Source: Alphaproteobacteria bacterium
GTDB lineage: Bacteria; Pseudomonadota; Alphaproteobacteria; RF32; CAG-239
Length of the DNA stretch: 64,000 bases
Direction: 5' to 3'
Assembly (NCBI GenBank): GCA_015062285.1
Contig: SUUY01000003.1
Span: forward strand, 124,001-188,000
Below are positions 1 to 64,000 of the stretch, in pieces. The notes under the pieces are model-generated. The model had not been told where the DNA came from and ran no database searches. It saw only the letters and a program-made list of their open reading frames with translations. Within the stretch, counting starts at the first letter, position 1. Each line of letters starts with the position of its first letter. The translations under genes were made by a program, and so were the position numbers.

Positions 1-915
1 AATACCTATTATTCCATCAAAATCCGATCAAAAAAATCCAATGCTAACCTTTCTCAACAGATTAAACAAACTTTAGATGATATAAACAGCAAAATGTCTG
101 TTTTTATCAAAGATTCTGAGCTGAACAAGATTAATCAAAGCAAAGCGTACACTAATATCAGGTTATCTGCTGACTTATCTGATGTGCTAAAATCCGCAGC
201 AAAAATAAATCTGGAAAGTGACGGATATTTTGACCCCTCCATATCGCCTCTGATTGATGTTTGGGGATTTGGACGCAACAAAAACACAACAACCCCAAAA
301 GACAGCAAAATAAAAGAGATATTGACATATAGTAAATTTAATAAATTAATGTTTTCAGATGATTATTTAACCATAAGTAAAAAAGATGATCGCACCGAAT
401 TAAATTTATCTGCCATTGCCAAAGGGTATGCCGTTGATAAAATTTCTCAACTTTTGGAAAAAAGCGGATATCAAGACTATATTATTGATATCGGAGGAGA
501 AGTGAAAGCATCAGGATACCGAGATAACAATAAAAATCCTTGGAATATTGGTGTATCTGCGCCACTTAAAAATAAAAATTCAAGTGCCTTTGTATTAACT
601 CTTACCAACACGGCGGTTGCCACCTCTGGTGATTATCGTAACTTTATTACGGCGGAAAATGGCGAGACATTTTCTCACACAATTTCTCCAAAAACCGGAT
701 ATCCGGTGATTGATAAGCTGGCGTCTGTAACGGTATTACACCAAAGTTGTATGATGGCCGATGCTTATGCAACTGCCATAATGGCAATGGGATATGAAAA
801 AGGCATGCAGTTTGCCAACAAATATAAGATACCGATTATTGTATTTATTCATCAGCAAGACAACCGGTTTGATATAAAGTTATCTGATACTGCACAAACA
901 TTGATGGGAGAATAA
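1..915 (+). CDS. apbE: FAD:protein FMN transferase (ApbE), 5' partial
   Basis: ApbE enzymes transfer FMN from FAD onto a Thr of target proteins, including RnfD and RnfG, on the outer face of the membrane. The frame is open from base 1, so the true start and signal/lipoprotein region lie outside the window; 304 residues are visible. The family signatures SELNKIN near residue 38, the DIGGEV metal/flavin motif in the middle and HTISPKTGYP towards the C-terminus are all present. The gene ends 1 base before rseC and heads the rnf operon, where its two predicted substrates are encoded. Nothing looks broken apart from the window edge. Confidence 0.95.
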   Translation, partial: NTYYSIKIRSKKSNANLSQQIKQTLDDINSKMSVFIKDSELNKINQSKAYTNIRLSADLSDVLKSAAKINLESDGYFDPSISPLIDVWGFGRNKNTTTPKDSKIKEILTYSKFNKLMFSDDYLTISKKDDRTELNLSAIAKGYAVDKISQLLEKSGYQDYIIDIGGEVKASGYRDNNKNPWNIGVSAPLKNKNSSAFVLTLTNTAVATSGDYRNFITAENGETFSHTISPKTGYPVIDKLASVTVLHQSCMMADAYATAIMAMGYEKGMQFANKYKIPIIVFIHQQDNRFDIKLSDTAQTLMGE

Positions 916-916
916 C

Positions 917-1336
917 ATGAAACAAATCAGTCATTATGCTAATGTTGAGGCTATAGGAAAAAACAGCTTAAAAGTGAAAATAACCTCCTATTCTGCATGT
1001 CATAATTGCGATGCTAAGCATGGCTGCGGATTAATGGAATGCAAAAACAAAATTATCGAAGTTGAAACTGCACATGCTGAACAGTTTGTTATAGGAGAAG
1101 AGGTCTTGCTCACTATGAATCAAAATTTAGGATATGCAGCAGTGTTTTTAGGCTATGTTTTACCATTGATAATTATGTTATTAGGACTGGCTTGCGGATA
1201 TTTTCTTACTCAAAGCGAGATTATTGGTGGAATATCAGGCATAATTATCTTGATTCCTTATTATTTATGGCTATTCTTAAACCGCAAACGTTTTGCAACG
1301 AAATTTCGCTTTAATGTATCTAAAATTATAGATTAG
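917..1336 (+). CDS. rseC: RseC/MucC-family inner-membrane protein
   Basis: The 139-aa product has the RseC layout: an N-terminal cytoplasmic part with four cysteines (C28, C31, C37, C42; CHNC and CGLMEC), then two membrane segments at about 72-94 and 98-120. RseC relatives occur with Rnf/Rsx complexes and are thought to help assemble them or keep SoxR reduced. The four cysteines could bind an Fe-S cluster or other cofactor (inference). It lies 1 base after apbE and 8 bases before rnfB, so it is certainly cotranscribed. The conserved position inside the rnf operon supports an Rnf role rather than a sigma-E role. Confidence 0.9.
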   Translation: MKQISHYANVEAIGKNSLKVKITSYSACHNCDAKHGCGLMECKNKIIEVETAHAEQFVIGEEVLLTMNQNLGYAAVFLGYVLPLIIMLLGLACGYFLTQSEIIGGISGIIILIPYYLWLFLNRKRFATKFRFNVSKIID

Positions 1337-1344
1337 AGATTAAA

Positions 1345-2184
1345 ATGGACGATATTGTACTTTATAGCATGTTGGTACTGGGAGGGATTGCTTTTATCTC
1401 TGCTGTTGTACTGTATTTGGTGTCTTGTAAATTTGCCGTAACTGAAGATGTCAAAGTAATGGAAATTGATGCGGTTTTGCCTCAGGCAAATTGTGGCGGA
1501 TGTTCTTATGCAGGTTGTCATGATTTTGCTAAAGCTTGCGCCAATGCATCTGAAAATGAGTTTGTAAATTTGTTTTGTCCGGTAGGTGGGCAAAATGTAA
1601 TGAATAAAGTTGCAGAAATAAAAGGTTTTTCCAAAGTAGAAAAAGCACCGACGGTTGCTGTATTGCGTTGTAACGGAACATGCCAAAATGCTCCGCTCAA
1701 AGTTCAATATGATGGCATAACCAGTTGCCGCATCGCTGCTCGAATTTCCAGTGGCCAAACAGGATGTCCTACCGGTTGTTTACGCCTTGGTGACTGTGTC
1801 CAAAATTGCAAGTTTGACGCATTAAGCATTGATCCGACCACGGGTATTCCCGTTGTTGATTATGATAAATGTACGTCATGTGGAGCTTGTGTTCGTACTT
1901 GCCCCCGAGGTTTATTTGAGATTCGCACTCGCGGCGAAAATGGTAAAATGGTATATGTTGCTTGCCGTAATACACAAAAGGGTGCTTTAGCCCGCAAAAA
2001 CTGCAAAGCAGCATGTATAGCTTGCCAAAAATGTTCTAAAGTTAATCCGGAGGTTAAGATAGAAAATAATCTTTCATATATCCCGGATAGCGTTTCAGCG
2101 GCACAATATGGAGAAGATTTACGTGCTGCATGTCCGACCGGAGCAATTAACTACTATTCTGCCAACGAGGTTAAAAATGACTAA
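1345..2184 (+). CDS. rnfB: Rnf complex subunit B (Fe-S protein)
   Basis: RnfB takes electrons from ferredoxin and passes them into the Rnf complex. The 279-aa protein has one N-terminal membrane anchor (about residues 5-27), the CGGCSYAGC cluster-binding motif near residue 50 with a further Cys about 20 residues on, and a bacterial ferredoxin region with CTSCGACVRTCP plus additional Cys motifs (CKAACIACQKC) towards the C-terminus. Length is normal for the family. Its last 8 bases overlap rnfC, suggesting translational coupling. Confidence 0.96.
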   Translation: MDDIVLYSMLVLGGIAFISAVVLYLVSCKFAVTEDVKVMEIDAVLPQANCGGCSYAGCHDFAKACANASENEFVNLFCPVGGQNVMNKVAEIKGFSKVEKAPTVAVLRCNGTCQNAPLKVQYDGITSCRIAARISSGQTGCPTGCLRLGDCVQNCKFDALSIDPTTGIPVVDYDKCTSCGACVRTCPRGLFEIRTRGENGKMVYVACRNTQKGALARKNCKAACIACQKCSKVNPEVKIENNLSYIPDSVSAAQYGEDLRAACPTGAINYYSANEVKND

Positions 2185-3499
2185 AATAAAAACATTTCCA
2201 TTGGGCGGAATTCACCCTGAAAAATATAAAATAACAACAGATTCTCCGGTTATTTTTGCCGGACTTCCTGATGTTGTAACCATTCCGGTAAAACAACACA
2301 TCGGATCACCGGCTAAAATTTTGGTATCTCCTGGAGATAAGGTAAAAGTCGGAACACTTATAGCCGATGCCGATGGTATAGTTTCATCAGATGTTCACTC
2401 TTCCGTATCAGGAGAAGTTCTAAAAATTGAAGCCATTGAAGGTGAATTTGGCTATTTGGAAGATATGATTACAATTAAAGTGGAAGGCGATGAGTTTGAG
2501 CCTTCTGTTGATCGCAGTTTGGATATAGATAGAGAAATTCCTTATACAGCACAAGAAATAGTAGCAAAGATCAGAGAGGCAGGAATTGTCGGTATGGGTG
2601 GAGCAGGGTATCCGACGCCGATTAAAACCAGCATTCCCGAAGATAAAAATGTTGATACTTTGATCGTTAACGGAATTGAATGTGAGCCGTTTTTAACTGC
2701 TGATGATCGTTTAATGATAGAAAAAGCAGAACAAATTATTATCGGAGCTAAAATAATAAACAAGGCGTTAGGCATTCAAAATGCAATTATAGCTATTGAT
2801 GAGAACAAACCTAAGGCTATCGATATCTTATCTAAACTCACCAAAACATACGTAGGTGTAAATGTTCAGGTTTGTGCAACCAAATATCCCCAAGGTGGCG
2901 AAAAACAACTCATTACAGCTATAACCGGTAGAGAAGTTCCTTCCGGAAAGCTTCCTGCTGATGCCGGTTGTTTGGTTCAGAACGTAGGAACAGTGTTTGC
3001 AATATATGAAGCAATCATGAAAAATAAACCATTATATGAAAGAATCGTAACTGTCAGTGGTGATACATGTTTGCACCCTGCTAATTATTTGGTTCGTATC
3101 GGAACACCGGCTTCATACCTTATTGAAAAATCCGGTGGCATATCTCCTGAAACCACACAGGTTATTTTTGGTGGTCCCATGATGGGAACATCGGCATTTA
3201 ATATCAATGCCCCAATCACCAAAACAACATCAGGAATATTGCTGTTGTCTGATAAAATTGCCGGAAAATGTGCAGAAACAGATTGTATACGTTGCGGTAA
3301 ATGTACAGAAGTATGTCCTATCGGCTTGCAACCGTATTTGATTGCACGCTTAATGAAAAATCATCAAATTGGAGAATTAAAAGACTGCCATACTTTAGAT
3401 TGTATAGAATGCGGATGCTGTGCCTATACATGTCCTGCACATATTCCGCTTTTGGATTATTGTAAATTGGCAAAAATGGAACTTAGAAAGAAGAACTGA
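2177..3499 (+). CDS. rnfC: Rnf complex subunit C (NADH/FMN-binding)
   Basis: RnfC is the peripheral subunit that exchanges electrons with NAD(H). The ATG at 2177 is chosen over an upstream in-frame ATG (2108) because a GAGG site precedes it at 2167-2170 and the conserved start TFPLGGIHP follows directly; this gives 440 aa. A Gly-rich GMGGAGYPTP motif near residue 142 marks the nucleotide/flavin fold, and two 4Fe-4S motifs (CIRCGKCTEVCP, CIECGCCAYTCP) lie near the C-terminus. There is no long C-terminal repeat tail of the enterobacterial type. Confidence 0.96.
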   Translation: MTKIKTFPLGGIHPEKYKITTDSPVIFAGLPDVVTIPVKQHIGSPAKILVSPGDKVKVGTLIADADGIVSSDVHSSVSGEVLKIEAIEGEFGYLEDMITIKVEGDEFEPSVDRSLDIDREIPYTAQEIVAKIREAGIVGMGGAGYPTPIKTSIPEDKNVDTLIVNGIECEPFLTADDRLMIEKAEQIIIGAKIINKALGIQNAIIAIDENKPKAIDILSKLTKTYVGVNVQVCATKYPQGGEKQLITAITGREVPSGKLPADAGCLVQNVGTVFAIYEAIMKNKPLYERIVTVSGDTCLHPANYLVRIGTPASYLIEKSGGISPETTQVIFGGPMMGTSAFNINAPITKTTSGILLLSDKIAGKCAETDCIRCGKCTEVCPIGLQPYLIARLMKNHQIGELKDCHTLDCIECGCCAYTCPAHIPLLDYCKLAKMELRKKN

Positions 3500-3501
3500 T
3501 C

Positions 3502-4482
3502 ATGCTTAAAATATCAACTGCTCCTCATATGCAAACTCAACATGACACACCAAAAATTATGCTTGATGTTGTGTTCGCAATGCTTCCGGCCATAATAGTA
3601 GCCCTAATATTTTTTGGTTTACCTGCTTTAATGGTTATTTTAACATCCGTTGCAGCTTGTTGTGGTTTTGAATATTTTGCTAATCGTTTTTGGTTCAAAA
3701 AAGGCAATACTACAACTGATTTTTCTGCCATTGTAACCGGTATGTTGTTGGCATTTAACTTACCAAGTTCTATGCCTTTATGGATGGTTGTTGTCGGAGC
3801 GTTTGTAGCCATAGTAATCGGAAAACTTTGTTATGGCGGGTTGGGTAAAAACATATTCAATCCGGCTCTTGTCGGAAGAGTGTTTTTATTTATATCATTT
3901 CCTGTACAAATGACCAATTGGCCCAAACCTGAATTTTTAAACTTTCTTAACACAGATGCTCAAACCGGTGCGACAACCCTTGGTCTTATTAAACACATAG
4001 ACAGTCAAACATCTGCAACTATGTTGGCTGGAGAATTACCTTCATATTGGCAAATGTTTATAGGTAATATTGGCGGTTGCTTAGGTGAAGTTTCCGCATT
4101 GGCCTTGTTATTAGGATTGGTATACATGTTGTACCGCAAAGTTATCACCTGGCATATTCCGTTTTACTATATCGGAAGTTTCTTTTCTTTTAGCCTAATT
4201 ATGTGGTTGATTACCGGTAATATCCAATACGAGCCTCTGACCAATATTTTATCCGGAGGTTTGATGTTGGGAGCAATCTTTATGGCAACTGATTATACCA
4301 CCTCTCCAATGACAATAAAAGGACGAATAATATTCGCTGTTTGTTGCGGTGTTTTGACCGGAATAATTCGCTTTTTCAGCGCCTATCCGGAAGGTGTGTC
4401 ATTTGCAATTTTAATAATGAACGCTTTTGTTCCTCTGATTGACAAGTTTATCAAGCCGGATTTTTATGGACAACGGAGATAA
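3502..4482 (+). CDS. rnfD: Rnf complex subunit D (flavinylated membrane protein)
   Basis: RnfD is a polytopic inner-membrane subunit that carries covalent FMN and takes part in ion translocation. The 326-aa protein is almost entirely hydrophobic helices. The flavinylation motif TGAT at residues 155-158 (probable FMN-threonine T158) is intact, so it is a substrate for the ApbE encoded at the start of the operon. It starts 2 bases after rnfC and ends 4 bases before rnfG. Confidence 0.96.
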   Translation: MLKISTAPHMQTQHDTPKIMLDVVFAMLPAIIVALIFFGLPALMVILTSVAACCGFEYFANRFWFKKGNTTTDFSAIVTGMLLAFNLPSSMPLWMVVVGAFVAIVIGKLCYGGLGKNIFNPALVGRVFLFISFPVQMTNWPKPEFLNFLNTDAQTGATTLGLIKHIDSQTSATMLAGELPSYWQMFIGNIGGCLGEVSALALLLGLVYMLYRKVITWHIPFYYIGSFFSFSLIMWLITGNIQYEPLTNILSGGLMLGAIFMATDYTTSPMTIKGRIIFAVCCGVLTGIIRFFSAYPEGVSFAILIMNAFVPLIDKFIKPDFYGQRR

Positions 4483-4486
4483 AAAT

Positions 4487-5068
4487 ATGAACTCTAATAT
4501 TAAAAATCTCATCAAATTGCTTTCAACATTAACAGTTATAGCTGTTGTTTCAGCTTTTTTGCTTTCCAGCGTATATCAAATAACTAAAGAGCCGATAGCA
4601 AAAGCTAAGGATAAAAGAGAATTAGAAGCTATATCTCAAGTTGTTGGTGAGTTTGACAACGATCCTTTTTCTGAAAAAATGACCATTATGACTTCAGATA
4701 AAAAGGACAAACTCGAATTTTTTCCTGCACGCAAAGGTGATGGTATAAATTCGTTTGCTATCAAAACATATTCTAACAATGGATTTGGTGGCAAAATAGA
4801 AATGATTGTCGGTTTTTATATTGATGGTAGTATCAAAAACTTTAAAATTACCAACCATAGCGAAACTCCAGGATTGGGTTCAAAAGCTGATGAAGAAAAA
4901 TTCAAACAACAATTTGATGGTTTTGACCCGAAAAAACTCAAACTCAAAGTACGACAAGACGGTGGAGATATTGATGCCGTTACAGCAGCAACAATTACTT
5001 CCAGAGCAGTTTTAGATGCCATTGACAAGGCTATAAATGCTTACAATGTATTTAATGCAGGTAAATAA
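4487..5068 (+). CDS. rnfG: Rnf complex subunit G (covalent FMN)
   Basis: RnfG is anchored by one N-terminal helix and exposes an FMN-binding domain to the periplasm. The ATG at 4487 is preferred because GGAG stands at 4475-4478 and the anchor helix follows; an earlier in-frame ATG at 4439 would lie inside rnfD. The product is 193 aa. The FMN-attachment motif TAATIT has its likely acceptor threonine at residue 169, and the PGLGSKADE segment is typical of the domain. The stop is followed after one base by the rnfE start. Confidence 0.95.
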   Translation: MNSNIKNLIKLLSTLTVIAVVSAFLLSSVYQITKEPIAKAKDKRELEAISQVVGEFDNDPFSEKMTIMTSDKKDKLEFFPARKGDGINSFAIKTYSNNGFGGKIEMIVGFYIDGSIKNFKITNHSETPGLGSKADEEKFKQQFDGFDPKKLKLKVRQDGGDIDAVTAATITSRAVLDAIDKAINAYNVFNAGK

Positions 5069-5069
5069 A

Positions 5070-5666
5070 ATGAACAAAGAAAGTTATATGAATCTCACTC
5101 GCGGTATCATCAAAGAAAATCCAACATTCGTTATGTTGTTGGGAATGTGCCCGACTTTAGGTGTTACAACATCTGCCTCCAATGGTTTGGGTATGGGATT
5201 GGCAACATTATTTGTGCTTGTATTCTCTAATTTTGCTATATCTTTGGTGAAAAATTTAATTCCCACAATGGTCAGAATACCTGCATATATTGTTATTATT
5301 GCCTCTATCGTTACGGTATTAGAAATGCTCATGGCTGCATATCTTCCTCAAATTCATAGTGCATTAGGTATTTTTATCCCTCTTATCGTTGTAAACTGTA
5401 TTATTCTGGGCAGGGCAGAGGCCTTTGCTTCTAAACATGGCATTCGACAATCAATATTAGACGGTATTGGTATGGGCATAGGCTTTACCATAGGGCTCAC
5501 ATCACTCGGTATTGTCCGTGAAATTTTGGGCAACGGTTCCGTTTTTGGCTATTCGTTTGTAACCGAAAATTATGACCCAATGTTGCTATTTATTATGCCT
5601 CCGGGAGCATTTTTGGCTTTAGCCGGATTGATTGTACTGTTTAACAAATTGAGAGGAGAAAAATAA
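5070..5666 (+). CDS. rnfE: Rnf complex subunit E
   Basis: RnfE is one of the two homologous hydrophobic subunits (with RnfA) that form the membrane core of the pump. The start at 5070 gives 198 aa beginning MNKESYMN and directly follows the rnfG stop. The ENPTFVMLLGMCPTLGVT segment and several membrane helices are characteristic, including the Cys in the second transmembrane region that binds the membrane Fe-S cluster shared with RnfA (family knowledge). Confidence 0.95.
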   Translation: MNKESYMNLTRGIIKENPTFVMLLGMCPTLGVTTSASNGLGMGLATLFVLVFSNFAISLVKNLIPTMVRIPAYIVIIASIVTVLEMLMAAYLPQIHSALGIFIPLIVVNCIILGRAEAFASKHGIRQSILDGIGMGIGFTIGLTSLGIVREILGNGSVFGYSFVTENYDPMLLFIMPPGAFLALAGLIVLFNKLRGEK

Positions 5667-5667
5667 G

Positions 5668-6243
5668 ATGTCCTACCTGCTGATATTTATAAGTGCAATC
5701 TTTGTAAATAACATTATTCTGTCTCAGTTCTTAGGAATTTGCCCATTTTTTGGTGTTTCCAAAAAAATATCAACTGCAGCCGGTATGGGCTTTGCCGTAA
5801 TGTTTGTTATGACATTATCCACTATTGTAACATTTTTGATTTATTACACATTTTTGCAACCATATAATCTTATTTTTATGATGACAGTAACATTCATTTT
5901 GGTTATTGCCACACTAGTACAAATGGTTGAAATCATATTAAAAAAAGTTTCTCCGGCTTTATATCAAGCTCTTGGCATATTTTTGCCATTAATCACAACT
6001 AACTGTGCAGTTTTAGGTATTGCTATTCTGACAATTCAAAAAAATTATAATTTGCTTGCCGGTGTATGCTATGCACTAGCAAGTGCTACAGGGTTTACTT
6101 TGGCAATAGTTATTTTTGCCGGTATCAGAGAGCGTCTGGCCTATACTAATGTGCCCAAGGTTTTACAAGGCACCCCTATAGCTCTTATTTCCGCCGGACT
6201 TTTATCTATGGCATTTATGGGATTTGCCGGAATAGGGAATTAA
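5668..6243 (+). CDS. rnfA: Rnf complex subunit A
   Basis: The 191-aa, six-helix protein carries the RnfA signature NNIILSQFLGICPFFGVS near its N-terminus, with the conserved Cys that pairs with RnfE. It is the last gene of the operon, starting 1 base after rnfE and followed within 8 bases by a strong hairpin terminator. The order B-C-D-G-E-A differs from enterobacterial A-B-C-D-G-E; all six subunits are present, so the complex should be functional. Confidence 0.96.
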   Translation: MSYLLIFISAIFVNNIILSQFLGICPFFGVSKKISTAAGMGFAVMFVMTLSTIVTFLIYYTFLQPYNLIFMMTVTFILVIATLVQMVEIILKKVSPALYQALGIFLPLITTNCAVLGIAILTIQKNYNLLAGVCYALASATGFTLAIVIFAGIRERLAYTNVPKVLQGTPIALISAGLLSMAFMGFAGIGN

Positions 6244-6245
6244 AC

Positions 6246-6284
6246 AAAAAAGCCTCAGACAATAAATGTCAGAGGCTTTTTTAT
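6246..6284 (+). terminator. Intrinsic terminator of the rnf operon
   Basis: An 11-bp stem with one mismatch (6251-6261 and 6267-6277, GAGGC-type arms) sits just after the rnfA stop, flanked by A-runs on the left and T-runs on the right. It can stop the rnf operon from the left and the convergent gene ending at 6288 from the right. Confidence 0.85.
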
Positions 6285-6287
6285 TGG

Positions 6288-6659
6288 TTAGATTACAATT
6301 CTCTTATAATCGAAACCATGCATGTTGAAAAGCATGTTATTGTTAGGACACCAAGCATACACTTCATCGTGAGTGTTTCCATGTTTGTTAAGCCACAAAC
6401 GATGAAGATTGCCTAACAAAGCAGTCAAATACTGACTTCCTCTGAAGTATGATACCGCCATATTGTATGAGAGTATGTAAACGTCCCATCCCAAAATGGT
6501 TTTTTTGATATTGCCGCTGTTGTCGTGTTTATATTCGACAACAAAATCGCACTTTTGAGATTTTGCTTCAGCAACAGCAAGATCAAGTTCATCTTCAGAC
6601 CAACATTTCTCTGGCTCCTGATCCTGGAACGCAGCTTTTCCGGTAGCATATTTAATCAT
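6288..6659 (-). CDS. Hypothetical protein, 123 aa
   Basis: I do not recognise this protein. It is soluble, rich in Trp, Tyr and Asn, with no signal peptide or membrane helix. The central sequence (KKTILGWDVYILSY) looks like beta strands. The ATG at 6659 has no Shine-Dalgarno sequence; its leader is A/T-rich. It is monocistronic, convergent with rnfA and shares that terminator. It resembles in style the other short orphan genes of the window, which also lack ribosome binding sites. A lineage-specific or horizontally acquired gene is likely (inference). Confidence 0.6.
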   Translation of the reverse strand: MIKYATGKAAFQDQEPEKCWSEDELDLAVAEAKSQKCDFVVEYKHDNSGNIKKTILGWDVYILSYNMAVSYFRGSQYLTALLGNLHRLWLNKHGNTHDEVYAWCPNNNMLFNMHGFDYKRIVI

Positions 6660-6716
6660 AAAGATTCAGTTTTAATTGTTTAATAATAATGGTTAGGTAA
6701 CAACAGTGATACAAAA

Positions 6717-7364
6717 CTAGAGCATTTCTGTCAAACTCTTTTTTACCTTGTGTATTATTTCTTCAAACATGTCAAAAGTAAGAACACCGGTATTAATATT
6801 ATATCTAGATGTATGATACGAATCAATCATAACGAGGTTATGTTTTTTTAGTTGGTGGTTGGCACCATGCACAAATTTAAATTCAGATTTTTTATATCCT
6901 AATATTCCTAAAACTGCACTATGAGCAACAGCTCCCAATACTAATATAGTTTTTAAATTTGTCATAGCAGCAATTTCTTGCTTTAAGTATTCTCCGCAAG
7001 CTTTAACTTCATCTCCGGTAACTTTATTCTGTGGTGGTACACAACGAACAGCGTTACTTACTCTGACATTAATAAGTTCAAATCCGTCATCTATAACTTT
7101 TCTATAATTACCTTTAGCAAAGCCACTGTTTTTTAGGGCCGGATATAGTACGTCTCCTGCATAATCGTTGGTAAAAGGACGTCCTGTTTGGTTTGCTCCA
7201 TTTAATCCGGGAGCAAGTCCAACCACTAATATTTCTGCTTGTAAACTCCCAAAAGATGGTACAGGAGCATTATAATAATTTGGAAATTTTTTTATATTTT
7301 CTATTCTAAATTGTAACAAACGATTACATTTATTACATTTATTATCAGGACAAATAAAAGACAT
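6717..7364 (-). CDS. Uracil-DNA glycosylase, 4Fe-4S type (family 5-like)
   Basis: The 215-aa protein belongs to the uracil-DNA glycosylase superfamily, which removes deaminated bases from DNA. The motif GLAPGLNGANQTGRPF near residue 50 is closest to family 5 (UDGb) enzymes, which have no catalytic Asp/Asn at the family-1 position. Cysteines in the first 20 residues (C5, C10, C13) plus C100 and C112 fit cluster ligands. The SYHTSRYN segment near the C-terminus corresponds to motif 2 (HPS-like). An AAGG site precedes the start. It faces the OMP gene across a 197-base intergenic region. Confidence 0.82.
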   Translation of the reverse strand: MSFICPDNKCNKCNRLLQFRIENIKKFPNYYNAPVPSFGSLQAEILVVGLAPGLNGANQTGRPFTNDYAGDVLYPALKNSGFAKGNYRKVIDDGFELINVRVSNAVRCVPPQNKVTGDEVKACGEYLKQEIAAMTNLKTILVLGAVAHSAVLGILGYKKSEFKFVHGANHQLKKHNLVMIDSYHTSRYNINTGVLTFDMFEEIIHKVKKSLTEML

Positions 7365-7561
7365 ACTGCAACCTTCCTACTTTTTTTACATTATCGCAAC
7401 ATCTTGTAAATAAAGAATTAAAAACATTATATTTAGAAAAAAATTATATATCCCCTTTAAATCCATTTTCTTAATATTATCTATTTTTCATAAACTGCAA
7501 AATCAAACAGTTTACGAGTTGGACGGTAATTCAAAACTTATTTATAAATGGAGTTAAGAAA
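7365..7561. promoter_or_regulatory. Divergent intergenic region between UDG and OMP genes
   Basis: This AT-rich gap must hold two divergent promoters. I see a GGAG ribosome site at about 7549 for the OMP gene and an AAGG site at about 7371-7375 (minus strand) for the UDG gene. A G/C-containing stretch around 7510-7530 suggests a 5' leader for the OMP mRNA. I cannot pick a -35/-10 pair with confidence. Confidence 0.4.
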
Positions 7562-8146
7562 ATGAACAAAACATTATTACTTGCCGGTGTTGCTTGCTTG
7601 ATCGCTACTTCAGCTAATGCAAACATGATGGATAGTGCAAAAAATGCAATGCGTGATATGAAACCTTATGTTGGTATAGATTATGCTTATTCCAATCTTG
7701 ATCTTGGCGGAGCAGCCAAATATGGAGAAGAAAACTTCAATACTGCGAAGGTAAATGTCGGTGTCGATATGGGTAAACATGCCAGCTTAGAAGCATTCTA
7801 TCAATTTGGCGGATCTCGCAAAGCACACCTTAAAGAAAGAGATGGCGGCGGCACAAAAAAAGTAAAATTTAATGCTTATGGTTTGGATATGTATGGAAAT
7901 ATGCCATTGGGCTGTGCACAAAAATTCAGCCTCTTAGCTACTGCTGGTATCGCCGTATATGATATGGAAGTAAAACATAACGATAAAGTATCAAAGAGTA
8001 GAGTAGGTTATCGTGTTGGTGGTGGTGCTCAATATAAATTGACAGATAATATGGCTGCCCGAGTAATTGGACGTTATGGATATGTTGGAGGAAGAGAACT
8101 CAACCACGTTGCTGAAGTTACAGCCGGTTTGAAATACTCATTCTAA
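7562..8146 (+). CDS. Outer-membrane beta-barrel protein (Omp25/opacity-like)
   Basis: The 194-aa protein starts with a clear Sec signal peptide (MNKTLLLAGVACLIATSANA, cleavage after ANA), followed by about 170 residues of alternating strands typical of small eight-stranded barrels, and ends in a terminal Phe (LKYSF) as BamA substrates do. Strand-like segments such as PYVGIDYAYSNLDLGG, ASLEAFYQFGG and MAARVIGRYGYVGG support this. Two cysteines are absent or scarce, as usual. It is probably an abundant structural surface protein: its own promoter region, GGAG site and terminator surround it. Confidence 0.85.
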   Translation: MNKTLLLAGVACLIATSANANMMDSAKNAMRDMKPYVGIDYAYSNLDLGGAAKYGEENFNTAKVNVGVDMGKHASLEAFYQFGGSRKAHLKERDGGGTKKVKFNAYGLDMYGNMPLGCAQKFSLLATAGIAVYDMEVKHNDKVSKSRVGYRVGGGAQYKLTDNMAARVIGRYGYVGGRELNHVAEVTAGLKYSF

Positions 8147-8172
8147 ATATAAACATATACCTCATAAAGCAA

Positions 8173-8200
8173 TATCCCCGATTTTTCGGGGATACTGTTT
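8173..8200 (+). terminator. Intrinsic terminator after the OMP gene
   Basis: An 8-bp GC-rich hairpin (8173-8180 with 8187-8194, CCCCG core) is followed by a T-rich stretch on the plus strand. It separates the OMP gene from the convergent Nudix gene. Confidence 0.8.
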
Positions 8201-8201
8201 T

Positions 8202-8792
8202 TTAAATCATTCTTTCTAAGGTAGAAAAAGCTTTTAGATAATAGCTTTCGCCACGAGGAACGAAGCTTTCTTTAGTAATAGTTATATTTGACTGTGTTCC
8301 GTCACTCAAAATTCCACAAACATTTATTTTCTCAATTTCATTTTCAAACAAGTCTATTAAATCACCTAATTCGGCAGCATAAAAACCGACAACTTCGTTT
8401 GGCTCAAGATCAATATCGTTAGTTGTTATATGTTTTTTGATTGCATAAGTAGGGCAAAATTCACGATTGCAATATCCGGGATAATCAACGATTGTCTTGT
8501 AAGTAAACATCTTTTCAAATTCATCTTCATTTACTTCTACGCCCAGTTCTTCTTCAATTTCGCGGCGACCGGCTTGTTTTGGGGTTTCGCCAGTTTCCAA
8601 ATGTCCTGCACATGACATATCAAACTTATTAGGATAAAAATCTTTTGTAGATCTGACTTGCAACCATACTTTACTGTCATCTAAAATCCAGCAATGGAAA
8701 TTTTTGTGCCATAATCCTTCGCTATGAGCCTGAGAAATTGTTGCTGTTCCAAGCAAATTCATATCTTCATCATAAATATCAATCAAACTCAT
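8202..8792 (-). CDS. Nudix hydrolase (IPP-isomerase-like subgroup)
   Basis: The 196-aa protein has an intact Nudix box, GHLETGETPKQAGRREIEEE (residues about 63-82), for Mg-dependent hydrolysis of nucleoside diphosphate derivatives. The N-terminal LIDIYDEDMNLLGTATISQAH and HKNFHCWIL segments match the subgroup that resembles isopentenyl-diphosphate isomerase but is usually annotated as a generic Nudix hydrolase; the substrate cannot be read from the sequence. It begins 5 bases after the TPR-methyltransferase gene on the same strand and is probably cotranscribed with it. Confidence 0.85.
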   Translation of the reverse strand: MSLIDIYDEDMNLLGTATISQAHSEGLWHKNFHCWILDDSKVWLQVRSTKDFYPNKFDMSCAGHLETGETPKQAGRREIEEELGVEVNEDEFEKMFTYKTIVDYPGYCNREFCPTYAIKKHITTNDIDLEPNEVVGFYAAELGDLIDLFENEIEKINVCGILSDGTQSNITITKESFVPRGESYYLKAFSTLERMI

Positions 8793-8797
8793 AGAAA

Positions 8798-10552
8798 TTA
8801 CTCTCCCTTAAATATCATACCATTAACCGGTTTTCCGTTTTCGGTTCTTAATACAAAGCACTCTTTGGTTATATCATCAAAACCATTATCAATCAACAAA
8901 TTTTCTACATATTGCGGGTTGTGTTTATAGCGTCCATTAGGCTGTATTGTGTACTTGCTTTCTTCATCTGATATCTCAATAGAAAGTAGTATCTTTTTGT
9001 TTTTTATTGATTTTATTATTTCGGAGATGTCGCCGATATATCCTAAGGCGTCTGCTGCAACCACCCAATCAAAATCATTATTATTTTGCAGGTATTCAAC
9101 AATATCAGATTGCACCAGCTTCTCATAAACTCCTTTATTTTTTGCAATATCCAGCATTTTTTGGCTAATATCTACTCCGATAAGTTTATTCCGATTATTT
9201 TTAAGAGCCTCACCAACAAGCCCCGTACCACACCCCAAATCCACAATACAACCTTCCAAAGATCCTGCAATTCTTGCCATAACCATCGGAGCTGAATAAT
9301 CCAAATTCTTGATAACCAATTCGTAATTATCAGCAAAATGGTCAAACAACTTTTCAGCATAAACTTTATTATTCTCAATATTTTCTCCTTTAAGAGCAGA
9401 ACTCATATGTCTAGCAAATTCATTATTCGAGTATGATTTGATCCAGTTTTCGGCTATTTCACAAGCTTTTTTTCGATCAACCTCTGCCAAACTTATTAAA
9501 CATTCACTGATATTTATAGATATTTCATCAAGGTTTGGTTTGTAGGATAGGGCATTAAACAACAATCCCAATGCTTCATCGTATTCACCCAAATCTTTTA
9601 ATATCATTGCCAAATTATTACTGACTTCGGCCGATTTTGGATTTATAATCACAGCATTTCTATACTCTTCCAATGCCTCTGATGTACGTTTTGCCCGTTG
9701 TAACATTTCTGCATAGTTATTATGTGCATCAAAATTATTTGCATCTAATTCTAATACTCGTTTATATCTTTTCTCTGCTTCTTCAAAGTTATTTTCCTGA
9801 CTGTTTATATCAGCCAAACCAAGCAAAGCATCTATATTGTTCGGATTTAATATTTCTGCCTTAGCAAAATATATTTTAGCATTTTCTTTTTTATCATCAT
9901 GTAATGAGAGTAGAGCCAATAACACCCTTATCTCATCAGATGCCGGATTTAGATTTTTGGCACAAACCACACTATTCCATGCTTTTTCCCAATTATTTTT
10001 TTGCATATATAGTTGAGTAAGATAATAAAATATCAAAGATTCACTTGCAAACTCTTTAGCTAGTTTTTCTAAATCATCAATTGCTTTACCGATATTTTCG
10101 TCTTTGTAGCTAAATGCTAAATTTGCTTTGGCTTCTACATATTTACTGTCTATGCTTATAGCTTGTTGCCAATATTTACGAGCTTCTTCGTGCTCATTAT
10201 TTGAGATTTTAATCAAGGCAATCTCATTATAAGCTTCTTTTACCTGCGGGCATAATTTAATAGCTTTTTCAAAATACTCTAGTGCTTCTGCATTTTTTCC
10301 TAAAAGCTTAAAAGAAAAAGCCAAATTATAGTAAAAAGACACTTCATCAGGCTTGCCTTTTATAGCCTGCATAAACAGAGAACATGCTTCCGTATTTGCA
10401 TTTTTAGCTTGAGCGATAAGCCCCAATAAATTCAACACGTCTGGTTGAGAAGGGGCAGTTTCCAGAATTTGTCGATATACCGCTTCAGCTTCATCAAGCT
10501 GACCGGCTTCGTGCATAGCTACGGCATTTTTAAACATCAAATCATATGACAT
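8798..10552 (-). CDS. TPR-repeat protein with C-terminal SAM methyltransferase domain
   Basis: The first 375 or so residues of this 584-aa protein are about ten tetratricopeptide repeats, recognisable by recurring NLA/A-x-x-Y patterns (for example AHNNYAEMLQRAKRTSEALE). From about residue 410 a class-I SAM-dependent methyltransferase follows, with motif I VDLGCGTGLVGEAL and the acidic motif II GVDISQKML. Such fusions often act on unknown protein or small-molecule substrates; no substrate is evident. No signal peptide is visible, so it is probably cytosolic. It forms a two-gene unit with the downstream Nudix gene. Confidence 0.87.
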   Translation of the reverse strand: MSYDLMFKNAVAMHEAGQLDEAEAVYRQILETAPSQPDVLNLLGLIAQAKNANTEACSLFMQAIKGKPDEVSFYYNLAFSFKLLGKNAEALEYFEKAIKLCPQVKEAYNEIALIKISNNEHEEARKYWQQAISIDSKYVEAKANLAFSYKDENIGKAIDDLEKLAKEFASESLIFYYLTQLYMQKNNWEKAWNSVVCAKNLNPASDEIRVLLALLSLHDDKKENAKIYFAKAEILNPNNIDALLGLADINSQENNFEEAEKRYKRVLELDANNFDAHNNYAEMLQRAKRTSEALEEYRNAVIINPKSAEVSNNLAMILKDLGEYDEALGLLFNALSYKPNLDEISINISECLISLAEVDRKKACEIAENWIKSYSNNEFARHMSSALKGENIENNKVYAEKLFDHFADNYELVIKNLDYSAPMVMARIAGSLEGCIVDLGCGTGLVGEALKNNRNKLIGVDISQKMLDIAKNKGVYEKLVQSDIVEYLQNNNDFDWVVAADALGYIGDISEIIKSIKNKKILLSIEISDEESKYTIQPNGRYKHNPQYVENLLIDNGFDDITKECFVLRTENGKPVNGMIFKGE

Positions 10553-10630
10553 TTACAACAAATCCTTTCAAATTGACGTTATAATAGCCATTTTTAATTT
10601 AAAAATCCACAAAATTATGCAAAAAAACAC

Positions 10631-10657
10631 TTGATTTATAAAGATTAATGATATACA
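10631..10657 (+). promoter_or_regulatory. Candidate sigma-70 promoter of rpsD
   Basis: TTGATT at 10631-10636 and TATACA at 10652-10657, spaced by 15 bases, stand just before the structured leader of rpsD. The spacing is short, so a different pairing is possible. Confidence 0.4.
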
Positions 10658-10764
10658 TTGCCCTCACTTCCGGGAATGAAGACGGATCAACCGTCTCGTT
10701 TGGCAATATAAGTCAAAACTACCGGGACAATAAACTAAACTAATAAATACAAGGATTTAATTTA
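10656..10764 (+). promoter_or_regulatory. Structured 5' leader of rpsD, possible S4 autoregulatory site
   Basis: Two consecutive hairpins are visible: 10656-10678 (CATT/CCC pairing with GGG/AATG around a loop) and 10680-10696 (AGACGG pairing with CCGTCT, loop ATCAA). The hexamer CCGGGA occurs at 10670 and again at 10722. This GC content is much higher than in neighbouring intergenic DNA. Ribosomal protein S4 represses its own mRNA in other bacteria by binding leader structures; a similar role here is inference. The AAGGA ribosome site is at 10751-10755. Confidence 0.5.
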
Positions 10765-11376
10765 ATGAAAAGTATCATTTCTGCAAAGAAGAAAAAAGAA
10801 CGCCAATATGGTGTGATTTGGGGTGCTCCGAACAGCTCTGTTGCTAAAAGAGAATATGCTCCGGGTCAACATGGTCAACGTCGTAAAAAACCTACCGACT
10901 ATGGTACACAGCTCTATGCTAAGCAAAAATTAAAAACATACTACGGAAACGTTTCTGAAAAACAATTCCACAAATACTATGTTGAAGCCATTCGTCGTAG
11001 CGGTGACGCTGCCGAAAACTTGATCGGTATTTTGGAATCTCGTTTGGACAACTTGGTATATAAAGCAAAATTTGTTCCGACAATTTTCGCTGCTCGCCAA
11101 TTTGTAAACCACGGTCACGTTACCGTAAACGGCAAGAAAGTAAACATTCCTTCTTATATGGTAAAAGCAGGTGATGTTATTGAAGTAACATCTAAAGCTA
11201 AACAAATGCCCATTGTTATTGCCGCTATGGAATCTTCTAGCCGTGATTTCCCTGGATATTTGGAAGTAGATAGCAAGAAATTCTCTGCTAAATACTCATT
11301 TGTTCCTAAGTTTGAAGATGTTCCATACGCTTCTTTGATGGAACCAAACTTGGTAATCGAGTTCTACTCAAGATAA
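10765..11376 (+). CDS. rpsD: 30S ribosomal protein S4
   Basis: Full-length S4 (203 aa), the primary 16S-binding protein of the small subunit body. The conserved [12 protein letters not shown] and [17 protein letters not shown] segments of the S4 RNA-binding domain (about residues 90-155) are present. It stands alone with its own leader and terminator, as usual in alphaproteobacteria, rather than in the alpha operon. Most codons are frequent ones, fitting high expression. The start follows AAGGA with normal spacing. Confidence 0.98.
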
Positions 11377-11393
11377 TAAGAACAAAATTTATA

Positions 11394-11438
11394 AAAAAAA
11401 TCCTCAGAAGTTGTGCAAACTCTGAGGATTTTTTTTGT
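11394..11438 (+). terminator. Intrinsic terminator of rpsD
   Basis: An 8-bp stem TCCTCAGA/TCTGAGGA (11401-11408 and 11421-11428) flanked by an A-run and followed by a T-run lies 25 bases after the rpsD stop. Confidence 0.88.
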
Positions 11439-11499
11439 AAAAAATAAACATTTGTGATTATATGAAGAAAATAGCAACATATTAACTGGATATTTAGTC

Positions 11500-13830
11500 A
11501 TGGAAGATATTTTTATTACAGATCCTCGCCAAGCATCTGCAAAAAAAATTGCAAAAAAAGCAACTCTCAATCCCAAAAACAAACGAGGATTTTTCCAATA
11601 TATTTTTGATCTGATAATCAAAACACTTTTGGTTTTTTCTGTTTTAGCTTTAGATTTTGTTCTTTTTGCTAAGGCTGGCATGTATAATATGTTTACAATG
11701 TCTCAAGAAATATCAATGGATTTTGCTATAATCATCACATTATTATTGGTAATTTCATTTATTCTTGTATTTTTGCTTTCTTTTTCGCTAACATTACAAA
11801 ATTTCCTCATATCTTTTGTTGTTTCCATTGTTTTTTTGGCGTTCTGCAATCAATTTATGCTAACAGATCAAGGATCAATTCTGCTTCCATATGCTGAACA
11901 TTTAGGAAACATTGGTACAGAAATATTTTCTTATTTCTCCCATTATATTATAGCTGCAATTATATTTTTTGTATCTTTCGTCTTAATTACATATTTTAAG
12001 CGCAAAACTCAGCTATACATTGTTATTTTAATGTTTGCGCTAATCGGTTTTAACATATTCAAGGCATTCAACAATAATTCTCTTAAATACTCAACAATCG
12101 ATTCTACTCTAAACGATGAGAGTGTACACCAAGATAGTCGCAATATTGTATACATAGGTTTAATTGCATCACCAAGTGTCTATAAGCTACATTCTTTTGC
12201 TGAACAAACGAAATCACCGAAAATAAAAGAAGCTGAAAACAATGTGTTGGGATTTTATCAAAAAAATAACTTTACATATTATCCGAATTCATATCTCAAG
12301 TATATCAAGCAACCTTATATGAATTTATTAGACACCTTGAATCCGCAAAACGACAAAGGACCTGAAGATATTTTGCAGTCTAAGGTTATATTAGACGGAT
12401 ATTGGAATTTCTCACAATTAGCTACAGAAAAAATATATTTGCAAAAAAATCATCTTTTTAATCTATTGCATAAAAAAGATTATAATTTAAGAGTATATCA
12501 AAACAAAAATGTAGAACTTTGTTACATTAATAACAATCCTTTTGCAAACAGATGCCAAACCAGAGTTGGAAACCCAATAGATTTAACCCAAACAGGATTT
12601 ACCATAGAACAAAAGACCGGGTTGCTGTTTGCTCAATGGCTGGAAAGTACTGGATTAGTAAAAAATGTTGATCTGATATTCGGACTGGCATCAGCCTTTG
12701 AAAGAAGTATCAGACCATTACATTTTACCACAAACATGCTTCAGGCACACAACGGATTTAAGTATTTGGATATCATTGCTTCCGATATAGCCTTAGATAA
12801 AGGAAATAACATATATTTTACAGTGCTAAACATTCCTGATAATTTATATATATATGATTCTATGTGCAATATAAAACCTCTTTTCCAATGGATTAGCGCA
12901 ACAGATAATGAGATGCATGTTAATATCAGAAAAGAAGCTTTAGCGGAACAAACAAATTGCCTTTATGGCAAATTAGAAAAATTCATACAAGATTTAGAAA
13001 GATCTGGTGCGCTCAAACAAACTGCCATTATAATACAAGGGTTGGATAATGTTTTAGGCGGAACTCCCGGAATTGAGAAAGAATTATATAAATCTTTACA
13101 AGAAACAAAGGTCGCCGGATTGGCAATTTTTGACCCTCTTAAACCCCAGGCAAACATAGATAATCGCTTCTGTGCAAGCTCTTCTTTAATTTACAATTAT
13201 ATTAATAAAACAGATAAATGTCAGGAATTTCAGGGGATAAAAACCACCGACCAACTTAAGAAAAATGCTATTAAAGAAGCAAATAAAAATCTGATTAGTG
13301 TTAATGAAGCAACAAAAGCTCAAAAAGATTTTCAAAGTTGGTACCAATCGTGGTCAACATTTAATCAGATAGAAAATTTAGATAAATCTGTTCAAATTCC
13401 CTTAGAAAAAAATATTAGTAGTGAAGAAACAGAAAAAATAATCGAAACCGTTCCTGTTGCAGATGTTGTTGCCGAATTACCATCAGAAGGTCAAGTTGAG
13501 ACAAAAAACGAAACACAGGAAGAAAAAAATGAATCCTTAGCAGAGGATGAGAAAGATATAAAAGAAAACATTTCTACAGATAACGACGCTTTATCTCAAG
13601 AAGAAAAAAAAGAACCTGTTTTAGAAAATAAATTGACTAAACCGGAGCAACTTAAAGAACAGTTCAAACAAGAGCAGGCGGCTTCAACCAACACAACAAA
13701 AGAACGAAACAACAGTTTGGTAAATATAGAAGTTAAAGTTATAGATAAAGAAGAAACTACAACCCTGAAAAAAAACACCGACAATGCTGTTCCTGTCAAC
13801 GAAAAAAACAAAAATGCAAGCAAACAATAG
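11500..13830 (+). CDS. Membrane protein with degenerate sulfatase/LTA-synthase-like periplasmic domain
   Basis: The 776-aa protein has 5-6 membrane helices in its first 190 residues, a periplasmic domain (about 200-600) and a low-complexity Glu/Lys/Thr-rich tail (about 630-776). The domain follows the rhythm of alkaline-phosphatase-superfamily phosphoglycerol or phosphoethanolamine transferases: a late strand-helix block LEKFIQDLERSGALKQTAII is where these enzymes have their second domain, but the usual metal-binding DHG motif reads GLDNVLGG and no nucleophile Thr/Ser context is visible. I infer an inactive or very divergent family member. Its last 17 bases overlap yejE, so it leads the yejEF operon. 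Confidence 0.6.
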   Translation: MEDIFITDPRQASAKKIAKKATLNPKNKRGFFQYIFDLIIKTLLVFSVLALDFVLFAKAGMYNMFTMSQEISMDFAIIITLLLVISFILVFLLSFSLTLQNFLISFVVSIVFLAFCNQFMLTDQGSILLPYAEHLGNIGTEIFSYFSHYIIAAIIFFVSFVLITYFKRKTQLYIVILMFALIGFNIFKAFNNNSLKYSTIDSTLNDESVHQDSRNIVYIGLIASPSVYKLHSFAEQTKSPKIKEAENNVLGFYQKNNFTYYPNSYLKYIKQPYMNLLDTLNPQNDKGPEDILQSKVILDGYWNFSQLATEKIYLQKNHLFNLLHKKDYNLRVYQNKNVELCYINNNPFANRCQTRVGNPIDLTQTGFTIEQKTGLLFAQWLESTGLVKNVDLIFGLASAFERSIRPLHFTTNMLQAHNGFKYLDIIASDIALDKGNNIYFTVLNIPDNLYIYDSMCNIKPLFQWISATDNEMHVNIRKEALAEQTNCLYGKLEKFIQDLERSGALKQTAIIIQGLDNVLGGTPGIEKELYKSLQETKVAGLAIFDPLKPQANIDNRFCASSSLIYNYINKTDKCQEFQGIKTTDQLKKNAIKEANKNLISVNEATKAQKDFQSWYQSWSTFNQIENLDKSVQIPLEKNISSEETEKIIETVPVADVVAELPSEGQVETKNETQEEKNESLAEDEKDIKENISTDNDALSQEEKKEPVLENKLTKPEQLKEQFKQEQAASTNTTKERNNSLVNIEVKVIDKEETTTLKKNTDNAVPVNEKNKNASKQ

Positions 13831-14845
13831 ATTGCAATTTCTGAGACAATATTGGCAACGCTTTTGTTCTAACCGCAGAGCTTTGTTATCGTTAGTTGTT
13901 TTCTCTTCTTTGTTTATTTTAACATTGTTTGCCGAGCTGATAGCTAATGATCAACCTTTGCTGATTAGATATAAAAACTCATATTATTTTCCGATTTTTC
14001 AAACCTATAATGAACAAACGTTCGGGGGAGACTTTCCGACACCAACTAATTATCACGACCCATATATTATAGAAAACATAAAACAAAACGGATATATTAT
14101 ATTTCCTCCTTTTCCCTATTCATTTAATACCATAGACTATAACCTTAATGAACCAACTCCATCTGCTCCGAGTGCTAGACATTGGTTGGGGACAGATGAT
14201 GAGGGCAGGGATATCTTAATAAGAATCATCTATGGCTTGCGTTTATCTGTAATATTTGCGTTCTCACTAACACTCTTAAGTTCAATCATCGGGATAGTTT
14301 GCGGAGCCATACAAGGATATTTTGGTGGAAAAACAGATTTAATATTTCAAAGATTTCTGGAAATATGGGAATCCTTACCTCAACTTTTTGTATTAATTAT
14401 AGTTGCTAGCATATTTGCACCTTCATTTTGGAGTTTACTGTTTATAATGCTGGCATTTAGCTGGACAGGATTGATTGGTGTTGTTCGAGCAGAATTTTTG
14501 CGAACCAGAAATTTTGAATATGTAAAAGCAGCTCATGCTTTAGGTGTTAGCAAAATTCGTGTTATGTTTAGACATATATTGCCTAATGCTCTGGTATCAA
14601 GCATAACATTTATACCTTTTATATTGTCTGAGGCTATTGTGGCCTTGACCGCCTTAGATTTTTTAGGACTTGGTCTGTCTCATGAATATCCTTCTTTAGG
14701 AGACTTGGTTCGCCAAGGAAAAGACAATTTGCAAGCTCCATGGATAGGTATATCTATATTTGTTGTTCTATCAAGTCTGTTAACTATGCTTATTTTTATA
14801 GGAGAGGGGATTCGGGATGCCTTAGATAGCAGGAGGGCAAAATAA
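13814..14845 (+). CDS. yejE: Peptide ABC transporter permease (YejE-like)
   Basis: This is a DppC/OppC-type inner-membrane permease for oligopeptide uptake, 343 aa from the ATG at 13814, which lies inside the end of the previous gene. The large periplasmic insertion between helix 1 and the rest (about residues 40-120, with PFPYSFNTIDYNLNEPTPSA) and the HWLGTDDEGRDILIRIIYG motif are characteristic of YejE. The EAA loop for contact with the ATPase is AAHALGVSKIRVMFRHILPN. It overlaps yejF by one base (TAATG). Confidence 0.93.
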   Translation: MQANNRLQFLRQYWQRFCSNRRALLSLVVFSSLFILTLFAELIANDQPLLIRYKNSYYFPIFQTYNEQTFGGDFPTPTNYHDPYIIENIKQNGYIIFPPFPYSFNTIDYNLNEPTPSAPSARHWLGTDDEGRDILIRIIYGLRLSVIFAFSLTLLSSIIGIVCGAIQGYFGGKTDLIFQRFLEIWESLPQLFVLIIVASIFAPSFWSLLFIMLAFSWTGLIGVVRAEFLRTRNFEYVKAAHALGVSKIRVMFRHILPNALVSSITFIPFILSEAIVALTALDFLGLGLSHEYPSLGDLVRQGKDNLQAPWIGISIFVVLSSLLTMLIFIGEGIRDALDSRRAK

Positions 14846-16389
14846 TGGAAATATTAAACATCAGCAACCTGGATGTATGTTTTGATAAAAATTGTCCGGT
14901 AAAAAACGTAAACTTAACTCTCAAAAAAGGCGAAATTTTAGGCATTGTCGGTGAATCAGGATCAGGTAAAACCCTAACCGCATTATCAATTATGGGTCTT
15001 CTGCCATATCCCAAGGCTCAACATAGCAAAAAATCATCTATAAAATACCATGATATAGAACTACTGAATAATCCAAATATCAATAACATCAGAGGAAATC
15101 GTATTGGCATTGTTTTTCAAGAGCCGATGTCTTCATTAAATCCACTTCATAAGATAGGCAAACAAATTGCAGAAACACTGATAACGCACCGGAAAATATC
15201 AACATCACAGGCTCAAGCAGAAACCATTGATCTCTTAAAGTTATGCGGAATTAAAAATGCCACACAAAAGATAAATGCATATCCTCATGAATTATCCGGG
15301 GGACAGCGGCAAAGAGTTATGATTGCGATGGCTATAGCAAACAAACCGGATATATTAATTGCTGATGAACCGACAACAGCTTTAGATGTAACTGTTCAAG
15401 AACAAATTATAGAACTTTTGCTTGATCTTCGCCAAAAATTAGACATGTCCATTATTTTTATAAGTCATGATCTTAGATTAATTAATCGTATAGCTGATAG
15501 TGTTGCCATTATGAAAGATGGAAAGATAATTGAGCAAGGAAAATGTCATCAAATATTTAATCAACCGCAGCATAATTACACTAAAACATTAATAGAATCT
15601 CATAATATCTTGATAAAAAAAGATAAAACATCAAAAACATTGGTTTCCTTAAGCAATATAGAAGTCAAATTTCCACAACAAAAGAATTTTTTTGGCCATG
15701 TTAGCGATTATCTAAAAGCAGTTGACAATGTTTCGATTGATATAATGGAAGGGCAAACCATCGGAATTATTGGTGAATCAGGCTCAGGTAAAACAACACT
15801 GGGACAAGCTTTGTGCAAATTAATTCCCTTTAAAGGGGGTATATTAACATCAGGCGAGATTCCGCAAAATTGGCATAAATTTGTGCAGATAGTTTTTCAA
15901 GACCCTTACAATTCTCTAAATCCTCGCATGAACATAGAGGAAATTGTAGGAGAGGGGTTACTTGTGCATTTTCCCAATCTTTCAGCGCAGGAAAGACGCA
16001 AAAGAATAATAGATGTACTTAAGGAGGTTGGTCTATCTCCCAACATTGCAAACCGTTATCCTCATGAGTTTTCCGGAGGGCAGCGGCAAAGGATAGCTAT
16101 AGCTAGAGCTTTAATTGTAGAACCAAGTTTGATTGTGCTTGACGAACCGACTTCTGCTTTAGATGTGACAATACAAGCGCAAATTTTGAAACTTTTGAAC
16201 AATATCCAAGAGAAAAAAGGTATATCATATTTATTTATATCACATAATATGCAAGCAATTAAAGCGATATCGCACCAAATTGCAGTTATGAAAGATGGAA
16301 GGATTATTGAGATTGGTAGTGCAGAACAGGTGTTTAACAATCCTAAACACTCATATACACAACAGCTTATTAAGGCATCTTTACTATGA
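14845..16389 (+). CDS. yejF: Peptide ABC transporter ATPase, two fused domains (YejF-like)
   Basis: Both nucleotide-binding domains are complete in this 514-aa protein. N-terminal half: Walker A GESGSGKT, signature LSGGQRQ, Walker B ILIADEPTTALD. C-terminal half (from about residue 265): GESGSGKTTLG, FSGGQRQ, LIVLDEPTSALD. Double-ATPase proteins of this type pair with YejB/YejE permeases. YejA (binding protein) and YejB (second permease) are not in the window, so the transporter must use components encoded elsewhere or by a different partner. It overlaps the following HD gene by 4 bases (ATGA). Confidence 0.93.
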   Translation: MEILNISNLDVCFDKNCPVKNVNLTLKKGEILGIVGESGSGKTLTALSIMGLLPYPKAQHSKKSSIKYHDIELLNNPNINNIRGNRIGIVFQEPMSSLNPLHKIGKQIAETLITHRKISTSQAQAETIDLLKLCGIKNATQKINAYPHELSGGQRQRVMIAMAIANKPDILIADEPTTALDVTVQEQIIELLLDLRQKLDMSIIFISHDLRLINRIADSVAIMKDGKIIEQGKCHQIFNQPQHNYTKTLIESHNILIKKDKTSKTLVSLSNIEVKFPQQKNFFGHVSDYLKAVDNVSIDIMEGQTIGIIGESGSGKTTLGQALCKLIPFKGGILTSGEIPQNWHKFVQIVFQDPYNSLNPRMNIEEIVGEGLLVHFPNLSAQERRKRIIDVLKEVGLSPNIANRYPHEFSGGQRQRIAIARALIVEPSLIVLDEPTSALDVTIQAQILKLLNNIQEKKGISYLFISHNMQAIKAISHQIAVMKDGRIIEIGSAEQVFNNPKHSYTQQLIKASLL

Positions 16390-16937
16390 GACAAAATTTA
16401 ATTGAAAATATAATATCTGCTTTGGGAAAAATGAAGGATCTCAAGCGTTCCGGTTGGATAAAAAGAGAGGTTATAAACCCCGAAAGCGATGCCGAGCACT
16501 GTTATAGTGTTGCAATGTTAGCTTGGTTGTTGGCTCCCAATAGCCTAAACAAAGAACATTGCTTAGAATTAGCCTTAACTCATGATTTGGCTGAAATATA
16601 CAGCGGAGACTACACACCGGTAGACGATATTAGCAAAGAAGAAAAATATCGTCGTGAATACGAAGGTATTTGCAAACTTGCATCTGAGCTGGAAAAACTG
16701 GAGCTGATTGATCTATTCAAAGAATTTGAGGCGAGGGAAACACTGGAGGCCTCATTTGTATATTGCTTAGATAAACTGGATAATATTGTTACGGCATCAT
16801 GGTATGACAACAATCATAGATCGCCACAAAAACTTCTGCCGGAATTTTCTAATTATGCGCACCGTTGTATCACAGCAATTGATAATGAGCAATTATCAGA
16901 AATAAAAGAAATATTGACTTATATCAGAAACAAATAA
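16386..16937 (+). CDS. HD-domain hydrolase (HDDC2/YfbR-like)
   Basis: The 183-aa protein carries the HD phosphohydrolase metal motif: SDAEHCYSVA (H of the first ligand), ALTHDLAEIYSGDYTP (HD pair) and a later conserved Asp in YCLDKLDN. Family members are metal-dependent 5'-deoxyribonucleotidases that act on dNMPs. Translational coupling to yejF by the ATGA overlap suggests cotranscription but not a shared function. Confidence 0.85.
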   Translation: MRQNLIENIISALGKMKDLKRSGWIKREVINPESDAEHCYSVAMLAWLLAPNSLNKEHCLELALTHDLAEIYSGDYTPVDDISKEEKYRREYEGICKLASELEKLELIDLFKEFEARETLEASFVYCLDKLDNIVTASWYDNNHRSPQKLLPEFSNYAHRCITAIDNEQLSEIKEILTYIRNK

Positions 16938-17128
16938 TACGCACATCGTATACGGATTTTGTCAAAATTGTAATTTACACATGCAACAGCTTGTTTTACC
17001 ATAATATTATCCGAGGGAAGTGCTCAATAACACTCCCGCCATTAAATCCACTTTTGTCGCATAATATATATTATGAATACAAACGAAGTGATATTTTCAG
17101 ATTCAATACAATTTTACAAACAAATGTA
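16938..17128. other. Convergent intergenic region with weak hairpin
   Basis: This 191-base gap lies between two convergent genes. It contains an imperfect hairpin around 17013-17038 (GGGAAGTG against CACTCCC) but no T-run of terminator quality. I see no coding potential, tRNA or repeat match. Confidence 0.35.
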
Positions 17129-18058
17129 CTATTGTAGTTCTCTCTTAAATTCTTCTTTTATTGTTTTATGCAACCGTTTTCCTACATGACCAAATTCCGG
17201 TACAATCACCAAGCGTGAATTTGGCAATGCCTTATGCAATTCATATGCTCCTTTAACCGGACAAACAAAATCTAATCTGTTATGAACAATTATTGCCGGA
17301 ATATTTTTAATCTTTTTAATGTTTTTCAGAATATCATTTTTAGAGTTCATAAAAAATCTGTTTTTTGCATAATGCATAAACACTCGATTACTGGCCAATG
17401 ATTTTTCATCAAGTTCCAAACAATCACCCCATTTAGGATCTAAACTGCAACACACTCTTTCATAGTAACCATAATAATTAGCCGCTTCTAATTGTTGCCT
17501 TTTGTTATTGGAGCATATTTTCTTTGCAAAACAATCGTAAATATCTCCTTTTGCTTTGTTTTCAAGGCATTCTACAAACTCAGGATAGTGCCAACGACAA
17601 CCTTCAAATTCCCACCAGGCATTCCCCATATCAGCTAAAAATACTTGAGAAAGAAGCATTTTTTCAACTTTTTCGGGGTACTTTTCAGCAAACATCAAGG
17701 CTAACGAAGATCCCCAAGACGGCCCTTTTAATATAACTTTTTCTTTTATTTCCAGATAGTTAAGCAACCTGTATGCATCATTTATCAAATCATTAGTGGT
17801 GTTGTTTTCGAGTTTTCCTTGTGGCAATGACTTGCTACAACCACGTTGATCAAACATGATAACTCTATATTTCTTTAAATTTACACCTTGGGCATAACTC
17901 GGCTTTGCGCTCCCCCCCGGACCACCATGAAAAATCAATATGGGTTTTCCCTTAGGATTACCATATTCCGCAAAAAACACCTTGTGGCCATCAATTTCGG
18001 GCAAATATCCTTGATTATAAGCTTTAGGTTCAAACCATTTTTTCCAAAAATTTATCAT
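17129..18058 (-). CDS. pip: Proline iminopeptidase / alpha-beta hydrolase
   Basis: The 309-aa protein has the proline iminopeptidase pattern: oxyanion segment HGGPGGSAKPSY, MFDQRGCSKS, nucleophile elbow GPSWGSSLALMFAEKYP (Ser near residue 115), acid in NRLDFVCPVKGA and the catalytic His in FGHVGKR. These enzymes release N-terminal proline from peptides in the cytosol. There is no signal peptide. The gene is monocistronic and convergent with the HD gene. The elbow has GPSWG where GGSWG is usual, a conservative difference. Confidence 0.88.
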   Translation of the reverse strand: MINFWKKWFEPKAYNQGYLPEIDGHKVFFAEYGNPKGKPILIFHGGPGGSAKPSYAQGVNLKKYRVIMFDQRGCSKSLPQGKLENNTTNDLINDAYRLLNYLEIKEKVILKGPSWGSSLALMFAEKYPEKVEKMLLSQVFLADMGNAWWEFEGCRWHYPEFVECLENKAKGDIYDCFAKKICSNNKRQQLEAANYYGYYERVCCSLDPKWGDCLELDEKSLASNRVFMHYAKNRFFMNSKNDILKNIKKIKNIPAIIVHNRLDFVCPVKGAYELHKALPNSRLVIVPEFGHVGKRLHKTIKEEFKRELQ

Positions 18059-18141
18059 TTTTACCTCGAAAATATTTGCAATTTGTTTCGCTTTTTAATA
18101 TATTAGCACCTGTGTTTTAATATTATGAACAGGACTATTTA

Positions 18142-18825
18142 ATGTCAACAACGATCGGATATTCTTCAGAACTTTATTTGATAGACCCGCAAGATCTCAT
18201 CAAACTAAAAAAAACTCCTGTTGCAGATGCGGCGATAGTTATGCAAAAAGATCCGATCATTGTTCTTGTCGGCAATTCTCAAAGCAAACAAAAAGACACC
18301 CTCGTTTGTGGTCGAGATATTATTAAAAATGCCATTGCCAATAATCTTGAGTATGTAGAAGTTCGTTTTGTATTTCATAGCAATATTGCAAATTGGAATA
18401 TTCTTCCCATATTTTTTAAAGGGTTACGCAAGAATTATAAATTTGAAAGCAAAACGATATATCACACCTCTCTAAGCCATTTACGATCTTTACATATTGA
18501 ACGAGGTTTTCGCAATGCCGAAAACGCCTATGTTATATCAAAACGTTGGCATATTACTCCGGAAAAACGTATAGAAAAATACAACAAGCTAAAAAATTCT
18601 ATTCTCAAAAAAGGTTTTAGCGACAAATTTCCAATTTCTATAATGCTGTGCCGAAGAATGGGAATTAAAGATTCTGTCGATGATGGACATCATCGCATAG
18701 GCCTTTGTGTTGAAAATAATATTGACCGTATTGCAATCCATTTTCGAGCTGCCGGAGCATTAATGCCATTAATGCAAAAATTTGGCCTAAAGATAATCAA
18801 CAAACTCTGCAAAATAAAGCATTAA
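18142..18825 (+). CDS. ParB/Srx-fold-like protein, function unknown
   Basis: Residues about 148-205 of this 227-aa protein show the ParB N-terminal/sulfiredoxin-like pattern: a helix KYNKLKNSILKKGF, a PISIML strand and a DGHHRIGLCVENNIDRIAIHF block, where DGHHR is the equivalent of the family's DG-H-R box that binds nucleotide. The N-terminal 140 residues match nothing I know. There is no helix-turn-helix domain, so it is not a partition ParB. It stands alone, convergent with queH (4-base overlap). A small-molecule or nucleotide-using enzyme is possible (inference). Confidence 0.65.
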   Translation: MSTTIGYSSELYLIDPQDLIKLKKTPVADAAIVMQKDPIIVLVGNSQSKQKDTLVCGRDIIKNAIANNLEYVEVRFVFHSNIANWNILPIFFKGLRKNYKFESKTIYHTSLSHLRSLHIERGFRNAENAYVISKRWHITPEKRIEKYNKLKNSILKKGFSDKFPISIMLCRRMGIKDSVDDGHHRIGLCVENNIDRIAIHFRAAGALMPLMQKFGLKIINKLCKIKH

Positions 18826-19346
18826 CGAGGTTTGCACCCACAATAATCCTGACTATACAAGTCTAATTCTTTGATTAAACTTGTTCTCAATTCTTGCATT
18901 CCGCTCTTTCTGCCTTCAATTTCAAGATATGCAACCCCGACTTCCTCAGATGCTTTTTTTGCCGCTCTATTCACTTGATTCAAGTCTTTATATCGAGAAA
19001 CACCAAGAACAGAAGCAACCGCACTTATTCCCTGCTCTTTTGCATACTCCATTACTCTTTTTATACGCATATAAAAGCACAAATCACAACGTTTTCCTCT
19101 TTCGGGCTCGTTTTCATAGCCTTTTATCAGTTCGCACCAGTGATTATTATCATATTCCAGCTCAATATATTTCACTCCATACAAATCACAAACCTTTTTA
19201 TTTTCATCGGCACGCTTGCGATATTCATTTTCCGGTCTTATGTTGGGATTATAAAACACAACGGTAAAATCTTCTTGTTTTTCAGCCAATGTCTTAATCA
19301 CGGCACAAGAGCATGGAGCACAACAAGAAAGCAACAAAAAACTCAT
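18822..19346 (-). CDS. queH: Epoxyqueuosine reductase QueH
   Basis: QueH performs the last step of queuosine synthesis in tRNA, replacing QueG in many anaerobes. The start at 19346 gives 174 aa and has AAGGA upstream; a longer frame to 19397 lacks one. Diagnostic cysteines are LSCCAPCSC at the N-terminus, RCDLCFYMR in the middle and YCGCKPR at the extreme C-terminus, which bind the Fe-S cluster and second metal site. It overlaps the convergent ParB-like gene by 4 bases. Confidence 0.95.
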   Translation of the reverse strand: MSFLLLSCCAPCSCAVIKTLAEKQEDFTVVFYNPNIRPENEYRKRADENKKVCDLYGVKYIELEYDNNHWCELIKGYENEPERGKRCDLCFYMRIKRVMEYAKEQGISAVASVLGVSRYKDLNQVNRAAKKASEEVGVAYLEIEGRKSGMQELRTSLIKELDLYSQDYCGCKPR

Positions 19347-19445
19347 TTCCAATATTCCTTTCACAGAAAATATAGAATATTCATAGAAAATTAGCAAACT
19401 TTATTTATAATTTGATAAATTTTAATCCACCAAGGGAGAAAATAC

Positions 19446-20693
19446 ATGTCTGTATTAATCAAAAATGTTCAGCTCAACAATCAAACAACCGATGTTTTAA
19501 TCGAACAAAACAAATTCAAAAGTATTTCTCCCAATATAAATGCCGTTTGCAATACTGTTATCGATGGATCAAACAAAGCTATTCTTCCCGGATTTTATAA
19601 CAATCACTCTCATGCTCCGATGAGTATTTTCAGAGGAATAAGCGATGATAAAAATTTATTTGACTGGCTCAATAACGATATTTGGCCGCGAGAAGCAAAA
19701 TTAACGCCTGATATGGTTTATACCTCCACCAAATTTTCTGTTTTAGAAATGATTAAAACCGGCACAGTATTTTTCTCGGATATGTATTTTTGTATGGAAG
19801 CCATTATAAATGCTGTTGCCGATATGGGCATTAGAGCAGCCCTTTCTTTTGGTGCTTGTGACTTGTTTGATTCTGATAAACGTAAAGTTGAAATAGAAAA
19901 AATAAATGCCTTTCTTGCTATGAAAAACCCCTCACCTGAACTAATCAGCAAGGTTTTAGCAATTCATGCGGTTTATTCCGTATCACCCGAGCTTATAACA
20001 TTTAATGTAGATTTAGCCAAAGAACACAAACTCAAACTCCACATTCATGCTTGTGAAACTCAAAAAGAAGTTGATGATTGTATTAAAGAACACGGTTGCA
20101 CCCCTATCCGATATTTAGATAAATTTGGTGCTTTAAGTGAGAATACAATTTTAGCTCACTCTGTGTTCTTAAGCGATGATGACATCAAATTGCTTGCCGA
20201 TAAAGGTGTTTGGCTATGTTCGAACCCTGTTTCTAATTACAAGCTTTCTTCCGGCGTATTTATGTTGCAAAAACTCCAAAATGCCGGCTGTCGTATTACA
20301 TTAGGAACAGACAGCATGGCATCTAACAACAACTTAAGCATGTTAGAAGAAATGAAACTCTGTGCTATTTCTGCTAAAATTCAAAGCAACGATCCAACTG
20401 CCGGTTCTGCTCAAGATATATTTGAAATAGCCACTCGCAATGGTGCAAAAGCCTTTGATTTAGATGCCGGAGAAATCAAAGAAGGTAAACTTGCCGATTG
20501 TATTTTAGTGGATCTTAACAATCATCTTTTAGTTCCAAATTATAACTTGGTATCCAATATGGTATATTCGGCAGACAGCTCTTGCATTGATACGGTTATT
20601 TGTAATGGTAATATTCTCATGCAAAACCACAAAATAAAAGACGAAGAAAAAATCATCAATGATGTCAAAGAACTAAGCTACAAAATCAGATAG
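19446..20693 (+). CDS. Amidohydrolase, MTA/SAH deaminase-like (TRZ/ATZ family)
   Basis: The 415-aa protein is a metal-dependent cytosine/guanine deaminase-type amidohydrolase. Visible ligands are NNHSHAPM (HxH, residues near 57), HIHACETQKE (metal His with catalytic Glu downstream), LAHSVFL (His) and GTDSMASNN (Asp). The HACET and SNPVSNYKL motifs match the 5-methylthioadenosine/S-adenosylhomocysteine deaminases most closely; a different purine or triazine-like substrate cannot be excluded. It starts after GGGAG spaced normally, and a terminator follows. Confidence 0.88.
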   Translation: MSVLIKNVQLNNQTTDVLIEQNKFKSISPNINAVCNTVIDGSNKAILPGFYNNHSHAPMSIFRGISDDKNLFDWLNNDIWPREAKLTPDMVYTSTKFSVLEMIKTGTVFFSDMYFCMEAIINAVADMGIRAALSFGACDLFDSDKRKVEIEKINAFLAMKNPSPELISKVLAIHAVYSVSPELITFNVDLAKEHKLKLHIHACETQKEVDDCIKEHGCTPIRYLDKFGALSENTILAHSVFLSDDDIKLLADKGVWLCSNPVSNYKLSSGVFMLQKLQNAGCRITLGTDSMASNNNLSMLEEMKLCAISAKIQSNDPTAGSAQDIFEIATRNGAKAFDLDAGEIKEGKLADCILVDLNNHLLVPNYNLVSNMVYSADSSCIDTVICNGNILMQNHKIKDEEKIINDVKELSYKIR

Positions 20694-20698
20694 ATAAG

Positions 20699-20731
20699 TC
20701 AAAACATAATGGTTTTGATTCTTATTTTTTT
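20699..20731 (+). terminator. Intrinsic terminator after the amidohydrolase
   Basis: A 7-bp stem TCAAAAC/GTTTTGA (20699-20705, 20712-20718) is followed by a T-rich tract to 20731. Confidence 0.6.
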
Positions 20732-20825
20732 CATTATCATTGCGTGGAGCATTAGCGACATGGTAATCCAGTCTAATACCAACCTTCATTGTCAAGGGAA
20801 AGGAACGCATCTAATCACTCACGCC
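20732..20825. repeat. Dispersed palindromic intergenic repeat, degenerate copy
   Basis: The segment CATTGCGTGGAGCATTAGCG and the following ACATGGTAATCCAG resemble the widespread bacterial intergenic repeat of the form TTGCGAGGAGC...GCGACG-GGCAATCC, which is an imperfect palindrome. The downstream part (GTCAAGGGAAAGGAACG) also looks non-coding. Only one copy is in the window, so its family status is from memory and not from internal repetition. Confidence 0.45.
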
Positions 20826-20838
20826 TAATGACTAATAA

Positions 20839-21813
20839 CTAAAATCTGCGATTTATTTCCCAGTTCCAAGCCGTTTTTATAATTTTTTCAATAGATGTAT
20901 ATTGAGGATTCCAACCTAAAATTTCTTTTGCTTTTTTATTATCGGCATACAAAACATCAGGATCTCCGTCTCTGCGTTTTTCATAAAGCATCGGACAATT
21001 TTTTCCGCTGACTTTTTCGGCTGTTTTAATTATTTCCAAAACTGATGTTGGAATACCCGTACCCAAATTAATAAATCCGTTATATTCACCAAGTTTTTCT
21101 ACAGCCAATCTATGAGCTAAAGCCAAATCATCAACATGAATATAGTCTCGTAAACATGTTCCGTCCGGTGTATTATAGTCATTTCCAAAAACTTTAATAT
21201 TTTCTCTTTCCCCTTTAATTGCCTTCAAAACCAACGGAATAAGATGACTTTCCGGATTGTGGCTTTCTCCTATTTCTCCTTCAGGAGATGCTCCTGCCGC
21301 ATTAAAATATCTGAGAGCAATGTATTTTAAGCCATAAGCTTTTGCATAATCTTCAAAGATTTTCTCAATCACCAATTTAGTTTGCCCATACGGATTAATC
21401 GGAGATTGCTGATGCTTTTCATCTAAGGGAACATATTGCGGATTTCCATAAGTAGCACAAGTGCTGGAAAATACGATTTTATTAACCTTGTTTTCCTGCA
21501 TAACATCAAGTAAATTAAGCGTTCCGATAACGTTATTATGGTAGTATTTTTGCGGATTTCCGACACTTTCTCCCACCAAAGAATATGCCGCAAAATGTAC
21601 AACCGCATCAAATTTGTGCTTAGTAAACAACTTTTGCAGAGATTCTTTATCCATTAAATCAGCAAGCTCAAATTCTGCTTGTTGAGGTACTGCTTCTCGA
21701 TGTCCGCAAACTAAGTTATCTGCCACCACACACTTATATCCGTTTTGCAAAAAATGCTTAACCGTATGCGAACCGATATATCCTGCTCCACCAAAAATCA
21801 GTACTTTTGACAT
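20839..21813 (-). CDS. galE: UDP-glucose 4-epimerase
   Basis: GalE interconverts UDP-glucose and UDP-galactose for surface polysaccharide and LPS synthesis. The ATG at 21813 is chosen because AAGGAG precedes it; the protein is 324 aa. The NAD-binding GGAGYIGSH motif is at the N-terminus, the catalytic pair is the Ser in FSSTCATYG and the Tyr-Lys of YGQTK, and RDYIHVDDLA and NLGTG are further extended-SDR markers. It starts 10 bases after a lipoprotein gene on the same strand and likely forms an operon with it. Confidence 0.95.
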   Translation of the reverse strand: MSKVLIFGGAGYIGSHTVKHFLQNGYKCVVADNLVCGHREAVPQQAEFELADLMDKESLQKLFTKHKFDAVVHFAAYSLVGESVGNPQKYYHNNVIGTLNLLDVMQENKVNKIVFSSTCATYGNPQYVPLDEKHQQSPINPYGQTKLVIEKIFEDYAKAYGLKYIALRYFNAAGASPEGEIGESHNPESHLIPLVLKAIKGERENIKVFGNDYNTPDGTCLRDYIHVDDLALAHRLAVEKLGEYNGFINLGTGIPTSVLEIIKTAEKVSGKNCPMLYEKRRDGDPDVLYADNKKAKEILGWNPQYTSIEKIIKTAWNWEINRRF

Positions 21814-21823
21814 GCCCTGCTCC

Positions 21824-22354
21824 TTATTGTTGAACCTCTGCCACATATTCATACCATGGATTAATAAGTGCCGTAGAAGGCCCTAAAATCACCATGTTTA
21901 TAATATCAGCCACCAAAGAAAATGGCAGACAAACTACAAATTTCCAAAAATCATTATCCTTGAAGTTAATCGCCGTATTTGTCGGCACCATCAAATATCC
22001 GGCAGAAATATCTTCTCCATTAAACCCTGTCCGCTGAGCCCACTTATCATTAGTAATTTGGCTTCTTAATAAAATTTTTCGCTCTGTACCATATTCATCT
22101 AACACAGCAACAAGCTTATCTTCTGAGCTTCTATCAACTCGCAAAACATATTCGCCATTTTCAAAAACAATCTGATGTTTATCTATCGGTTTCTGGTTAA
22201 TGGTTATTTCCGTGCCCCTAACCTGTTCCAAACTCATTCCTTGGGTATTAATAATATTTCCTAAAGGCAACGATTGTCGCTGACTATGATAATTTGGCAT
22301 TACACAAGCTTGCAACAACAAGCAAAGCAAACACAATACAAAAAACTTTTTCAT
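21824..22354 (-). CDS. Putative outer-membrane lipoprotein, unknown function
   Basis: The 176-aa product has a lipoprotein signal peptide with lipobox LLQAC (Cys17), followed by a mature part without recognisable domain. A hydrophobic stretch WKFVVCLPFSLVADIINMVI near residue 145, together with GPSTALINPWYEY, is unusual for a soluble lipoprotein and could be a membrane-associated helix. It is transcribed ahead of galE. Function unknown. Confidence 0.65.
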   Translation of the reverse strand: MKKFFVLCLLCLLLQACVMPNYHSQRQSLPLGNIINTQGMSLEQVRGTEITINQKPIDKHQIVFENGEYVLRVDRSSEDKLVAVLDEYGTERKILLRSQITNDKWAQRTGFNGEDISAGYLMVPTNTAINFKDNDFWKFVVCLPFSLVADIINMVILGPSTALINPWYEYVAEVQQ

Positions 22355-22437
22355 ATCTTCCTCATAAAATACGTTATTTGCTCAAATTTTATCTCTGTTT
22401 TATAAAAAATGCGACAATATTTTGCACATATCCAACA

Positions 22438-22462
22438 AAAAAGGGAAGCTTAAAGCCCCCCT
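22438..22462 (-). terminator. Probable terminator of the glycosyltransferase gene
   Basis: On the minus strand a G-rich/C-rich hairpin (GGGGGGCTT against AAGCTTCCC) is followed directly by TTTTTTG. It lies shortly after the stop of the gene ending at 22479. Confidence 0.5.
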
Positions 22463-22478
22463 CAAACGCCATTTATAT

Positions 22479-23345
22479 CTACTTCAAAAACCTCTCTATA
22501 TCAAACACGTCTTCAACTTCAACTATTTTATCACAAACATCATCATTAGGATAATGCAAATTAGGATCTAGTGTTGATGAGTTTCTCATTTTTTTTGCAT
22601 AATCTTTGCGAACTCTTGACATATGGTGCATTTCCACTCCATCAAGAACATAATTTTTTTCAAATATACTATAAGCAAATTTTCTGGTTTTATCCACCAA
22701 ACAAGGGGTTTTTGAATTTTTCCCCAATTTACTGAACATATTTATTTTGCTAAAAAATGAAACATAGCAATTTTTATTAAAACTAAGTTTCTGTTCTGTT
22801 GGCTTAAATCCATACATAATCTGCGGAACAAAACTTCTGGTTATATTTTTATTAATTATAGTCGCTTTTGCTTTTTTTATTTCATGAGCTAAATAAAACT
22901 CGTCAACATCCATCGTCATAAAATAGTTTACTTTTGCTCTTTTTGCCATTTTTAGACCGAGATTTCTTTTTTCGAGTTCTTGATATCCTGCCGGTTTAGA
23001 AGGTTTTGCTTTATACTCGATAATTTCATCAATAAGCTTTTTGTTTTTTAGTGTGTTTAATATTTCCAAAATATTTTCTTCGCTCTTCTCGCCATACCAC
23101 GAATGTGTCTGATACACCACATTTATATAATCAACCTGCGATCTGATGCTGAGTATTGATGGTTCAAGCAATTCAATCCCATCAAAAACAGAATAAGAAA
23201 CACCGAAACGTGTTTTTTTTAACAAATCTTCATTATGCTTTTCTAACTTGTTTTTTCTGAAAAGCTGTCGTTGTTTTTTATTAAAAATAAAACAACTATA
23301 AATTTTCACCAAATAAGGATTCAACTTACCTACTCCTAAATTCAT
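22479..23345 (-). CDS. GT-A-type glycosyltransferase
   Basis: The protein (about 288 aa) has an N-terminal GT-A fold core: VSYSVFDGIELLEPSI, a strand-rich region and the DVDEFY motif (DxD variant that binds the nucleotide-sugar metal) near residue 150. The rest has no known match; the basic, hydrophobic N-terminus could touch the membrane. The start is uncertain: I use ATG 23345, but TTG 23384 extends it by 13 residues and neither has a good ribosome site. It is probably involved in surface glycan synthesis together with galE nearby (inference). Confidence 0.65.
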   Translation of the reverse strand: MNLGVGKLNPYLVKIYSCFIFNKKQRQLFRKNKLEKHNEDLLKKTRFGVSYSVFDGIELLEPSILSIRSQVDYINVVYQTHSWYGEKSEENILEILNTLKNKKLIDEIIEYKAKPSKPAGYQELEKRNLGLKMAKRAKVNYFMTMDVDEFYLAHEIKKAKATIINKNITRSFVPQIMYGFKPTEQKLSFNKNCYVSFFSKINMFSKLGKNSKTPCLVDKTRKFAYSIFEKNYVLDGVEMHHMSRVRKDYAKKMRNSSTLDPNLHYPNDDVCDKIVEVEDVFDIERFLK

Positions 23346-23408
23346 ATAAAACAGATAAGCATATAATCCTTCCAAATTCAACAATAAATTAAGTTATAGA
23401 GACAAAAT

Positions 23409-25658
23409 TTATAATTTTTGAGCACATATATTGCCAATATTATTACTTCTAATTGTACTAAGTTTACTCCAAATTTCTGCTACTTGCTGTGCTTTATATG
23501 GTTTATAAATGAAGCTGACACGGTAAAAATCTGCATTAATTTCTTTTATTTTATCTGCCACACAATAAGCATCTTCATCAAATAGCATTGTTTGGCAATC
23601 TTTTGATAACACTTCGTATTTATGCCCGTTTTTATTGAGCTTAATCCACTTTTGTTCTCTATTACAATCTTTGCAACTGTTATTACGTATACAGGCAGCA
23701 CTGGTAAACAAGGGCAAATCCCCATACACTTCCCACACCACCGGAAGTGCTGACTTATCGCTCATCTTTTGCAAATTTGCCAGCATATCTTCTGATGCCA
23801 AAGTGATTCTGCTTGCTCCCATTTCTTTTGCCATTTGAGTAGCCTGAGAATTAAACATATAAATCGGAGCATCAAAACTAAGATCAATCCCATTTTGCGG
23901 CAAAACCTCTCTGCCCCAATAATTAGCAATTTCCCATTTACAAAATCCGGCTTCCAACATCGTATTAATCACCTGTTTCCAAGCTTCAACATTTCGGCAG
24001 ACTGCAGGTAAAGCCAAACGCACTTTGTTTTTAGGTAATGATTTAAAATCAGACACTTGCGAGTTTTTGTTCAACAAAATGATTATTTCTGCAAAATCAT
24101 TCAAATCAAGCATTGCCAAATTTGCTACATTATCAGTTTTAATAATCCATTTTTCTTCAAGCTTATTTCTTTTGTTCACAACAGGAAGATTTCCACTCTT
24201 ATATGTTGGAACAATATTCTCATATAAATCGCGTCTAAGTTCATTCAAAAGTGATGCCGGTACAAATAAAGCCAATTTATTATTAACTCGCAAATTACCG
24301 ATAGTTACGTTTGTTTCTCCACTTTTAGCGAAAGCCTTTTCGATAGCCTCTTGTGTTTTTTGCGGTTGTTGTGCAGGCTCAAAAGTTCCTGTCCTTTCAG
24401 CCTGTATATTGCCTGAAGTTGCAATGATTTTATCTCTATATACATCAATAACTACATCTGTTTTGATTTTCTGTTTATATTCATTGGGTTTTGGTTTAAT
24501 ATAATCATAAGCCCCCTTAACCTTGGTAGAAGATGCCAAATATATGTCCAATCCTGCTACAAGTTTTTCAACCTTTGGCGGAAGAGATATTCTGACCTCT
24601 TCTCCTGCTTTGGCCTCAAACACGTTTTTACCGGCAACCTTAATCTGTTGTACCGAAAATCCAAACGGTTTTTCTATTCCCGGAATTTCAATTTGTAATC
24701 CGTCATATCTGCCAATATTGTGACTGGTCTTAAATACAATAGATTTTCCTTCCAAGCGTTCAATTTTGCCGATTTTTAATCCTCTATGCCCTACAAAATT
24801 ACGCTCTATTACATTCTTATCCCTACCCTTAAAATGAAACTTACACCATGGACGAGAAAATATTTGTTTTATGTTTTCATCTCTGTTTTCTAACGGTTTA
24901 TCATCAAGCAGACGTCGATAATAATCTGTAACTGCCGCAACATAGAGAGCTGTCTTTTTTCGTCCCTCAATTTTTAAAGATGTAACCGGCATTTTTAGCA
25001 CATCTTCTTGCAAAGCCATATCTTTCATCGAAAAATAATGAGCTTTTTTGCCGTTTTCTTCAAATTCAGACCTACACGGATATAAACATTTACCACGGTT
25101 TGCACTACGTCCGCTTTCAAATGAAGAAAACAAACACAATCCGCTATAAGAATAACACAAAGCACCATGAATAAAAGCTTCTGTCTCCAAATTAGGAATA
25201 GCAGCAATTTCTTTTATTTCACCTAAGGTTAGCTCTCGAGCCACAACCACACGAGAAAAACCGATCTTTTGCAATGTTAATGCCCCTTCTTTATTATGCA
25301 CGGCCATTTGAGTGCTGGCATGCATTTCAAGCTCCGGATAACTTTCTCTTACAACTCTTGCTACCCCCAAATCTTGAATAATCACGGCATCAACTTTACA
25401 TTTTGAACATATATCCAATGTTTGCAAAAGTTGCGATAATTCGTCTTCTTGTACCACCGTATTAACGGCAACATATACCTTTCGTCCCAAATGATGAGCA
25501 TATCCGACAAACTCGTTCAAACTTTCTTCATTAAAATTAGTGGCGGTAGCTCGTGCCGAAAATTGTTGCAACCCCAAATAAACGGCATCTGCTCCATAAT
25601 AAAGTGCCGCATATCCGGCTTCTATATCACCGGCCGGAGCCAAAAGTTCTGTTTTCAT
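23409..25658 (-). CDS. Peptidase U32 family protein (RlhA/TrhP-like)
   Basis: The 749-aa protein begins with MKTELLAPAGDIEAGYAAL and holds the U32 signature FIHGALCYSYSGLCLFSS at about residue 165, followed by CLYPCR (further cysteines). The family includes enzymes for hydroxylation of 23S rRNA (RlhA) and tRNA U34 (TrhP) with Fe-S centres and prephenate as co-substrate, rather than true proteases. Length is longer than RlhA (about 650 aa) and a C-terminal extension with CKDCNREQKW suggests another metal-binding site. It is monocistronic. Confidence 0.9.
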   Translation of the reverse strand: MKTELLAPAGDIEAGYAALYYGADAVYLGLQQFSARATATNFNEESLNEFVGYAHHLGRKVYVAVNTVVQEDELSQLLQTLDICSKCKVDAVIIQDLGVARVVRESYPELEMHASTQMAVHNKEGALTLQKIGFSRVVVARELTLGEIKEIAAIPNLETEAFIHGALCYSYSGLCLFSSFESGRSANRGKCLYPCRSEFEENGKKAHYFSMKDMALQEDVLKMPVTSLKIEGRKKTALYVAAVTDYYRRLLDDKPLENRDENIKQIFSRPWCKFHFKGRDKNVIERNFVGHRGLKIGKIERLEGKSIVFKTSHNIGRYDGLQIEIPGIEKPFGFSVQQIKVAGKNVFEAKAGEEVRISLPPKVEKLVAGLDIYLASSTKVKGAYDYIKPKPNEYKQKIKTDVVIDVYRDKIIATSGNIQAERTGTFEPAQQPQKTQEAIEKAFAKSGETNVTIGNLRVNNKLALFVPASLLNELRRDLYENIVPTYKSGNLPVVNKRNKLEEKWIIKTDNVANLAMLDLNDFAEIIILLNKNSQVSDFKSLPKNKVRLALPAVCRNVEAWKQVINTMLEAGFCKWEIANYWGREVLPQNGIDLSFDAPIYMFNSQATQMAKEMGASRITLASEDMLANLQKMSDKSALPVVWEVYGDLPLFTSAACIRNNSCKDCNREQKWIKLNKNGHKYEVLSKDCQTMLFDEDAYCVADKIKEINADFYRVSFIYKPYKAQQVAEIWSKLSTIRSNNIGNICAQKL

Positions 25659-25710
25659 AGTGGTTTCTCCTATTCATAACAAAAACTAACCGACTAAATC
25701 AGTGTAGTCA

Positions 25711-25746
25711 ACAAAAAAGCGGTGAAGCCTAAAGCATCACCGCATT
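25711..25746 (-). terminator. Intrinsic terminator for the 179-aa hypothetical gene
   Basis: The inverted arms GCGGTGA/TCACCGC (25719-25725 and 25737-25743) with an A-run on the left (T-run on the minus strand) form a terminator 3 bases after the stop of the gene at 25749. Confidence 0.8.
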
Positions 25747-25748
25747 TT

Positions 25749-26288
25749 TCAAAGATCCATCACGAACCATATTTCCCACTCTGTTGACGTGAGATGTCCG
25801 TCTGAAGTCAAAACTTCCTTTGATCTGCTCTCTACAATTTTTCTCCAGCCAACCTTATCAAGTTGAGAGTTTAGATTCCTGAAAAAAACTGCATCACAAA
25901 TTGCTCTGCAATGTCTTTCGGTGATTACTTTCCAACCTATTCCCTCCACTCTTGGAAGCGTGCTGGCATAACGTTCAGCATCTTGGCGATTGGTGTTATC
26001 ATAACATTCATGCTGTTTGCAATAAATAGCAAACTTCATGCCTTTGCGTTCAACAATAACACCAACTGGCCATTGGTCTTGTCGCAGGTAGTTGGAAACC
26101 ACTCCATCTTCATATAGCATGGAAAATTCATACTTTGGACCGGTTTCTTTGACTTTAACCTCTTTTTTAGGCTCTTCCGGATAAAGCTCTTGTTTAAGCA
26201 TCTCCATCATTGCCATTTTGTCGTAGCGATCAAACCCCAACGATTTCATCAGAGTTGCTACTGCGTTTAATTTCATGTTTTCATCCAT
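25749..26288 (-). CDS. Hypothetical protein, 179 aa
   Basis: I do not recognise this protein. It begins with a helical segment (KLNAVATLMKSLGFDRYDKMAMMEML), then a Lys/Glu-rich linker and a mixed domain rich in Trp, Cys and charged residues (WPVGVIVERKGMKFAIYC, WKVITERHCRAICDAVFF). No signal peptide or membrane segment. The ATG at 26288 (or a second at 26276) has no Shine-Dalgarno site. It has its own terminator. The codon choice has more G/C-ending codons than the neighbours. It may be horizontally acquired. Confidence 0.6.
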   Translation of the reverse strand: MDENMKLNAVATLMKSLGFDRYDKMAMMEMLKQELYPEEPKKEVKVKETGPKYEFSMLYEDGVVSNYLRQDQWPVGVIVERKGMKFAIYCKQHECYDNTNRQDAERYASTLPRVEGIGWKVITERHCRAICDAVFFRNLNSQLDKVGWRKIVESRSKEVLTSDGHLTSTEWEIWFVMDL

Positions 26289-26364
26289 ACGTACTAATAT
26301 TTAGGTTACACAATAATTTTCAATTAAAACTCTTCAAAATGTAGTGTGCTTCGGCACCTCTATC

Positions 26365-29300
26365 CTAACCTTTGACACCACCACCTAAACCTTTATGCTG
26401 CCAAATCACCATCGGCAACATAGCTTGAGGTTTTTGTTCTTTCAATATTTTGACATTATCATTTCCATATTGATTTTGCAAATATTTTATTACTTGTGGA
26501 TTAGCCGTTTCCGGAATCTCCCATTCGATTGACATAGGCTTGAAACTAGCGTCGGAAATTATTCCTACTCCACCCAATGCCTTATCTGCTTTTAATTCCG
26601 CAATACTTTCCGGAAGTTTGATTTTTTTCAGATTCTCATCTAAGATACTTATTGTTAATTTTTTTAATCTTTTATATTTAGAAAAATCTATTTCTTCAAC
26701 CCCCGACGGTCCATCTATTTCACATTCTTCTATATTCTGCGGAAACTCAATATCCGTATTTCTGGCAACAAAAGAATGAATCGAAAAATTTTTAACATTT
26801 TTTGCGTTCCAAAGACTTAATCTTTGTTCTTTACCAGGTGTTTTCTGGAGTTCTGCAAGCTCATTATCTGAAAAAGCAAATTTCATATGACTATCGTGTA
26901 TATGCCAAGTTTCCACACTATCAGGAACCATTTCAGCCGGAATCGGATATGATTGCAAATGTTTTAAATTTGGCATCAATGGTAAATAGTCTTTTATTTC
27001 TTCTAAATAACAAGAAAGTTCTTCAACATTTTCCAAATCAACATAATTTAAAATCCTATTAACCGAGTTTATCACCAGTGTTTTAGGGCTGCAGCGACCA
27101 ACAACCTCTGTCTCCGGTCTTAGTGTATCACAATCAAAATAATCTAATTTTTCCGGCAAAATTATTTTTTTTACATCCATTTTAAGCATACCGCTCATAT
27201 TTATAACTCTGCTATCTGAAAAATCAGCAATCTCACCAATAATCCTGTTGCCATAATTACCAACATAACGCAATATGTTGCCGGTAATATATTTTTTAGC
27301 AATTTCAGCACTCATTAAACAATCATAAAAGATTCCTTGCTTAACCTGAAGTCCATGGAAAAAATCTTCTTTTATTTCCGCATTACTAAATGCTACTTGT
27401 TCTATCTCAAATGATTTATCTATATCAGGTTTAACCCTGATATTGCCTTCAATATCTAATCTTTTAATTTTACCGCTTTTTCCTTTTAGTGTACAGGTAT
27501 GTTCATAAACTGCACCAAAAATTCTTAGCTTTTCAATATATCGTTGTACCGACAAATTAATTTCATAATCATTGTTGGCTGTAATATCTACATCATTAAG
27601 TTTCGGAAAACACTCAAAATCAATATTTTCCATTATAACGTTTCTAACATTCATTTTTTTCAAATTCGGATAGATACCTCGGCAAATAAATCTTGTAGTA
27701 GTGTCCTTCCACTCTTTTCCTCCCATAAAAATGAGTTCTTCAATTTGCGGAAAAAGACCAAGATTAAATTCATGACTTTCATTACTAAAGTAGTTCCATT
27801 TCAAAGTCTTTAACAAAGGAAGATGTATATCGCCATCAAAACTTCCCGTTATTTCCAAATGTTGCAAGTTTGGTAATTCTTTTGTTGTAAGCCCGTCTAT
27901 GGAAACTTCTTCCATATGCAATGTCTCTACCATAGATTGGCAACCATTAGTATTAATAACAGTTCCAGACTTTCCAAACAAAGATATTTCTTTTGCTTTT
28001 GGAAGTTCTCCCAAGCTAATTTCCTGCGGTTTTCTCACATATAATTTAAAATGAGATATTTCTTTATCATCTATAATAATCGGCATAGCATCGCCGCTAT
28101 ACTGTAAAGCCTCAATATTTTCACCGCAATTTGCTATTGTACAAGCATATTCTTTAGCATCTATCTCCAATTTTTTTAAACTGTTAAAGACATGTAAGTC
28201 AATATAACAGTCTCCACCAAGAGCTTTAATATTAATCTTATTAGCATGCTTAAATTTACTAATGTATTTAACATCTGCAGAAGTTAATTCACCTTCAATT
28301 ACAACATTTTTAATTTTTAATTTTTCAAAATCATAATCTTTGATGCTGCTTGCTTCAATAATCAATGTTGGTATTTCAAAATCAACATCTTCGCTTATAT
28401 TCATTATATCAAAATAACTTCCTTTTCCATCACGATAAAGTCCTAAGCAACCTAATATATTATCGGTAAATCTCTTATCTGCCACCAAATCTTGAATACT
28501 GTCTAAATTCATTAACCTAAGCACTGCATCCCTGGCTGCCATGGTATAATCAAATCCGACAATTCCATTACATGGACCATGAATTTGTTTAACTACTCCA
28601 TCGTTATATTCAATAGTTACAACCGGCTTTAACTCTCCGTCTTTAGTTAATCTGCGTAAAGAATAAATTCCGCTCTGTTTTTTGTTTAGTAACTTATCAT
28701 AACTTCCGCCACCAACGCAATTATGAGCAGCAGTTCCTTCATAATCTAATGCTTCCGGTGTCTTGAGCCTGACTAGTATAACTCCGTTTTGCGGATATTC
28801 TTTGACAACTTCTAAATCACTTTTACTTTCGGCTATAATTTCAGCTCTGGTTTTCTTACGTTTGCTTTGGGCATCAAAAAACCGGTCTGCATGATTAATG
28901 ATTCCTCGCCAACCGCTTTCTTTATCAAAAAATTTATTAAAATAACTTTCCGAAACAACTTTATCCGGATTTTGCACAATATAGGCCGAAATATAGTCAA
29001 AAACGTGACGAGCATCTTGATATAAAAATGAATTTTCAAACACCTGAGAGTCAAAAATTAAATTTCCGCTTTCATCTTTTTTCATGCCGGAAAATTCATT
29101 TTCCATCAGCTCTTTGGTTAAATATTTACGCAAAACCTTTAGTGTACACAATACTGTTTTGGTTTCATCGGAAAGCATCGCAAACCTTGTGACTTGTGAT
29201 TGCTGTTTAAGTTTTTTCAATAATTCGACTTTATTCGTCTTTAACAGCTTAATTTGCTGACTGATTTTTTGTTTGTTGTTTTCGGCTTTAAGTTGTTCTC

Positions 29301-29436
29301 GCAAAAAATTAATTTTTGCAGTTATAATTGCTATTTCTTTTTTTAGTTTCTCTCTTGTTTCCCTTTGCTTTTGCCCGGATTTCCGCATATCAACAACATA
29401 TGCGTCAATACTGCTTGTGTTTTCTGGCACAAACAT
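26365..29436 (-). CDS. Large PcfJ-like protein with leucine-rich/beta-repeat domain
   Basis: This 1,023-aa protein has a coiled coil (about residues 15-75, KLKKEIAIITAKINFLREQL), a middle region with a PcfJ-like block (about 230-310: HNCVGGGSYDKLL, SGIYSLRR, PVVTIEYNDGVVKQIHGPCN) and a long tail of repeated short strands with Leu/Ile spacing reminiscent of leucine-rich or BspA-type solenoids (about 330-990). PcfJ proteins are linked to conjugative plasmids and phages; their activity is not established. I prefer the start 29436 because a TTGATT/-10-like pair lies just upstream; 29523 is the longest possible start. Neither has a ribosome site. See findings. Confidence 0.6.
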   Translation of the reverse strand: MFVPENTSSIDAYVVDMRKSGQKQRETREKLKKEIAIITAKINFLREQLKAENNKQKISQQIKLLKTNKVELLKKLKQQSQVTRFAMLSDETKTVLCTLKVLRKYLTKELMENEFSGMKKDESGNLIFDSQVFENSFLYQDARHVFDYISAYIVQNPDKVVSESYFNKFFDKESGWRGIINHADRFFDAQSKRKKTRAEIIAESKSDLEVVKEYPQNGVILVRLKTPEALDYEGTAAHNCVGGGSYDKLLNKKQSGIYSLRRLTKDGELKPVVTIEYNDGVVKQIHGPCNGIVGFDYTMAARDAVLRLMNLDSIQDLVADKRFTDNILGCLGLYRDGKGSYFDIMNISEDVDFEIPTLIIEASSIKDYDFEKLKIKNVVIEGELTSADVKYISKFKHANKINIKALGGDCYIDLHVFNSLKKLEIDAKEYACTIANCGENIEALQYSGDAMPIIIDDKEISHFKLYVRKPQEISLGELPKAKEISLFGKSGTVINTNGCQSMVETLHMEEVSIDGLTTKELPNLQHLEITGSFDGDIHLPLLKTLKWNYFSNESHEFNLGLFPQIEELIFMGGKEWKDTTTRFICRGIYPNLKKMNVRNVIMENIDFECFPKLNDVDITANNDYEINLSVQRYIEKLRIFGAVYEHTCTLKGKSGKIKRLDIEGNIRVKPDIDKSFEIEQVAFSNAEIKEDFFHGLQVKQGIFYDCLMSAEIAKKYITGNILRYVGNYGNRIIGEIADFSDSRVINMSGMLKMDVKKIILPEKLDYFDCDTLRPETEVVGRCSPKTLVINSVNRILNYVDLENVEELSCYLEEIKDYLPLMPNLKHLQSYPIPAEMVPDSVETWHIHDSHMKFAFSDNELAELQKTPGKEQRLSLWNAKNVKNFSIHSFVARNTDIEFPQNIEECEIDGPSGVEEIDFSKYKRLKKLTISILDENLKKIKLPESIAELKADKALGGVGIISDASFKPMSIEWEIPETANPQVIKYLQNQYGNDNVKILKEQKPQAMLPMVIWQHKGLGGGVKG

Positions 29437-29565
29437 ATTTCTGATATATTCTAAATATTCTCTAAAGTTAACTATAATCAATGTGGCAAGCCCTTTTATA
29501 CAAAACTTGCCATAAAATAGCACACATTTAAAACAGATTCAAGAGAATTTTGACGAAAATTTTAT

Positions 29566-30987
29566 CTAAAAGTAAAAATCTCGTTTGCCTTTTTCAATTT
29601 CTCCCAAATGCTTTTGCACAATTTCTCGCACTTTTTCCTGTGGAACACTGCCAAGTTCAGAAGCAATCAATGCTTGCCCTAACTCTTTGGTTGCTGCAGA
29701 AGCATAATCAACCAAATATTCTTTCAATGTCATTAACGCATTGGGATGACAACAATTCTGAATTTGCTTAGACTTACACAGCTCCATAAATCGATCTCCG
29801 GTACGTCCTTCTCTATAACATGCCGTGCAAAAGCTCGGGACATATCCCATTTTCATCAACCAATAGATAATTTCATCTAGTGTTCTATTATCACTTATGT
29901 CAAATTGTGCCGAATTTTCATCTTCCGGCTCCGGATTTGCATATCCGCCCACACTGGTTTTTGATGCACCGCTAATTTGAGATACCCCTAAATGCAGTGC
30001 TCTTTCCCTCACCTTAGGACTTTCTCTGGTAGAAATAATCATTCCGGTATATGGCACGGCAATTCTTATACATGCAATAATCTTGGCAAATGTATCGTCA
30101 TCTACACCATTATCAAAAGAATTAGGATCTATTCCTTCTGCTTTTTTTATTCTCGGTACGCTGATTGTGTGCGGACCAACTCCGAATACAGCCTCCAAAT
30201 GCTCGGCATGCATCAGTTGTCCTACAAATTCATAGCGATAAGATTCAAGCCCGTAAAGCACGCCCAAACCCACATCATCAATACCGCCTTCCATAGCTCT
30301 ATCCATAGCTTCGGTATGCCAACAATAGTTGTGTTTAGGACCGGTCGGATGCAATTTTTCATAAGATTCTTTGTTATATGTCTCTTGAAACAAAATATAT
30401 GTTCCAATTCCGGCGTCTTTAAGCTTGCGGTAGTTATCAACGGTTGTGGCGGCAATGTTTACATTAACTCTGCGAATTGCACCGTTTTTATGTTGAATTG
30501 AATATATTGTTTTTATTGATTCTAAAATATATTCAATCGGATTATTAATCGGATCTTCCCCTGCTTCCAGAGCCAATCTTTTGTGTCCCATATCTTGTAG
30601 AGCAATAACTTCTTGCCTAATCTCACCTTGCGACATTTTTTTGCGGGTGATTTTTTGATTTTTTGCATGGTATGGACAATATACACAACCATTCACGCAA
30701 TAATTAGAAAGATATAGCGGAGCAAACAAAACAATACGATTTCCATAAAAATCTTTTTTAATCTGTTCGGCCAGAGTAAAAATTTCCTGATTGCGTTTTT
30801 CATCTTTACAATCAAGCAAAAGCAAAGCTTCTCTATGCAATAAGCCTTTTCGTTGTTTTGCTTTTTCGATTATTTTATCAATAAGTTCTAAGTTGTCTTT
30901 ATTGGCATCGGCATAAGCCAAACTATCCAAAATTTCTTCGTGACAAATAAATTCTTCGGCTTTTGCCGATTTTATATTATAAACCAT
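29566..30987 (-). CDS. hydG: [FeFe]-hydrogenase H-cluster radical SAM maturase HydG
   Basis: HydG cleaves tyrosine to make CO and cyanide for the hydrogenase active site. The 473-aa protein has the radical-SAM motif CVNGCVYC (CxxxCxxC) near residue 95 and the diagnostic C-terminal CX2CX22C motif that starts CTACYREGRTGDRF; the related ThiH lacks this second cluster. Residues 1-90 match the Fe-S tyrosine lyase family. It forms a likely operon with the following TM1266-family gene. HydE, HydF and the hydrogenase are not in the window. Confidence 0.94.
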   Translation of the reverse strand: MVYNIKSAKAEEFICHEEILDSLAYADANKDNLELIDKIIEKAKQRKGLLHREALLLLDCKDEKRNQEIFTLAEQIKKDFYGNRIVLFAPLYLSNYCVNGCVYCPYHAKNQKITRKKMSQGEIRQEVIALQDMGHKRLALEAGEDPINNPIEYILESIKTIYSIQHKNGAIRRVNVNIAATTVDNYRKLKDAGIGTYILFQETYNKESYEKLHPTGPKHNYCWHTEAMDRAMEGGIDDVGLGVLYGLESYRYEFVGQLMHAEHLEAVFGVGPHTISVPRIKKAEGIDPNSFDNGVDDDTFAKIIACIRIAVPYTGMIISTRESPKVRERALHLGVSQISGASKTSVGGYANPEPEDENSAQFDISDNRTLDEIIYWLMKMGYVPSFCTACYREGRTGDRFMELCKSKQIQNCCHPNALMTLKEYLVDYASAATKELGQALIASELGSVPQEKVREIVQKHLGEIEKGKRDFYF

Positions 30988-31042
30988 TTCATTTTCCTCT
31001 TATGGGTCAGATTTCTCTTACCCGTCAGTTTTTTTTATAATT

Positions 31043-31291
31043 TTAATTACAACCCGAATATGCTGTTTTGACCGTTACATTAGACAAGTTACCTATCTTA
31101 CCGGCCATAGCACTAATTACATCATGTGGAGCATCAACCACCACATTAATTACATTGAGTTTCTTTTCTCGATACGGAATCCCCATGCGACCAATAATAT
31201 ATTCGCCATATTCATGTAAAATATCATTAATTTCTTCTGCGGAATCTCTGCTCTCGGCAATAATTGCAATTACTGCAACTTTCGTTTCCAT
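31043..31291 (-). CDS. TM1266-family iron-only hydrogenase system putative regulator
   Basis: The short protein (82 aa from the ATG at 31291, GAGGAG site just upstream) matches the TM1266 family: an ACT/NikR-C-like fold with VAVIAIIAESRDSAEEINDIL, the conserved GRMGIPY motif and a NVINVVVDAP strand. These proteins are almost always beside [FeFe]-hydrogenase maturation genes and are thought to be small-molecule- or metal-sensing regulators. Two of the residues near the C-terminus (YSGC) end the protein normally. Confidence 0.88.
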   Translation of the reverse strand: METKVAVIAIIAESRDSAEEINDILHEYGEYIIGRMGIPYREKKLNVINVVVDAPHDVISAMAGKIGNLSNVTVKTAYSGCN

Positions 31292-31363
31292 GGCTTTTCT
31301 CCTCAAATAGCAAACACAATGTACGTAAATTATATTATACGTTTCAGAAAAAAACAAGTTATT

Positions 31364-31792
31364 TTAACTTCTGTTTTCATAATACTTAGCTCTTCCTTCA
31401 TTTGCCAACAAATCAGCCATTCTATTACCCATTGAATGAGTTTGAAACACATGTTGATGGGCTTTTATTTTTTGCGGAATTATGCCCATTTTTCTGATAT
31501 GATAAGCCCAATATTCACAGTATTTATGGTTCAAAAACTGTTCTCTGGTGCGATTTTTATCTTTTATTGTATTTTCAATATAACTTATTGCCACTTGAGA
31601 GTCTGTATATATTGTGCCTTTTCCTCCGCTTAATATTCCCGCCAAATAAATAGCAAAAAGTTCCGCTTCGTTATTTGTTCTCGCTTTAACCCAATTAGAA
31701 AATGTTCGCCGTTTTTGCCCGTCTACAATAGTTATTCCCACTCCGGCAATTTTGTTTCGTTCATCAAAACTGGAATCACAATATATAATCAT
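31364..31792 (-). CDS. RNase H-like domain protein
   Basis: The 142-aa protein has the RNase H fold and a full set of acidic catalytic candidates: YCDSSF (D1), TNNEAELFAI (E), YTDSQVAISY (D) and GNRMADLLAN (D). It is shorter than typical RNase HI and lacks the basic handle, so it fits the reverse-transcriptase-type or plant-type RNase H family seen as stand-alone bacterial genes. It cleaves RNA in RNA-DNA hybrids if active. It precedes the hydrogenase regulator gene on the same strand, 72 bases away. Confidence 0.78.
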   Translation of the reverse strand: MIIYCDSSFDERNKIAGVGITIVDGQKRRTFSNWVKARTNNEAELFAIYLAGILSGGKGTIYTDSQVAISYIENTIKDKNRTREQFLNHKYCEYWAYHIRKMGIIPQKIKAHQHVFQTHSMGNRMADLLANEGRAKYYENRS

Positions 31793-31885
31793 CTGCTTGC
31801 CTCCAAGTCTTATGGTTGCAACAAAAGTACAAAAGACAAGTCCGCTAACAGCTATATAAAAGAATTAATTTCTTTATGATGAAAT

Positions 31886-33004
31886 TCAACATATCATTTG
31901 GGTTAAAGGTAATTTAATCTCAAAAGCACAATATTTACCTAAAACAGATTTAACTTTGATTTTGCCATTTAGCAAAAACACAATTCTTCGCACAATTCCA
32001 AGCCCTAATCCACAGCCTGAATTTTGGTTTCCTTCCACGTCTTTACTCTGATAAAAATCATCAAAAATTTTGTTTTGTTCGACATATTTAATCCCACATC
32101 CGTTATCAACTATTCTGATTACAATATTGTTTTTGTATAATCGACAGGTTAACAAGATTTTTCCTTTGGTATATTTGATTGCATTGCTCATTAAGTTTCT
32201 TATAATTCTTTCAAGCAAAACAGCATCAAAACAAACAGATACATCATCAGCCTTACAAACCACTCCAAAATTATTATATTCATGATATTCCAAACAAAGC
32301 CTGTCTATCAGAACCTTAATATCAAACTTTTTAATATCCGGTTTAATTCCACCACAATCAAGTTTGGAAATATCCAAAAAGTTATTAATCAAATTTTGTA
32401 AATGAACTGCGGATAGCTTTATTTTATTGCCGATTTCAAAAGCTCTGAAAGGCAAATTTTCTTCTAACAATGCATCAGCATATAACATTAATGCTTGTAA
32501 AGGTTGTCGCAAATCATGACTGGCTTGGGCTAAAAAATAATCTTTTGACAAACATGCTTCTTTTGCCTCTTGATGGGCTTTTTCAAGCTCTATTTGCGAA
32601 TAAACCAAATTCGTTATGTCTTGAAACGTTCCGACAATTCTTTTTTTATTATCCCCGACCAAAATATCTGCTTTAAATAAGCAGCTCACAATTTCTCCAT
32701 TTTTTCGTCTAATTCTAATTTGACCTTCTACCGGTTCAAAATTATGAAGTAATTTAGTTAATTGATGCTTATAGATTGGTAAATCTTCAGGTAATATAAA
32801 TTCTCGTATAAAGTTACGTTTAATAGATGTATGTTTAGAATTTAATCCAAAAATTCTAAACATTTCTGCTGACCAATAAAACTTTTTAGTCTTTAAGTCT
32901 AGCTCCCAATATCCAAGCCTAGCAACCCTTTCTGCAAATTCCATACGACGTTGCAGTTGAGATATTTGAAAAGAAGGGTTTGTTTGTTTTTCAATATATT
33001 CCAT
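31886..33004 (-). CDS. PAS-domain sensor histidine kinase
   Basis: The 372-aa protein has an N-terminal PAS domain (about 20-135, RVARLGYWELDLKTKKFYWS), then a HisKA dimerisation/phosphoacceptor box ASHDLRQPLQAL (His near residue 163) and a GHKL ATPase with N-box NLMSNAIKYT, G1 DNGCGIKYV and G2 GCGLGLGIV. It has no membrane helix, so it probably senses a cytoplasmic signal. No response regulator gene is adjacent. It begins 8 bases after the DUF4340 gene, so it is probably part of the ABC operon. Confidence 0.92.
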   Translation of the reverse strand: MEYIEKQTNPSFQISQLQRRMEFAERVARLGYWELDLKTKKFYWSAEMFRIFGLNSKHTSIKRNFIREFILPEDLPIYKHQLTKLLHNFEPVEGQIRIRRKNGEIVSCLFKADILVGDNKKRIVGTFQDITNLVYSQIELEKAHQEAKEACLSKDYFLAQASHDLRQPLQALMLYADALLEENLPFRAFEIGNKIKLSAVHLQNLINNFLDISKLDCGGIKPDIKKFDIKVLIDRLCLEYHEYNNFGVVCKADDVSVCFDAVLLERIIRNLMSNAIKYTKGKILLTCRLYKNNIVIRIVDNGCGIKYVEQNKIFDDFYQSKDVEGNQNSGCGLGLGIVRRIVFLLNGKIKVKSVLGKYCAFEIKLPLTQMIC

Positions 33005-33012
33005 TATTATTC

Positions 33013-33960
33013 TTATATCAAAGGAGTAAACATCAATTCTCTTCCCTGATCTTGTGGCAATTTAAAATACCAATTTTCAAAGAAGATATTGTTATCTTTG
33101 ATATAATCATTAACCATAGTTTTTGGAAGGGATGTAGTTGATAAATTTATATTCAACCAATATTCATCGTTTTGAGAATATAATTTATAATTTATCACCA
33201 AGCCCTGAAAAATTATAAATGTTATTTCCCTCACCTGTGGGATTTTTAATTTCGCAAAGTTATCGGCATTCAAAACATTTTCTGCCAAAATTGTCTTTGC
33301 ATAGTTTAATAAAGCAACGTTCTCATATATTTGCATTTTATGTACAAAAGGCATTCCTTCTTCATATCTTTGCAAAACAATATCATCCGTTTTTATTTTT
33401 TCAACCATTCTAACCGGAAGTTCCATAACCGGTTGCACGATCCACGAATAAAATTCTCGTGGCAAATTATACGTTCCGTCAATCAACCAAATTTCATTTT
33501 CATCTGCCGGTTTCATAAAATGAAAAATATTGTTTTGTACTGCTTTTCCCAATATCACTTCATCTAACAATTTATCATCATCATATAGCTTTAAGGTTAC
33601 GGCATTTTTAGTTAAATCATAATTATCTAAATTTTCTTCGGAAAATTCCTGCTTTGCATAATAGGTAGATTTATTAAAGTCCGTCATCAACGAATTTAAA
33701 TACTTGATATTAGCAAAATACCCATCAGCTTCTTTAACTACCCAACGGCCATTTTGGGCCATCAAGGTTGTAATATTTCCATGTGATAATATTTCGATTT
33801 TATCAACTCCATCAACATTTTCATATGCTTTTTCAAATACCAATTTACCATGAGATTGAGTTGGATATCTAAACATGGTCACACCTACAGCTACAAACGC
33901 CAAAACAACGCTAAGCGCAAACACAATAAATGTAATTTTTAATATTTTATCTGCATTCAT
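33013..33960 (-). CDS. DUF4340-domain membrane-anchored protein
   Basis: This 315-aa protein starts at ATG 33960 (AAGGA at a good distance; the in-frame TTG at 33966 is too close to it). It has one N-terminal membrane anchor (about residues 6-27) and a mostly beta-rich periplasmic region with repeated ...VTLKLYDDDKLLDEVILGK... strands typical of DUF4340. In other bacteria DUF4340 genes follow gldG-like genes in ABC-2 transporter operons. It overlaps the gldG-like gene by 14 bases. Confidence 0.82.
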   Translation of the reverse strand: MNADKILKITFIVFALSVVLAFVAVGVTMFRYPTQSHGKLVFEKAYENVDGVDKIEILSHGNITTLMAQNGRWVVKEADGYFANIKYLNSLMTDFNKSTYYAKQEFSEENLDNYDLTKNAVTLKLYDDDKLLDEVILGKAVQNNIFHFMKPADENEIWLIDGTYNLPREFYSWIVQPVMELPVRMVEKIKTDDIVLQRYEEGMPFVHKMQIYENVALLNYAKTILAENVLNADNFAKLKIPQVREITFIIFQGLVINYKLYSQNDEYWLNINLSTTSLPKTMVNDYIKDNNIFFENWYFKLPQDQGRELMFTPLI

Positions 33961-35764
33961 TGACAATCCTTTCGGCTTTTATTTGTAATTTCTTGCAATT
34001 GTGCTTGTATATAAAAACAACCAACAGCAAAAACAATAAAGGCAACAATATGTTTATAGTAACAAATACCAACCAAGCAAGACTCAATATGTACTCTTGT
34101 TTTTTTTGTTTTTGTTTTAGTTCATAGGCTAGATCTATTCTTTTCTTTTCAAGATTTTGCATATTTTGCATCACAGAAACAGACATAATAACTTCTTTCT
34201 TTTTGATTTGCTCCGCAAGCTTATTCTGTTGGTCTTTTATATCTAAAATATCTTTTTCCAGTTTTATTGTATCATAACTATATTTTTTCTTTACCCAATT
34301 CATAAATTCTACATCTAAGGATTTTGTATTATATAAGGTATATATTGGCTCAACACTAAGTAAATTACTATCACTCAAATAATCAACCAAAACCTCTATA
34401 AAATCAAAATTATTTGAATAAGGAACAGCATCATACCATTTTTGATCTGAATCTGAATTTGCATTCCATAATTTTGAGTTTAGCAAATCACTATCAGCAA
34501 CTATAGCAACCTTTCCATCCGAAAGTCTGATACTCTGATATGCATATTTTCCTGTTAAATATAATTCATTTTCATAAATTGGCGCTATGTATGCAGAACT
34601 GAATTTTCCTTTCAACAATACTCCGACAGATAAATTATCCGATACATTTGTTATATCATTTATACTTTCATTAACAGAGCCGAACACTACATTTTTTGTT
34701 TTTCCAATCCCACTATTTTGAGAAGTAGATAACAATATTTGCGTAGAAAGTCCGTTTTGCGGAGATAGTTTTAAATATCCTGATGAGTTTAATAATATTG
34801 TTTTCAATCCGACAATCAAATCATTTTTATTATCTTCAATATTAATCCAAAACGGATAAAAAGTTTTGGTGCCATCTGATTTTGTTATCATGCGATTATT
34901 TTTTCTGTCTGCAACAACTTTAGTATAATCATACTCAACACCTAAATTCTTTAAAAACTTTTCTAAAGATGTAAATGCCGGTTTATATTGTTTTTCAGCT
35001 ATTGCAACTTCCGAAACCGGATCTAAAAACATCAAAATATTTCCTCCCCTCATCAAATACTGATCAATTGCATAAACAGTTTCTTCAGGCAAATATTTTG
35101 GGTTTACAATCAATAAAACATCTATATCATCACTAACATATGGCACTCTGTTTCTAATGCTTTTGATATTATAATCATTTCGCAAAATATCCAAAAAAGG
35201 CCAATCGGTAGTGTAGTCCAACGCGCTTTCAGTTGCTGTAAGTTTAATTTCAGAACTCAATACCCCTATTGTCTTTTTATTTTTATTATTTAATCTGCTC
35301 AATAATCTGCTTATATCATGCTCTAAATAGAACATACGCAAAGGATTCAAATATGGAATAGTTGCAAAATTCCCCCTTTCATCTGATACAACTAAGCCTA
35401 TATAATTCTTATTTTCTATTTCTTGTATACCAAGTTTTACCGCCTCAGCCTCAGCTGCTGTTAATGGTTTGGTATCAATAATTTTTATACTTATTTTTCC
35501 TTCAGAAGCAGATTTATATTGCTCTAAAAGCCTTAACACATCACTTGCGTATTTCTTATAATTGTCAGAAACATATAGGCGCATATAAATATTTGATTTA
35601 TTATTTTTCAACCAACTTCGAGTTTTATCCCGCAAACTATATTGACCATTAGGCGTCGTATCTAGCACGGCTGGTGCAAAAAGCAAAGAAACGGTTATAT
35701 TAACACCAATAAAGGTCACCAACAAAAGAGCAAATAAAATAACCAACTGATATTTTTTGAACAT
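33947..35764 (-). CDS. GldG-family ABC transporter auxiliary component
   Basis: The 605-aa protein has a membrane anchor at each end (about 7-30 and 570-595) and a large periplasmic region with an ABC-transport auxiliary (IFT52-like) fold: KSNIYMRLYVSDNY, IDVLLIVNPKYL, GGNILMFLDPVSEVA. The GldG name comes from the gliding motility system of Bacteroidetes, but the family is widespread and the cargo is unknown. A coiled-coil segment lies before the final helix (about 510-560). It is adjacent to the permease gene with no gap. Confidence 0.85.
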   Translation of the reverse strand: MFKKYQLVILFALLLVTFIGVNITVSLLFAPAVLDTTPNGQYSLRDKTRSWLKNNKSNIYMRLYVSDNYKKYASDVLRLLEQYKSASEGKISIKIIDTKPLTAAEAEAVKLGIQEIENKNYIGLVVSDERGNFATIPYLNPLRMFYLEHDISRLLSRLNNKNKKTIGVLSSEIKLTATESALDYTTDWPFLDILRNDYNIKSIRNRVPYVSDDIDVLLIVNPKYLPEETVYAIDQYLMRGGNILMFLDPVSEVAIAEKQYKPAFTSLEKFLKNLGVEYDYTKVVADRKNNRMITKSDGTKTFYPFWINIEDNKNDLIVGLKTILLNSSGYLKLSPQNGLSTQILLSTSQNSGIGKTKNVVFGSVNESINDITNVSDNLSVGVLLKGKFSSAYIAPIYENELYLTGKYAYQSIRLSDGKVAIVADSDLLNSKLWNANSDSDQKWYDAVPYSNNFDFIEVLVDYLSDSNLLSVEPIYTLYNTKSLDVEFMNWVKKKYSYDTIKLEKDILDIKDQQNKLAEQIKKKEVIMSVSVMQNMQNLEKKRIDLAYELKQKQKKQEYILSLAWLVFVTINILLPLLFLLLVVFIYKHNCKKLQIKAERIVNECR

Positions 35765-36493
35765 CTATTTTCTCCACCAACCGATACACACAGTATTAAA
35801 TAATAGTGCAACAACCCCTAAACTGATAAAATAAAATATCGATGACAAAGATATTTGTCCTGCCAAAATATTTTGAAAATGAACCCTAAAATTTAAACTT
35901 TCACTTGCTCTTAGTGTTATTTCAGAAGAATCAAACAGCAAAACAATATCTGCAATATTGAACCATACTGCAAACAAACAAAATGCTAAAGAAATCACAA
36001 ATGAACTGATCGGATTCACCACAAAAACAGAAGAAGCCATGCTGATAGCACACAATGAACCACAGATGATCCATAAATAAAAATAATTTTGCAAAACAAT
36101 AAGATTATTTAATTTCAACAACATTGCCACTATAAACCACATTCCCATTGTCGAAAGCAAAACCAATCCGCTCATAACCCAAATTGCTAAAAACTTACCC
36201 AAAACCAATGAACTGTATTTTATCGGCAGGCTGATTGTAAGTTCATAAGTTCCCGTCTTTTTTTCTTCGCTCCATAATTTAATACTTAAACTGGGAATGA
36301 GCATTATCATCAAATTCAACTGCATAACAAAAAAAGAACTTAAATTTGCATCATTCCATAAACCAAGTTTAATTTGCATAAAACTTGAACTCACCATAAA
36401 AAATGTATATATGCAAAAGACAAACCAAACAAGTTTACTTTGAAAGAAAGATTTAAACTCTCTACTGAAAATCACAAACACTTTTTCTGACAT
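35765..36493 (-). CDS. ABC-2 type transporter permease (GldF-like)
   Basis: The 242-aa protein has six hydrophobic helices with an amphipathic EKKTGTYELTISLPIKYSS segment in the first cytoplasmic loop, the usual mark of ABC-2 permeases. It is encoded between the ATPase (8 bases away) and the GldG-like component (no gap). Substrate unknown. Confidence 0.87.
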   Translation of the reverse strand: MSEKVFVIFSREFKSFFQSKLVWFVFCIYTFFMVSSSFMQIKLGLWNDANLSSFFVMQLNLMIMLIPSLSIKLWSEEKKTGTYELTISLPIKYSSLVLGKFLAIWVMSGLVLLSTMGMWFIVAMLLKLNNLIVLQNYFYLWIICGSLCAISMASSVFVVNPISSFVISLAFCLFAVWFNIADIVLLFDSSEITLRASESLNFRVHFQNILAGQISLSSIFYFISLGVVALLFNTVCIGWWRK

Positions 36494-36500
36494 TTATTCC

Positions 36501-37217
36501 TCATTTATCAAAAGTCATAGAACGAAAAGCCGTTTCAATATCATTTGCCGGAGTAAGACTTTTTAGCCCATCAGGTGTAGTATCGCAAACCAGTTTGCCA
36601 TGATGCATCAACAATACTCTAGAAGCAAATGCTTCAACTTCTTCCATAATGTGAGTAGAAATCAAAACAGTATGCCTTTTGCCGTATCCCTTCAAGAAAT
36701 CTCTCACCAAAAATTTTTGATTCGGATCTAAACCTTCAGTAGGCTCATCAAGAATCAAGGTGTCAGGACGATGAATCAATGCGCCAGCCAAAGCAACCCT
36801 CCTCTTAAATCCTTTAGATAAGTTATAGCATTTTTGCGATAGTACATCTTGTAATCTTAATTCACTTACTAATGATGCCAAATTATCCACAAAACTATTT
36901 TCATCAAGATTATGTATATCAGCCATATATTTTATATATTCAATCACCGTCATTTCCTGATATAGAGCACCGTTTTCCGGAACATATGCAAAAGAGTTCA
37001 GAGCCGAAAGTCTTTCCTCTATCAGATTAAAGTTATTGATTTTAATTTCTCCGGTATCTGGCATATAAAAACCCGATATCATACGCAACAGCGTAGTTTT
37101 TCCGGCCCCGTTTGGACCAACCAAAGCAGTAACACCATTCTTATCTATACAAAAATTAATACCATTTACAGCTTTGATATTTCCAAATGATTTAGTCAGA
37201 TTTTTTACTATTAGCAT
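36501..37217 (-). CDS. ABC transporter ATP-binding protein (GldA-like)
   Basis: The 238-aa ATPase has Walker A GPNGAGKTTLL, a Q-loop region (FAYVPENGALYQEMTV), signature LSKGFKRRVALAGAL, Walker B TLILDEPTEGLDP and the switch His in STHIMEE. The LSKGFK signature variant is common in GldA/CcmA-like ABC-2 exporters. It is the first gene of the operon and faces the MlaD genes across a divergent region. Confidence 0.93.
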   Translation of the reverse strand: MLIVKNLTKSFGNIKAVNGINFCIDKNGVTALVGPNGAGKTTLLRMISGFYMPDTGEIKINNFNLIEERLSALNSFAYVPENGALYQEMTVIEYIKYMADIHNLDENSFVDNLASLVSELRLQDVLSQKCYNLSKGFKRRVALAGALIHRPDTLILDEPTEGLDPNQKFLVRDFLKGYGKRHTVLISTHIMEEVEAFASRVLLMHHGKLVCDTTPDGLKSLTPANDIETAFRSMTFDK

Positions 37218-37329
37218 TCATCACCTATATCCAAAAATATGATCACTATTCTAACAAAGTTTTTTTAAATTTTAACAATTATTTTTATTTTTCAAATTCT
37301 TTGGTGACAAAATATATATTTTACGTTAT

Positions 37330-37338
37330 TGATATAAT
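37330..37338 (+). promoter_or_regulatory. Extended -10 promoter for the MlaD operon
   Basis: TGATATAAT (TG at 37330-37331, TATAAT at 37333-37338) forms an extended -10 element 22 bases upstream of the first MlaD start. No -35 is convincing, which extended -10 promoters tolerate. An AGAGGA site follows at 37345-37350. Confidence 0.55.
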
Positions 37339-37359
37339 AGTTTTAAGAGGATTTTATCA

Positions 37360-37884
37360 ATGATAATAAAAGAGATATATAGTAAAGAAGAAGCTAACCA
37401 TTTGAAAATAGGGTTTGCTGTTGCTTTGAGCATATTGGCAATTATTTTTCTATGGCTTATGGCCAACAACAAGATATCGCACCAAGAAAAGGGAAATTAC
37501 TATCCCATTTTGGCTCGTTTTAACCGAACAGATGGGTTGTTAGTCGGAGATTTGGTTCGACTTGCAGGAATGAATGTCGGCAAGGTTGTAGATGCAAAAC
37601 TCGATTCTAACTTCAAAGCTGTTCTTACTCTCGAAATAAAAGACGGAATTAATATTCCTGATGATAGCAGCGCTTCAATAGTCAGCTCTGGTCTTATGGG
37701 AGCAAAATATATTGAAATTGAGCCTGGCGGATCAGAAGATATGATACCTCAAGGCGGAGAATTTTCTTATACTCAAGATGCCATGGTTGTTGAAGAATTA
37801 TTAGACCGCATTGTCGGAATAGGAAAAGCAAAACGCAGTAAGAATAAAAACACAACATCAAATCAGGAGAATAACAATGAATAA
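37360..37884 (+). CDS. MlaD-family MCE protein (first of two)
   Basis: The 174-aa protein has an N-terminal membrane anchor (about residues 19-36) and one MCE domain (about 45-125) with VGDLVRLAGMNVGKV and ASIVSSGLMGAKYIEIEPGG. MCE domains form hexameric rings for lipid transport between the outer and inner membranes. It overlaps the second MlaD gene by 8 bases. It lacks the long C-terminal helix of MlaD-family tunnel proteins and ends in a polar tail. Confidence 0.88.
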   Translation: MIIKEIYSKEEANHLKIGFAVALSILAIIFLWLMANNKISHQEKGNYYPILARFNRTDGLLVGDLVRLAGMNVGKVVDAKLDSNFKAVLTLEIKDGINIPDDSSASIVSSGLMGAKYIEIEPGGSEDMIPQGGEFSYTQDAMVVEELLDRIVGIGKAKRSKNKNTTSNQENNNE

Positions 37885-38341
37885 AAGACCGGTAGAAACC
37901 ATAATGGGCATAGTTGTATTGGCTGTTGCCGCATTTTTTGCTTATTTTGCTTATAATGTGTCTGATTTGCAAGTTGTCAAAGGATATACTGTAAAAGCAA
38001 AATTCCTAAAAGTAGGAGGGTTAACCGTAGGTTCCGATGTTCGCCTTAATGGTATTAAAATAGGCACGGTTATCGGCCAATCACTTGACAGTAATGACTA
38101 TACTGCCAATGTGAAAATGAGTTTGGCTTCTGATATCAAGCTTCCTGTTGACAGTGTGGTTGCAATTGTTGGAGACGGATTAGTTGGTGATAAATTTATC
38201 AAAATAGAACCCGGACACTCTAAAGAATTTCTAAAAGATGGCGATGAAATGCAAAACACCAAAGACTTCAAAACATTAGAAGATATGGTTGGCGAAATTA
38301 TATTTATGGTAACAGATGATGGTTCTTCAGAAAATAAATAA
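37877..38341 (+). CDS. mlaD: MlaD-family MCE protein (second of two)
   Basis: The 154-aa protein has a clear N-terminal anchor (about 7-27) and a single MCE domain with VGSDVRLNGIKIGTV, LPVDSVVAIVGDGLVGDKFIKIEPG, the closest of the two to canonical MlaD. The two MCE genes are translated in overlap, suggesting a mixed ring or tandem stack. The partner ATPase and permease (MlaF, MlaE) are not in the window. Its last 26 bases overlap the DUF2155 gene. Confidence 0.9.
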   Translation: MNKRPVETIMGIVVLAVAAFFAYFAYNVSDLQVVKGYTVKAKFLKVGGLTVGSDVRLNGIKIGTVIGQSLDSNDYTANVKMSLASDIKLPVDSVVAIVGDGLVGDKFIKIEPGHSKEFLKDGDEMQNTKDFKTLEDMVGEIIFMVTDDGSSENK

Positions 38342-39044
38342 AATTTTATATACAACAACTCTCTGCTCTATTTTGCACTTATCATATTCTCATGCTGCAA
38401 ATATAGAAACAAACATGGCAAGAATGCAAGCTATGGATAAAATTACCGGAAGAGTTAGTGAAATAGACATTCCTGTCAATGGAAGTGCAACATTTGGTAG
38501 TTTTTCCATTGTAATACGAAAATGCTATACTCATACTCCTGAAGAGACACCGGAAAATATTGCATTTGTTGATGTAGTTGACAACTATGACAATGATAGT
38601 AAGATCAATATTTTTAAGGGCTGGATGCACTCTTCATCTCCTGCCCTAAATGCCGTAGAACACCCTATTTATGATGTATGGTTACTCAAATGTTATAATG
38701 GAAATACTTCTAAATATGCCATTTTATCACCTGATGAGCTTACTTCCAGAGATAAAATAGCATCATCTCAAATTATAAAAGAAATTGATGTTGTTGAAGA
38801 GGCGCAAGAAACAACACCGGAAACTGAAGATTTAGAGATAATAGAAGCAGAAGAAAATACTGAAGAAAAGCAAAACACACAGGTTATTTCTGTCGTGGTT
38901 GATAATACTATCCCTCAAACTGAAGGAGAGCCTCATTCTCTCATTCAAATCAAAACCGAAGAAATTGAAAGCGGAGAAGAAGTTATTCCTGAGGCAATAG
39001 CCGATGAAAACGCAGAACTTGATGAGAATGGTTTTGAAGAATAG
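38316..39044 (+). CDS. DUF2155-domain secreted protein with acidic tail
   Basis: The 242-aa protein has a signal peptide (cleavage after SHA, about residue 27) and a DUF2155 domain with KCYTHTPEETPENIAFVDVV, IFKGWMHSSSPALNAVEHPI and DVWLLKC. DUF2155 is typical of alphaproteobacteria and often lies beside mla or aat genes; function unknown. The last 75 residues are a low-complexity Glu/Ile/Val tail not usual for the family. It follows the second MlaD gene with overlapping frames. Confidence 0.85.
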   Translation: MMVLQKINKILYTTTLCSILHLSYSHAANIETNMARMQAMDKITGRVSEIDIPVNGSATFGSFSIVIRKCYTHTPEETPENIAFVDVVDNYDNDSKINIFKGWMHSSSPALNAVEHPIYDVWLLKCYNGNTSKYAILSPDELTSRDKIASSQIIKEIDVVEEAQETTPETEDLEIIEAEENTEEKQNTQVISVVVDNTIPQTEGEPHSLIQIKTEEIESGEEVIPEAIADENAELDENGFEE

Positions 39045-39049
39045 ATTCT

Positions 39050-40483
39050 TTATTTCCAAAAGTTTTTAGTAAATACAACCAAAACAGTCATCACTTCCAA
39101 ACGCCCCAATATCATAGCAAACGACAAAATATATTTTGCCATATCGCTAAATATGGCGTAGCTTCCCATTGGTCCAATTGCCTGAGTTATCCCCGGACCG
39201 CTGTTTGTCATACAAGCAATTACTGCACTAAAAGAAGTCACAAAATCAAAACCACAAAAAGAAACCAATAAAGTCAAAACAACAACACTAAATGCGTATA
39301 CTGCAAAAAATATCAAAATTGAATATGCCACCGATGTTGATACAACACTTTTTCCAATCATTAATGGCACCATTCTATTAGGTTCTGTTGTATTAATAAA
39401 AGATTTTTTGATTTGTGCCCAAACAACTTGCCAACGAAATATTTTAATAGATCCGGATGTTGACCCCGTACAACCGCCGGTCAAAGAAAAAACTAAAAAT
39501 AAACTAGCAGCAAACACGCCCCATTGCAAATAATCTGTTGAATTAAAACCCGTTGTAGTAACCACTGCCACAATATTAAAAGCTGCCTTTCGAAGTGCCG
39601 TTGGCAAATCATATATACCGGAAAACCACAACCATAAAGCAACTCCTAAAACATACACAACCAAGACCTTAAAAAAAGTCACTACTTGTGAAGAACGAAT
39701 TGAGTGAATGTTTTTTGTTGCCATTAAACTGTGATAAAAAGTCAAAGGAAGTGCCGCCAAAAACATAAATAGAACAATAGCCCACTCTATTCCCGGACTG
39801 TTAAAGCCCCCAATTGACGCATTTTTTGTTGAAAACCCTCCTGTTGCGATTGTCGACATTGCCTGACATATTGCATCAAACCAGCTCATACCCAAGAATC
39901 TCAAAGCTATTATACATAAAATCATCAAAATCAAATAAACAGATATTATTCGTTTTGCAATATAACTTATTTTAGGCAAGAATTTTTCATTTACATCAGA
40001 ATTTTCACGTTGAAAAATTTGCATTCCTCCAATACCCAAAAAAGGTAATAATGCAATGGCAAATATAACTATACCAACACCTCCCAGTGCATGCAACAAA
40101 GCTCTCCACAACAAAACAGATTTTGGTAGCGCTTCCACATTCGTATATATAGTCGCTCCTGTAGTGCTAATACCGGAAAAAGCTTCAAAAATCGCATCAG
40201 CAAGATTTGTACCATACAAAACAAAAGGTATTGCTGCTAATATAGCTACCGAAAACCACGAGCAACATGTAAGCAAATAACCTTGTTGCAAAGTAATATT
40301 TTTGATTTTTCCGTTATTTGCTAAGAATAAAGATACACCAATAAATAAAGAAATTATTGCCGAAGTAACAAAATATGACCAATTTACGTTATTATAATAA
40401 ATATCAACACCGGCCGGAATCAACATAGTCAATCCCAAAACACTGATAAAATATCCACTTATCATCAGTACCGATTGCCACAT
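39050..40483 (-). CDS. trkH: Trk-type potassium uptake protein TrkH
   Basis: The 477-aa membrane protein has the TrkH/KtrB repeat of four pore loops: the filter-like segments FSGISTTGATIY, STIATGGFS, VVTTTGFNSTD and MTNSGPGITQAIG, each with its filter glycine. It imports K+ with a TrkA partner encoded elsewhere. It is the last gene of the long minus-strand cluster and is only 5 bases from the convergent DUF2155 stop, with no intervening terminator visible. Confidence 0.92.
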   Translation of the reverse strand: MWQSVLMISGYFISVLGLTMLIPAGVDIYYNNVNWSYFVTSAIISLFIGVSLFLANNGKIKNITLQQGYLLTCCSWFSVAILAAIPFVLYGTNLADAIFEAFSGISTTGATIYTNVEALPKSVLLWRALLHALGGVGIVIFAIALLPFLGIGGMQIFQRENSDVNEKFLPKISYIAKRIISVYLILMILCIIALRFLGMSWFDAICQAMSTIATGGFSTKNASIGGFNSPGIEWAIVLFMFLAALPLTFYHSLMATKNIHSIRSSQVVTFFKVLVVYVLGVALWLWFSGIYDLPTALRKAAFNIVAVVTTTGFNSTDYLQWGVFAASLFLVFSLTGGCTGSTSGSIKIFRWQVVWAQIKKSFINTTEPNRMVPLMIGKSVVSTSVAYSILIFFAVYAFSVVVLTLLVSFCGFDFVTSFSAVIACMTNSGPGITQAIGPMGSYAIFSDMAKYILSFAMILGRLEVMTVLVVFTKNFWK

Positions 40484-40493
40484 TTTTTGTTAC

Positions 40494-41288
40494 CTATTCC
40501 AATACAACCTTTTTTGAATACCCGTTTTCCACCAATTTATCATTAATATTGATGTCATCAATCATACAATTTGCTGTTGCAATATTTTGATATGTATATG
40601 CAATAATCTGACAGCTCATATTTCTGTTTTCAACAGTTTCAATCAAAAATTGCTTTGCTTTCCTGCCAACTTCTGTTTTAGGATTAACATACACACCATA
40701 CAAAAACAGTTCTACATCACCAACCTTTAATTCATTGGCATTTATAACATATGCTTTCCCTAAAATTGTTTCGGGTTTATCCAAATATTTAAGAGCAGCT
40801 CTACCCTTTTTAATTATAACAGGAATATTCTCAATTTCTGTAGCATTTGTATTTTTGGCATTTAACAATCTACCATTAATCTTATCAAATGAAACATTTT
40901 TTGCAATTGGAGCTGAATCTGTTTTTACAAAAATTTTTCTACTGCTTGACTTAGGAGTTGTCATTTCAATATCAAATTGTTGCAAAACTTGACCTTGTAA
41001 TACATTACCAATCTTTTCCACTGGTATTTCAGCCACAGCTTCTTTTGCTTTATCAGCCATCTGATTACCGGACTTTTTAAGCAAATTCCAATACCATAAA
41101 TGCACTTCTGCCGGCTTAACCCCTTTAAATGTCGGTGCCAAAAACATCACCAACACAATCAATAAAGACCACCAAGGTTTTCTTATCGGAAATGTAATAA
41201 ACAAAAACAATCTATGAAAAAATTTAGCCCAACCTCTGGCTGGCCCTATATAATCATCATCTTTTCTTCTACGACGTCTAATCATCAT
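40494..41288 (-). CDS. Membrane-anchored, degenerate SNase-like protein
   Basis: The 264-aa protein starts with an Arg-rich stretch (RRRRRKDDD), a membrane helix (about 40-57) and a linker. The last 90 residues follow the staphylococcal-nuclease pattern (GKAYVINANELKVGDVELF, GVYVNPKTEVGRKAKQFLIE, ATANCMIDDININDKLVENG), but the catalytic Arg/Glu residues of active SNase are not at their usual places, so it is probably inactive (inference). It overlaps metG by 4 bases and is cotranscribed with trkH and metG. Confidence 0.6.
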   Translation of the reverse strand: MMIRRRRRKDDDYIGPARGWAKFFHRLFLFITFPIRKPWWSLLIVLVMFLAPTFKGVKPAEVHLWYWNLLKKSGNQMADKAKEAVAEIPVEKIGNVLQGQVLQQFDIEMTTPKSSSRKIFVKTDSAPIAKNVSFDKINGRLLNAKNTNATEIENIPVIIKKGRAALKYLDKPETILGKAYVINANELKVGDVELFLYGVYVNPKTEVGRKAKQFLIETVENRNMSCQIIAYTYQNIATANCMIDDININDKLVENGYSKKVVLE

Positions 41289-42982
41289 TTATTACTCCCA
41301 AATTTTTGCTTTAACTCTTCTACTCTTTCCGGAGAAATACGTTCAAATAGCATTTCACCAACTTCAAACGGAGTTCCTTCTTTAATAGCTTTAATTTCTT
41401 TGTTAACATCAAAATCTTGCAAACAAGGCATATCAGCAGCCTTTAATCCCAAACGTTCTAACATGGAAGCTGATACTGTTGGCATAACCGGAGCACTTAA
41501 AATTGCAAAAATTCTAATCAGATTAATACAATTACGCAAAATAGCTGCTGCTCTGGCTTCATCAGTTTTAATCACTGTCCAAGGCTCTGTTACCGAAATA
41601 TAATTATTTCCTTCTACCCAGATCGCCCGAAGTTCGTTCATTGCTTTGCGAAATTCCATTTCATTCATATATTTTAGATAGTCATTTACTCTTGTTTGTA
41701 ATGTGGCAATTAATTCTTTTTCAACTTGAGTATCTTCACCTCCTTCCGGAACAAAGTTTCCGATTTTAGAAGATGTCATTTTGAGCACTCGCGAAACAAA
41801 GTTACCCAAAACTCCGTTCAAGTCTTTGTTAACAACACCGGCAAACAGATCAAAACTAAATGACGAATCAGATCCTTCCGGAGCATTACTCATCAGCCAA
41901 TAACGCCAATAATCTGCCGGAAATTCTTTAACAGCATCTTCGGCAAATACTCCTCTTTTTTCAGATTTTGAAAACTTACCGCCTTCATAAGTAAGATAAC
42001 TCATACCTTTAAGATAATCAACTTGAGTCCAGTTTTCTCCTGTTCCGAGTAATGTTGCCGGAAAAGTAATAGAGTGATAAGGAACGTTATCTTTACCCAT
42101 AAATTCAACATGACGCACATTTTGTGCATTAAGCCACCAATCTTTCCAGTTTCTTTCTGTCGGTTTTTCATCAGCCCACTGTTTGGTAATACCTATATAT
42201 CCGATCGGAGCATCAAACCACACATAAAAAACTTTATCTTCATAGCCGGGCTTATTAACCGGAAATCCCCATTTCAAATCTCTGGTGATACAACGAGATT
42301 GCAAACCTTCCTTAAGCCATTTTTGAGCTATGGTATAAGCCACATCTGGCCAAAACGGCTCTTTAGTTTTTATCCATTCACCGAGTTTAGCTTCCAATTT
42401 TGGCAAATTCAAAAATAGGTGCTTGGTTTCCCTCACCTCCAAATTCGTAGACCCCGAAACCGAACTTTTAGGATTAATAAGTTCTGTCGGCTCTAGAACC
42501 TTGGTACAATTTTCACATTGATCACCACGAGCTTTATCATAACCACAATGCGGGCAAGTACCGATAATATACCTATCTGCTAAAAACATTGCATCGTCAA
42601 TTGAATATACTTGTTTTATAGTTCTCTCTTCAATAAAGCCGTTTTTATCCAACTGTTCAAAAATATGATAGGTAATTTCTTTATTTTGTTCACTTGAAGT
42701 ACGACCAAAACAATCAAAAGACAAATTAAAATCCTTATATGTCTGTACGTGGCGTTGATGATACATATCGCAATATTCCTGAACTCCCATACCTTCTTTC
42801 AAAGCACCGACTTCCGATGTTGTTCCGTGTTCATCTGTACCTGCAATATAAAGCACTTCATTACCCATCATTCGCATATACCTTGCATATATATCAGAAG
42901 GCAACAAACAACCAACCATATGCCCCAAATGCGGCACACCGTTGATATATGGCAATGCAGAGGTAATAAGTACTTTAGACAT
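41285..42982 (-). CDS. metG: Methionine-tRNA ligase
   Basis: The 565-aa enzyme charges tRNA-Met. The start at 42982 has GGAGA upstream and begins MSKVLITSALPYINGVPHLGH, the class-I HIGH-type region (HLGH). The Zn-knuckle CPHCGYDKARGDQCENC, and the KFSKS loop (KMSKS equivalent) are intact. The C-terminal dimerisation extension of longer MetRS is absent, as in other alphaproteobacteria. Operon with downstream SNase-like gene and trkH. Confidence 0.96.
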   Translation of the reverse strand: MSKVLITSALPYINGVPHLGHMVGCLLPSDIYARYMRMMGNEVLYIAGTDEHGTTSEVGALKEGMGVQEYCDMYHQRHVQTYKDFNLSFDCFGRTSSEQNKEITYHIFEQLDKNGFIEERTIKQVYSIDDAMFLADRYIIGTCPHCGYDKARGDQCENCTKVLEPTELINPKSSVSGSTNLEVRETKHLFLNLPKLEAKLGEWIKTKEPFWPDVAYTIAQKWLKEGLQSRCITRDLKWGFPVNKPGYEDKVFYVWFDAPIGYIGITKQWADEKPTERNWKDWWLNAQNVRHVEFMGKDNVPYHSITFPATLLGTGENWTQVDYLKGMSYLTYEGGKFSKSEKRGVFAEDAVKEFPADYWRYWLMSNAPEGSDSSFSFDLFAGVVNKDLNGVLGNFVSRVLKMTSSKIGNFVPEGGEDTQVEKELIATLQTRVNDYLKYMNEMEFRKAMNELRAIWVEGNNYISVTEPWTVIKTDEARAAAILRNCINLIRIFAILSAPVMPTVSASMLERLGLKAADMPCLQDFDVNKEIKAIKEGTPFEVGEMLFERISPERVEELKQKFGSNK

Positions 42983-43061
42983 TTTAATTTTCTCCGTTTT
43001 TTTATTATTAATTCTGCCGAATTTTACTACAATTTCCAAATATCTCAAGAAAAAATTAGCA

Positions 43062-43910
43062 CTATTTTTTCAAAAATTCAGGTAACTTTGCAAGCTTAGA
43101 TGCTCCTGCTGCATGAAAATGGCCTCCTCCACCAAACGATGAGGCTATTTTAGAAACGTCAGCACCTTTTTGCGAGCTATAAAACGACAAATTCCAAGTG
43201 TTTTTTTTATTCATATAAAAATTACACATAAAATCATAATCTTCAACATTTGGCACCGAATCAAAAAACTCCGAATATCCCTGAGCCATATTAGCACAAA
43301 TACATTTATATCCCATATATTCGCTCTCAAAAGCCATATTATGAGAAAGTCTGATATTTCTTATTTTAATCCAAGATAAAATAGCATTTCCTTTCTCAAC
43401 CATTTCATCAATATTTATCGTTTCATTAAGCAAAGCGTCCCAACTTGCATCTTCCGGATGGTTTACACCCAAAGACTGAAAAGCATATTCAAAAGGTCTA
43501 ACTCTTGGGTCTCTCAAATCAAACAAATCATTTAACCCTAACAACACCAATCCTTCCGGCTCTTTTTCTTGAGGATGAAAATATTCCCACGTAAGCCTTA
43601 TGGCTGCCAAACCAACTCGCCTCAATCCTTTTATTTCTTTTGCTCCATTGGCAATTGCTTCATTATATTCGTTTATTATTGAAGCATGATGGTCTATCCA
43701 AGTAAGCTCTCTCTCTTCTGATAGTTCAAACATAAATTCCAAAGGTAGCGCAATATCACAAATTACTATTTTATCATGTTTTCGTATTTCATCAAAAGGA
43801 ATATCCATATCATGATTTAGCCCCAACAATTCCGTTTCCGGAAACATTCTTTTTACGATAGCTGCAGAGCCTTTACCATCATGATCAGCAAAATGATATA
43901 TACACAACAT
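43062..43910 (-). CDS. DHH-family phosphoesterase
   Basis: The 282-aa protein has DHH motif I FADHDGKGSA, motif II ICDIALP, motif III WIDHHASI and the DHHA1-type C-terminal GGGGHFHAAGA. Such proteins hydrolyse short oligonucleotides (nanoRNase/NrnA type) or polyphosphates; the exact substrate is not clear. It lies between metG and the MBL gene on the same strand but with a 79-base gap towards metG. Confidence 0.85.
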   Translation of the reverse strand: MLCIYHFADHDGKGSAAIVKRMFPETELLGLNHDMDIPFDEIRKHDKIVICDIALPLEFMFELSEERELTWIDHHASIINEYNEAIANGAKEIKGLRRVGLAAIRLTWEYFHPQEKEPEGLVLLGLNDLFDLRDPRVRPFEYAFQSLGVNHPEDASWDALLNETINIDEMVEKGNAILSWIKIRNIRLSHNMAFESEYMGYKCICANMAQGYSEFFDSVPNVEDYDFMCNFYMNKKNTWNLSFYSSQKGADVSKIASSFGGGGHFHAAGASKLAKLPEFLKK

Positions 43911-43921
43911 TTTATTTATCC

Positions 43922-44710
43922 TTATAATTCTACATTCATACCCTCAAAAGCCGGAAAAACATTGTCCGGTGTCATTTCGTTTATTTTGTTATAATCACAT
44001 TCTGAAGCCATATGATTTAAAATAACTTTTTCCGGAGCAATCTCTTTCACATAAAGCATCAATTCTTCTAAACCAACATGATAAGTTTCACCTTTAGGTG
44101 TAGTTAAAGGAGCTATTAGTGTTTTGATTTTTATTTTTCTCAAATAATCCAAAGTACTTTCCGGAAAATATTTAAAATCTGCAATATGAACAATCTCACC
44201 TTCATTAAATACATAACCAAACGAAGGAACATTATGTCCGCCAAGTTTTATCGGAACAATATTTACATCTTTAACATTAAAAGCTTTTTCACACTCAACC
44301 TCATTTGCAACCAAACTAGCACACTTTATTACATCTTTTACTTCGTTTGGATTACTTAAAAGATATCCGAACCTTTCTCTTATCTCGTCTAATACAGGCT
44401 TTGTTGTATAAAAATTAATATTACATCTTCCAATCCGATTAATTTCTCTCAAGTCATCAATACCGTGCAAATGGTCCGCATGCACATGTGTATAAAGCAC
44501 AGCATCTAATTCTCTTATATTATATTCAAGCAACTGAAAACGTAAGTCCGGAGACGTATCAACAATGATTTTTGTTCCGTTAAAATTATAATACGTTCCC
44601 GATCTGCGCCTTAAATTATATTTATTATCGGGGTCACAATCCCCCCATCCTTTACACAAAGACGGAACCCCCGGAGCGGCCCCTGCTCCCATAACAATCA
44701 TATAACTCAT
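43922..44710 (-). CDS. MBL-fold metallo-hydrolase (PhnP-like)
   Basis: The 262-aa protein is a metallo-beta-lactamase fold enzyme with THVHADHLHGIDDLR as metal motif and KLGGHNVPSFGYVF and LNHMASECD as later ligands. This group, next to tatD in alphaproteobacteria, is related to PhnP and cyclic phosphodiesterases; a DNA or nucleotide phosphodiester substrate is plausible. It overlaps tatD by 4 bases. Confidence 0.85.
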   Translation of the reverse strand: MSYMIVMGAGAAPGVPSLCKGWGDCDPDNKYNLRRRSGTYYNFNGTKIIVDTSPDLRFQLLEYNIRELDAVLYTHVHADHLHGIDDLREINRIGRCNINFYTTKPVLDEIRERFGYLLSNPNEVKDVIKCASLVANEVECEKAFNVKDVNIVPIKLGGHNVPSFGYVFNEGEIVHIADFKYFPESTLDYLRKIKIKTLIAPLTTPKGETYHVGLEELMLYVKEIAPEKVILNHMASECDYNKINEMTPDNVFPAFEGMNVEL

Positions 44711-45504
44711 CTGAAATTTCTCCGCCCTTTATCACTCGCTTTTCTAAACAACTTGCAAAAATTATCCGATGTAATCTGTGCAATTTTTTCAAAAGGAATC
44801 TCTTTTATCTGCGCCAATTTTTCTGCAGTATACCGCACAAACGCAGGCTCATTTCTCTTTCCCCTCATCGGAATTGGAGCCAAAAATGGTGCATCTGTTT
44901 CCACCAACAAACGATCCAACGGTATATTTTCAAAAATTTCTCTTAACTCTCCACACTTATTAAAAGTTATCATTCCCGAAGCCGATAGATAAAAACCTAC
45001 ACTCAAAGCAAAATCAGCTAATTTTTTTGAAGAACTAAAACAATGAATAACGCCGGAAAAAGGTTTTTCTTTATATGCTTTTCCCAATATTTCAATCATA
45101 TCATCATCAGAATCACGATTATGAATAATAATAGGCAATCTTGTCTCTTGTGCCGCTTTTATATGCTCTTTAAGCAACTTTATTTGCAAATCTCTGGGAG
45201 CATAGTCGTAATAATAATCCAATCCGGTTTCACCAATTCCTATCACTTTTTTGTGATGTGTTTTTTCTATCAGATCTTCAGCCGTTAAATTCGGATATTC
45301 TTCGGCATTATGAGGGTGTACACCAACGGCTGTATATATAAACGGAAATTTTTCAGATAAACACAATTGCTTATCCAGTTCATTAATATTATTTCCGGCA
45401 TTCAAAATCATGTTTACACCGGCTTCTTTGGCCCTATCTATTATTTCTAAACAATCATCTTCAAAATCATCAAAATCCAAATGACAATGACTATCAACTA
45501 ACAT
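44707..45504 (-). CDS. tatD: TatD-family metal-dependent deoxyribonuclease
   Basis: The 265-aa protein starts at ATG 45504 (GAGGAA upstream) with MLVDSHCHLDF (HxH), followed by GIGETGLDYYYD, IIHNRDSDDD and VIHCFSSSK, and the terminal ETDAPFLAPIP: the full TatD metal-site set. TatD enzymes are 3'-exonucleases acting in DNA repair. It sits between holB and the MBL gene. Confidence 0.94.
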   Translation of the reverse strand: MLVDSHCHLDFDDFEDDCLEIIDRAKEAGVNMILNAGNNINELDKQLCLSEKFPFIYTAVGVHPHNAEEYPNLTAEDLIEKTHHKKVIGIGETGLDYYYDYAPRDLQIKLLKEHIKAAQETRLPIIIHNRDSDDDMIEILGKAYKEKPFSGVIHCFSSSKKLADFALSVGFYLSASGMITFNKCGELREIFENIPLDRLLVETDAPFLAPIPMRGKRNEPAFVRYTAEKLAQIKEIPFEKIAQITSDNFCKLFRKASDKGRRNFR

Positions 45505-45514
45505 AAATTTCCTC

Positions 45515-46570
45515 TTATATCTGTTTACACAAATTAACAATAATATTCATTAGAGCTTGTTTCTTGTCCATATTCAAACTTTCTATTTCTGAAAAAGTTT
45601 TAATTGCATTGCTCCAACATTCTGCTATTTCGACCACATTGGACGTATTTTTAGCATGTTCGCTCAAAAATTTCAATATGAGTTCTTGAGCCAAAACATA
45701 TCTTTCTTCACTTGAAGTGGCCGTATTACAAAAATTTATAACATCTGAAATTTTATAATTTATCCCGGATGCAGCAAGACCACAAAGCTCATCATACAAA
45801 TCAGCCGCATTATTATCAGCATATATCAAAGCCTTACCGATACTTCCCGAAGCTATTGCTGCAATACGCTTAATATCTTTTTCAGATAAATCGGAGCGAT
45901 ATCTGCGCAATAAACTTGAAACATCATTAATTGATAATGGCCTCATTTCAATCTTTGCACAACGAGACTTGATTGTTGGCAACAATCGATTGGGATTATG
46001 CGATATAAGCAACATTAAAACCTTGTGTGGTGGCTCTTCTAAAATTTTCAAAACTGCATTTGCTGCTGCAGAATTCATATCATCAATACTATCAATAATT
46101 ACCACTCGCCAACCATCACCAGATGACTTACGAGATAAAAATTCATTGATTGTTCTGACATCATCAACTCTGATATAAGCTGATTTTTTTAATTCTTTCA
46201 GTTCCTCCGGAGATAAACCATCACCATCTTTAATTGCCTTTAATATTTTTTTTCGATCTGTATCCGTATAATCTCTTTGCAATACTTTAAGATCAGGATG
46301 AGAACTTCCTGCCACAAGTCTAAACACTTGAGAATCAGGCAAAACATCTAAAGACGTGTATTGATTTTTTTTATTTTCATCTGCACTCAATATAAATCTA
46401 GCTACTTTATATGCAAACGTAGCTTTGCCAACTCCTTTAACACCGGATATAATCCACGAATTATGCAAAGAATTATCTTTCCAACAACGCAAAAACAAGT
46501 CTTCGATGTCTTTATGCCCGAGCAAGTAATTATTATATTGAGGATCAAACGATGTAACAACTTCACTCAT
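45515..46570 (-). CDS. holB: DNA polymerase III subunit delta'
   Basis: The 351-aa clamp-loader subunit has an AAA+ core: P-loop SGVKGVGKATFAY, Walker-B-like region VVIIDSIDDMNSAAANAVLKILEEPP and sensor motif PTIKSRCAKIEMRPL. Its Walker A is better preserved than in E. coli delta', as in other alphaproteobacteria. It starts 3 bases after tmk on the same strand and is 10 bases from tatD. Confidence 0.93.
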   Translation of the reverse strand: MSEVVTSFDPQYNNYLLGHKDIEDLFLRCWKDNSLHNSWIISGVKGVGKATFAYKVARFILSADENKKNQYTSLDVLPDSQVFRLVAGSSHPDLKVLQRDYTDTDRKKILKAIKDGDGLSPEELKELKKSAYIRVDDVRTINEFLSRKSSGDGWRVVIIDSIDDMNSAAANAVLKILEEPPHKVLMLLISHNPNRLLPTIKSRCAKIEMRPLSINDVSSLLRRYRSDLSEKDIKRIAAIASGSIGKALIYADNNAADLYDELCGLAASGINYKISDVINFCNTATSSEERYVLAQELILKFLSEHAKNTSNVVEIAECWSNAIKTFSEIESLNMDKKQALMNIIVNLCKQI

Positions 46571-46573
46571 GTG

Positions 46574-47218
46574 TTATATATCAAACCTCGCACTAACCAA
46601 TGCCACAATATCCTTATGCAATTCGTCTATAGGTTTATTAGCATCTAATACCACGCATCTATGAGGATCATTATTAGCTATTTTCAAAAAACCTTCACGC
46701 AAGCGATAATGAAAATCTATATCAATACTTTCAAATCTCACTTCTTTAATTTCCTCACCGGCAGCTTTTTTCAGAGATCTGGCCAAGCCGATTTTCGGAT
46801 CAATATCTAAGATAATTGTTAAATCAGGCTTAAAATCGCCAACTGCAATTTCATACAATGCATCAAGATTCTTTTTGGAAACTCGCCCTTGGTGCCCATA
46901 ATATTGATAAGCAAAAGTCGAATCTGCAAATCTGTCACTTAACACCCATTGACCTATTTCCATAGCCGGCCAAACTTTAGATACCAAATGATTGTGCCTA
47001 TCTGCAAAAAAGAGCAAAGCCTCTGTAACAGCATCCATCTTATCTTTATCACCGGTAATCAGCATTTTCCTAAGTTCTTGTCCTAAAGGTGTTCCGCCGG
47101 GTTCTTTGGTTAGCACAATATCTTTATCTTTTTGTTTAAGATATTCAGATAACATTTTGATTTGGGTTGATTTTCCCGTTCCTTCACCACCTTCAAAAGT
47201 GATAAACTTACCTTTCAT
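46574..47218 (-). CDS. tmk: Thymidylate kinase
   Basis: The 214-aa kinase phosphorylates dTMP. P-loop FEGGEGTGKSTQIKML, the DR(F/Y) motif LSDRFADSTFAYQ and the LID-region arginines are present. It overlaps the dacA stop by one base, and holB follows 3 bases later, so the genes form a tight operon. Confidence 0.96.
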   Translation of the reverse strand: MKGKFITFEGGEGTGKSTQIKMLSEYLKQKDKDIVLTKEPGGTPLGQELRKMLITGDKDKMDAVTEALLFFADRHNHLVSKVWPAMEIGQWVLSDRFADSTFAYQYYGHQGRVSKKNLDALYEIAVGDFKPDLTIILDIDPKIGLARSLKKAAGEEIKEVRFESIDIDFHYRLREGFLKIANNDPHRCVVLDANKPIDELHKDIVALVSARFDI

Positions 47219-48366
47219 TATTCTGCTCCCGTCAGCAAATATGTAATATTTCTTTTAATCTTGCCCAAAACTCCGACTTTTTTAACATCATTTGCAGCAA
47301 CCAAGGGAAGCTCTATGTCATCCTGCCCTTGTATAACAGCCTTTATTGATCCCAATTTTTGCCCTTTAACCACCGGAGCCTTAACCGGATTATCATATGA
47401 AGCGATAAACTTTACCTTATCTGCACTACTTTTTTTCAAAGTCCTTACCAAATCATTCTCAACAACCATAGGTACAGTTTCATTAACTCCATACCAAACT
47501 TTCACATCTGCAACTTTTGCATTTTTCTTCAAAATAGTATAATTATCAAATTCCCTAAAGCCCCAACTCATAATCTTATCAGCTTCTTCTGATCGTTCTT
47601 TGTTTGAATTTAATCCGGTCATAACTCCGATTAATCTTCTGTTTCCTTTTTTTGCCGATGCCACTAAACAATATCCTGCTTCTTCAGTATGCCCCGTCTT
47701 CAAGCCATCTGCATATGGCATGCTATACAGAAGCGGATTTCTGTTTCCTTGACGAATATTGTGGTATACAAATTCTTTTTGAGAAAACAAATGATAAAAT
47801 TGAGGAAACTCTGCAATAATCAAGCGAGACAATTTTGCCAAATCTTCAACCGACATTTTGTGGTCAGGATGAGGAAGACCCGTAGCGTTGGCAAAATGTG
47901 AATTTTTCAATCCTATTTCCTGTGCTTTTTTATTCATTTCCACTGCAAAATCTTCTTCACTACCAGCCAAATTTTCGGCACTTACTATACATGCATCATT
48001 TCCTGATTGAATTATAATACCTTTTAATATTTCCTCCACTCTGACCTTATCATTAATAGATAAGAACATAGTAGAACCACCACTTGCTGCTCCACCTTTA
48101 CGCCAAGCATTTTCACTCACGGTAAATATATCATCTAAAGACAAACTTCCATCTGCAAGCTTAGAAAAAATCATATACACTGTCATTAGCTTACTCATTG
48201 ATGCCGGAGGTATCATTTTATCTGCATCTTTTGCATATAAATATTGTCCGGTATCATAATCCATCAACACCAAATTTTTAGCTTTAGTTTCAATGGCCTT
48301 TGCCTCAAATCCGCAAAATAAGCCGCTCATCACCACAGATAGCATCAGACTTGTCTTAAATTTCAT
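47218..48366 (-). CDS. dacA: D-alanyl-D-alanine carboxypeptidase
   Basis: This 382-aa penicillin-binding protein has a signal peptide (about residues 1-24) and the three serine-peptidase S11 motifs: SMSK (Ser in PASMSKLMTVYM), SGN and KTG (DGLKTGHT). The C-terminal part carries a DacA-type beta-rich domain and ends in a short amphipathic helix (KIKRNITYLLTGAE) that may attach to the membrane. It trims cross-linkable pentapeptides in the cell wall. It is followed by tmk with a one-base overlap. Confidence 0.94.
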   Translation of the reverse strand: MKFKTSLMLSVVMSGLFCGFEAKAIETKAKNLVLMDYDTGQYLYAKDADKMIPPASMSKLMTVYMIFSKLADGSLSLDDIFTVSENAWRKGGAASGGSTMFLSINDKVRVEEILKGIIIQSGNDACIVSAENLAGSEEDFAVEMNKKAQEIGLKNSHFANATGLPHPDHKMSVEDLAKLSRLIIAEFPQFYHLFSQKEFVYHNIRQGNRNPLLYSMPYADGLKTGHTEEAGYCLVASAKKGNRRLIGVMTGLNSNKERSEEADKIMSWGFREFDNYTILKKNAKVADVKVWYGVNETVPMVVENDLVRTLKKSSADKVKFIASYDNPVKAPVVKGQKLGSIKAVIQGQDDIELPLVAANDVKKVGVLGKIKRNITYLLTGAE

Positions 48367-48377
48367 ATTTTCTACTC

Positions 48378-49253
48378 CTAGTCTTGAATAACTTTTGCAT
48401 TATAAATGCCAAAATGCTTTACTTTTGCTAAAGCGACTTCGGCTTCTTTTTTATGTCCTAACGGTCCAATCCTGACTCTATATAAATTTTTACCGTCGAT
48501 TTTAACCGGATAAACAAAAGCATTTCCTGCCTTACTCAGCTGATTCACCACGTTCTTTGCTGATGTCTCTCTTGAATAAGCTCCGGCCTGAACAAACCAA
48601 CTTCCCTTAGGATAAGTTTTTACAATCGGCGATTCTGCTCCAATCAATTGCAATGGTTTTGCCGGCTGAACAGCAATATTTTTTGTTGCTCTGGAATTAT
48701 TAAAAGTAATTTTATTTGCAGAAGATGAAATTGAATAAGGTTTCCCTTGCAATGCCGCCTTTAGCTGTTTACTTTCATCAGCTAAAATCTCCACCCTAAC
48801 CTTTGCAGTGCCTTGCGTCTGATACCCCAAAAGTTGAGCCCCTCGTTTAGAAATATCGATAATTCTGTTTTTAGCATATGGGCCACGATCATTAACACGT
48901 AAAACCAAAGATCTGCCATTTTCTAAGTTTGTTACCTTAACAATACTAGGTAACGGCAATGTTCTATGAGCTGCCGTTAAAGCATGCATATCATATGTTT
49001 CACCATTGGCTGTTTTTCTAGCGTGAAAATCATTACCATACCACGATGCCGTGCCAACTTCCGAATAATTATAATCTTCTTTAGGATAATACCATTTACC
49101 CATAATTTTGTATGGTTTTCCGACCTTATAGGTACCACCCTGCCCTTTAATCGCTTCTATTTGCGAACTTCTTTCGCCAATTCTCCCGTATGTACAAGCA
49201 TTCAGCACCAAAACGACACACAAAAACAATAAATTAAACCTGATATTTTTCAT
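48378..49253 (-). CDS. rlpA: Septal ring lytic transglycosylase RlpA, lipoprotein
   Basis: The 291-aa product has a lipobox near residue 20 (LVLNACTYG), a double-psi barrel domain with GTASWYGNDFHARKTANGE, catalytic-type RVNDRGPYAKNRIIDIS, and a C-terminal SPOR domain (WFVQAGAYSRETSAKNV) that binds denuded glycan at the septum. It is 11 bases from dacA on the same strand. Its signal and domain order match RlpA of Pseudomonas and alphaproteobacteria. Confidence 0.93.
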   Translation of the reverse strand: MKNIRFNLLFLCVVLVLNACTYGRIGERSSQIEAIKGQGGTYKVGKPYKIMGKWYYPKEDYNYSEVGTASWYGNDFHARKTANGETYDMHALTAAHRTLPLPSIVKVTNLENGRSLVLRVNDRGPYAKNRIIDISKRGAQLLGYQTQGTAKVRVEILADESKQLKAALQGKPYSISSSANKITFNNSRATKNIAVQPAKPLQLIGAESPIVKTYPKGSWFVQAGAYSRETSAKNVVNQLSKAGNAFVYPVKIDGKNLYRVRIGPLGHKKEAEVALAKVKHFGIYNAKVIQD

Positions 49254-49317
49254 TTTTCTCTCATATTTTTGTTAATCAAGCAACAATTTACAATGTTTTT
49301 ATTTCTTCGTAAAGCGA

Positions 49318-50598
49318 TTAATTATCCTTGTGTAATTTTCGTTCCGGTACCGGAATTGCAAAGCCGATTTTAGGATCATAATTTCGAATTTTTCTCAGCA
49401 ATTGATAATCAGGATAACCATCCTGAGTAAGTCTGGCTTTTTTTTGCAACTTTTTTACAGCCTCACGAGTTTTCGTACCAAGCTGGCCATCTTCACTCAG
49501 CGAAAACCATCCCATTTTATTAATAAACGACTGAACTTTAATAACATCATCAGTCTTCAATCTCAGGGCCGGATTAATGCTTCTTGTTTTCCATACTTTT
49601 TCCGATTTTATATAGTCCGCCAAAATTCCAACTGCCAAAGCATAGTTTTCTGAGCGGTTCCAATGCATTATCTTATGAAAATTTTCAAACACCAAATAAG
49701 CCGAACCTTTCTTTCCTTCCGGTGTTACAACTGCCGCTTTCATATTTTTATCAGAACTGATTGTTTTTTGATTTTTTGCCTTAACTCCGATTTTTTCCCA
49801 TTCGGCAACTGTCTTAAACTTGTTTCTACCCGATAAAGAGAAATCAAAATTCCATGGCAAACTTACTTCCATTCCCCAAGGCTTGTCTTTTTGCCATCCT
49901 ATTGATGACAAATAATTTGCTGCCGAAGCTGCAGCATCTTCAAAAGAGTGCCAAATATCTATTTTCCGATCACCATCAAAATCGACAGCATAGGCATTAA
50001 ATGTTGAAGGCATAAACTGGAAATGCCCCATTGCTCCGGCCCAAGACCCTTGCATTTGCGTATGATCAACATCCCACTCATCAACGATTTTTAAAGCTTG
50101 ATATAATTGCCCTCTAAAAAACGATGCTCTTCTCTTATCATAGCTCAAAGATGTCAAAGCCGCAATCGTATTAAACCCACCAAAACTGGATCCATAATTA
50201 GTTTCAACGCCCCAAAATGCTATTAGGTATTCAGGCTGCACACCATATTTTTTCTCTATTTTATCAAGTAAAGGTTTAAGTGTTTTATATTTTTTTCGTC
50301 CTTCTTCTACTCTTTTTTTAGAAACAACTCGATTTATATAATCAGTTGAAATCAAGGCAAATTCAATTTGTTTCCTGTCAATTTTCACCACTTCCGGTTC
50401 CGGCTGATAATAGTCTTGAGCATAAACTTTTTTAATTGTTTTTTTAGAAATACCTTTATCAATCATTTCTTCTTTCAACTCCTCAAGCCAACACAAATAC
50501 TCTGTCGGAGCCAAAGAAGTTACACTTGCATTCACACAAGCCGTTGTTGCCAACAAACCGGCTATTGAAACACTTAACAAACGTTTAGAATAAGACAT
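49318..50598 (-). CDS. mltB: Lytic murein transglycosylase B family with peptidoglycan-binding domain
   Basis: The 426-aa protein has an N-terminal signal peptide, the MltB catalytic region AFWGVETNYGSSFGGFNT (catalytic Glu), a second half GSWAGAMGHFQFMPSTF, and a C-terminal PG_binding_1 domain (about 350-410; EDGQLGTKTREAVKKLQ). I use the second of two adjacent ATG codons (50598), which has the better distance to AAAGGA; 50601 is the other. It heads the minus-strand cell-wall cluster. A 64-base gap separates it from rlpA. Confidence 0.92.
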   Translation of the reverse strand: MSYSKRLLSVSIAGLLATTACVNASVTSLAPTEYLCWLEELKEEMIDKGISKKTIKKVYAQDYYQPEPEVVKIDRKQIEFALISTDYINRVVSKKRVEEGRKKYKTLKPLLDKIEKKYGVQPEYLIAFWGVETNYGSSFGGFNTIAALTSLSYDKRRASFFRGQLYQALKIVDEWDVDHTQMQGSWAGAMGHFQFMPSTFNAYAVDFDGDRKIDIWHSFEDAAASAANYLSSIGWQKDKPWGMEVSLPWNFDFSLSGRNKFKTVAEWEKIGVKAKNQKTISSDKNMKAAVVTPEGKKGSAYLVFENFHKIMHWNRSENYALAVGILADYIKSEKVWKTRSINPALRLKTDDVIKVQSFINKMGWFSLSEDGQLGTKTREAVKKLQKKARLTQDGYPDYQLLRKIRNYDPKIGFAIPVPERKLHKDN

Positions 50599-50732
50599 CA
50601 TTTTCCTTTCAAACACTTGAGAAGAAATATAGCAAATGATGTTTTATAAATATTTAATATCTTGCAATAATTTTATTTTCAGATAATATGTGAGCGATTT
50701 TTTGATTATTTATTAATTAACCACATACAATT

Positions 50733-50951
50733 ATGAAAGAAATTTTACTTATTGTCCTAATGCTAATAGTTAGCAGTGGAGCGTTGCTTTGGGCTATTTC
50801 TAAATTCGTGGAATACTCCATCAATTTAAAAATCCTCAAAGAAGAAGAAAAACATCCCGGAACATATCCTCGTTCCGACATAGGATTTTGCATCAACCGC
50901 AAAACCAAAGAAGTCGAAGGCGGCTCAAAAATAATATTACCTTTTGACTAA
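50733..50951 (+). CDS. Small membrane protein, 72 aa
   Basis: The peptide begins with a hydrophobic helix (about residues 5-25, ILLIVLMLIVSSGALLWAI), then a charged segment and no known domain. There is no Shine-Dalgarno site; the leader is A/T-rich (TTAATTAACCACATACAATT before the ATG). It is monocistronic and has its own terminator. Unknown function. Confidence 0.55.
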   Translation: MKEILLIVLMLIVSSGALLWAISKFVEYSINLKILKEEEKHPGTYPRSDIGFCINRKTKEVEGGSKIILPFD

Positions 50952-50954
50952 CAA

Positions 50955-50999
50955 AAAAGCCCCGAAGATTGTTCTAGCAATTTTCGGGGGATTTTTTTT
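50955..50999 (+). terminator. Intrinsic terminator of the 72-aa gene
   Basis: A 12-bp stem with one wobble (50960-50971 and 50978-50989, CCCCGAA core) is flanked by A- and T-runs and lies 8 bases after the stop. Confidence 0.85.
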
Positions 51000-51041
51000 T
51001 ATACTTTAACCGGACAATAAAGGACTATTACAAAATTACAT

Positions 51042-51593
51042 TTAACGAACATTCTTAGCAAAGAATTCTGAAATTTTTGCTCCAATATTCTTTATTTTTT
51101 TAGGTGTTTTAATACTTGATAGATTAGTTTCTGGTTTTTCACCAATTTTACTTGCTAACTTTTTTCGTGCTGCAGATAATTTTCTTAAAAAATCAATCAA
51201 TTCATTTTTTTGTTTTCCAGAAAACTCCTTCTTAATAAACTTACCATTTTGTCCTTTTTCATATGAATAAACATCATCTATCAGATTATCTTTATCCTTA
51301 TGATAAACATGCAATGCATTTAATTCACCTGTATTATTTACTTCTGCCAAAAACTTGCATTCGTCGGGAGAAAAAAAACAATCATCCAATTCTAAAGAAT
51401 AGGATTTATCCTTACCATCAGTTACTTTTATTGTTGCACCCGTTCTATTATGATTATGCACTACTTCTCCAAAATTAGATATTCTACTATTTAATGTACT
51501 ATATTCGTAAACATAGACATCAAATAAATACTTTGCACTTCTCACTACTTTTCTCCCAAAATATGCATTAAACCGAACACTTAAATTCAACAC
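51042..51593 (-). CDS. Hypothetical protein, 183 aa
   Basis: I do not recognise this protein. It is lysine-rich (C-terminal KTPKKIKNIGAKISEFFAKN) and strand-rich in its first half. There is no signal peptide. The only reasonable start is GTG at 51593. It has no operon partner. The low GC content of this gene is typical of its surroundings. Treat as unassigned. Confidence 0.5.
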   Translation of the reverse strand: MLNLSVRFNAYFGRKVVRSAKYLFDVYVYEYSTLNSRISNFGEVVHNHNRTGATIKVTDGKDKSYSLELDDCFFSPDECKFLAEVNNTGELNALHVYHKDKDNLIDDVYSYEKGQNGKFIKKEFSGKQKNELIDFLRKLSAARKKLASKIGEKPETNLSSIKTPKKIKNIGAKISEFFAKNVR

Positions 51594-51855
51594 CTATACC
51601 TGTTATATCATATTTTTGTCTAATATTCAATAGCAAAATAAAAACACAAATAGCAGAAATCTTAAAAGTTTATTATACAACACTTTATAAGTATTTTTGA
51701 CAAAAGGCGAAATAAATCCGTTTTTATGTTCTCTTGCTTAGATACACGCATATAAAAGACGTGAAGTCTGCGAACTAAACAAGGATATTTTGACCGATTC
51801 TGTAACATACTACTGTAACACCCTTGAATTTTGGGTTTTTACAGAGGTTTTGTCA
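51594..51855. other. Non-coding region with hairpins before the tRNA-Ser(UGA) cluster
   Basis: This AT-rich stretch has no coding frame. Visible structures are a small hairpin around 51768-51782 (AGAC-AGTCT) and an imperfect CTGTAA...TTACAG hairpin at about 51821-51845 (CACCC against GGGT). A TTGACA-like box is at about 51700. A small RNA is possible but not shown. Confidence 0.3.
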
Positions 51856-51883
51856 ATAAAAAAGCCCGTTATTTCAACGGGCT
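51856..51883 (-). terminator. Terminator beyond a tRNA-Ser 3'-end copy
   Basis: An 8-bp stem AGCCCGTT/AACGGGCT (51863-51870, 51876-51883) with a T-run on the minus strand. It lies just past the 13-base remnant of the tRNA-Ser 3' end, as a terminator would lie past the real tRNA. Confidence 0.7.
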
Positions 51884-51892
51884 AAATACATA

Positions 51893-51907
51893 TTGGCGGA
51901 GAGGGTT
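51893..51907 (-). repeat. Copy of the tRNA-Ser(UGA) 3' end
   Basis: Fifteen bases (ATTGGCGGAGAGGGT on the plus strand) are identical to the tail of the real tRNA-Ser at 52077-52091, including the CCA end and acceptor-stem half. The next bases diverge. It could be the displaced end of an integration event. Confidence 0.6.
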
Positions 51908-52002
51908 CGATTACTCTCACTTTTGTTCGAGTTGCTTCGTCAGATATCAGTTTCACCGACCGGCGTACTTCCGTCCGCCTTATCTTCCTCGTCGAACTCA
52001 CT

Positions 52003-52035
52003 CCCTGTAAGTTCAAATCTCTACCTTCCGCACAT
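52003..52035 (+). repeat. Inverted shadow of the tRNA-Ser(UGA) 3' region
   Basis: On the plus strand this reads CCTGTAAGTTCAAATCTCTA... and ends TTCCGCACAT. It aligns with the T-arm and acceptor 3' half of the minus-strand tRNA-Ser(UGA) next door (about 26 of 31 positions), in inverted orientation across the terminator. Its T-loop is TTCAA where the tRNA has TTCGA. The distal base pairs of the T-stem do not form, so it is not an intact tRNA. Confidence 0.7.
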
Positions 52036-52079
52036 CAATAAACAAACACCCACTCTTTTGAGTGGGTGTTTGTTTATTG
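52036..52079. terminator. Palindromic terminator between tRNA-Ser(UGA) and its shadow
   Basis: Two perfectly complementary 20-base arms (52036-52055 and 52060-52079, loop TTTT) sit between the tRNA tail and the shadow. The right arm includes part of the encoded CCA of the tRNA. It works in both directions. Confidence 0.8.
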
Positions 52080-52167
52080 GCGGAGAGGGTGAGATTCGAA
52101 CTCACGGAGGGATCGCTCCCTCGACGGTTTTCAAGACCGCTGCATTAAACCGCTCTGCCACCTCTCC
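52078..52167 (-). tRNA. tRNA-Ser(UGA)
   Basis: A full 90-base serine tRNA: acceptor GGAGAGG paired with CCTCTCC, D-loop AGAGCGGTTTAATGCA, anticodon loop CTTGAAA with anticodon TGA, long variable arm (GAGGGAGCGATCCCTC) and T-loop GTTCGAATC, with CCA encoded. It has no neighbouring genes in an operon. An open frame on the opposite strand through it is an artefact. Confidence 0.96.
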
Positions 52168-52255
52168 AAAGGTGTATGTTCAAAATAATTATGGAGAAAA
52201 CCGTCCTTGAAACTTCGTTTCAACCTCTCCGGTTTGGACCTTCGGTCATCTGCGA

Positions 52256-52302
52256 TTCCAAGACCGCTGCATTAAACCTTTTCGTCACCTCTCCAAAGGT
52301 GT
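52256..52302 (-). pseudogene. Partial, shuffled copy of tRNA-Ser(UGA) 5' half
   Basis: This minus-strand segment repeats the real tRNA-Ser 5' half plus its upstream ACACCTTT (52178 region): GGAGAGGTG, then TTTAATGCAGCGGTCTTG, but with several changes and no variable or T-arm. Farther left (52193-52255) are scrambled tRNA-like pieces with small inverted repeats (GAAAC-TTC-GTTTC, GACC-TTC-GGTC). It cannot fold as a tRNA. Confidence 0.65.
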
Positions 52303-52432
52303 CATCAAATCTGACAAACAGTCTTTTAACCTAAAGATTTATAAAGGTCAAGATATTTTTATAAAAAAATAAATATTTACTTTTTGTCTATTTGTGTTAA
52401 GCTTTCGACAAACAAAAATAATTATAAACATT

Positions 52433-52930
52433 ATGAACATATTATCTAAAAAACAAGAGCTTGGTTTTCATATGGTTAGAACCAATGCTCACTACCCTCC
52501 GGTATTTTTGCGATGCTTAGCCCAAGTCAAAAAATCTTCAAACCCCAAAAAACAATCAACCTCACCTTTCACTATCGGCAGAGGACGATTGGGAACCAAA
52601 AGATTTATAAACGGCGAATGGTATAATCTATGGTGTATGTACGGTCGCAATACAGAAAATGATTATTGTCTTTTCTGCAAAGAAGAAAACGATCCTTTTG
52701 CATATCAAATCATTCAAGGAAACTTCTTGTTTGAATTTAATGCAGAAGCCTATGCTACCATAGCTATCTATGCCAGCAAAGACAACTGGAACAGATTTGC
52801 TGCCAACTGTATCCTCACCGATGAAAAAGAACTTGATAAATTTCTTGATCTTATTGATGGGCAGATTCGCAGCAACTCAAAAATTCACAAGATCAAAAAC
52901 TTTGTGAATAAATTACGTAAAACTTTATAA
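52433..52930 (+). CDS. Hypothetical protein, 165 aa
   Basis: I do not recognise this protein. It has a central basic region (RGRLGTKRFINGEWYNLWC) and a Lys-rich C-terminus (KIHKIKNFVNKLRKTL). No signal peptide. The ATG at 52433 is preferred over one at 52394; no Shine-Dalgarno precedes it, only A-rich sequence. It is separated from the MutT-like gene by a perfect hairpin. Possibly nucleic-acid-binding, judged only from its charge. Confidence 0.55.
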   Translation: MNILSKKQELGFHMVRTNAHYPPVFLRCLAQVKKSSNPKKQSTSPFTIGRGRLGTKRFINGEWYNLWCMYGRNTENDYCLFCKEENDPFAYQIIQGNFLFEFNAEAYATIAIYASKDNWNRFAANCILTDEKELDKFLDLIDGQIRSNSKIHKIKNFVNKLRKTL

Positions 52931-52936
52931 TCAACC

Positions 52937-52964
52937 ATAGGCTCCAACTAACCTTGGAGCCTAT
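52937..52964. terminator. Perfect hairpin between the 165-aa gene and the MutT-like gene
   Basis: A 10-bp perfect stem TAGGCTCCAA/TTGGAGCCTA (52938-52947, 52954-52963) with loop CTAACC. No T-run follows, so it could be a weak terminator or an mRNA processing or stability element. Confidence 0.5.
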
Positions 52965-52985
52965 ATTAAATTAACAAAAAAACAA

Positions 52986-53432
52986 ATGAAAAAAGAAGCA
53001 AGCTTATCTATCGTAGAAGACACAACCAATAAACGATTCTTAATGATTCGTCATCACCGTGGCATCAACAACGGATGCATAAACTTCCCCGGCGGAAAAA
53101 AAGAAGATGGTGAAACAATGCTTGATTGTGTAATCAGAGAAACTTTTGAAGAAACCGGATTAACTATTACAAATCCCATTCAGGTTGGCTATGTGGAATT
53201 TCCTTCCATGAATTTCTATGTCCACATCTTCAAAAGCACCGAGTTTTCCGGTAGCTTGAAAGATAAAGAAGATGAAGTCGAAACCTTTTGGCAAGACATC
53301 ACCGCAATTCCATACGATGAAATGCGTGAAGCCGATCGCGATTTTATCCCTGATATCTTAGCCGGAAAATATGTAAAACGAAGATATAACTACGACCAAG
53401 ATTTTCATCTTATAAGTATTGAAAATATTTAG
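52986..53432 (+). CDS. Nudix hydrolase, MutT-like
   Basis: The 148-aa protein has an intact Nudix box in INFPGGKKEDGETMLDCVIR followed by ETFEETGLTI (residues about 38-65). The FPGG start and small size suggest a nucleotide pyrophosphatase such as an 8-oxo-dGTPase; the substrate is not certain. The ATG has only an A-rich leader (AACAAAAAAACAA) and no Shine-Dalgarno. It follows the hairpin at 52937, so may be transcribed with the preceding gene. Confidence 0.85.
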   Translation: MKKEASLSIVEDTTNKRFLMIRHHRGINNGCINFPGGKKEDGETMLDCVIRETFEETGLTITNPIQVGYVEFPSMNFYVHIFKSTEFSGSLKDKEDEVETFWQDITAIPYDEMREADRDFIPDILAGKYVKRRYNYDQDFHLISIENI

Positions 53433-53436
53433 TCAC

Positions 53437-53462
53437 AAACCCCTAGTAAATTCTAGGGGTTT
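53437..53462 (+). terminator. Hairpin after the MutT-like gene
   Basis: A 10-bp perfect stem AAACCCCTAG/CTAGGGGTTT (53437-53446, 53453-53462) 4 bases past the stop. The T-run is short (TTTAG), so it may be a moderate terminator. The same CCCCTAG motif recurs in the next terminator at 53547. Confidence 0.6.
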
Positions 53463-53516
53463 AGCGTTTAAAAATCTCAATAAAAAACCGCCTAAAAGTT
53501 CAGCCCAAACTCCCTT

Positions 53517-53546
53517 TTCGAGAGTTCAAACCTCAAGTCCCACAAC
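53517..53546 (+). repeat. Inverted shadow of the tRNA-Val(UAC) 3' region
   Basis: The plus-strand sequence (TCGAGAGTTCAAACCTCAAG...) is an inverted, diverged copy of the tRNA-Val tail across the terminator: in an ungapped 33-base comparison 24 bases match. The T-loop has TTCAA instead of TTCGA. Most mismatches fall in the acceptor half. The T-stem can form only its first three pairs. Confidence 0.68.
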
Positions 53547-53590
53547 AATTAAAAACACCCCTAGGACTTACCTAGGGGTGTTTTTTAATT
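53547..53590. terminator. Palindromic terminator between tRNA-Val and its shadow
   Basis: Arms 53547-53565 and 53571-53590 (AAAAACACCCCTAGG against CCTAGGGGTGTTTTTT, loop ACTTA) form a bidirectional terminator; the pairing continues with one extra base into the AATT beside the tRNA. Confidence 0.85.
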
Positions 53591-53665
53591 GGTGGGCGCT
53601 GAGAGGTTCGAACTCCCGACCCTCTCGGTGTAAACGAGATGCTCTTCCAGCTGAGCTAAGCGCCC
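53590..53665 (-). tRNA. tRNA-Val(UAC)
   Basis: A 76-base tRNA: acceptor GGGCGCT/AGCGCCC with discriminator A and encoded CCA, anticodon loop TTTACAC with TAC, anticodon stem TCTCG/CGAGA, T-loop GTTCGAACC. It lies in a short non-coding region between the MutT-like gene and the 172-aa gene. Confidence 0.96.
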
Positions 53666-53935
53666 ATCTTGTTTACGAAAGTGTTTATACACTCATAAAA
53701 ATAAATAATCAAGTAAAAAATTACAAAAAATTGCATTTTTTATATTATTGTCGTTTTTTATAACATTTCTGCGGCATAGAAACAATTAAATCTTTCACAA
53801 TATGATATTAAAACCAATTTTTATTATCAAATATGGTTAAAATGTTTTTTTGACAAAAATTTTATCTTGCAACAGCAATTGGAATATGATATATTCCATA
53901 ACAGAAAAAATTATTAACACATTAAAATAAAAAAA
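53666..53935. other. Intergenic region upstream of the 172-aa gene
   Basis: This AT-rich 270-base stretch has no gene. It must hold the promoter of tRNA-Val (minus) and of the gene at 53936 (plus). A TTGACA at about 53851 lies in a reasonable place, but I see no convincing -10 at proper distance. The leader before the ATG is A-rich without a Shine-Dalgarno sequence. Confidence 0.35.
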
Positions 53936-54454
53936 ATGAGAAAAAATGAAATCTTTGAGCTCTTCGACTATATGACGACGAGCGGCAAATCAACCTTCAT
54001 CGACGATTTCGAAGGTTGGGGTACAGAAGCAGAAATACCGGGATTCTCAAGCTTTGCTTCTTGTGAAGGAAACGGCATTAGAAGCAAGGCAACAGATCAA
54101 ACGTACGAACCGCAATGTGAAAATGTCCGTCGCGGTAATCACCTTAAGGTAGAGTGCCGCAGTAAAGGTTGTATCAGAGAAATATCTCTCGATACGCTTT
54201 TCCCTGAGGGAACTTCTGTGGTGATTACAACCGGATCTGAACAGCTTCGTAAGCTCGCCCCTATCTTTGAAAAACGCTCAGAGATGATGGACTGGCTTCA
54301 TCTCGTCGGCGAGTATGTAATCACTCGCAAAAATGCCGGAAATCCTGTACCTTGGTACTGGGAAGATGAGATGATCAACTTAGCTCGTTATCTCTTCGAA
54401 AATCAGCTCAATAAGGTCAACGACCAGAGCATTTACGACAAGTCTGTACTATAA
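53936..54454 (+). CDS. Hypothetical protein, 172 aa
   Basis: I do not recognise this protein. It has several aromatic/Trp residues (FEGWG, DWLHLVGEY, VPWYWEDE) and four Cys in the first half (SCEGN, QCENV, ECRSKGC), which might bind a metal. By eye it has more C-ending codons (ATC, CTC, TTC, GAC) than neighbouring genes, suggesting a different origin. No Shine-Dalgarno; the ATG follows AAAATAAAAAAA. Terminator directly after the stop. Confidence 0.55.
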   Translation: MRKNEIFELFDYMTTSGKSTFIDDFEGWGTEAEIPGFSSFASCEGNGIRSKATDQTYEPQCENVRRGNHLKVECRSKGCIREISLDTLFPEGTSVVITTGSEQLRKLAPIFEKRSEMMDWLHLVGEYVITRKNAGNPVPWYWEDEMINLARYLFENQLNKVNDQSIYDKSVL

Positions 54455-54488
54455 AAAAGCTGACTACATAATGTAGTCAGCTTTTTTA
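54453..54488 (+). terminator. Intrinsic terminator of the 172-aa gene
   Basis: A near-perfect 11-bp stem AGCTGACTACA/TGTAGTCAGCT with loop TAA and flanking A- and T-runs begins at the stop codon. Confidence 0.9.
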
Positions 54489-54530
54489 TGATTCGCACCA
54501 ACTCTATATACTCAAACAAAACTTATTAAA

Positions 54531-54569
54531 CAAAAAAATAAGGGCTGAAAATTAATATATCTTCAGCCC
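54531..54569 (-). terminator. Intrinsic terminator of hupB
   Basis: An 8-bp stem GGGCTGAA/TTCAGCCC (54542-54549, 54562-54569) with a T-rich run on the minus strand, downstream of the HU gene. Confidence 0.82.
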
Positions 54570-54596
54570 CAATAACTTATAACTAATCACTAAAGA

Positions 54597-54869
54597 CTAG
54601 TTTACAGAATCCTGCAAAGCTTTACCAGCTTTGAATTTAGCTTGTTTACGAGCTGGGATTTTGATAGCAGCACCAGTACGTGGGTTGCGACCAGTTGTAG
54701 CAGCACGTTTAGCTACAGAAAATGTACCAAAGCCAACCAAACGAACTTCGTCACCTTTTTTCAAAGCTTTAGTAATAGAAGCTACAAAAGCGTCCAAAGC
54801 TTTAGAAGAATCAGTTTTGGTCAAACCTGTTTCGCTAGCAATGCTAGAAATCAATTCATTTTTATTCAC
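54597..54869 (-). CDS. hupB: HU-family DNA-binding protein
   Basis: The 90-aa histone-like protein bends and compacts DNA as a dimer. It starts at GTG 54869 (MNKNELISSI, GGAG site 8 bases upstream). The hallmark GFGTFSVAKRAATTGRNPRTG beta-arm region and the KFKAGKALQDSVN C-terminus are complete. It is a stand-alone gene upstream of lon on the same strand. Confidence 0.96.
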   Translation of the reverse strand: MNKNELISSIASETGLTKTDSSKALDAFVASITKALKKGDEVRLVGFGTFSVAKRAATTGRNPRTGAAIKIPARKQAKFKAGKALQDSVN

Positions 54870-55113
54870 GGTGAGGACTCCCTCTAATATAAGTTATAAA
54901 CCACGCAAGCCAAGGTTTCCCTCGCTTACAAGCAAATTTGAACATCAAAAAAATATTCTGTCAAACAAAAAACGCACAAATATCAACATTTTTCGTGTTT
55001 TTACTGCAAAAAAAGCCCAAAACACAAGGTTTCCACAACTTTTATACTCTAAAATCGGCTAAAACATTGGACTTAACATTTCTAACAGAGTCTGATTCGC
55101 CCGATTCTTGTTT
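54870..55113. other. Intergenic region between hupB and lon
   Basis: The region contains the hupB promoter on the minus strand and nothing else I can identify. There is a GC-containing block around 54898-54925. No repeats, hairpins or RNA genes. Confidence 0.35.
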
Positions 55114-55147
55114 CAAAAAAATAGCCCTTGTAATAAGCAAGGGCTAA
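55114..55147 (-). terminator. Intrinsic terminator of lon
   Basis: A 9-bp stem TAGCCCTTG/CAAGGGCTA (55122-55130, 55138-55146) followed on the minus strand by a T-run, 8 bases past the lon stop. Confidence 0.85.
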
Positions 55148-55154
55148 ATCAATA

Positions 55155-57482
55155 TTATTTCTTTAAGGGCTTAAGCTTCCCTTTTAAGGCTATTCTCAGC
55201 ACTTCCTGGGCTTCTGACACCGGAATTATCTTTAATCCTGTTTTTACATTATCAGGAATTTCAGCCAAATCCTTTTCGTTGTCTTTTGGAATAATAACGG
55301 TTTTGATTCCTCCTCGCAAAGCCGAAAGCAACTTTTCTTTCAACCCTCCGATTGGAAGCACCCTGCCCTGCAAGGTAATTTCCCCGGTCATTGCTACATC
55401 TTTTTTAACCGGAATCTTAGTCAATGTCGAAACCAATGTCGTATACATTGCAATACCGGCAGACGGACCGTCCTTGGGTGTAGCACCTTCAGGAACATGA
55501 ACGTGAATATCGGTCTTTTCAAAAACTTCTGGCTTGATTCCCAGTTCTTTTGAATGTGCTCTCACAACCGAGTATGCTGTTTCAATAGATTCCTTCATAA
55601 CCTCGCCAAGCTTACCTGTCTGCTTAACAATACCTTTCCCCGGCATATCAACAGCTTCAATAAACAAAATATCGCCACCGACTTCTGTCCATGCCAAACC
55701 GGTAGTAACACCGATATGATCTGTTTCTTCCGCCTCGCCAAAACGATATTTAATAACTCCCAAATAATCACCAATATTCTTATCATCAACAACTATTTTC
55801 TTTTTCTTTTTGGCAAGAAGCGTCTCTTTAATTGCTTTTCTGGCAATAGATGACAATTCTCTTTCAAGGTTTCTAACACCGGCTTCTCTGGTATAATATC
55901 TGATTACGGATCTGACGGCTTCTTCCGTGATTTCCAGCTCACTTTTAACAATAGCATTTTCTGTAAATATCTTAGGCAACAAGTGCTTCTTTGCTATTTC
56001 GATTTTTTCATCTTCAGTATAACCCGACAAACGAATAATCTCCATTCTGTCAAGCAATGGTCTGGGCATATCCAAAGAGTTTGCTGTTGTTACAAACATC
56101 ACATCTGATAAATCATAATCAACTTCCAAATAATGATCATTAAAAGATGAGTTTTGCTCCGGATCCAAAACTTCTAACAAAGCCGATGCCGGATCACCGC
56201 GATGATCACTACCCATCTTGTCTATTTCATCAAGCAAAAACAAAGGATTTGACGTACCGGCTTTTTTCATACCTTTAATAATTTTTCCCGGCATCGAACC
56301 GATATATGTACGTCTGTGTCCTCTGATTTCTGCCTCATCTCGCATACCACCGAGCGAAGCCCTTACAAACGATCGTCCGGTTGCTTTTGCAATAGATTTT
56401 CCCAACGATGTTTTACCCACACCCGGAGGCCCGACCAAACATAATATCGGCCCTTTTATCTTATCGGCACGAGCCTGTACCGCAAGATATTCTACTATTC
56501 TTTCTTTAACCTTGTCCAAACCATAGTGATCTTCTTCTAAAATCGCCATAGCTCTTTCAATATCTTTGTTTACTTTTGAACGTTTTTTCCAAGGAATATC
56601 CAAAATCCAATCCAAGTAATTTCTGACCACGGTTGCCTCTGCCGACATAACGCTCATATTTTTAAGCTTTCTTACTTCAGCCAAAGCTTTGTCTTTTGCT
56701 TCTTTAGATAGCTTGGTGTTTTTAATCTTTTTCATATATTCAGAAATTTCAGAATCTTCTTCACCGTCACCAAGCTCTTTTTGAATAGCCTTCATCTGCT
56801 CATTCAAATAATATTCTTTTTGGCTTTTTTCCATTTGCTTCTTAACTCGATTGCGGATTCTGTTTTCCACTTCGAGCATAGTAATTTCAGCATCCATAAA
56901 GCCCAATATTTTTTCAAATCTTTCGCTTAGGGTTGCCCCCTCCAACAACGATTGTTTATCTGCAATTTTTAAAGATAGATGCGATGCGATTGTATCTGCA
57001 AGTTTACTGTAATCTTCTATTTGATTAACCGCCACCAAAACTTCCGGTGCTGTTTTCTTTGACAACTTAACATATTCTTCAAATTGTGCTAATACAGCTC
57101 TGACTATAGCTTCGATTTCCGGATTATCTTCATTATCATCAGGCAAAACCGTAATATTTGCACTCATAATATTTTTATCATCATATATTTTTGTAAGCTT
57201 TACACGCTCTAAACCTTCAATCAAAACTTTTACGGTTCCGTCCGGCAAACGCAACAACTGCAAAACCGTACCCAAGGTGCCTACATGATAAATATCTTCA
57301 TCATTGGGATTCTCAAGTGCCGCATCTTTTTGTGTTGCTAAAACAATATTTTGATCTCCGTCAACAACTTTTTGTAGAGCATTGATAGACTTTTCACGCC
57401 CTACAAACAATGGCACAATCATTTTAGGATAAACAACAATATCACGCAACGGCAGCACTGGATACTTATCTTTTTTAACCAT
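55155..57482 (-). CDS. lon: ATP-dependent protease Lon
   Basis: The 775-aa Lon starts at ATG 57482 (AAGGTG site). Order: substrate-binding N-domain with PLFVGREKS, a coiled-coil region (about 180-290), AAA+ module with Walker A GPPGVGKTSLGK and Walker B LFLLDEIDK, and the C-terminal Ser-Lys protease (PKDGPSAGIAM with catalytic Ser, GGLKEKLLSALRGG with Lys). It degrades misfolded and regulatory proteins, and its position next to hupB (HU is a Lon target in other bacteria) is a common bacterial arrangement. Confidence 0.97.
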   Translation of the reverse strand: MVKKDKYPVLPLRDIVVYPKMIVPLFVGREKSINALQKVVDGDQNIVLATQKDAALENPNDEDIYHVGTLGTVLQLLRLPDGTVKVLIEGLERVKLTKIYDDKNIMSANITVLPDDNEDNPEIEAIVRAVLAQFEEYVKLSKKTAPEVLVAVNQIEDYSKLADTIASHLSLKIADKQSLLEGATLSERFEKILGFMDAEITMLEVENRIRNRVKKQMEKSQKEYYLNEQMKAIQKELGDGEEDSEISEYMKKIKNTKLSKEAKDKALAEVRKLKNMSVMSAEATVVRNYLDWILDIPWKKRSKVNKDIERAMAILEEDHYGLDKVKERIVEYLAVQARADKIKGPILCLVGPPGVGKTSLGKSIAKATGRSFVRASLGGMRDEAEIRGHRRTYIGSMPGKIIKGMKKAGTSNPLFLLDEIDKMGSDHRGDPASALLEVLDPEQNSSFNDHYLEVDYDLSDVMFVTTANSLDMPRPLLDRMEIIRLSGYTEDEKIEIAKKHLLPKIFTENAIVKSELEITEEAVRSVIRYYTREAGVRNLERELSSIARKAIKETLLAKKKKKIVVDDKNIGDYLGVIKYRFGEAEETDHIGVTTGLAWTEVGGDILFIEAVDMPGKGIVKQTGKLGEVMKESIETAYSVVRAHSKELGIKPEVFEKTDIHVHVPEGATPKDGPSAGIAMYTTLVSTLTKIPVKKDVAMTGEITLQGRVLPIGGLKEKLLSALRGGIKTVIIPKDNEKDLAEIPDNVKTGLKIIPVSEAQEVLRIALKGKLKPLKK

Positions 57483-57645
57483 TTTACACCTTTTTAATAA
57501 AAATACTTCATGCAACATATATAAGAAAAACTATTCGCTTCTGCAAGATTCTTTCTTAACTTTTTTTGCCACATCTGATCTTTGCTGGCAATTATAATAT
57601 ATTTAATCCACAAAAACTTTTCATGTGATAAAGTAAAAGAAAAAA

Positions 57646-57673
57646 TTTGCAGATTAAAAAAAACATATATAAT
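57646..57673 (+). promoter_or_regulatory. Candidate promoter for the FliN-like gene
   Basis: TTTGCA at 57646-57651 and TATAAT at 57668-57673, spaced by 16 bases, are followed by a GGAG ribosome site and ATG at 57704. The -10 is a perfect consensus match. Confidence 0.55.
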
Positions 57674-57703
57674 GTATGAAAATCAGACAATATGGAGTAA
57701 AAA

Positions 57704-57955
57704 ATGCCTATCATAAATAATCATTTAGCCAATCAAGATATACCGGTAGATGTATCTGTTACTTTAGGCACCGCAAATTTAAGAGTTCATCAACTTCTAA
57801 AACTTGGCCGAGGGGCTGTTGTTGAACTGGATCGCAACATTAACGATCATGTTGACATATATGCCAACGATGTCCTAATCGGACATGGAGAAGTCATCGT
57901 CACCGAAAATGAAACTATCGGCATTAGCATTACCAAAATGAACTCCGCAAAATAA
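57704..57955 (+). CDS. FliN-like SpoA-domain protein, stand-alone
   Basis: The 83-aa protein is a single SpoA domain as in FliN (flagellar switch): PVDVSVTLGTANLRVHQLLKLGRGAVVELDR, and the closing VIVTENETIGISITKM. FliN normally has 100-140 residues with a variable N-terminus; here only about 15 residues precede the domain. There are no flagellar or type III secretion genes in the window, and it precedes an acyltransferase gene by 20 bases. It may be an orphan switch protein or a secretion-related paralogue. Confidence 0.8.
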   Translation: MPIINNHLANQDIPVDVSVTLGTANLRVHQLLKLGRGAVVELDRNINDHVDIYANDVLIGHGEVIVTENETIGISITKMNSAK

Positions 57956-57974
57956 CTTTTTTGAAATTTTAAAC

Positions 57975-58739
57975 ATGAATCTATATAAAAAATACATCAA
58001 AAAACCGCTGAAAAAAATAGGATCATCTCGCTTTGTCATAAATTTGATCTCTTCAATTTTTTATTATTATACCAAACTGGTAGGTAAAACCACTCGTTGG
58101 CATACCGAAGGTGTCGAAGAATTTCATAAATTAGCTAAGGATAATAATGGTATAATTTTAGTTATTTGGCATGGGCGCGCCGCAATGCTTCCGTTTTTCA
58201 AGCAAAAATCTCTCTCTTTAGACGCTTTAGTATCTGTACATCGTGATGGACAAATGATTGCCGGCCTTCTCAAAAGATACGGAATAGGCATAATTGGTGC
58301 TTCATCAAATGAAAATGCAGTATCCGGAGCTTTAAAACTCATGCGAACACTAAAAGAAGACACTTCTATTTGCATCATTCCTGATGGTCCGCGCGGACCG
58401 AGAATGGTTATGACCAAATCTCCTATCTACTATGCTTGGAAAACCGGAAAACCGCTAATTGGTGCATCTTACAGTATAAGTAATTCAATTCTGGTTACCA
58501 AAGCTTGGGATCATACAATGATACCTTTTCCTTTCTCCAATGGTGTATGTAAAACAACAAAACCTCTATATATACCTAAAGATGTATCTGAAAAAGACTT
58601 AGAGAAATATCGCATTGAAATGGAAAACAGACTCAATCAAGTTGCGTTTGAGTGTGACAGAGAAATGAATCTTACTCCGGTAAAACCGGACATCAACGCA
58701 ATCAATAATAAACATCGCCCTTCATCTAATAGGAAATAA
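57975..58739 (+). CDS. DUF374-family lysophospholipid acyltransferase-like protein
   Basis: The 254-aa protein belongs to the DUF374 acyltransferase group found beside waaA in alphaproteobacteria. The motif WHGRAAMLPFF resembles the HxxxxD site, SVHRDGQ and PDGPRGP follow, the latter is its family signature. A transmembrane/amphipathic helix starts the protein (about 18-38). It probably acylates lipid A or a precursor. It is followed by waaA after 3 bases. Confidence 0.86.
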   Translation: MNLYKKYIKKPLKKIGSSRFVINLISSIFYYYTKLVGKTTRWHTEGVEEFHKLAKDNNGIILVIWHGRAAMLPFFKQKSLSLDALVSVHRDGQMIAGLLKRYGIGIIGASSNENAVSGALKLMRTLKEDTSICIIPDGPRGPRMVMTKSPIYYAWKTGKPLIGASYSISNSILVTKAWDHTMIPFPFSNGVCKTTKPLYIPKDVSEKDLEKYRIEMENRLNQVAFECDREMNLTPVKPDINAINNKHRPSSNRK

Positions 58740-58741
58740 AA

Positions 58742-60001
58742 ATGTTCATAAAAATATATAATGCACTTATTGCAATTCTTTATCCGACAGTCATTAAGAG
58801 ATATATAAAAAAACGTTTAGCCAATGGAAAAGAAGATCAAGCTCGCTTCAATGAAAGAGTTGGACGCCCTAAAATGCAAAGACCCGAAGGAAAGTTAATT
58901 TGGTTACACGGAGCCTCTGTTGGTGAATCTATATCTATGTTACCATTGATTCAAAAAATTCTTGATACCTACCCTGACGCCCATGTAATGGTTACAACCG
59001 GTACTGTAACATCTGCCGATGTTATGAGCAAACGTTTACCGGAACGAGCTTTTCACCAGTTTATTCCCATAGACAACCCTTTCTTTACAACCCGCTTTAT
59101 AAAACATTGGCAGCCTAATGTTGCATTGTGGTTTGAATCTGAATTGTGGCCGGCAATGTTATCTTCTATTAAACGTAAGAACATTCCTTTAATTTTAATC
59201 AACGGAAGAATTTCAAACAAATCATTCAAAAGATGGCAACAATTTGATTTTATATGCAAAGAGCTTTTGAGTTGCTTTACCTTCTGTCTCGGACAATCAG
59301 AAGAAGATGCCTATCGTTTGCAAGTTTTAGGAGCTCCTAACAGTATATGCTTAGGAAATTTAAAATACGCAGGCCTTCCTCTTCCCATAGACGAGAAAAA
59401 AAGAGATGAAATTATTAAACAAATCGGAAAACGTACTTTTTGGTTAGCAAGCTCCACTCATAATGATGAGGAATTAAGAATCGCCAAAGTTCACAAAAGA
59501 CTAAAAGAGAAATTTCCTGACCTATTAACCCTGATAGCTCCTCGTCATCCGCAAAGAGGACCGGAAATCAAGGAAGCCATTGAAAAAATAGGCCTCAAAG
59601 CATCACTAAGATCTGAGAATGAAAAAATAACAGGCACTACCGACATATACATTGCCAATACCATTGGAGAAATGGGAATTTGGTATGATATTGCCAAATT
59701 AGTGTTTATTGGTGGATCGTTAATCCCCCATGGCGGTCAAAACTTTATAGAACCTTCACGCGTAAGAGATGCTGTTGTGGTTGGTCCGCATATGCATAAC
59801 TTTACTGATGCAATGAATCGCGCCAAAAAAGCTGATGCTATAATCCAAGTAACAGATACAGAAGAATTACAAGATGTTGTAGCTCAACTTCTTGAAAATA
59901 AAGACCTTCTTGATGCCAAACGATCTTTGGCATACAACTGGGCAACCAGCGAAGCAAAAGTTTTGGATGGAATTATGGATAAAGTTAAAGGATTTATTTA
60001 A
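58742..60001 (+). CDS. waaA: 3-deoxy-D-manno-octulosonic acid transferase
   Basis: The 419-aa GT30 enzyme transfers Kdo to lipid A precursor. Markers: N-terminal membrane helix (about 5-20), LIWLHGASVGES with catalytic Glu, WFESELWPAM, PRHPQRGPE, and GGSLIPHGGQNFIEPS. Stop abuts lpxK GTG. Domain order and length are normal. Confidence 0.95.
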   Translation: MFIKIYNALIAILYPTVIKRYIKKRLANGKEDQARFNERVGRPKMQRPEGKLIWLHGASVGESISMLPLIQKILDTYPDAHVMVTTGTVTSADVMSKRLPERAFHQFIPIDNPFFTTRFIKHWQPNVALWFESELWPAMLSSIKRKNIPLILINGRISNKSFKRWQQFDFICKELLSCFTFCLGQSEEDAYRLQVLGAPNSICLGNLKYAGLPLPIDEKKRDEIIKQIGKRTFWLASSTHNDEELRIAKVHKRLKEKFPDLLTLIAPRHPQRGPEIKEAIEKIGLKASLRSENEKITGTTDIYIANTIGEMGIWYDIAKLVFIGGSLIPHGGQNFIEPSRVRDAVVVGPHMHNFTDAMNRAKKADAIIQVTDTEELQDVVAQLLENKDLLDAKRSLAYNWATSEAKVLDGIMDKVKGFI

Positions 60002-60952
60002 GTGAAGACACCAACACATTGGAAAACAATAAATTTATTATCTTTAGTTTTATACCCGTTAGGCTGTCTGTATGGCTTAGCAACAGCCACTCGTTTATGG
60101 CTAAAAAAATCACATCGTGTTGAAGCGTGTGTCATTTGTGTCGGAAATCTCACTGCCGGAGGAACCGGAAAAACTCCGGTAGCAGTATCATTGGCAAAAA
60201 TGTTGCAACAACATGGCAAAAACCCGTTTTTTGTCAGTCGCGGATATGGCGGAAAGCTAAAAGATGTTATGGTTAATCCTTCACGCCACACTGCTCAAGA
60301 AGTTGGTGACGAACCTCTTATTTTGGCTCGTCAGGCTTCGGTTGTAATCAATCCCAATCGTTATCAAGGTGCTTTATTAGCGGCACAAGAACGCGCTGAC
60401 TTTGTTATTATGGACGATGGATATCAGAATCCCTCATTATATAAAGACAAATCAATTCTTGTTGTTGACGGAAATGTCGGCTTTGGAAACGGAATGTGCA
60501 TTCCTGCCGGACCGCTTAGAGAATTTAAGACTCTGGGATTAAAACGAGCCGATGCTATTGCTCTGATTGGAGAAGATACACACAAACTGACCGATTCTTT
60601 TGGCAACCTTCCGGTATTTAGAGCAAAAATCAAGGCTGTTTCGCCCTCGCCTTTAACTTATGATGTTGTAGCCTTTGCCGGAATTGGCAGACCGGATAAA
60701 TTCTATTCTTCGCTCAAAGAATGTGGTTTTAATGTAATTGCCACCAAAGATTTTCCGGATCATCATTATTACAACGAAAATGAGCTTGAAGAAATGTTGG
60801 CTCTTGGTAAAAAACACAAATCTCCGGTTTATACAACGGCCAAAGATTTTGTAAAGATCCCCCCTCACTTGCAAAGTAAGTTCAAGGTACTGGAAATAGA
60901 GATTGAATGGGAAAATCCGGCAGAAGTTATTAGCTTTTTGCTTCACCATTAA
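60002..60952 (+). CDS. lpxK: Tetraacyldisaccharide 4'-kinase
   Basis: The 316-aa kinase phosphorylates the lipid A precursor. It begins at a GTG right after the waaA stop. Markers: N-terminal hydrophobic segment, P-loop GNLTAGGTGKTPVAVS, SRGYGG, DEPLILAR and DDGYQNPSLYKD. The last codons run straight into the next terminator. Together with waaA and the acyltransferase it forms a lipid A operon. Confidence 0.95.
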   Translation: MKTPTHWKTINLLSLVLYPLGCLYGLATATRLWLKKSHRVEACVICVGNLTAGGTGKTPVAVSLAKMLQQHGKNPFFVSRGYGGKLKDVMVNPSRHTAQEVGDEPLILARQASVVINPNRYQGALLAAQERADFVIMDDGYQNPSLYKDKSILVVDGNVGFGNGMCIPAGPLREFKTLGLKRADAIALIGEDTHKLTDSFGNLPVFRAKIKAVSPSPLTYDVVAFAGIGRPDKFYSSLKECGFNVIATKDFPDHHYYNENELEEMLALGKKHKSPVYTTAKDFVKIPPHLQSKFKVLEIEIEWENPAEVISFLLHH

Positions 60953-60993
60953 AAAAGCTCCCCAAAGGGAGCTTTTTTTTATGGCGGAGAGTA
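60951..60993. repeat. Terminator plus tRNA-Ser 3'-end copy A
   Basis: This 43-base unit (hairpin GCTCCC/GGGAGC with A- and T-runs at 60951-60980, then TGGCGGAGAGTA at 60982-60993) is an almost exact direct repeat of 61287-61332, the terminator and 3' end of the real tRNA-Ser(GCU). It also terminates lpxK. Confidence 0.75.
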
Positions 60994-61059
60994 TGTGCAA
61001 CTTTTGTGCAAGTTTTGTGCAACTTTGAGCCATTTTGTGCAAATTTGAGCCTATTTTGT
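60993..61059 (+). repeat. Short degenerate tandem repeats, about 10-11 bases
   Basis: Units TTTTGTGCAA (61002, 61013, 61033; partial at 60994) alternate with TTTGAGCC (61024, 61044) and a final TTTTGTT (61053). The pattern is roughly 10-11 bases per unit. There is no coding or CRISPR structure. Confidence 0.6.
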
Positions 61060-61100
61060 TAACCTAATTTCAACCAATCACCCAGACACTAGATACAACA

Positions 61101-61124
61101 AAACCCTAGATTTCTCTAGGGTTT
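61101..61124 (-). terminator. Terminator beyond tRNA-Ser 3'-end copy B
   Basis: A 10-bp perfect stem AAACCCTAGA/TCTAGGGTTT (loop TTTC) precedes a further tRNA-Ser tail copy. On the minus strand it would follow that tail as the terminator of the tRNA copy. Confidence 0.6.
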
Positions 61125-61127
61125 AAG

Positions 61128-61144
61128 TGGCGGAGAGTACAGGA
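61128..61144 (-). repeat. Copy B of the tRNA-Ser(GCU) 3' end
   Basis: Seventeen bases (TGGCGGAGAGTACAGGA) match the real tRNA-Ser(GCU) end (61321-61337) exactly; the next bases diverge. Confidence 0.65.
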
Positions 61145-61254
61145 TTGGGTACTCCCATAAATGGGGCCTCCTCGTGTCGTAAGTCTCAAACTTCGTATTT
61201 CGCTAAGCGATTTGCTAAGCTCAACACTCGTTTTCGCCAACTATCCACTCCGAA

Positions 61255-61286
61255 CCTTACAGGTTCAAGTCCTAACCTCCTCACAT
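61255..61286 (+). repeat. Inverted shadow of the tRNA-Ser(GCU) 3' region
   Basis: Plus-strand ACAGGTTCAAGTCCTAACC and CTCCTCACAT form an inverted, diverged copy of the real tRNA-Ser(GCU) T-arm and acceptor 3' half (GACTCGAACCTGT in antisense). The T-loop is TTCAA where the tRNA has TTCGA. Two distal T-stem pairs are lost. Confidence 0.7.
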
Positions 61287-61319
61287 AAAAAAAAGCTCCC
61301 CAAAGGGAGCTTTTTTTTT
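61287..61319. terminator. Palindromic terminator between tRNA-Ser(GCU) and its shadow
   Basis: Arms AAAAAAAAGCTCCC and GGGAGCTTTTTTTTT around a CAAA loop (61287-61300, 61305-61319). It works in both directions and is repeated at 60951. Confidence 0.85.
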
Positions 61320-61320
61320 A

Positions 61321-61407
61321 TGGCGGAGAGTACAGGACTCGAACCTGTGCATCGGTATCCCGATGACGGATTAGCAATCCGCTGCATTACCACTCTGCCA
61401 ACTCTCC
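61321..61407 (-). tRNA. tRNA-Ser(GCU)
   Basis: A serine tRNA with acceptor GGAGAGT/ACTCTCC, anticodon loop TTGCTAA (GCT), anticodon stem CGGA/TCCG, variable arm (CATCGGGATACCGATG) and T-loop GTTCGAGTC; CCA is encoded. An open frame on the opposite strand through this tRNA is not a gene. Confidence 0.96.
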
Positions 61408-61496
61408 ATATGTGGTAACGGACATATATTTATCTTATGTTTTACTACTCGTCAATAACTTTTTTTAATTTCAACTCAATAAAATCAAAATACTTA

Positions 61497-62276
61497 TTAT
61501 TCTCCAAATATCATCGATAAATAAGTCATAACAATAAAACCTAAAAATACTGCTGCAGCTGATTTATTAGTAGATTGATTACTGCCATATGTTTCCGGCA
61601 ATATCTCATTAATCACCACAAACAATAATGTTCCTCCGGCAAAAGCCATTCCATATGGCACAATATTAAAACTTATTCCCATCAAAAACAACCCGACTAT
61701 TGCCCCCAAAGGTTGTACCATACCTATAACAAAGGCCATAACAGCTGCTCGCAAACGAGAATTACCTGCTGCCACCAAAGAAATGGCAATAGTCAAACCT
61801 TCTGGAATATTATGAGCTGCAATACCAATTACTAAAGATAACGGATTTACAATATCTTCTGCTCCGTAAGCTACCCCTACTGCCAATCCCTCAGGAAGTT
61901 TGTGCAGGGTAATTGCGATAATAAACAACCAAGCTTTTTTTAAATCAAAATGCGGCCCGTGATGTCCCATTGCATTATGTTCGTGAGGAATTGCCAAATT
62001 CAATATCCACACCAATAAAACACCTCCAAACACAGCCAAAGTATAATTAAATGCGGTTTGATATACTTCTTCGCCTTCAATCACAATCTCTTGCATTGCC
62101 GGCACCAACAATGAGAAGAAAGACGCAGCCAACATAATGCCGGCAGCAATATTGAGCAACATATTGATTTCAGCCTTGCGATATCTTTTTCTAAAAAATA
62201 TACACAAACCACCTAAACCTGTCACCATTCCGGCAGCCAATGCAGCCAACAATCCTTGAATATATACTTGATTCAT
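61497..62276 (-). CDS. ZIP-family metal transporter
   Basis: The 259-aa protein is a ZupT-type ZIP permease for zinc or other divalent metals. Seven to eight membrane helices; the two metal-binding HxxxE motifs are HKLPEGLAVGVAYG and HNIPEGLTIAISL in helices 4 and 5. A His-rich HEHNAMGHHGPHFD loop at about 98-111 may also bind metal. It is 2 bases from mutL and likely cotranscribed with it. Confidence 0.92.
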   Translation of the reverse strand: MNQVYIQGLLAALAAGMVTGLGGLCIFFRKRYRKAEINMLLNIAAGIMLAASFFSLLVPAMQEIVIEGEEVYQTAFNYTLAVFGGVLLVWILNLAIPHEHNAMGHHGPHFDLKKAWLFIIAITLHKLPEGLAVGVAYGAEDIVNPLSLVIGIAAHNIPEGLTIAISLVAAGNSRLRAAVMAFVIGMVQPLGAIVGLFLMGISFNIVPYGMAFAGGTLLFVVINEILPETYGSNQSTNKSAAAVFLGFIVMTYLSMIFGE

Positions 62277-62278
62277 AT

Positions 62279-64000
62279 CTATTTCCTATCAAACAATTTT
62301 GCGATATCAGCGATCTTAAGCTCTACATAAGTCGGACGCCCATGATTACACTGTCCGGAATGGGGTGTCCTTTCCATATCTCGCAATAACTTATTCATTT
62401 CTTCAATATTCATTTTTCTTCCTGCTCTGACTGACCCATGACAAGCTATTGTAGCACAAACCAAATGCAATTTTTCTTTTAGTTCAAAACCATTTCCCCA
62501 TTCTGCCATTTGTTGAGCAATATCTTCAATCAATTTCTTTACATCAATCTCACCCAACAACGCCGGAGTTTCTCTAACAATTACAGCTGTCGTTCCAAAT
62601 TCCTCCACAATCAAACCAAGCTTAGATAATTCTTCTGCTCCTTGCAAAATTCTGTTTTTTTCCGCCGGTGCCAAATCAACAATTTCCGGAATCAGCAAAA
62701 TTTGTGTTGCAACATTCCCCTCTTGCAAATCTGCCTTCAGTTTTTCCATCACCACCCGTTCATGAGCGGCATGCTGGTCTGTAATAATAATACTATCTTC
62801 ACTCTGTGATATAATATATGTATTATGAAACTGTGCTTTTGCCATACCCAAAGGACCAACATCAGAGCGATCCACCACATCTTCGACATTCTCAACCCTA
62901 ACCGAGATTTTACGTTCTAATTCCGGCAAAACAGCTTGCCTTGAATATGTATAAGGTTTTGTCTGATAAACCCTATTGGGCAAAACATGCTCTCTTAAAT
63001 ATCCCGTATCTTCTTCATTTTCTTCAAATTTAGGAAGACTGTCTCCAATCAAATTTTCTAAACTTATGGTATTTGATGTTCTATTGGCATGCAAATTCAA
63101 AGCATTTCTGATAGCACTAACCAGCAAACCCCTCACTAGTGCAGAATCATAAAAACGCACTTCTGCTTTTGCCGGATGTACATTTACATCTACATACTTG
63201 GGATCAACATCAATAAACAAAGCACAAAGCGGATAACGTCCGGAGGTCAAAACATCTAAATAAGCACCTTTTAGAGCTCCTAATAATAACTTATCTCTAA
63301 CCGGACGATTATTAACAAACAAAAACTGTGATAATGAGTTTGCCTTATTCAAAGTTGGCAAGGAAACATATCCGCTGATTTTCACCCCTTCTCGCTCTGC
63401 ATCGATTCTGATTGAATTTTCACCAAAGTCTTTTCCCATAATTGAAGAAATACGCTCCAGCCTTGATTCAAACAAATCTCCGTTACACGCCGGCAACAAC
63501 ATTTTTTTCTTATCATTATCATATAAAGAAAAAGATATATGAGGATTTGCCAAGGCAATTCTTTGCAATATATCATGACATTGCGTTGCTTCCGAACTTC
63601 CGGTTTTTAAAAACTTGAGCCTTGCCGGAGTTGCAAAAAACAAGTCTCTAACATCAATTCTTGTTCCTGCTCCATAAGCCGCCGGAACAACTTCTGACTT
63701 TTCTCCGCCATTAACCTCAATTTTCCATGCATTTTCGGCATCTTTGATTCGGCTGATGATAGAAAGTCTGGCTACCGATGCAATAGATGGTAAAGCTTCT
63801 CCCCTAAATCCCAAATAACTTATATTAAACAAATTATCATCAGGTAATTTAGAAGTTGCATGCCTTTCAACAGCCAATTCAAGCTCTTGCGGTGACATTC
63901 CTTTGCCGTTATCACTGATTGTAATATAGCTTTTTCCACCATCTCCCAAACGGACTTCTATTGATGAAGCACCGGCATCAATAGCATTTTCAACCAATTC
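62279..64000 (-). CDS. mutL: DNA mismatch repair protein MutL, 5' partial
   Basis: The coding frame runs off the right edge, so the N-terminus (start and first ATP-binding residues) is outside the window. Visible: ELVENAIDAG, the DNGKGM and GFRGEALPSIASV GHKL motifs, and the C-terminal region with DQHAAHERVV, ATIACHGSVRAG and CNHGRPT, which marks the endonuclease/dimerisation domain. MutL links MutS recognition to strand cleavage. About 573 residues are seen. Confidence 0.95.
   Translation of the reverse strand, partial: ELVENAIDAGASSIEVRLGDGGKSYITISDNGKGMSPQELELAVERHATSKLPDDNLFNISYLGFRGEALPSIASVARLSIISRIKDAENAWKIEVNGGEKSEVVPAAYGAGTRIDVRDLFFATPARLKFLKTGSSEATQCHDILQRIALANPHISFSLYDNDKKKMLLPACNGDLFESRLERISSIMGKDFGENSIRIDAEREGVKISGYVSLPTLNKANSLSQFLFVNNRPVRDKLLLGALKGAYLDVLTSGRYPLCALFIDVDPKYVDVNVHPAKAEVRFYDSALVRGLLVSAIRNALNLHANRTSNTISLENLIGDSLPKFEENEEDTGYLREHVLPNRVYQTKPYTYSRQAVLPELERKISVRVENVEDVVDRSDVGPLGMAKAQFHNTYIISQSEDSIIITDQHAAHERVVMEKLKADLQEGNVATQILLIPEIVDLAPAEKNRILQGAEELSKLGLIVEEFGTTAVIVRETPALLGEIDVKKLIEDIAQQMAEWGNGFELKEKLHLVCATIACHGSVRAGRKMNIEEMNKLLRDMERTPHSGQCNHGRPTYVELKIADIAKLFDRK

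Follow-up and report, generated by a model that had tools for sequence, protein, structure and literature searches.

The inverted fragment, or shadow, that adjoins tRNA-Ser(GCU) in the 64,000-nucleotide stretch analyzed here (the window, G000:C6:124001-188000) is, with a probability that we put at roughly three in four, the 5' arm of a repeat unit that resembles RtT and is built from the tail of its tRNA. In tRNA sense, a unit opens with a terminator; the tRNA 3' half then appears in inverted form (the shadow), positions 49-57 follow in direct orientation, and behind a structured core come positions 58-76, again direct and with CCA. The parts together measure roughly 190 bases (range about 145-250 nt). 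The core, about 70-105 nt long, splits the direct tRNA copy exactly at the T-loop step 57|58, and each unit matches its own host tRNA. The genome that carries the window (G000) measures 1.42 Mb, is 100% complete, and has as its closest named relatives gut Alphaproteobacteria MAGs, part of which are labelled Azospirillum sp.

The unit behind tRNA-Ser(GCU)

The host gene is intact and occupies positions 61321-61407 on the minus strand (ARAGORN; Rfam tRNA, 62.5 bits). Right behind its CCA end lies a palindromic, bidirectional-looking terminator (61287-61319; a 14-bp perfect inverted repeat with A and T tracts), and this is followed on the minus strand by the shadow (61253-61286). The shadow had been described before from its plus-strand letters, and these letters, ACAGGTTCAAGTCCTAACCTCCTCACA (about 61258-61286), are indeed an imperfect inverted copy of the tRNA 3' half. 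What the preliminary description overlooked is that the shadow forms one end of a larger unit (61128-61320), closed by a second, direct copy of the tRNA tail that runs from A58 to CCA (61128-61146, minus strand; 18 of 19 nt identical to the tRNA tail). Between shadow and tail copy, also on the minus strand, lie a direct copy of the 5' strand of the T-arm (AGGTTCG, 61251-61257), the last base of which is position 57, and a structured core of family B (GAGTGGATAGTTGG...GGGAGTACCC, 61147-61250, about 104 nt), recognized by the core-B model R2 and by covariation. The R2 match at 61139-61270 scores 143.3 bits, with the reservation that this member sits in the R2 training set. In the predicted RNA fold, the shadow pairs with the tail copy and the AGGTTCG copy pairs with the inverted T-arm.

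The unit is followed by another terminator (61091-61127), so that the order in tRNA sense reads CCA, terminator, shadow, direct T-arm, core, A58-CCA tail, and second terminator. All 37 nt of this second terminator are identical to the flank of L080/L047, which are one locus and were counted once, and in this relative (G003, L047) the same terminator stands directly behind a tRNA-Ser(GCU) that has no unit, which provides empty-site evidence.

Two further features were observed nearby. At 60951-60993, adjoining the lpxK stop codon, a fragment made up of a terminator and 12 nt of the tRNA-Ser(GCU) tail forms a 43-nt direct repeat of 61290-61332 (77% identity without gaps), some 340 nt from the copy at the tRNA. 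Additionally, a short array of near-repeats of about 10 nt (TTTTGTGCAA/CTTTGAGCCA) occupies 60991-61052, between lpxK and the old terminator.

Units at tRNA-Ser(UGA) and tRNA-Val(UAC)

The shadows reported at two other tRNA genes of the window were also found. Behind tRNA-Ser(UGA) (52078-52167, minus strand; ARAGORN) lies a 184-nt unit with a core of family A (51894-52077, minus strand), identified by sequence, by the core-A model R1 and by its fold. Its parts, a shadow at about 52007-52037, a direct T-arm copy at 51993-52002, a core at 51913-51992 and a tail copy at 51894-51912, follow the same order as at tRNA-Ser(GCU), and R1, of which this unit is a training member, matches it at 51905-52018 (E 1e-17). 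The unit behind tRNA-Val(UAC) (53590-53665, minus strand; ARAGORN) is degenerate and extends over 53455-53589 on the minus strand; it comprises a terminator, a shadow (at about 53515-53549), a direct T-arm copy and a truncated core, with no tail copy, and R1 matches it weakly (53455-53531, 17.2 bits, E 0.08). Upstream of tRNA-Ser(UGA), the region 52190-52305 holds a partial direct copy of the 5' half of that tRNA (47 nt, 87% identical) together with an inverted piece of it, and no other tRNA of the genome has significant upstream copies in both orientations.

Frequency of units in the genus

For each of the 43 tRNA genes of G000, the 300 nt downstream of the gene were searched for the best inverted match to that tRNA, and the outcome was set against that of all swapped tRNA/flank pairs. 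Twelve of the 43 exceeded the 99th percentile (0.4 expected), as against one of 43 in the upstream-flank control. Units were then counted by a search, within 450 nt, for a second occurrence of the 19 nt at the tRNA's 3' end, allowing at most 4 mismatches. Such copies accompany 15 of 43 tRNA genes in G000, 12/34 in G002, 10/34 in G003, 10/37 in G005 and 15/36 in G008, two of the matches being non-units by eye (Leu-GAG in G000 and an adjacent tRNA-Ala in G002). Clear units therefore stand behind about 60 of the 184 tRNA genes in these five genomes of the genus, i.e., about a third, a count that leaves out the degenerate units at Val-TAC, Asp, Leu-TAA, Glu-CTC and His, all in G000. Exact or near-exact tandem units are found at Arg-CCT and Arg-TCT.

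R1 matched 10 of 385 Alphaproteobacteria genomes (its own family and a few small-genome lineages), R2 matched 8 of the same 385, and R1 found no match, its own genome excepted, among 349 genomes sampled from the phylum. Further core types, C and D (L002, L004, L016, L122, L127 and L163), are longer, bear hairpins and occur in both orientations; they are also found inside terminator stems, like small hairpin-targeting elements.

Covariation and strand of the structured molecule

Strong compensatory base changes were found in both core families, A and B, in alignments of 32 and 15 units, respectively. For core A, with 26 pairs in five helices, 87.7% of alignment cells are paired, compared to 28-37% with the partner slid; for core B the values are 97.9% and 38-57%, and the slid control allows for relatedness, although a structure derived from the same alignments tends to win in it. 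Double changes numbered 145 in core A against 44.5 ± 5.7 in shuffles, and 44 in core B against 12.8 ± 2.7, where the shuffles ignore relatedness. The closing helix of core A is Watson-Crick in half of the members and carries tandem G.A in most others, and one of its hairpins usually has a GNRA-like loop. Single-sequence folds of the Ser-GCU and Ser-UGA units gave an outer helix (shadow with tail copy), a T-arm hairpin and the core helices, at z = -2.16 and -2.13 for the two window units, a z of about -2 being modest.

The preliminary description had in view a short RNA of the plus strand that carries a pseudo-T-loop and receives CCA. The wobble asymmetry favors the other strand, since G-U pairs outnumber A-C pairs in tRNA sense (43 to 17 in core A, 28 to 4 in core B) and folding of the opposite strand predicts a dominance of A-C, which would be its own G-U. 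These counts suggest that it is the minus strand, in tRNA sense, that folds, as RNA or as single-stranded DNA.

Variation at position 57

The three window shadows were said to share a change of the tRNA G57 to A and a CCA end replaced by an ACA-containing tail. Both statements are literally correct for the window, where all three shadows read GTTCAA in place of the GTTCGA of the tRNA and the tails CACA, CACA and ACAACA are present, and neither extends to the genus as a rule. Across 59 distinct shadows of the genus, a host G57 is faced by C in 20 cases, A in 18, T in 16 (T corresponding to A57 on the other strand) and G in 1; in G000 alone the facing letter is T in 5, C in 4 and A in 3. A start resembling CACA/CAACA is found in only 18 of 61 units, and TGG, the retained CCA, stands near the shadow start in 30 of 61.

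In a position-by-position comparison of the 59 shadows with their hosts, with the conserved inverted T-arm as anchor, 35 mismatched at position 57 and 28 at position 58, compared to 2 at each of positions 54, 55 and 56. Random T-loop differences had been named as what would speak against a shared signature; position 57 is indeed commonly C, A or T, while positions 54-56 are kept, and A57 with an ACA tail is not supported as a signature. Because the core splits the direct copy at 57|58, the shadow bases opposite 57 and 58 fall in a helix junction, and position 57, facing the junction between two helices, is free to change. The shared G-to-A change is accounted for by the peak of mismatches at this junction-facing position. 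Given the letter frequencies of the genus and the genome, T in three of three window shadows is unremarkable (0.02-0.07, for a pattern noticed after the fact).

The contention of the preliminary description that the shadows are not independent decays stands: they belong to one element class, share its layout, and very likely form arms in a folded RNA. The shadow is a real element, not a decayed tRNA or a free-standing pseudo-T-loop but the 5' arm of a larger unit.

Proposed mechanism and expression

In the reading that we prefer, the inverted arm would pair with the direct tail from position 58 onward to form an outer helix and with positions 49-56 to form an inner hairpin, with 57 facing the junction, as in the predicted fold. 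The selected molecule would be a tRNA-sense RNA whose transcription either continues through the tRNA terminator or starts at an unseen promoter, and the tRNA 3'-end machinery may trim it at CCA, which is what has been reported for rtT RNA in E. coli. A strong palindromic terminator separates each window unit from its tRNA, and the stretch scanned showed no sigma-70-like promoter, both of which speak against easy expression. The number of copies could rise and fall as the repeated tRNA tails recombine. Arms might stay matched to their host through conversion between tail copies together with hairpin correction by template switching, or because pairing is under selection, and either would suffice.

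RtT RNA has been described as released from tRNA transcripts and detected on Northern blots (PMC4986893); a link to the stringent response has been reported, and in Actinobacillus the RNA was confirmed to be expressed (PMC4986893; PMC2965389). We infer that the units described here also yield processed RNAs; what the units do, and how cores change tRNA, we can likewise only infer. RtT itself is little explained, and the units offer a testable route to its function, either as an RNA cut from tRNA transcripts or as a parasite of tRNA tails. They also explain why genome annotation contains a class of what look like tRNA fragments.

Gain, loss and alternative explanations

In three cases, all with core B, a relative that lacks the unit has, right behind the same tRNA, the flank that otherwise comes after the last unit; these are Ser-GCU (the window versus G003), Asn (G003 versus G000) and Glu (G005 versus G002). 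Judged from these sequences, such pairs may have arisen when a unit inserted or when recombination between tail copies removed it exactly.

A possible alternative, which we consider somewhat doubtful, is that the cores are small non-autonomous mobile elements targeting T-arm-like hairpin loops, with the arms serving as landing sites at 57|58. Several observations are consistent with it. Cores of the same tRNA in different genomes are scarcely more alike than other cores (the three identity values are 0.72/0.69/0.67 for core A and 0.66/0.68/0.66 for core B), with no clear clustering either by tRNA or by genome; the Ser-GCU core of the window is 90% identical to the Gln-CUG core of G005, the arms differing; and a given tRNA gene can bear one core family in one species of the genus and another in the next (L044, L222, L191 and others), for example Arg-TCT (A or B), Ser-GCU (B or D) and Gln-CTG. 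In G657 (L319, L326, L328 and L331), core B is found away from tRNA genes in dispersed palindromes of the form GCCGGACTTGA...CCCGGCAATCC and also GTCATTGCCGGACTTGA...CCCGGCAATCC, but these are copies of one composite repeat and may reflect a single event. Against mobility, neither a target duplication nor an encoded enzyme was seen and no core-free shadow palindrome, i.e., a bare landing site, was noticed; the Y1/RAYT transposase (PF01797), considered as the mover, is absent from all 13 same-genus genomes searched, including G000. The bolder form of this idea, in which cores A and B move about as structured RNAs or single-stranded DNA elements, insert at 57|58 of T-arm hairpins and colonize different tRNA tails in turn, each new host tRNA serving as template for the arms, seems to us unlikely; if true, it would describe a parasite of tRNA tails that behaves like an intron and leaves the tRNA itself unharmed.

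Units standing free of tRNA genes (L108, L115, L109 and L120) had been considered as proof of transposition, a candidate that was dropped as the comparable unit L295 is better explained otherwise. L295 lies about 22 kb from its presumed host, tRNA-Gly(CCC), and the stretch between them (G000:C6:2487-24876; L009, L295) starts with a DUF6538/phage-integrase protein. This stretch is probably a genomic island inserted at the tRNA-Gly(CCC) tail that separated the unit from its host, and the case counsels against taking all tRNA-free units as transposed.

It is improbable that template switching at the palindromic terminator, by fold-back replication, made inverted tail copies that are now decaying and functionless. 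The process is known to create and mend hairpins (PMC8794818), can alone create paired arms in the absence of selection, and fits the order tail(+)/tail(-)/tail(+) centered on the terminator palindrome. It leaves unexplained the conserved cores and their exact position at 57|58, as well as the same layout in Enterobacteriaceae and the excess of G-U over A-C. Given the conserved cores, template switching is insufficient as a full account, although it could be the mechanism that keeps the arms matched.

Even less probable is an origin as remnants of integrative islands, as displaced tRNA 3' fragments (attR) left by tyrosine integrases. Direct tail copies do mark island ends (PMC4383910), and the apparent displacement of L295 by about 22 kb, along a stretch beginning with a phage-integrase gene, agrees with such a process; however, the inverted arm, the conserved structured core, the unit's own terminator, the length of about 145-250 nt and the exact tandem units at Arg-CCT and Arg-TCT are all alien to attR scars. 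Three independent chance decays with a coincident G57-to-A change can practically be dismissed, for although position 57 lies in a CpG, where C-to-T/G-to-A changes would be frequent, the swapped-flank control (12/43 versus 0.4) refutes them, and the mismatch peak at 57 and 58 only and the conserved cores also stand against them.

Comparison with RtT RNA and other known systems

RtT RNA, encoded by the 178-bp repeats of E. coli tyrT (RF00391, rttR), has reportedly been known since 1991 from the work of Bosl and Kersten, and beyond it almost nothing on tRNA-tail repeats was found in the literature. Two other systems share some traits with the units. Genomic islands in tRNA genes (tyrosine integrase; Islander) likewise use the tRNA 3' part and displaced tail copies. 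The units differ from them in having no enzyme, a size of about 190 nt, a conserved RNA-like fold and tandem identical copies; no integrase gene is found inside units, which at 145-250 nt are too short for one. REP/BIME elements with RAYT transposases are likewise short, dispersed, palindromic repeats, and some enterobacterial rtT-like sequences are part of BIMEs (PMC2965389), whereas the units are tied to tRNA tails in a genus whose 13 searched genomes have no Y1 transposase.

The resemblance to RtT extends to the layout as a whole. The E. coli tyrT/tyrV rttR sequence reads GGGGAAGG, AT.GAGAACCTT, a loop, AAGGTTCG, the core and then AATCCTTCCCCCACCACCA. In common with the units it has tandem arrangement behind a tRNA gene, an inverted copy of T-arm and acceptor, a direct T-arm, a structured core at 57|58, and an A58-CCA tail identical to that of the host tRNA. 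At the RtT loci examined (E. coli, Salmonella and others), the Tyr, Pro, Lys, Ser or Gln tail is that of the adjacent tRNA.

The core sequences differ. RF00391 matched 46 of 398 sampled Pseudomonadota genomes, G000 not among them; a search of G000 gave no RF00391 match, nor did the unit loci at E values up to 5 or 1. At the Rfam gathering cut-off, only tRNA was reached in the window and in the unit loci tested, and the families recovered at relaxed thresholds (E up to 5 or 1) were, besides tRNA, chance matches only. R2 did not find the E. coli and Salmonella RtT units, and R1 found them weakly (E 0.0009-0.006 in 120 kb), matches that may lean on the T-arm hairpin since R1 contains it. Also unlike RtT, the units stand behind about a third of tRNA genes, fall into several core families, and almost always have a palindromic terminator between tRNA and unit.

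Altogether, by the evidence of their sequences, the units are a divergent RtT-like family, equal to RtT in layout and falling short of the RF00391 score, and a distant homology is probable. They suggest a general building rule for RtT, in which the 3' half of the host tRNA is present in inverted and direct form and is split at 57|58 by a folded core, a rule common to RtT and to a separate, abundant alphaproteobacterial family with several different cores. The class, RtT, is already known, but the layout rule and its scale are surprising.
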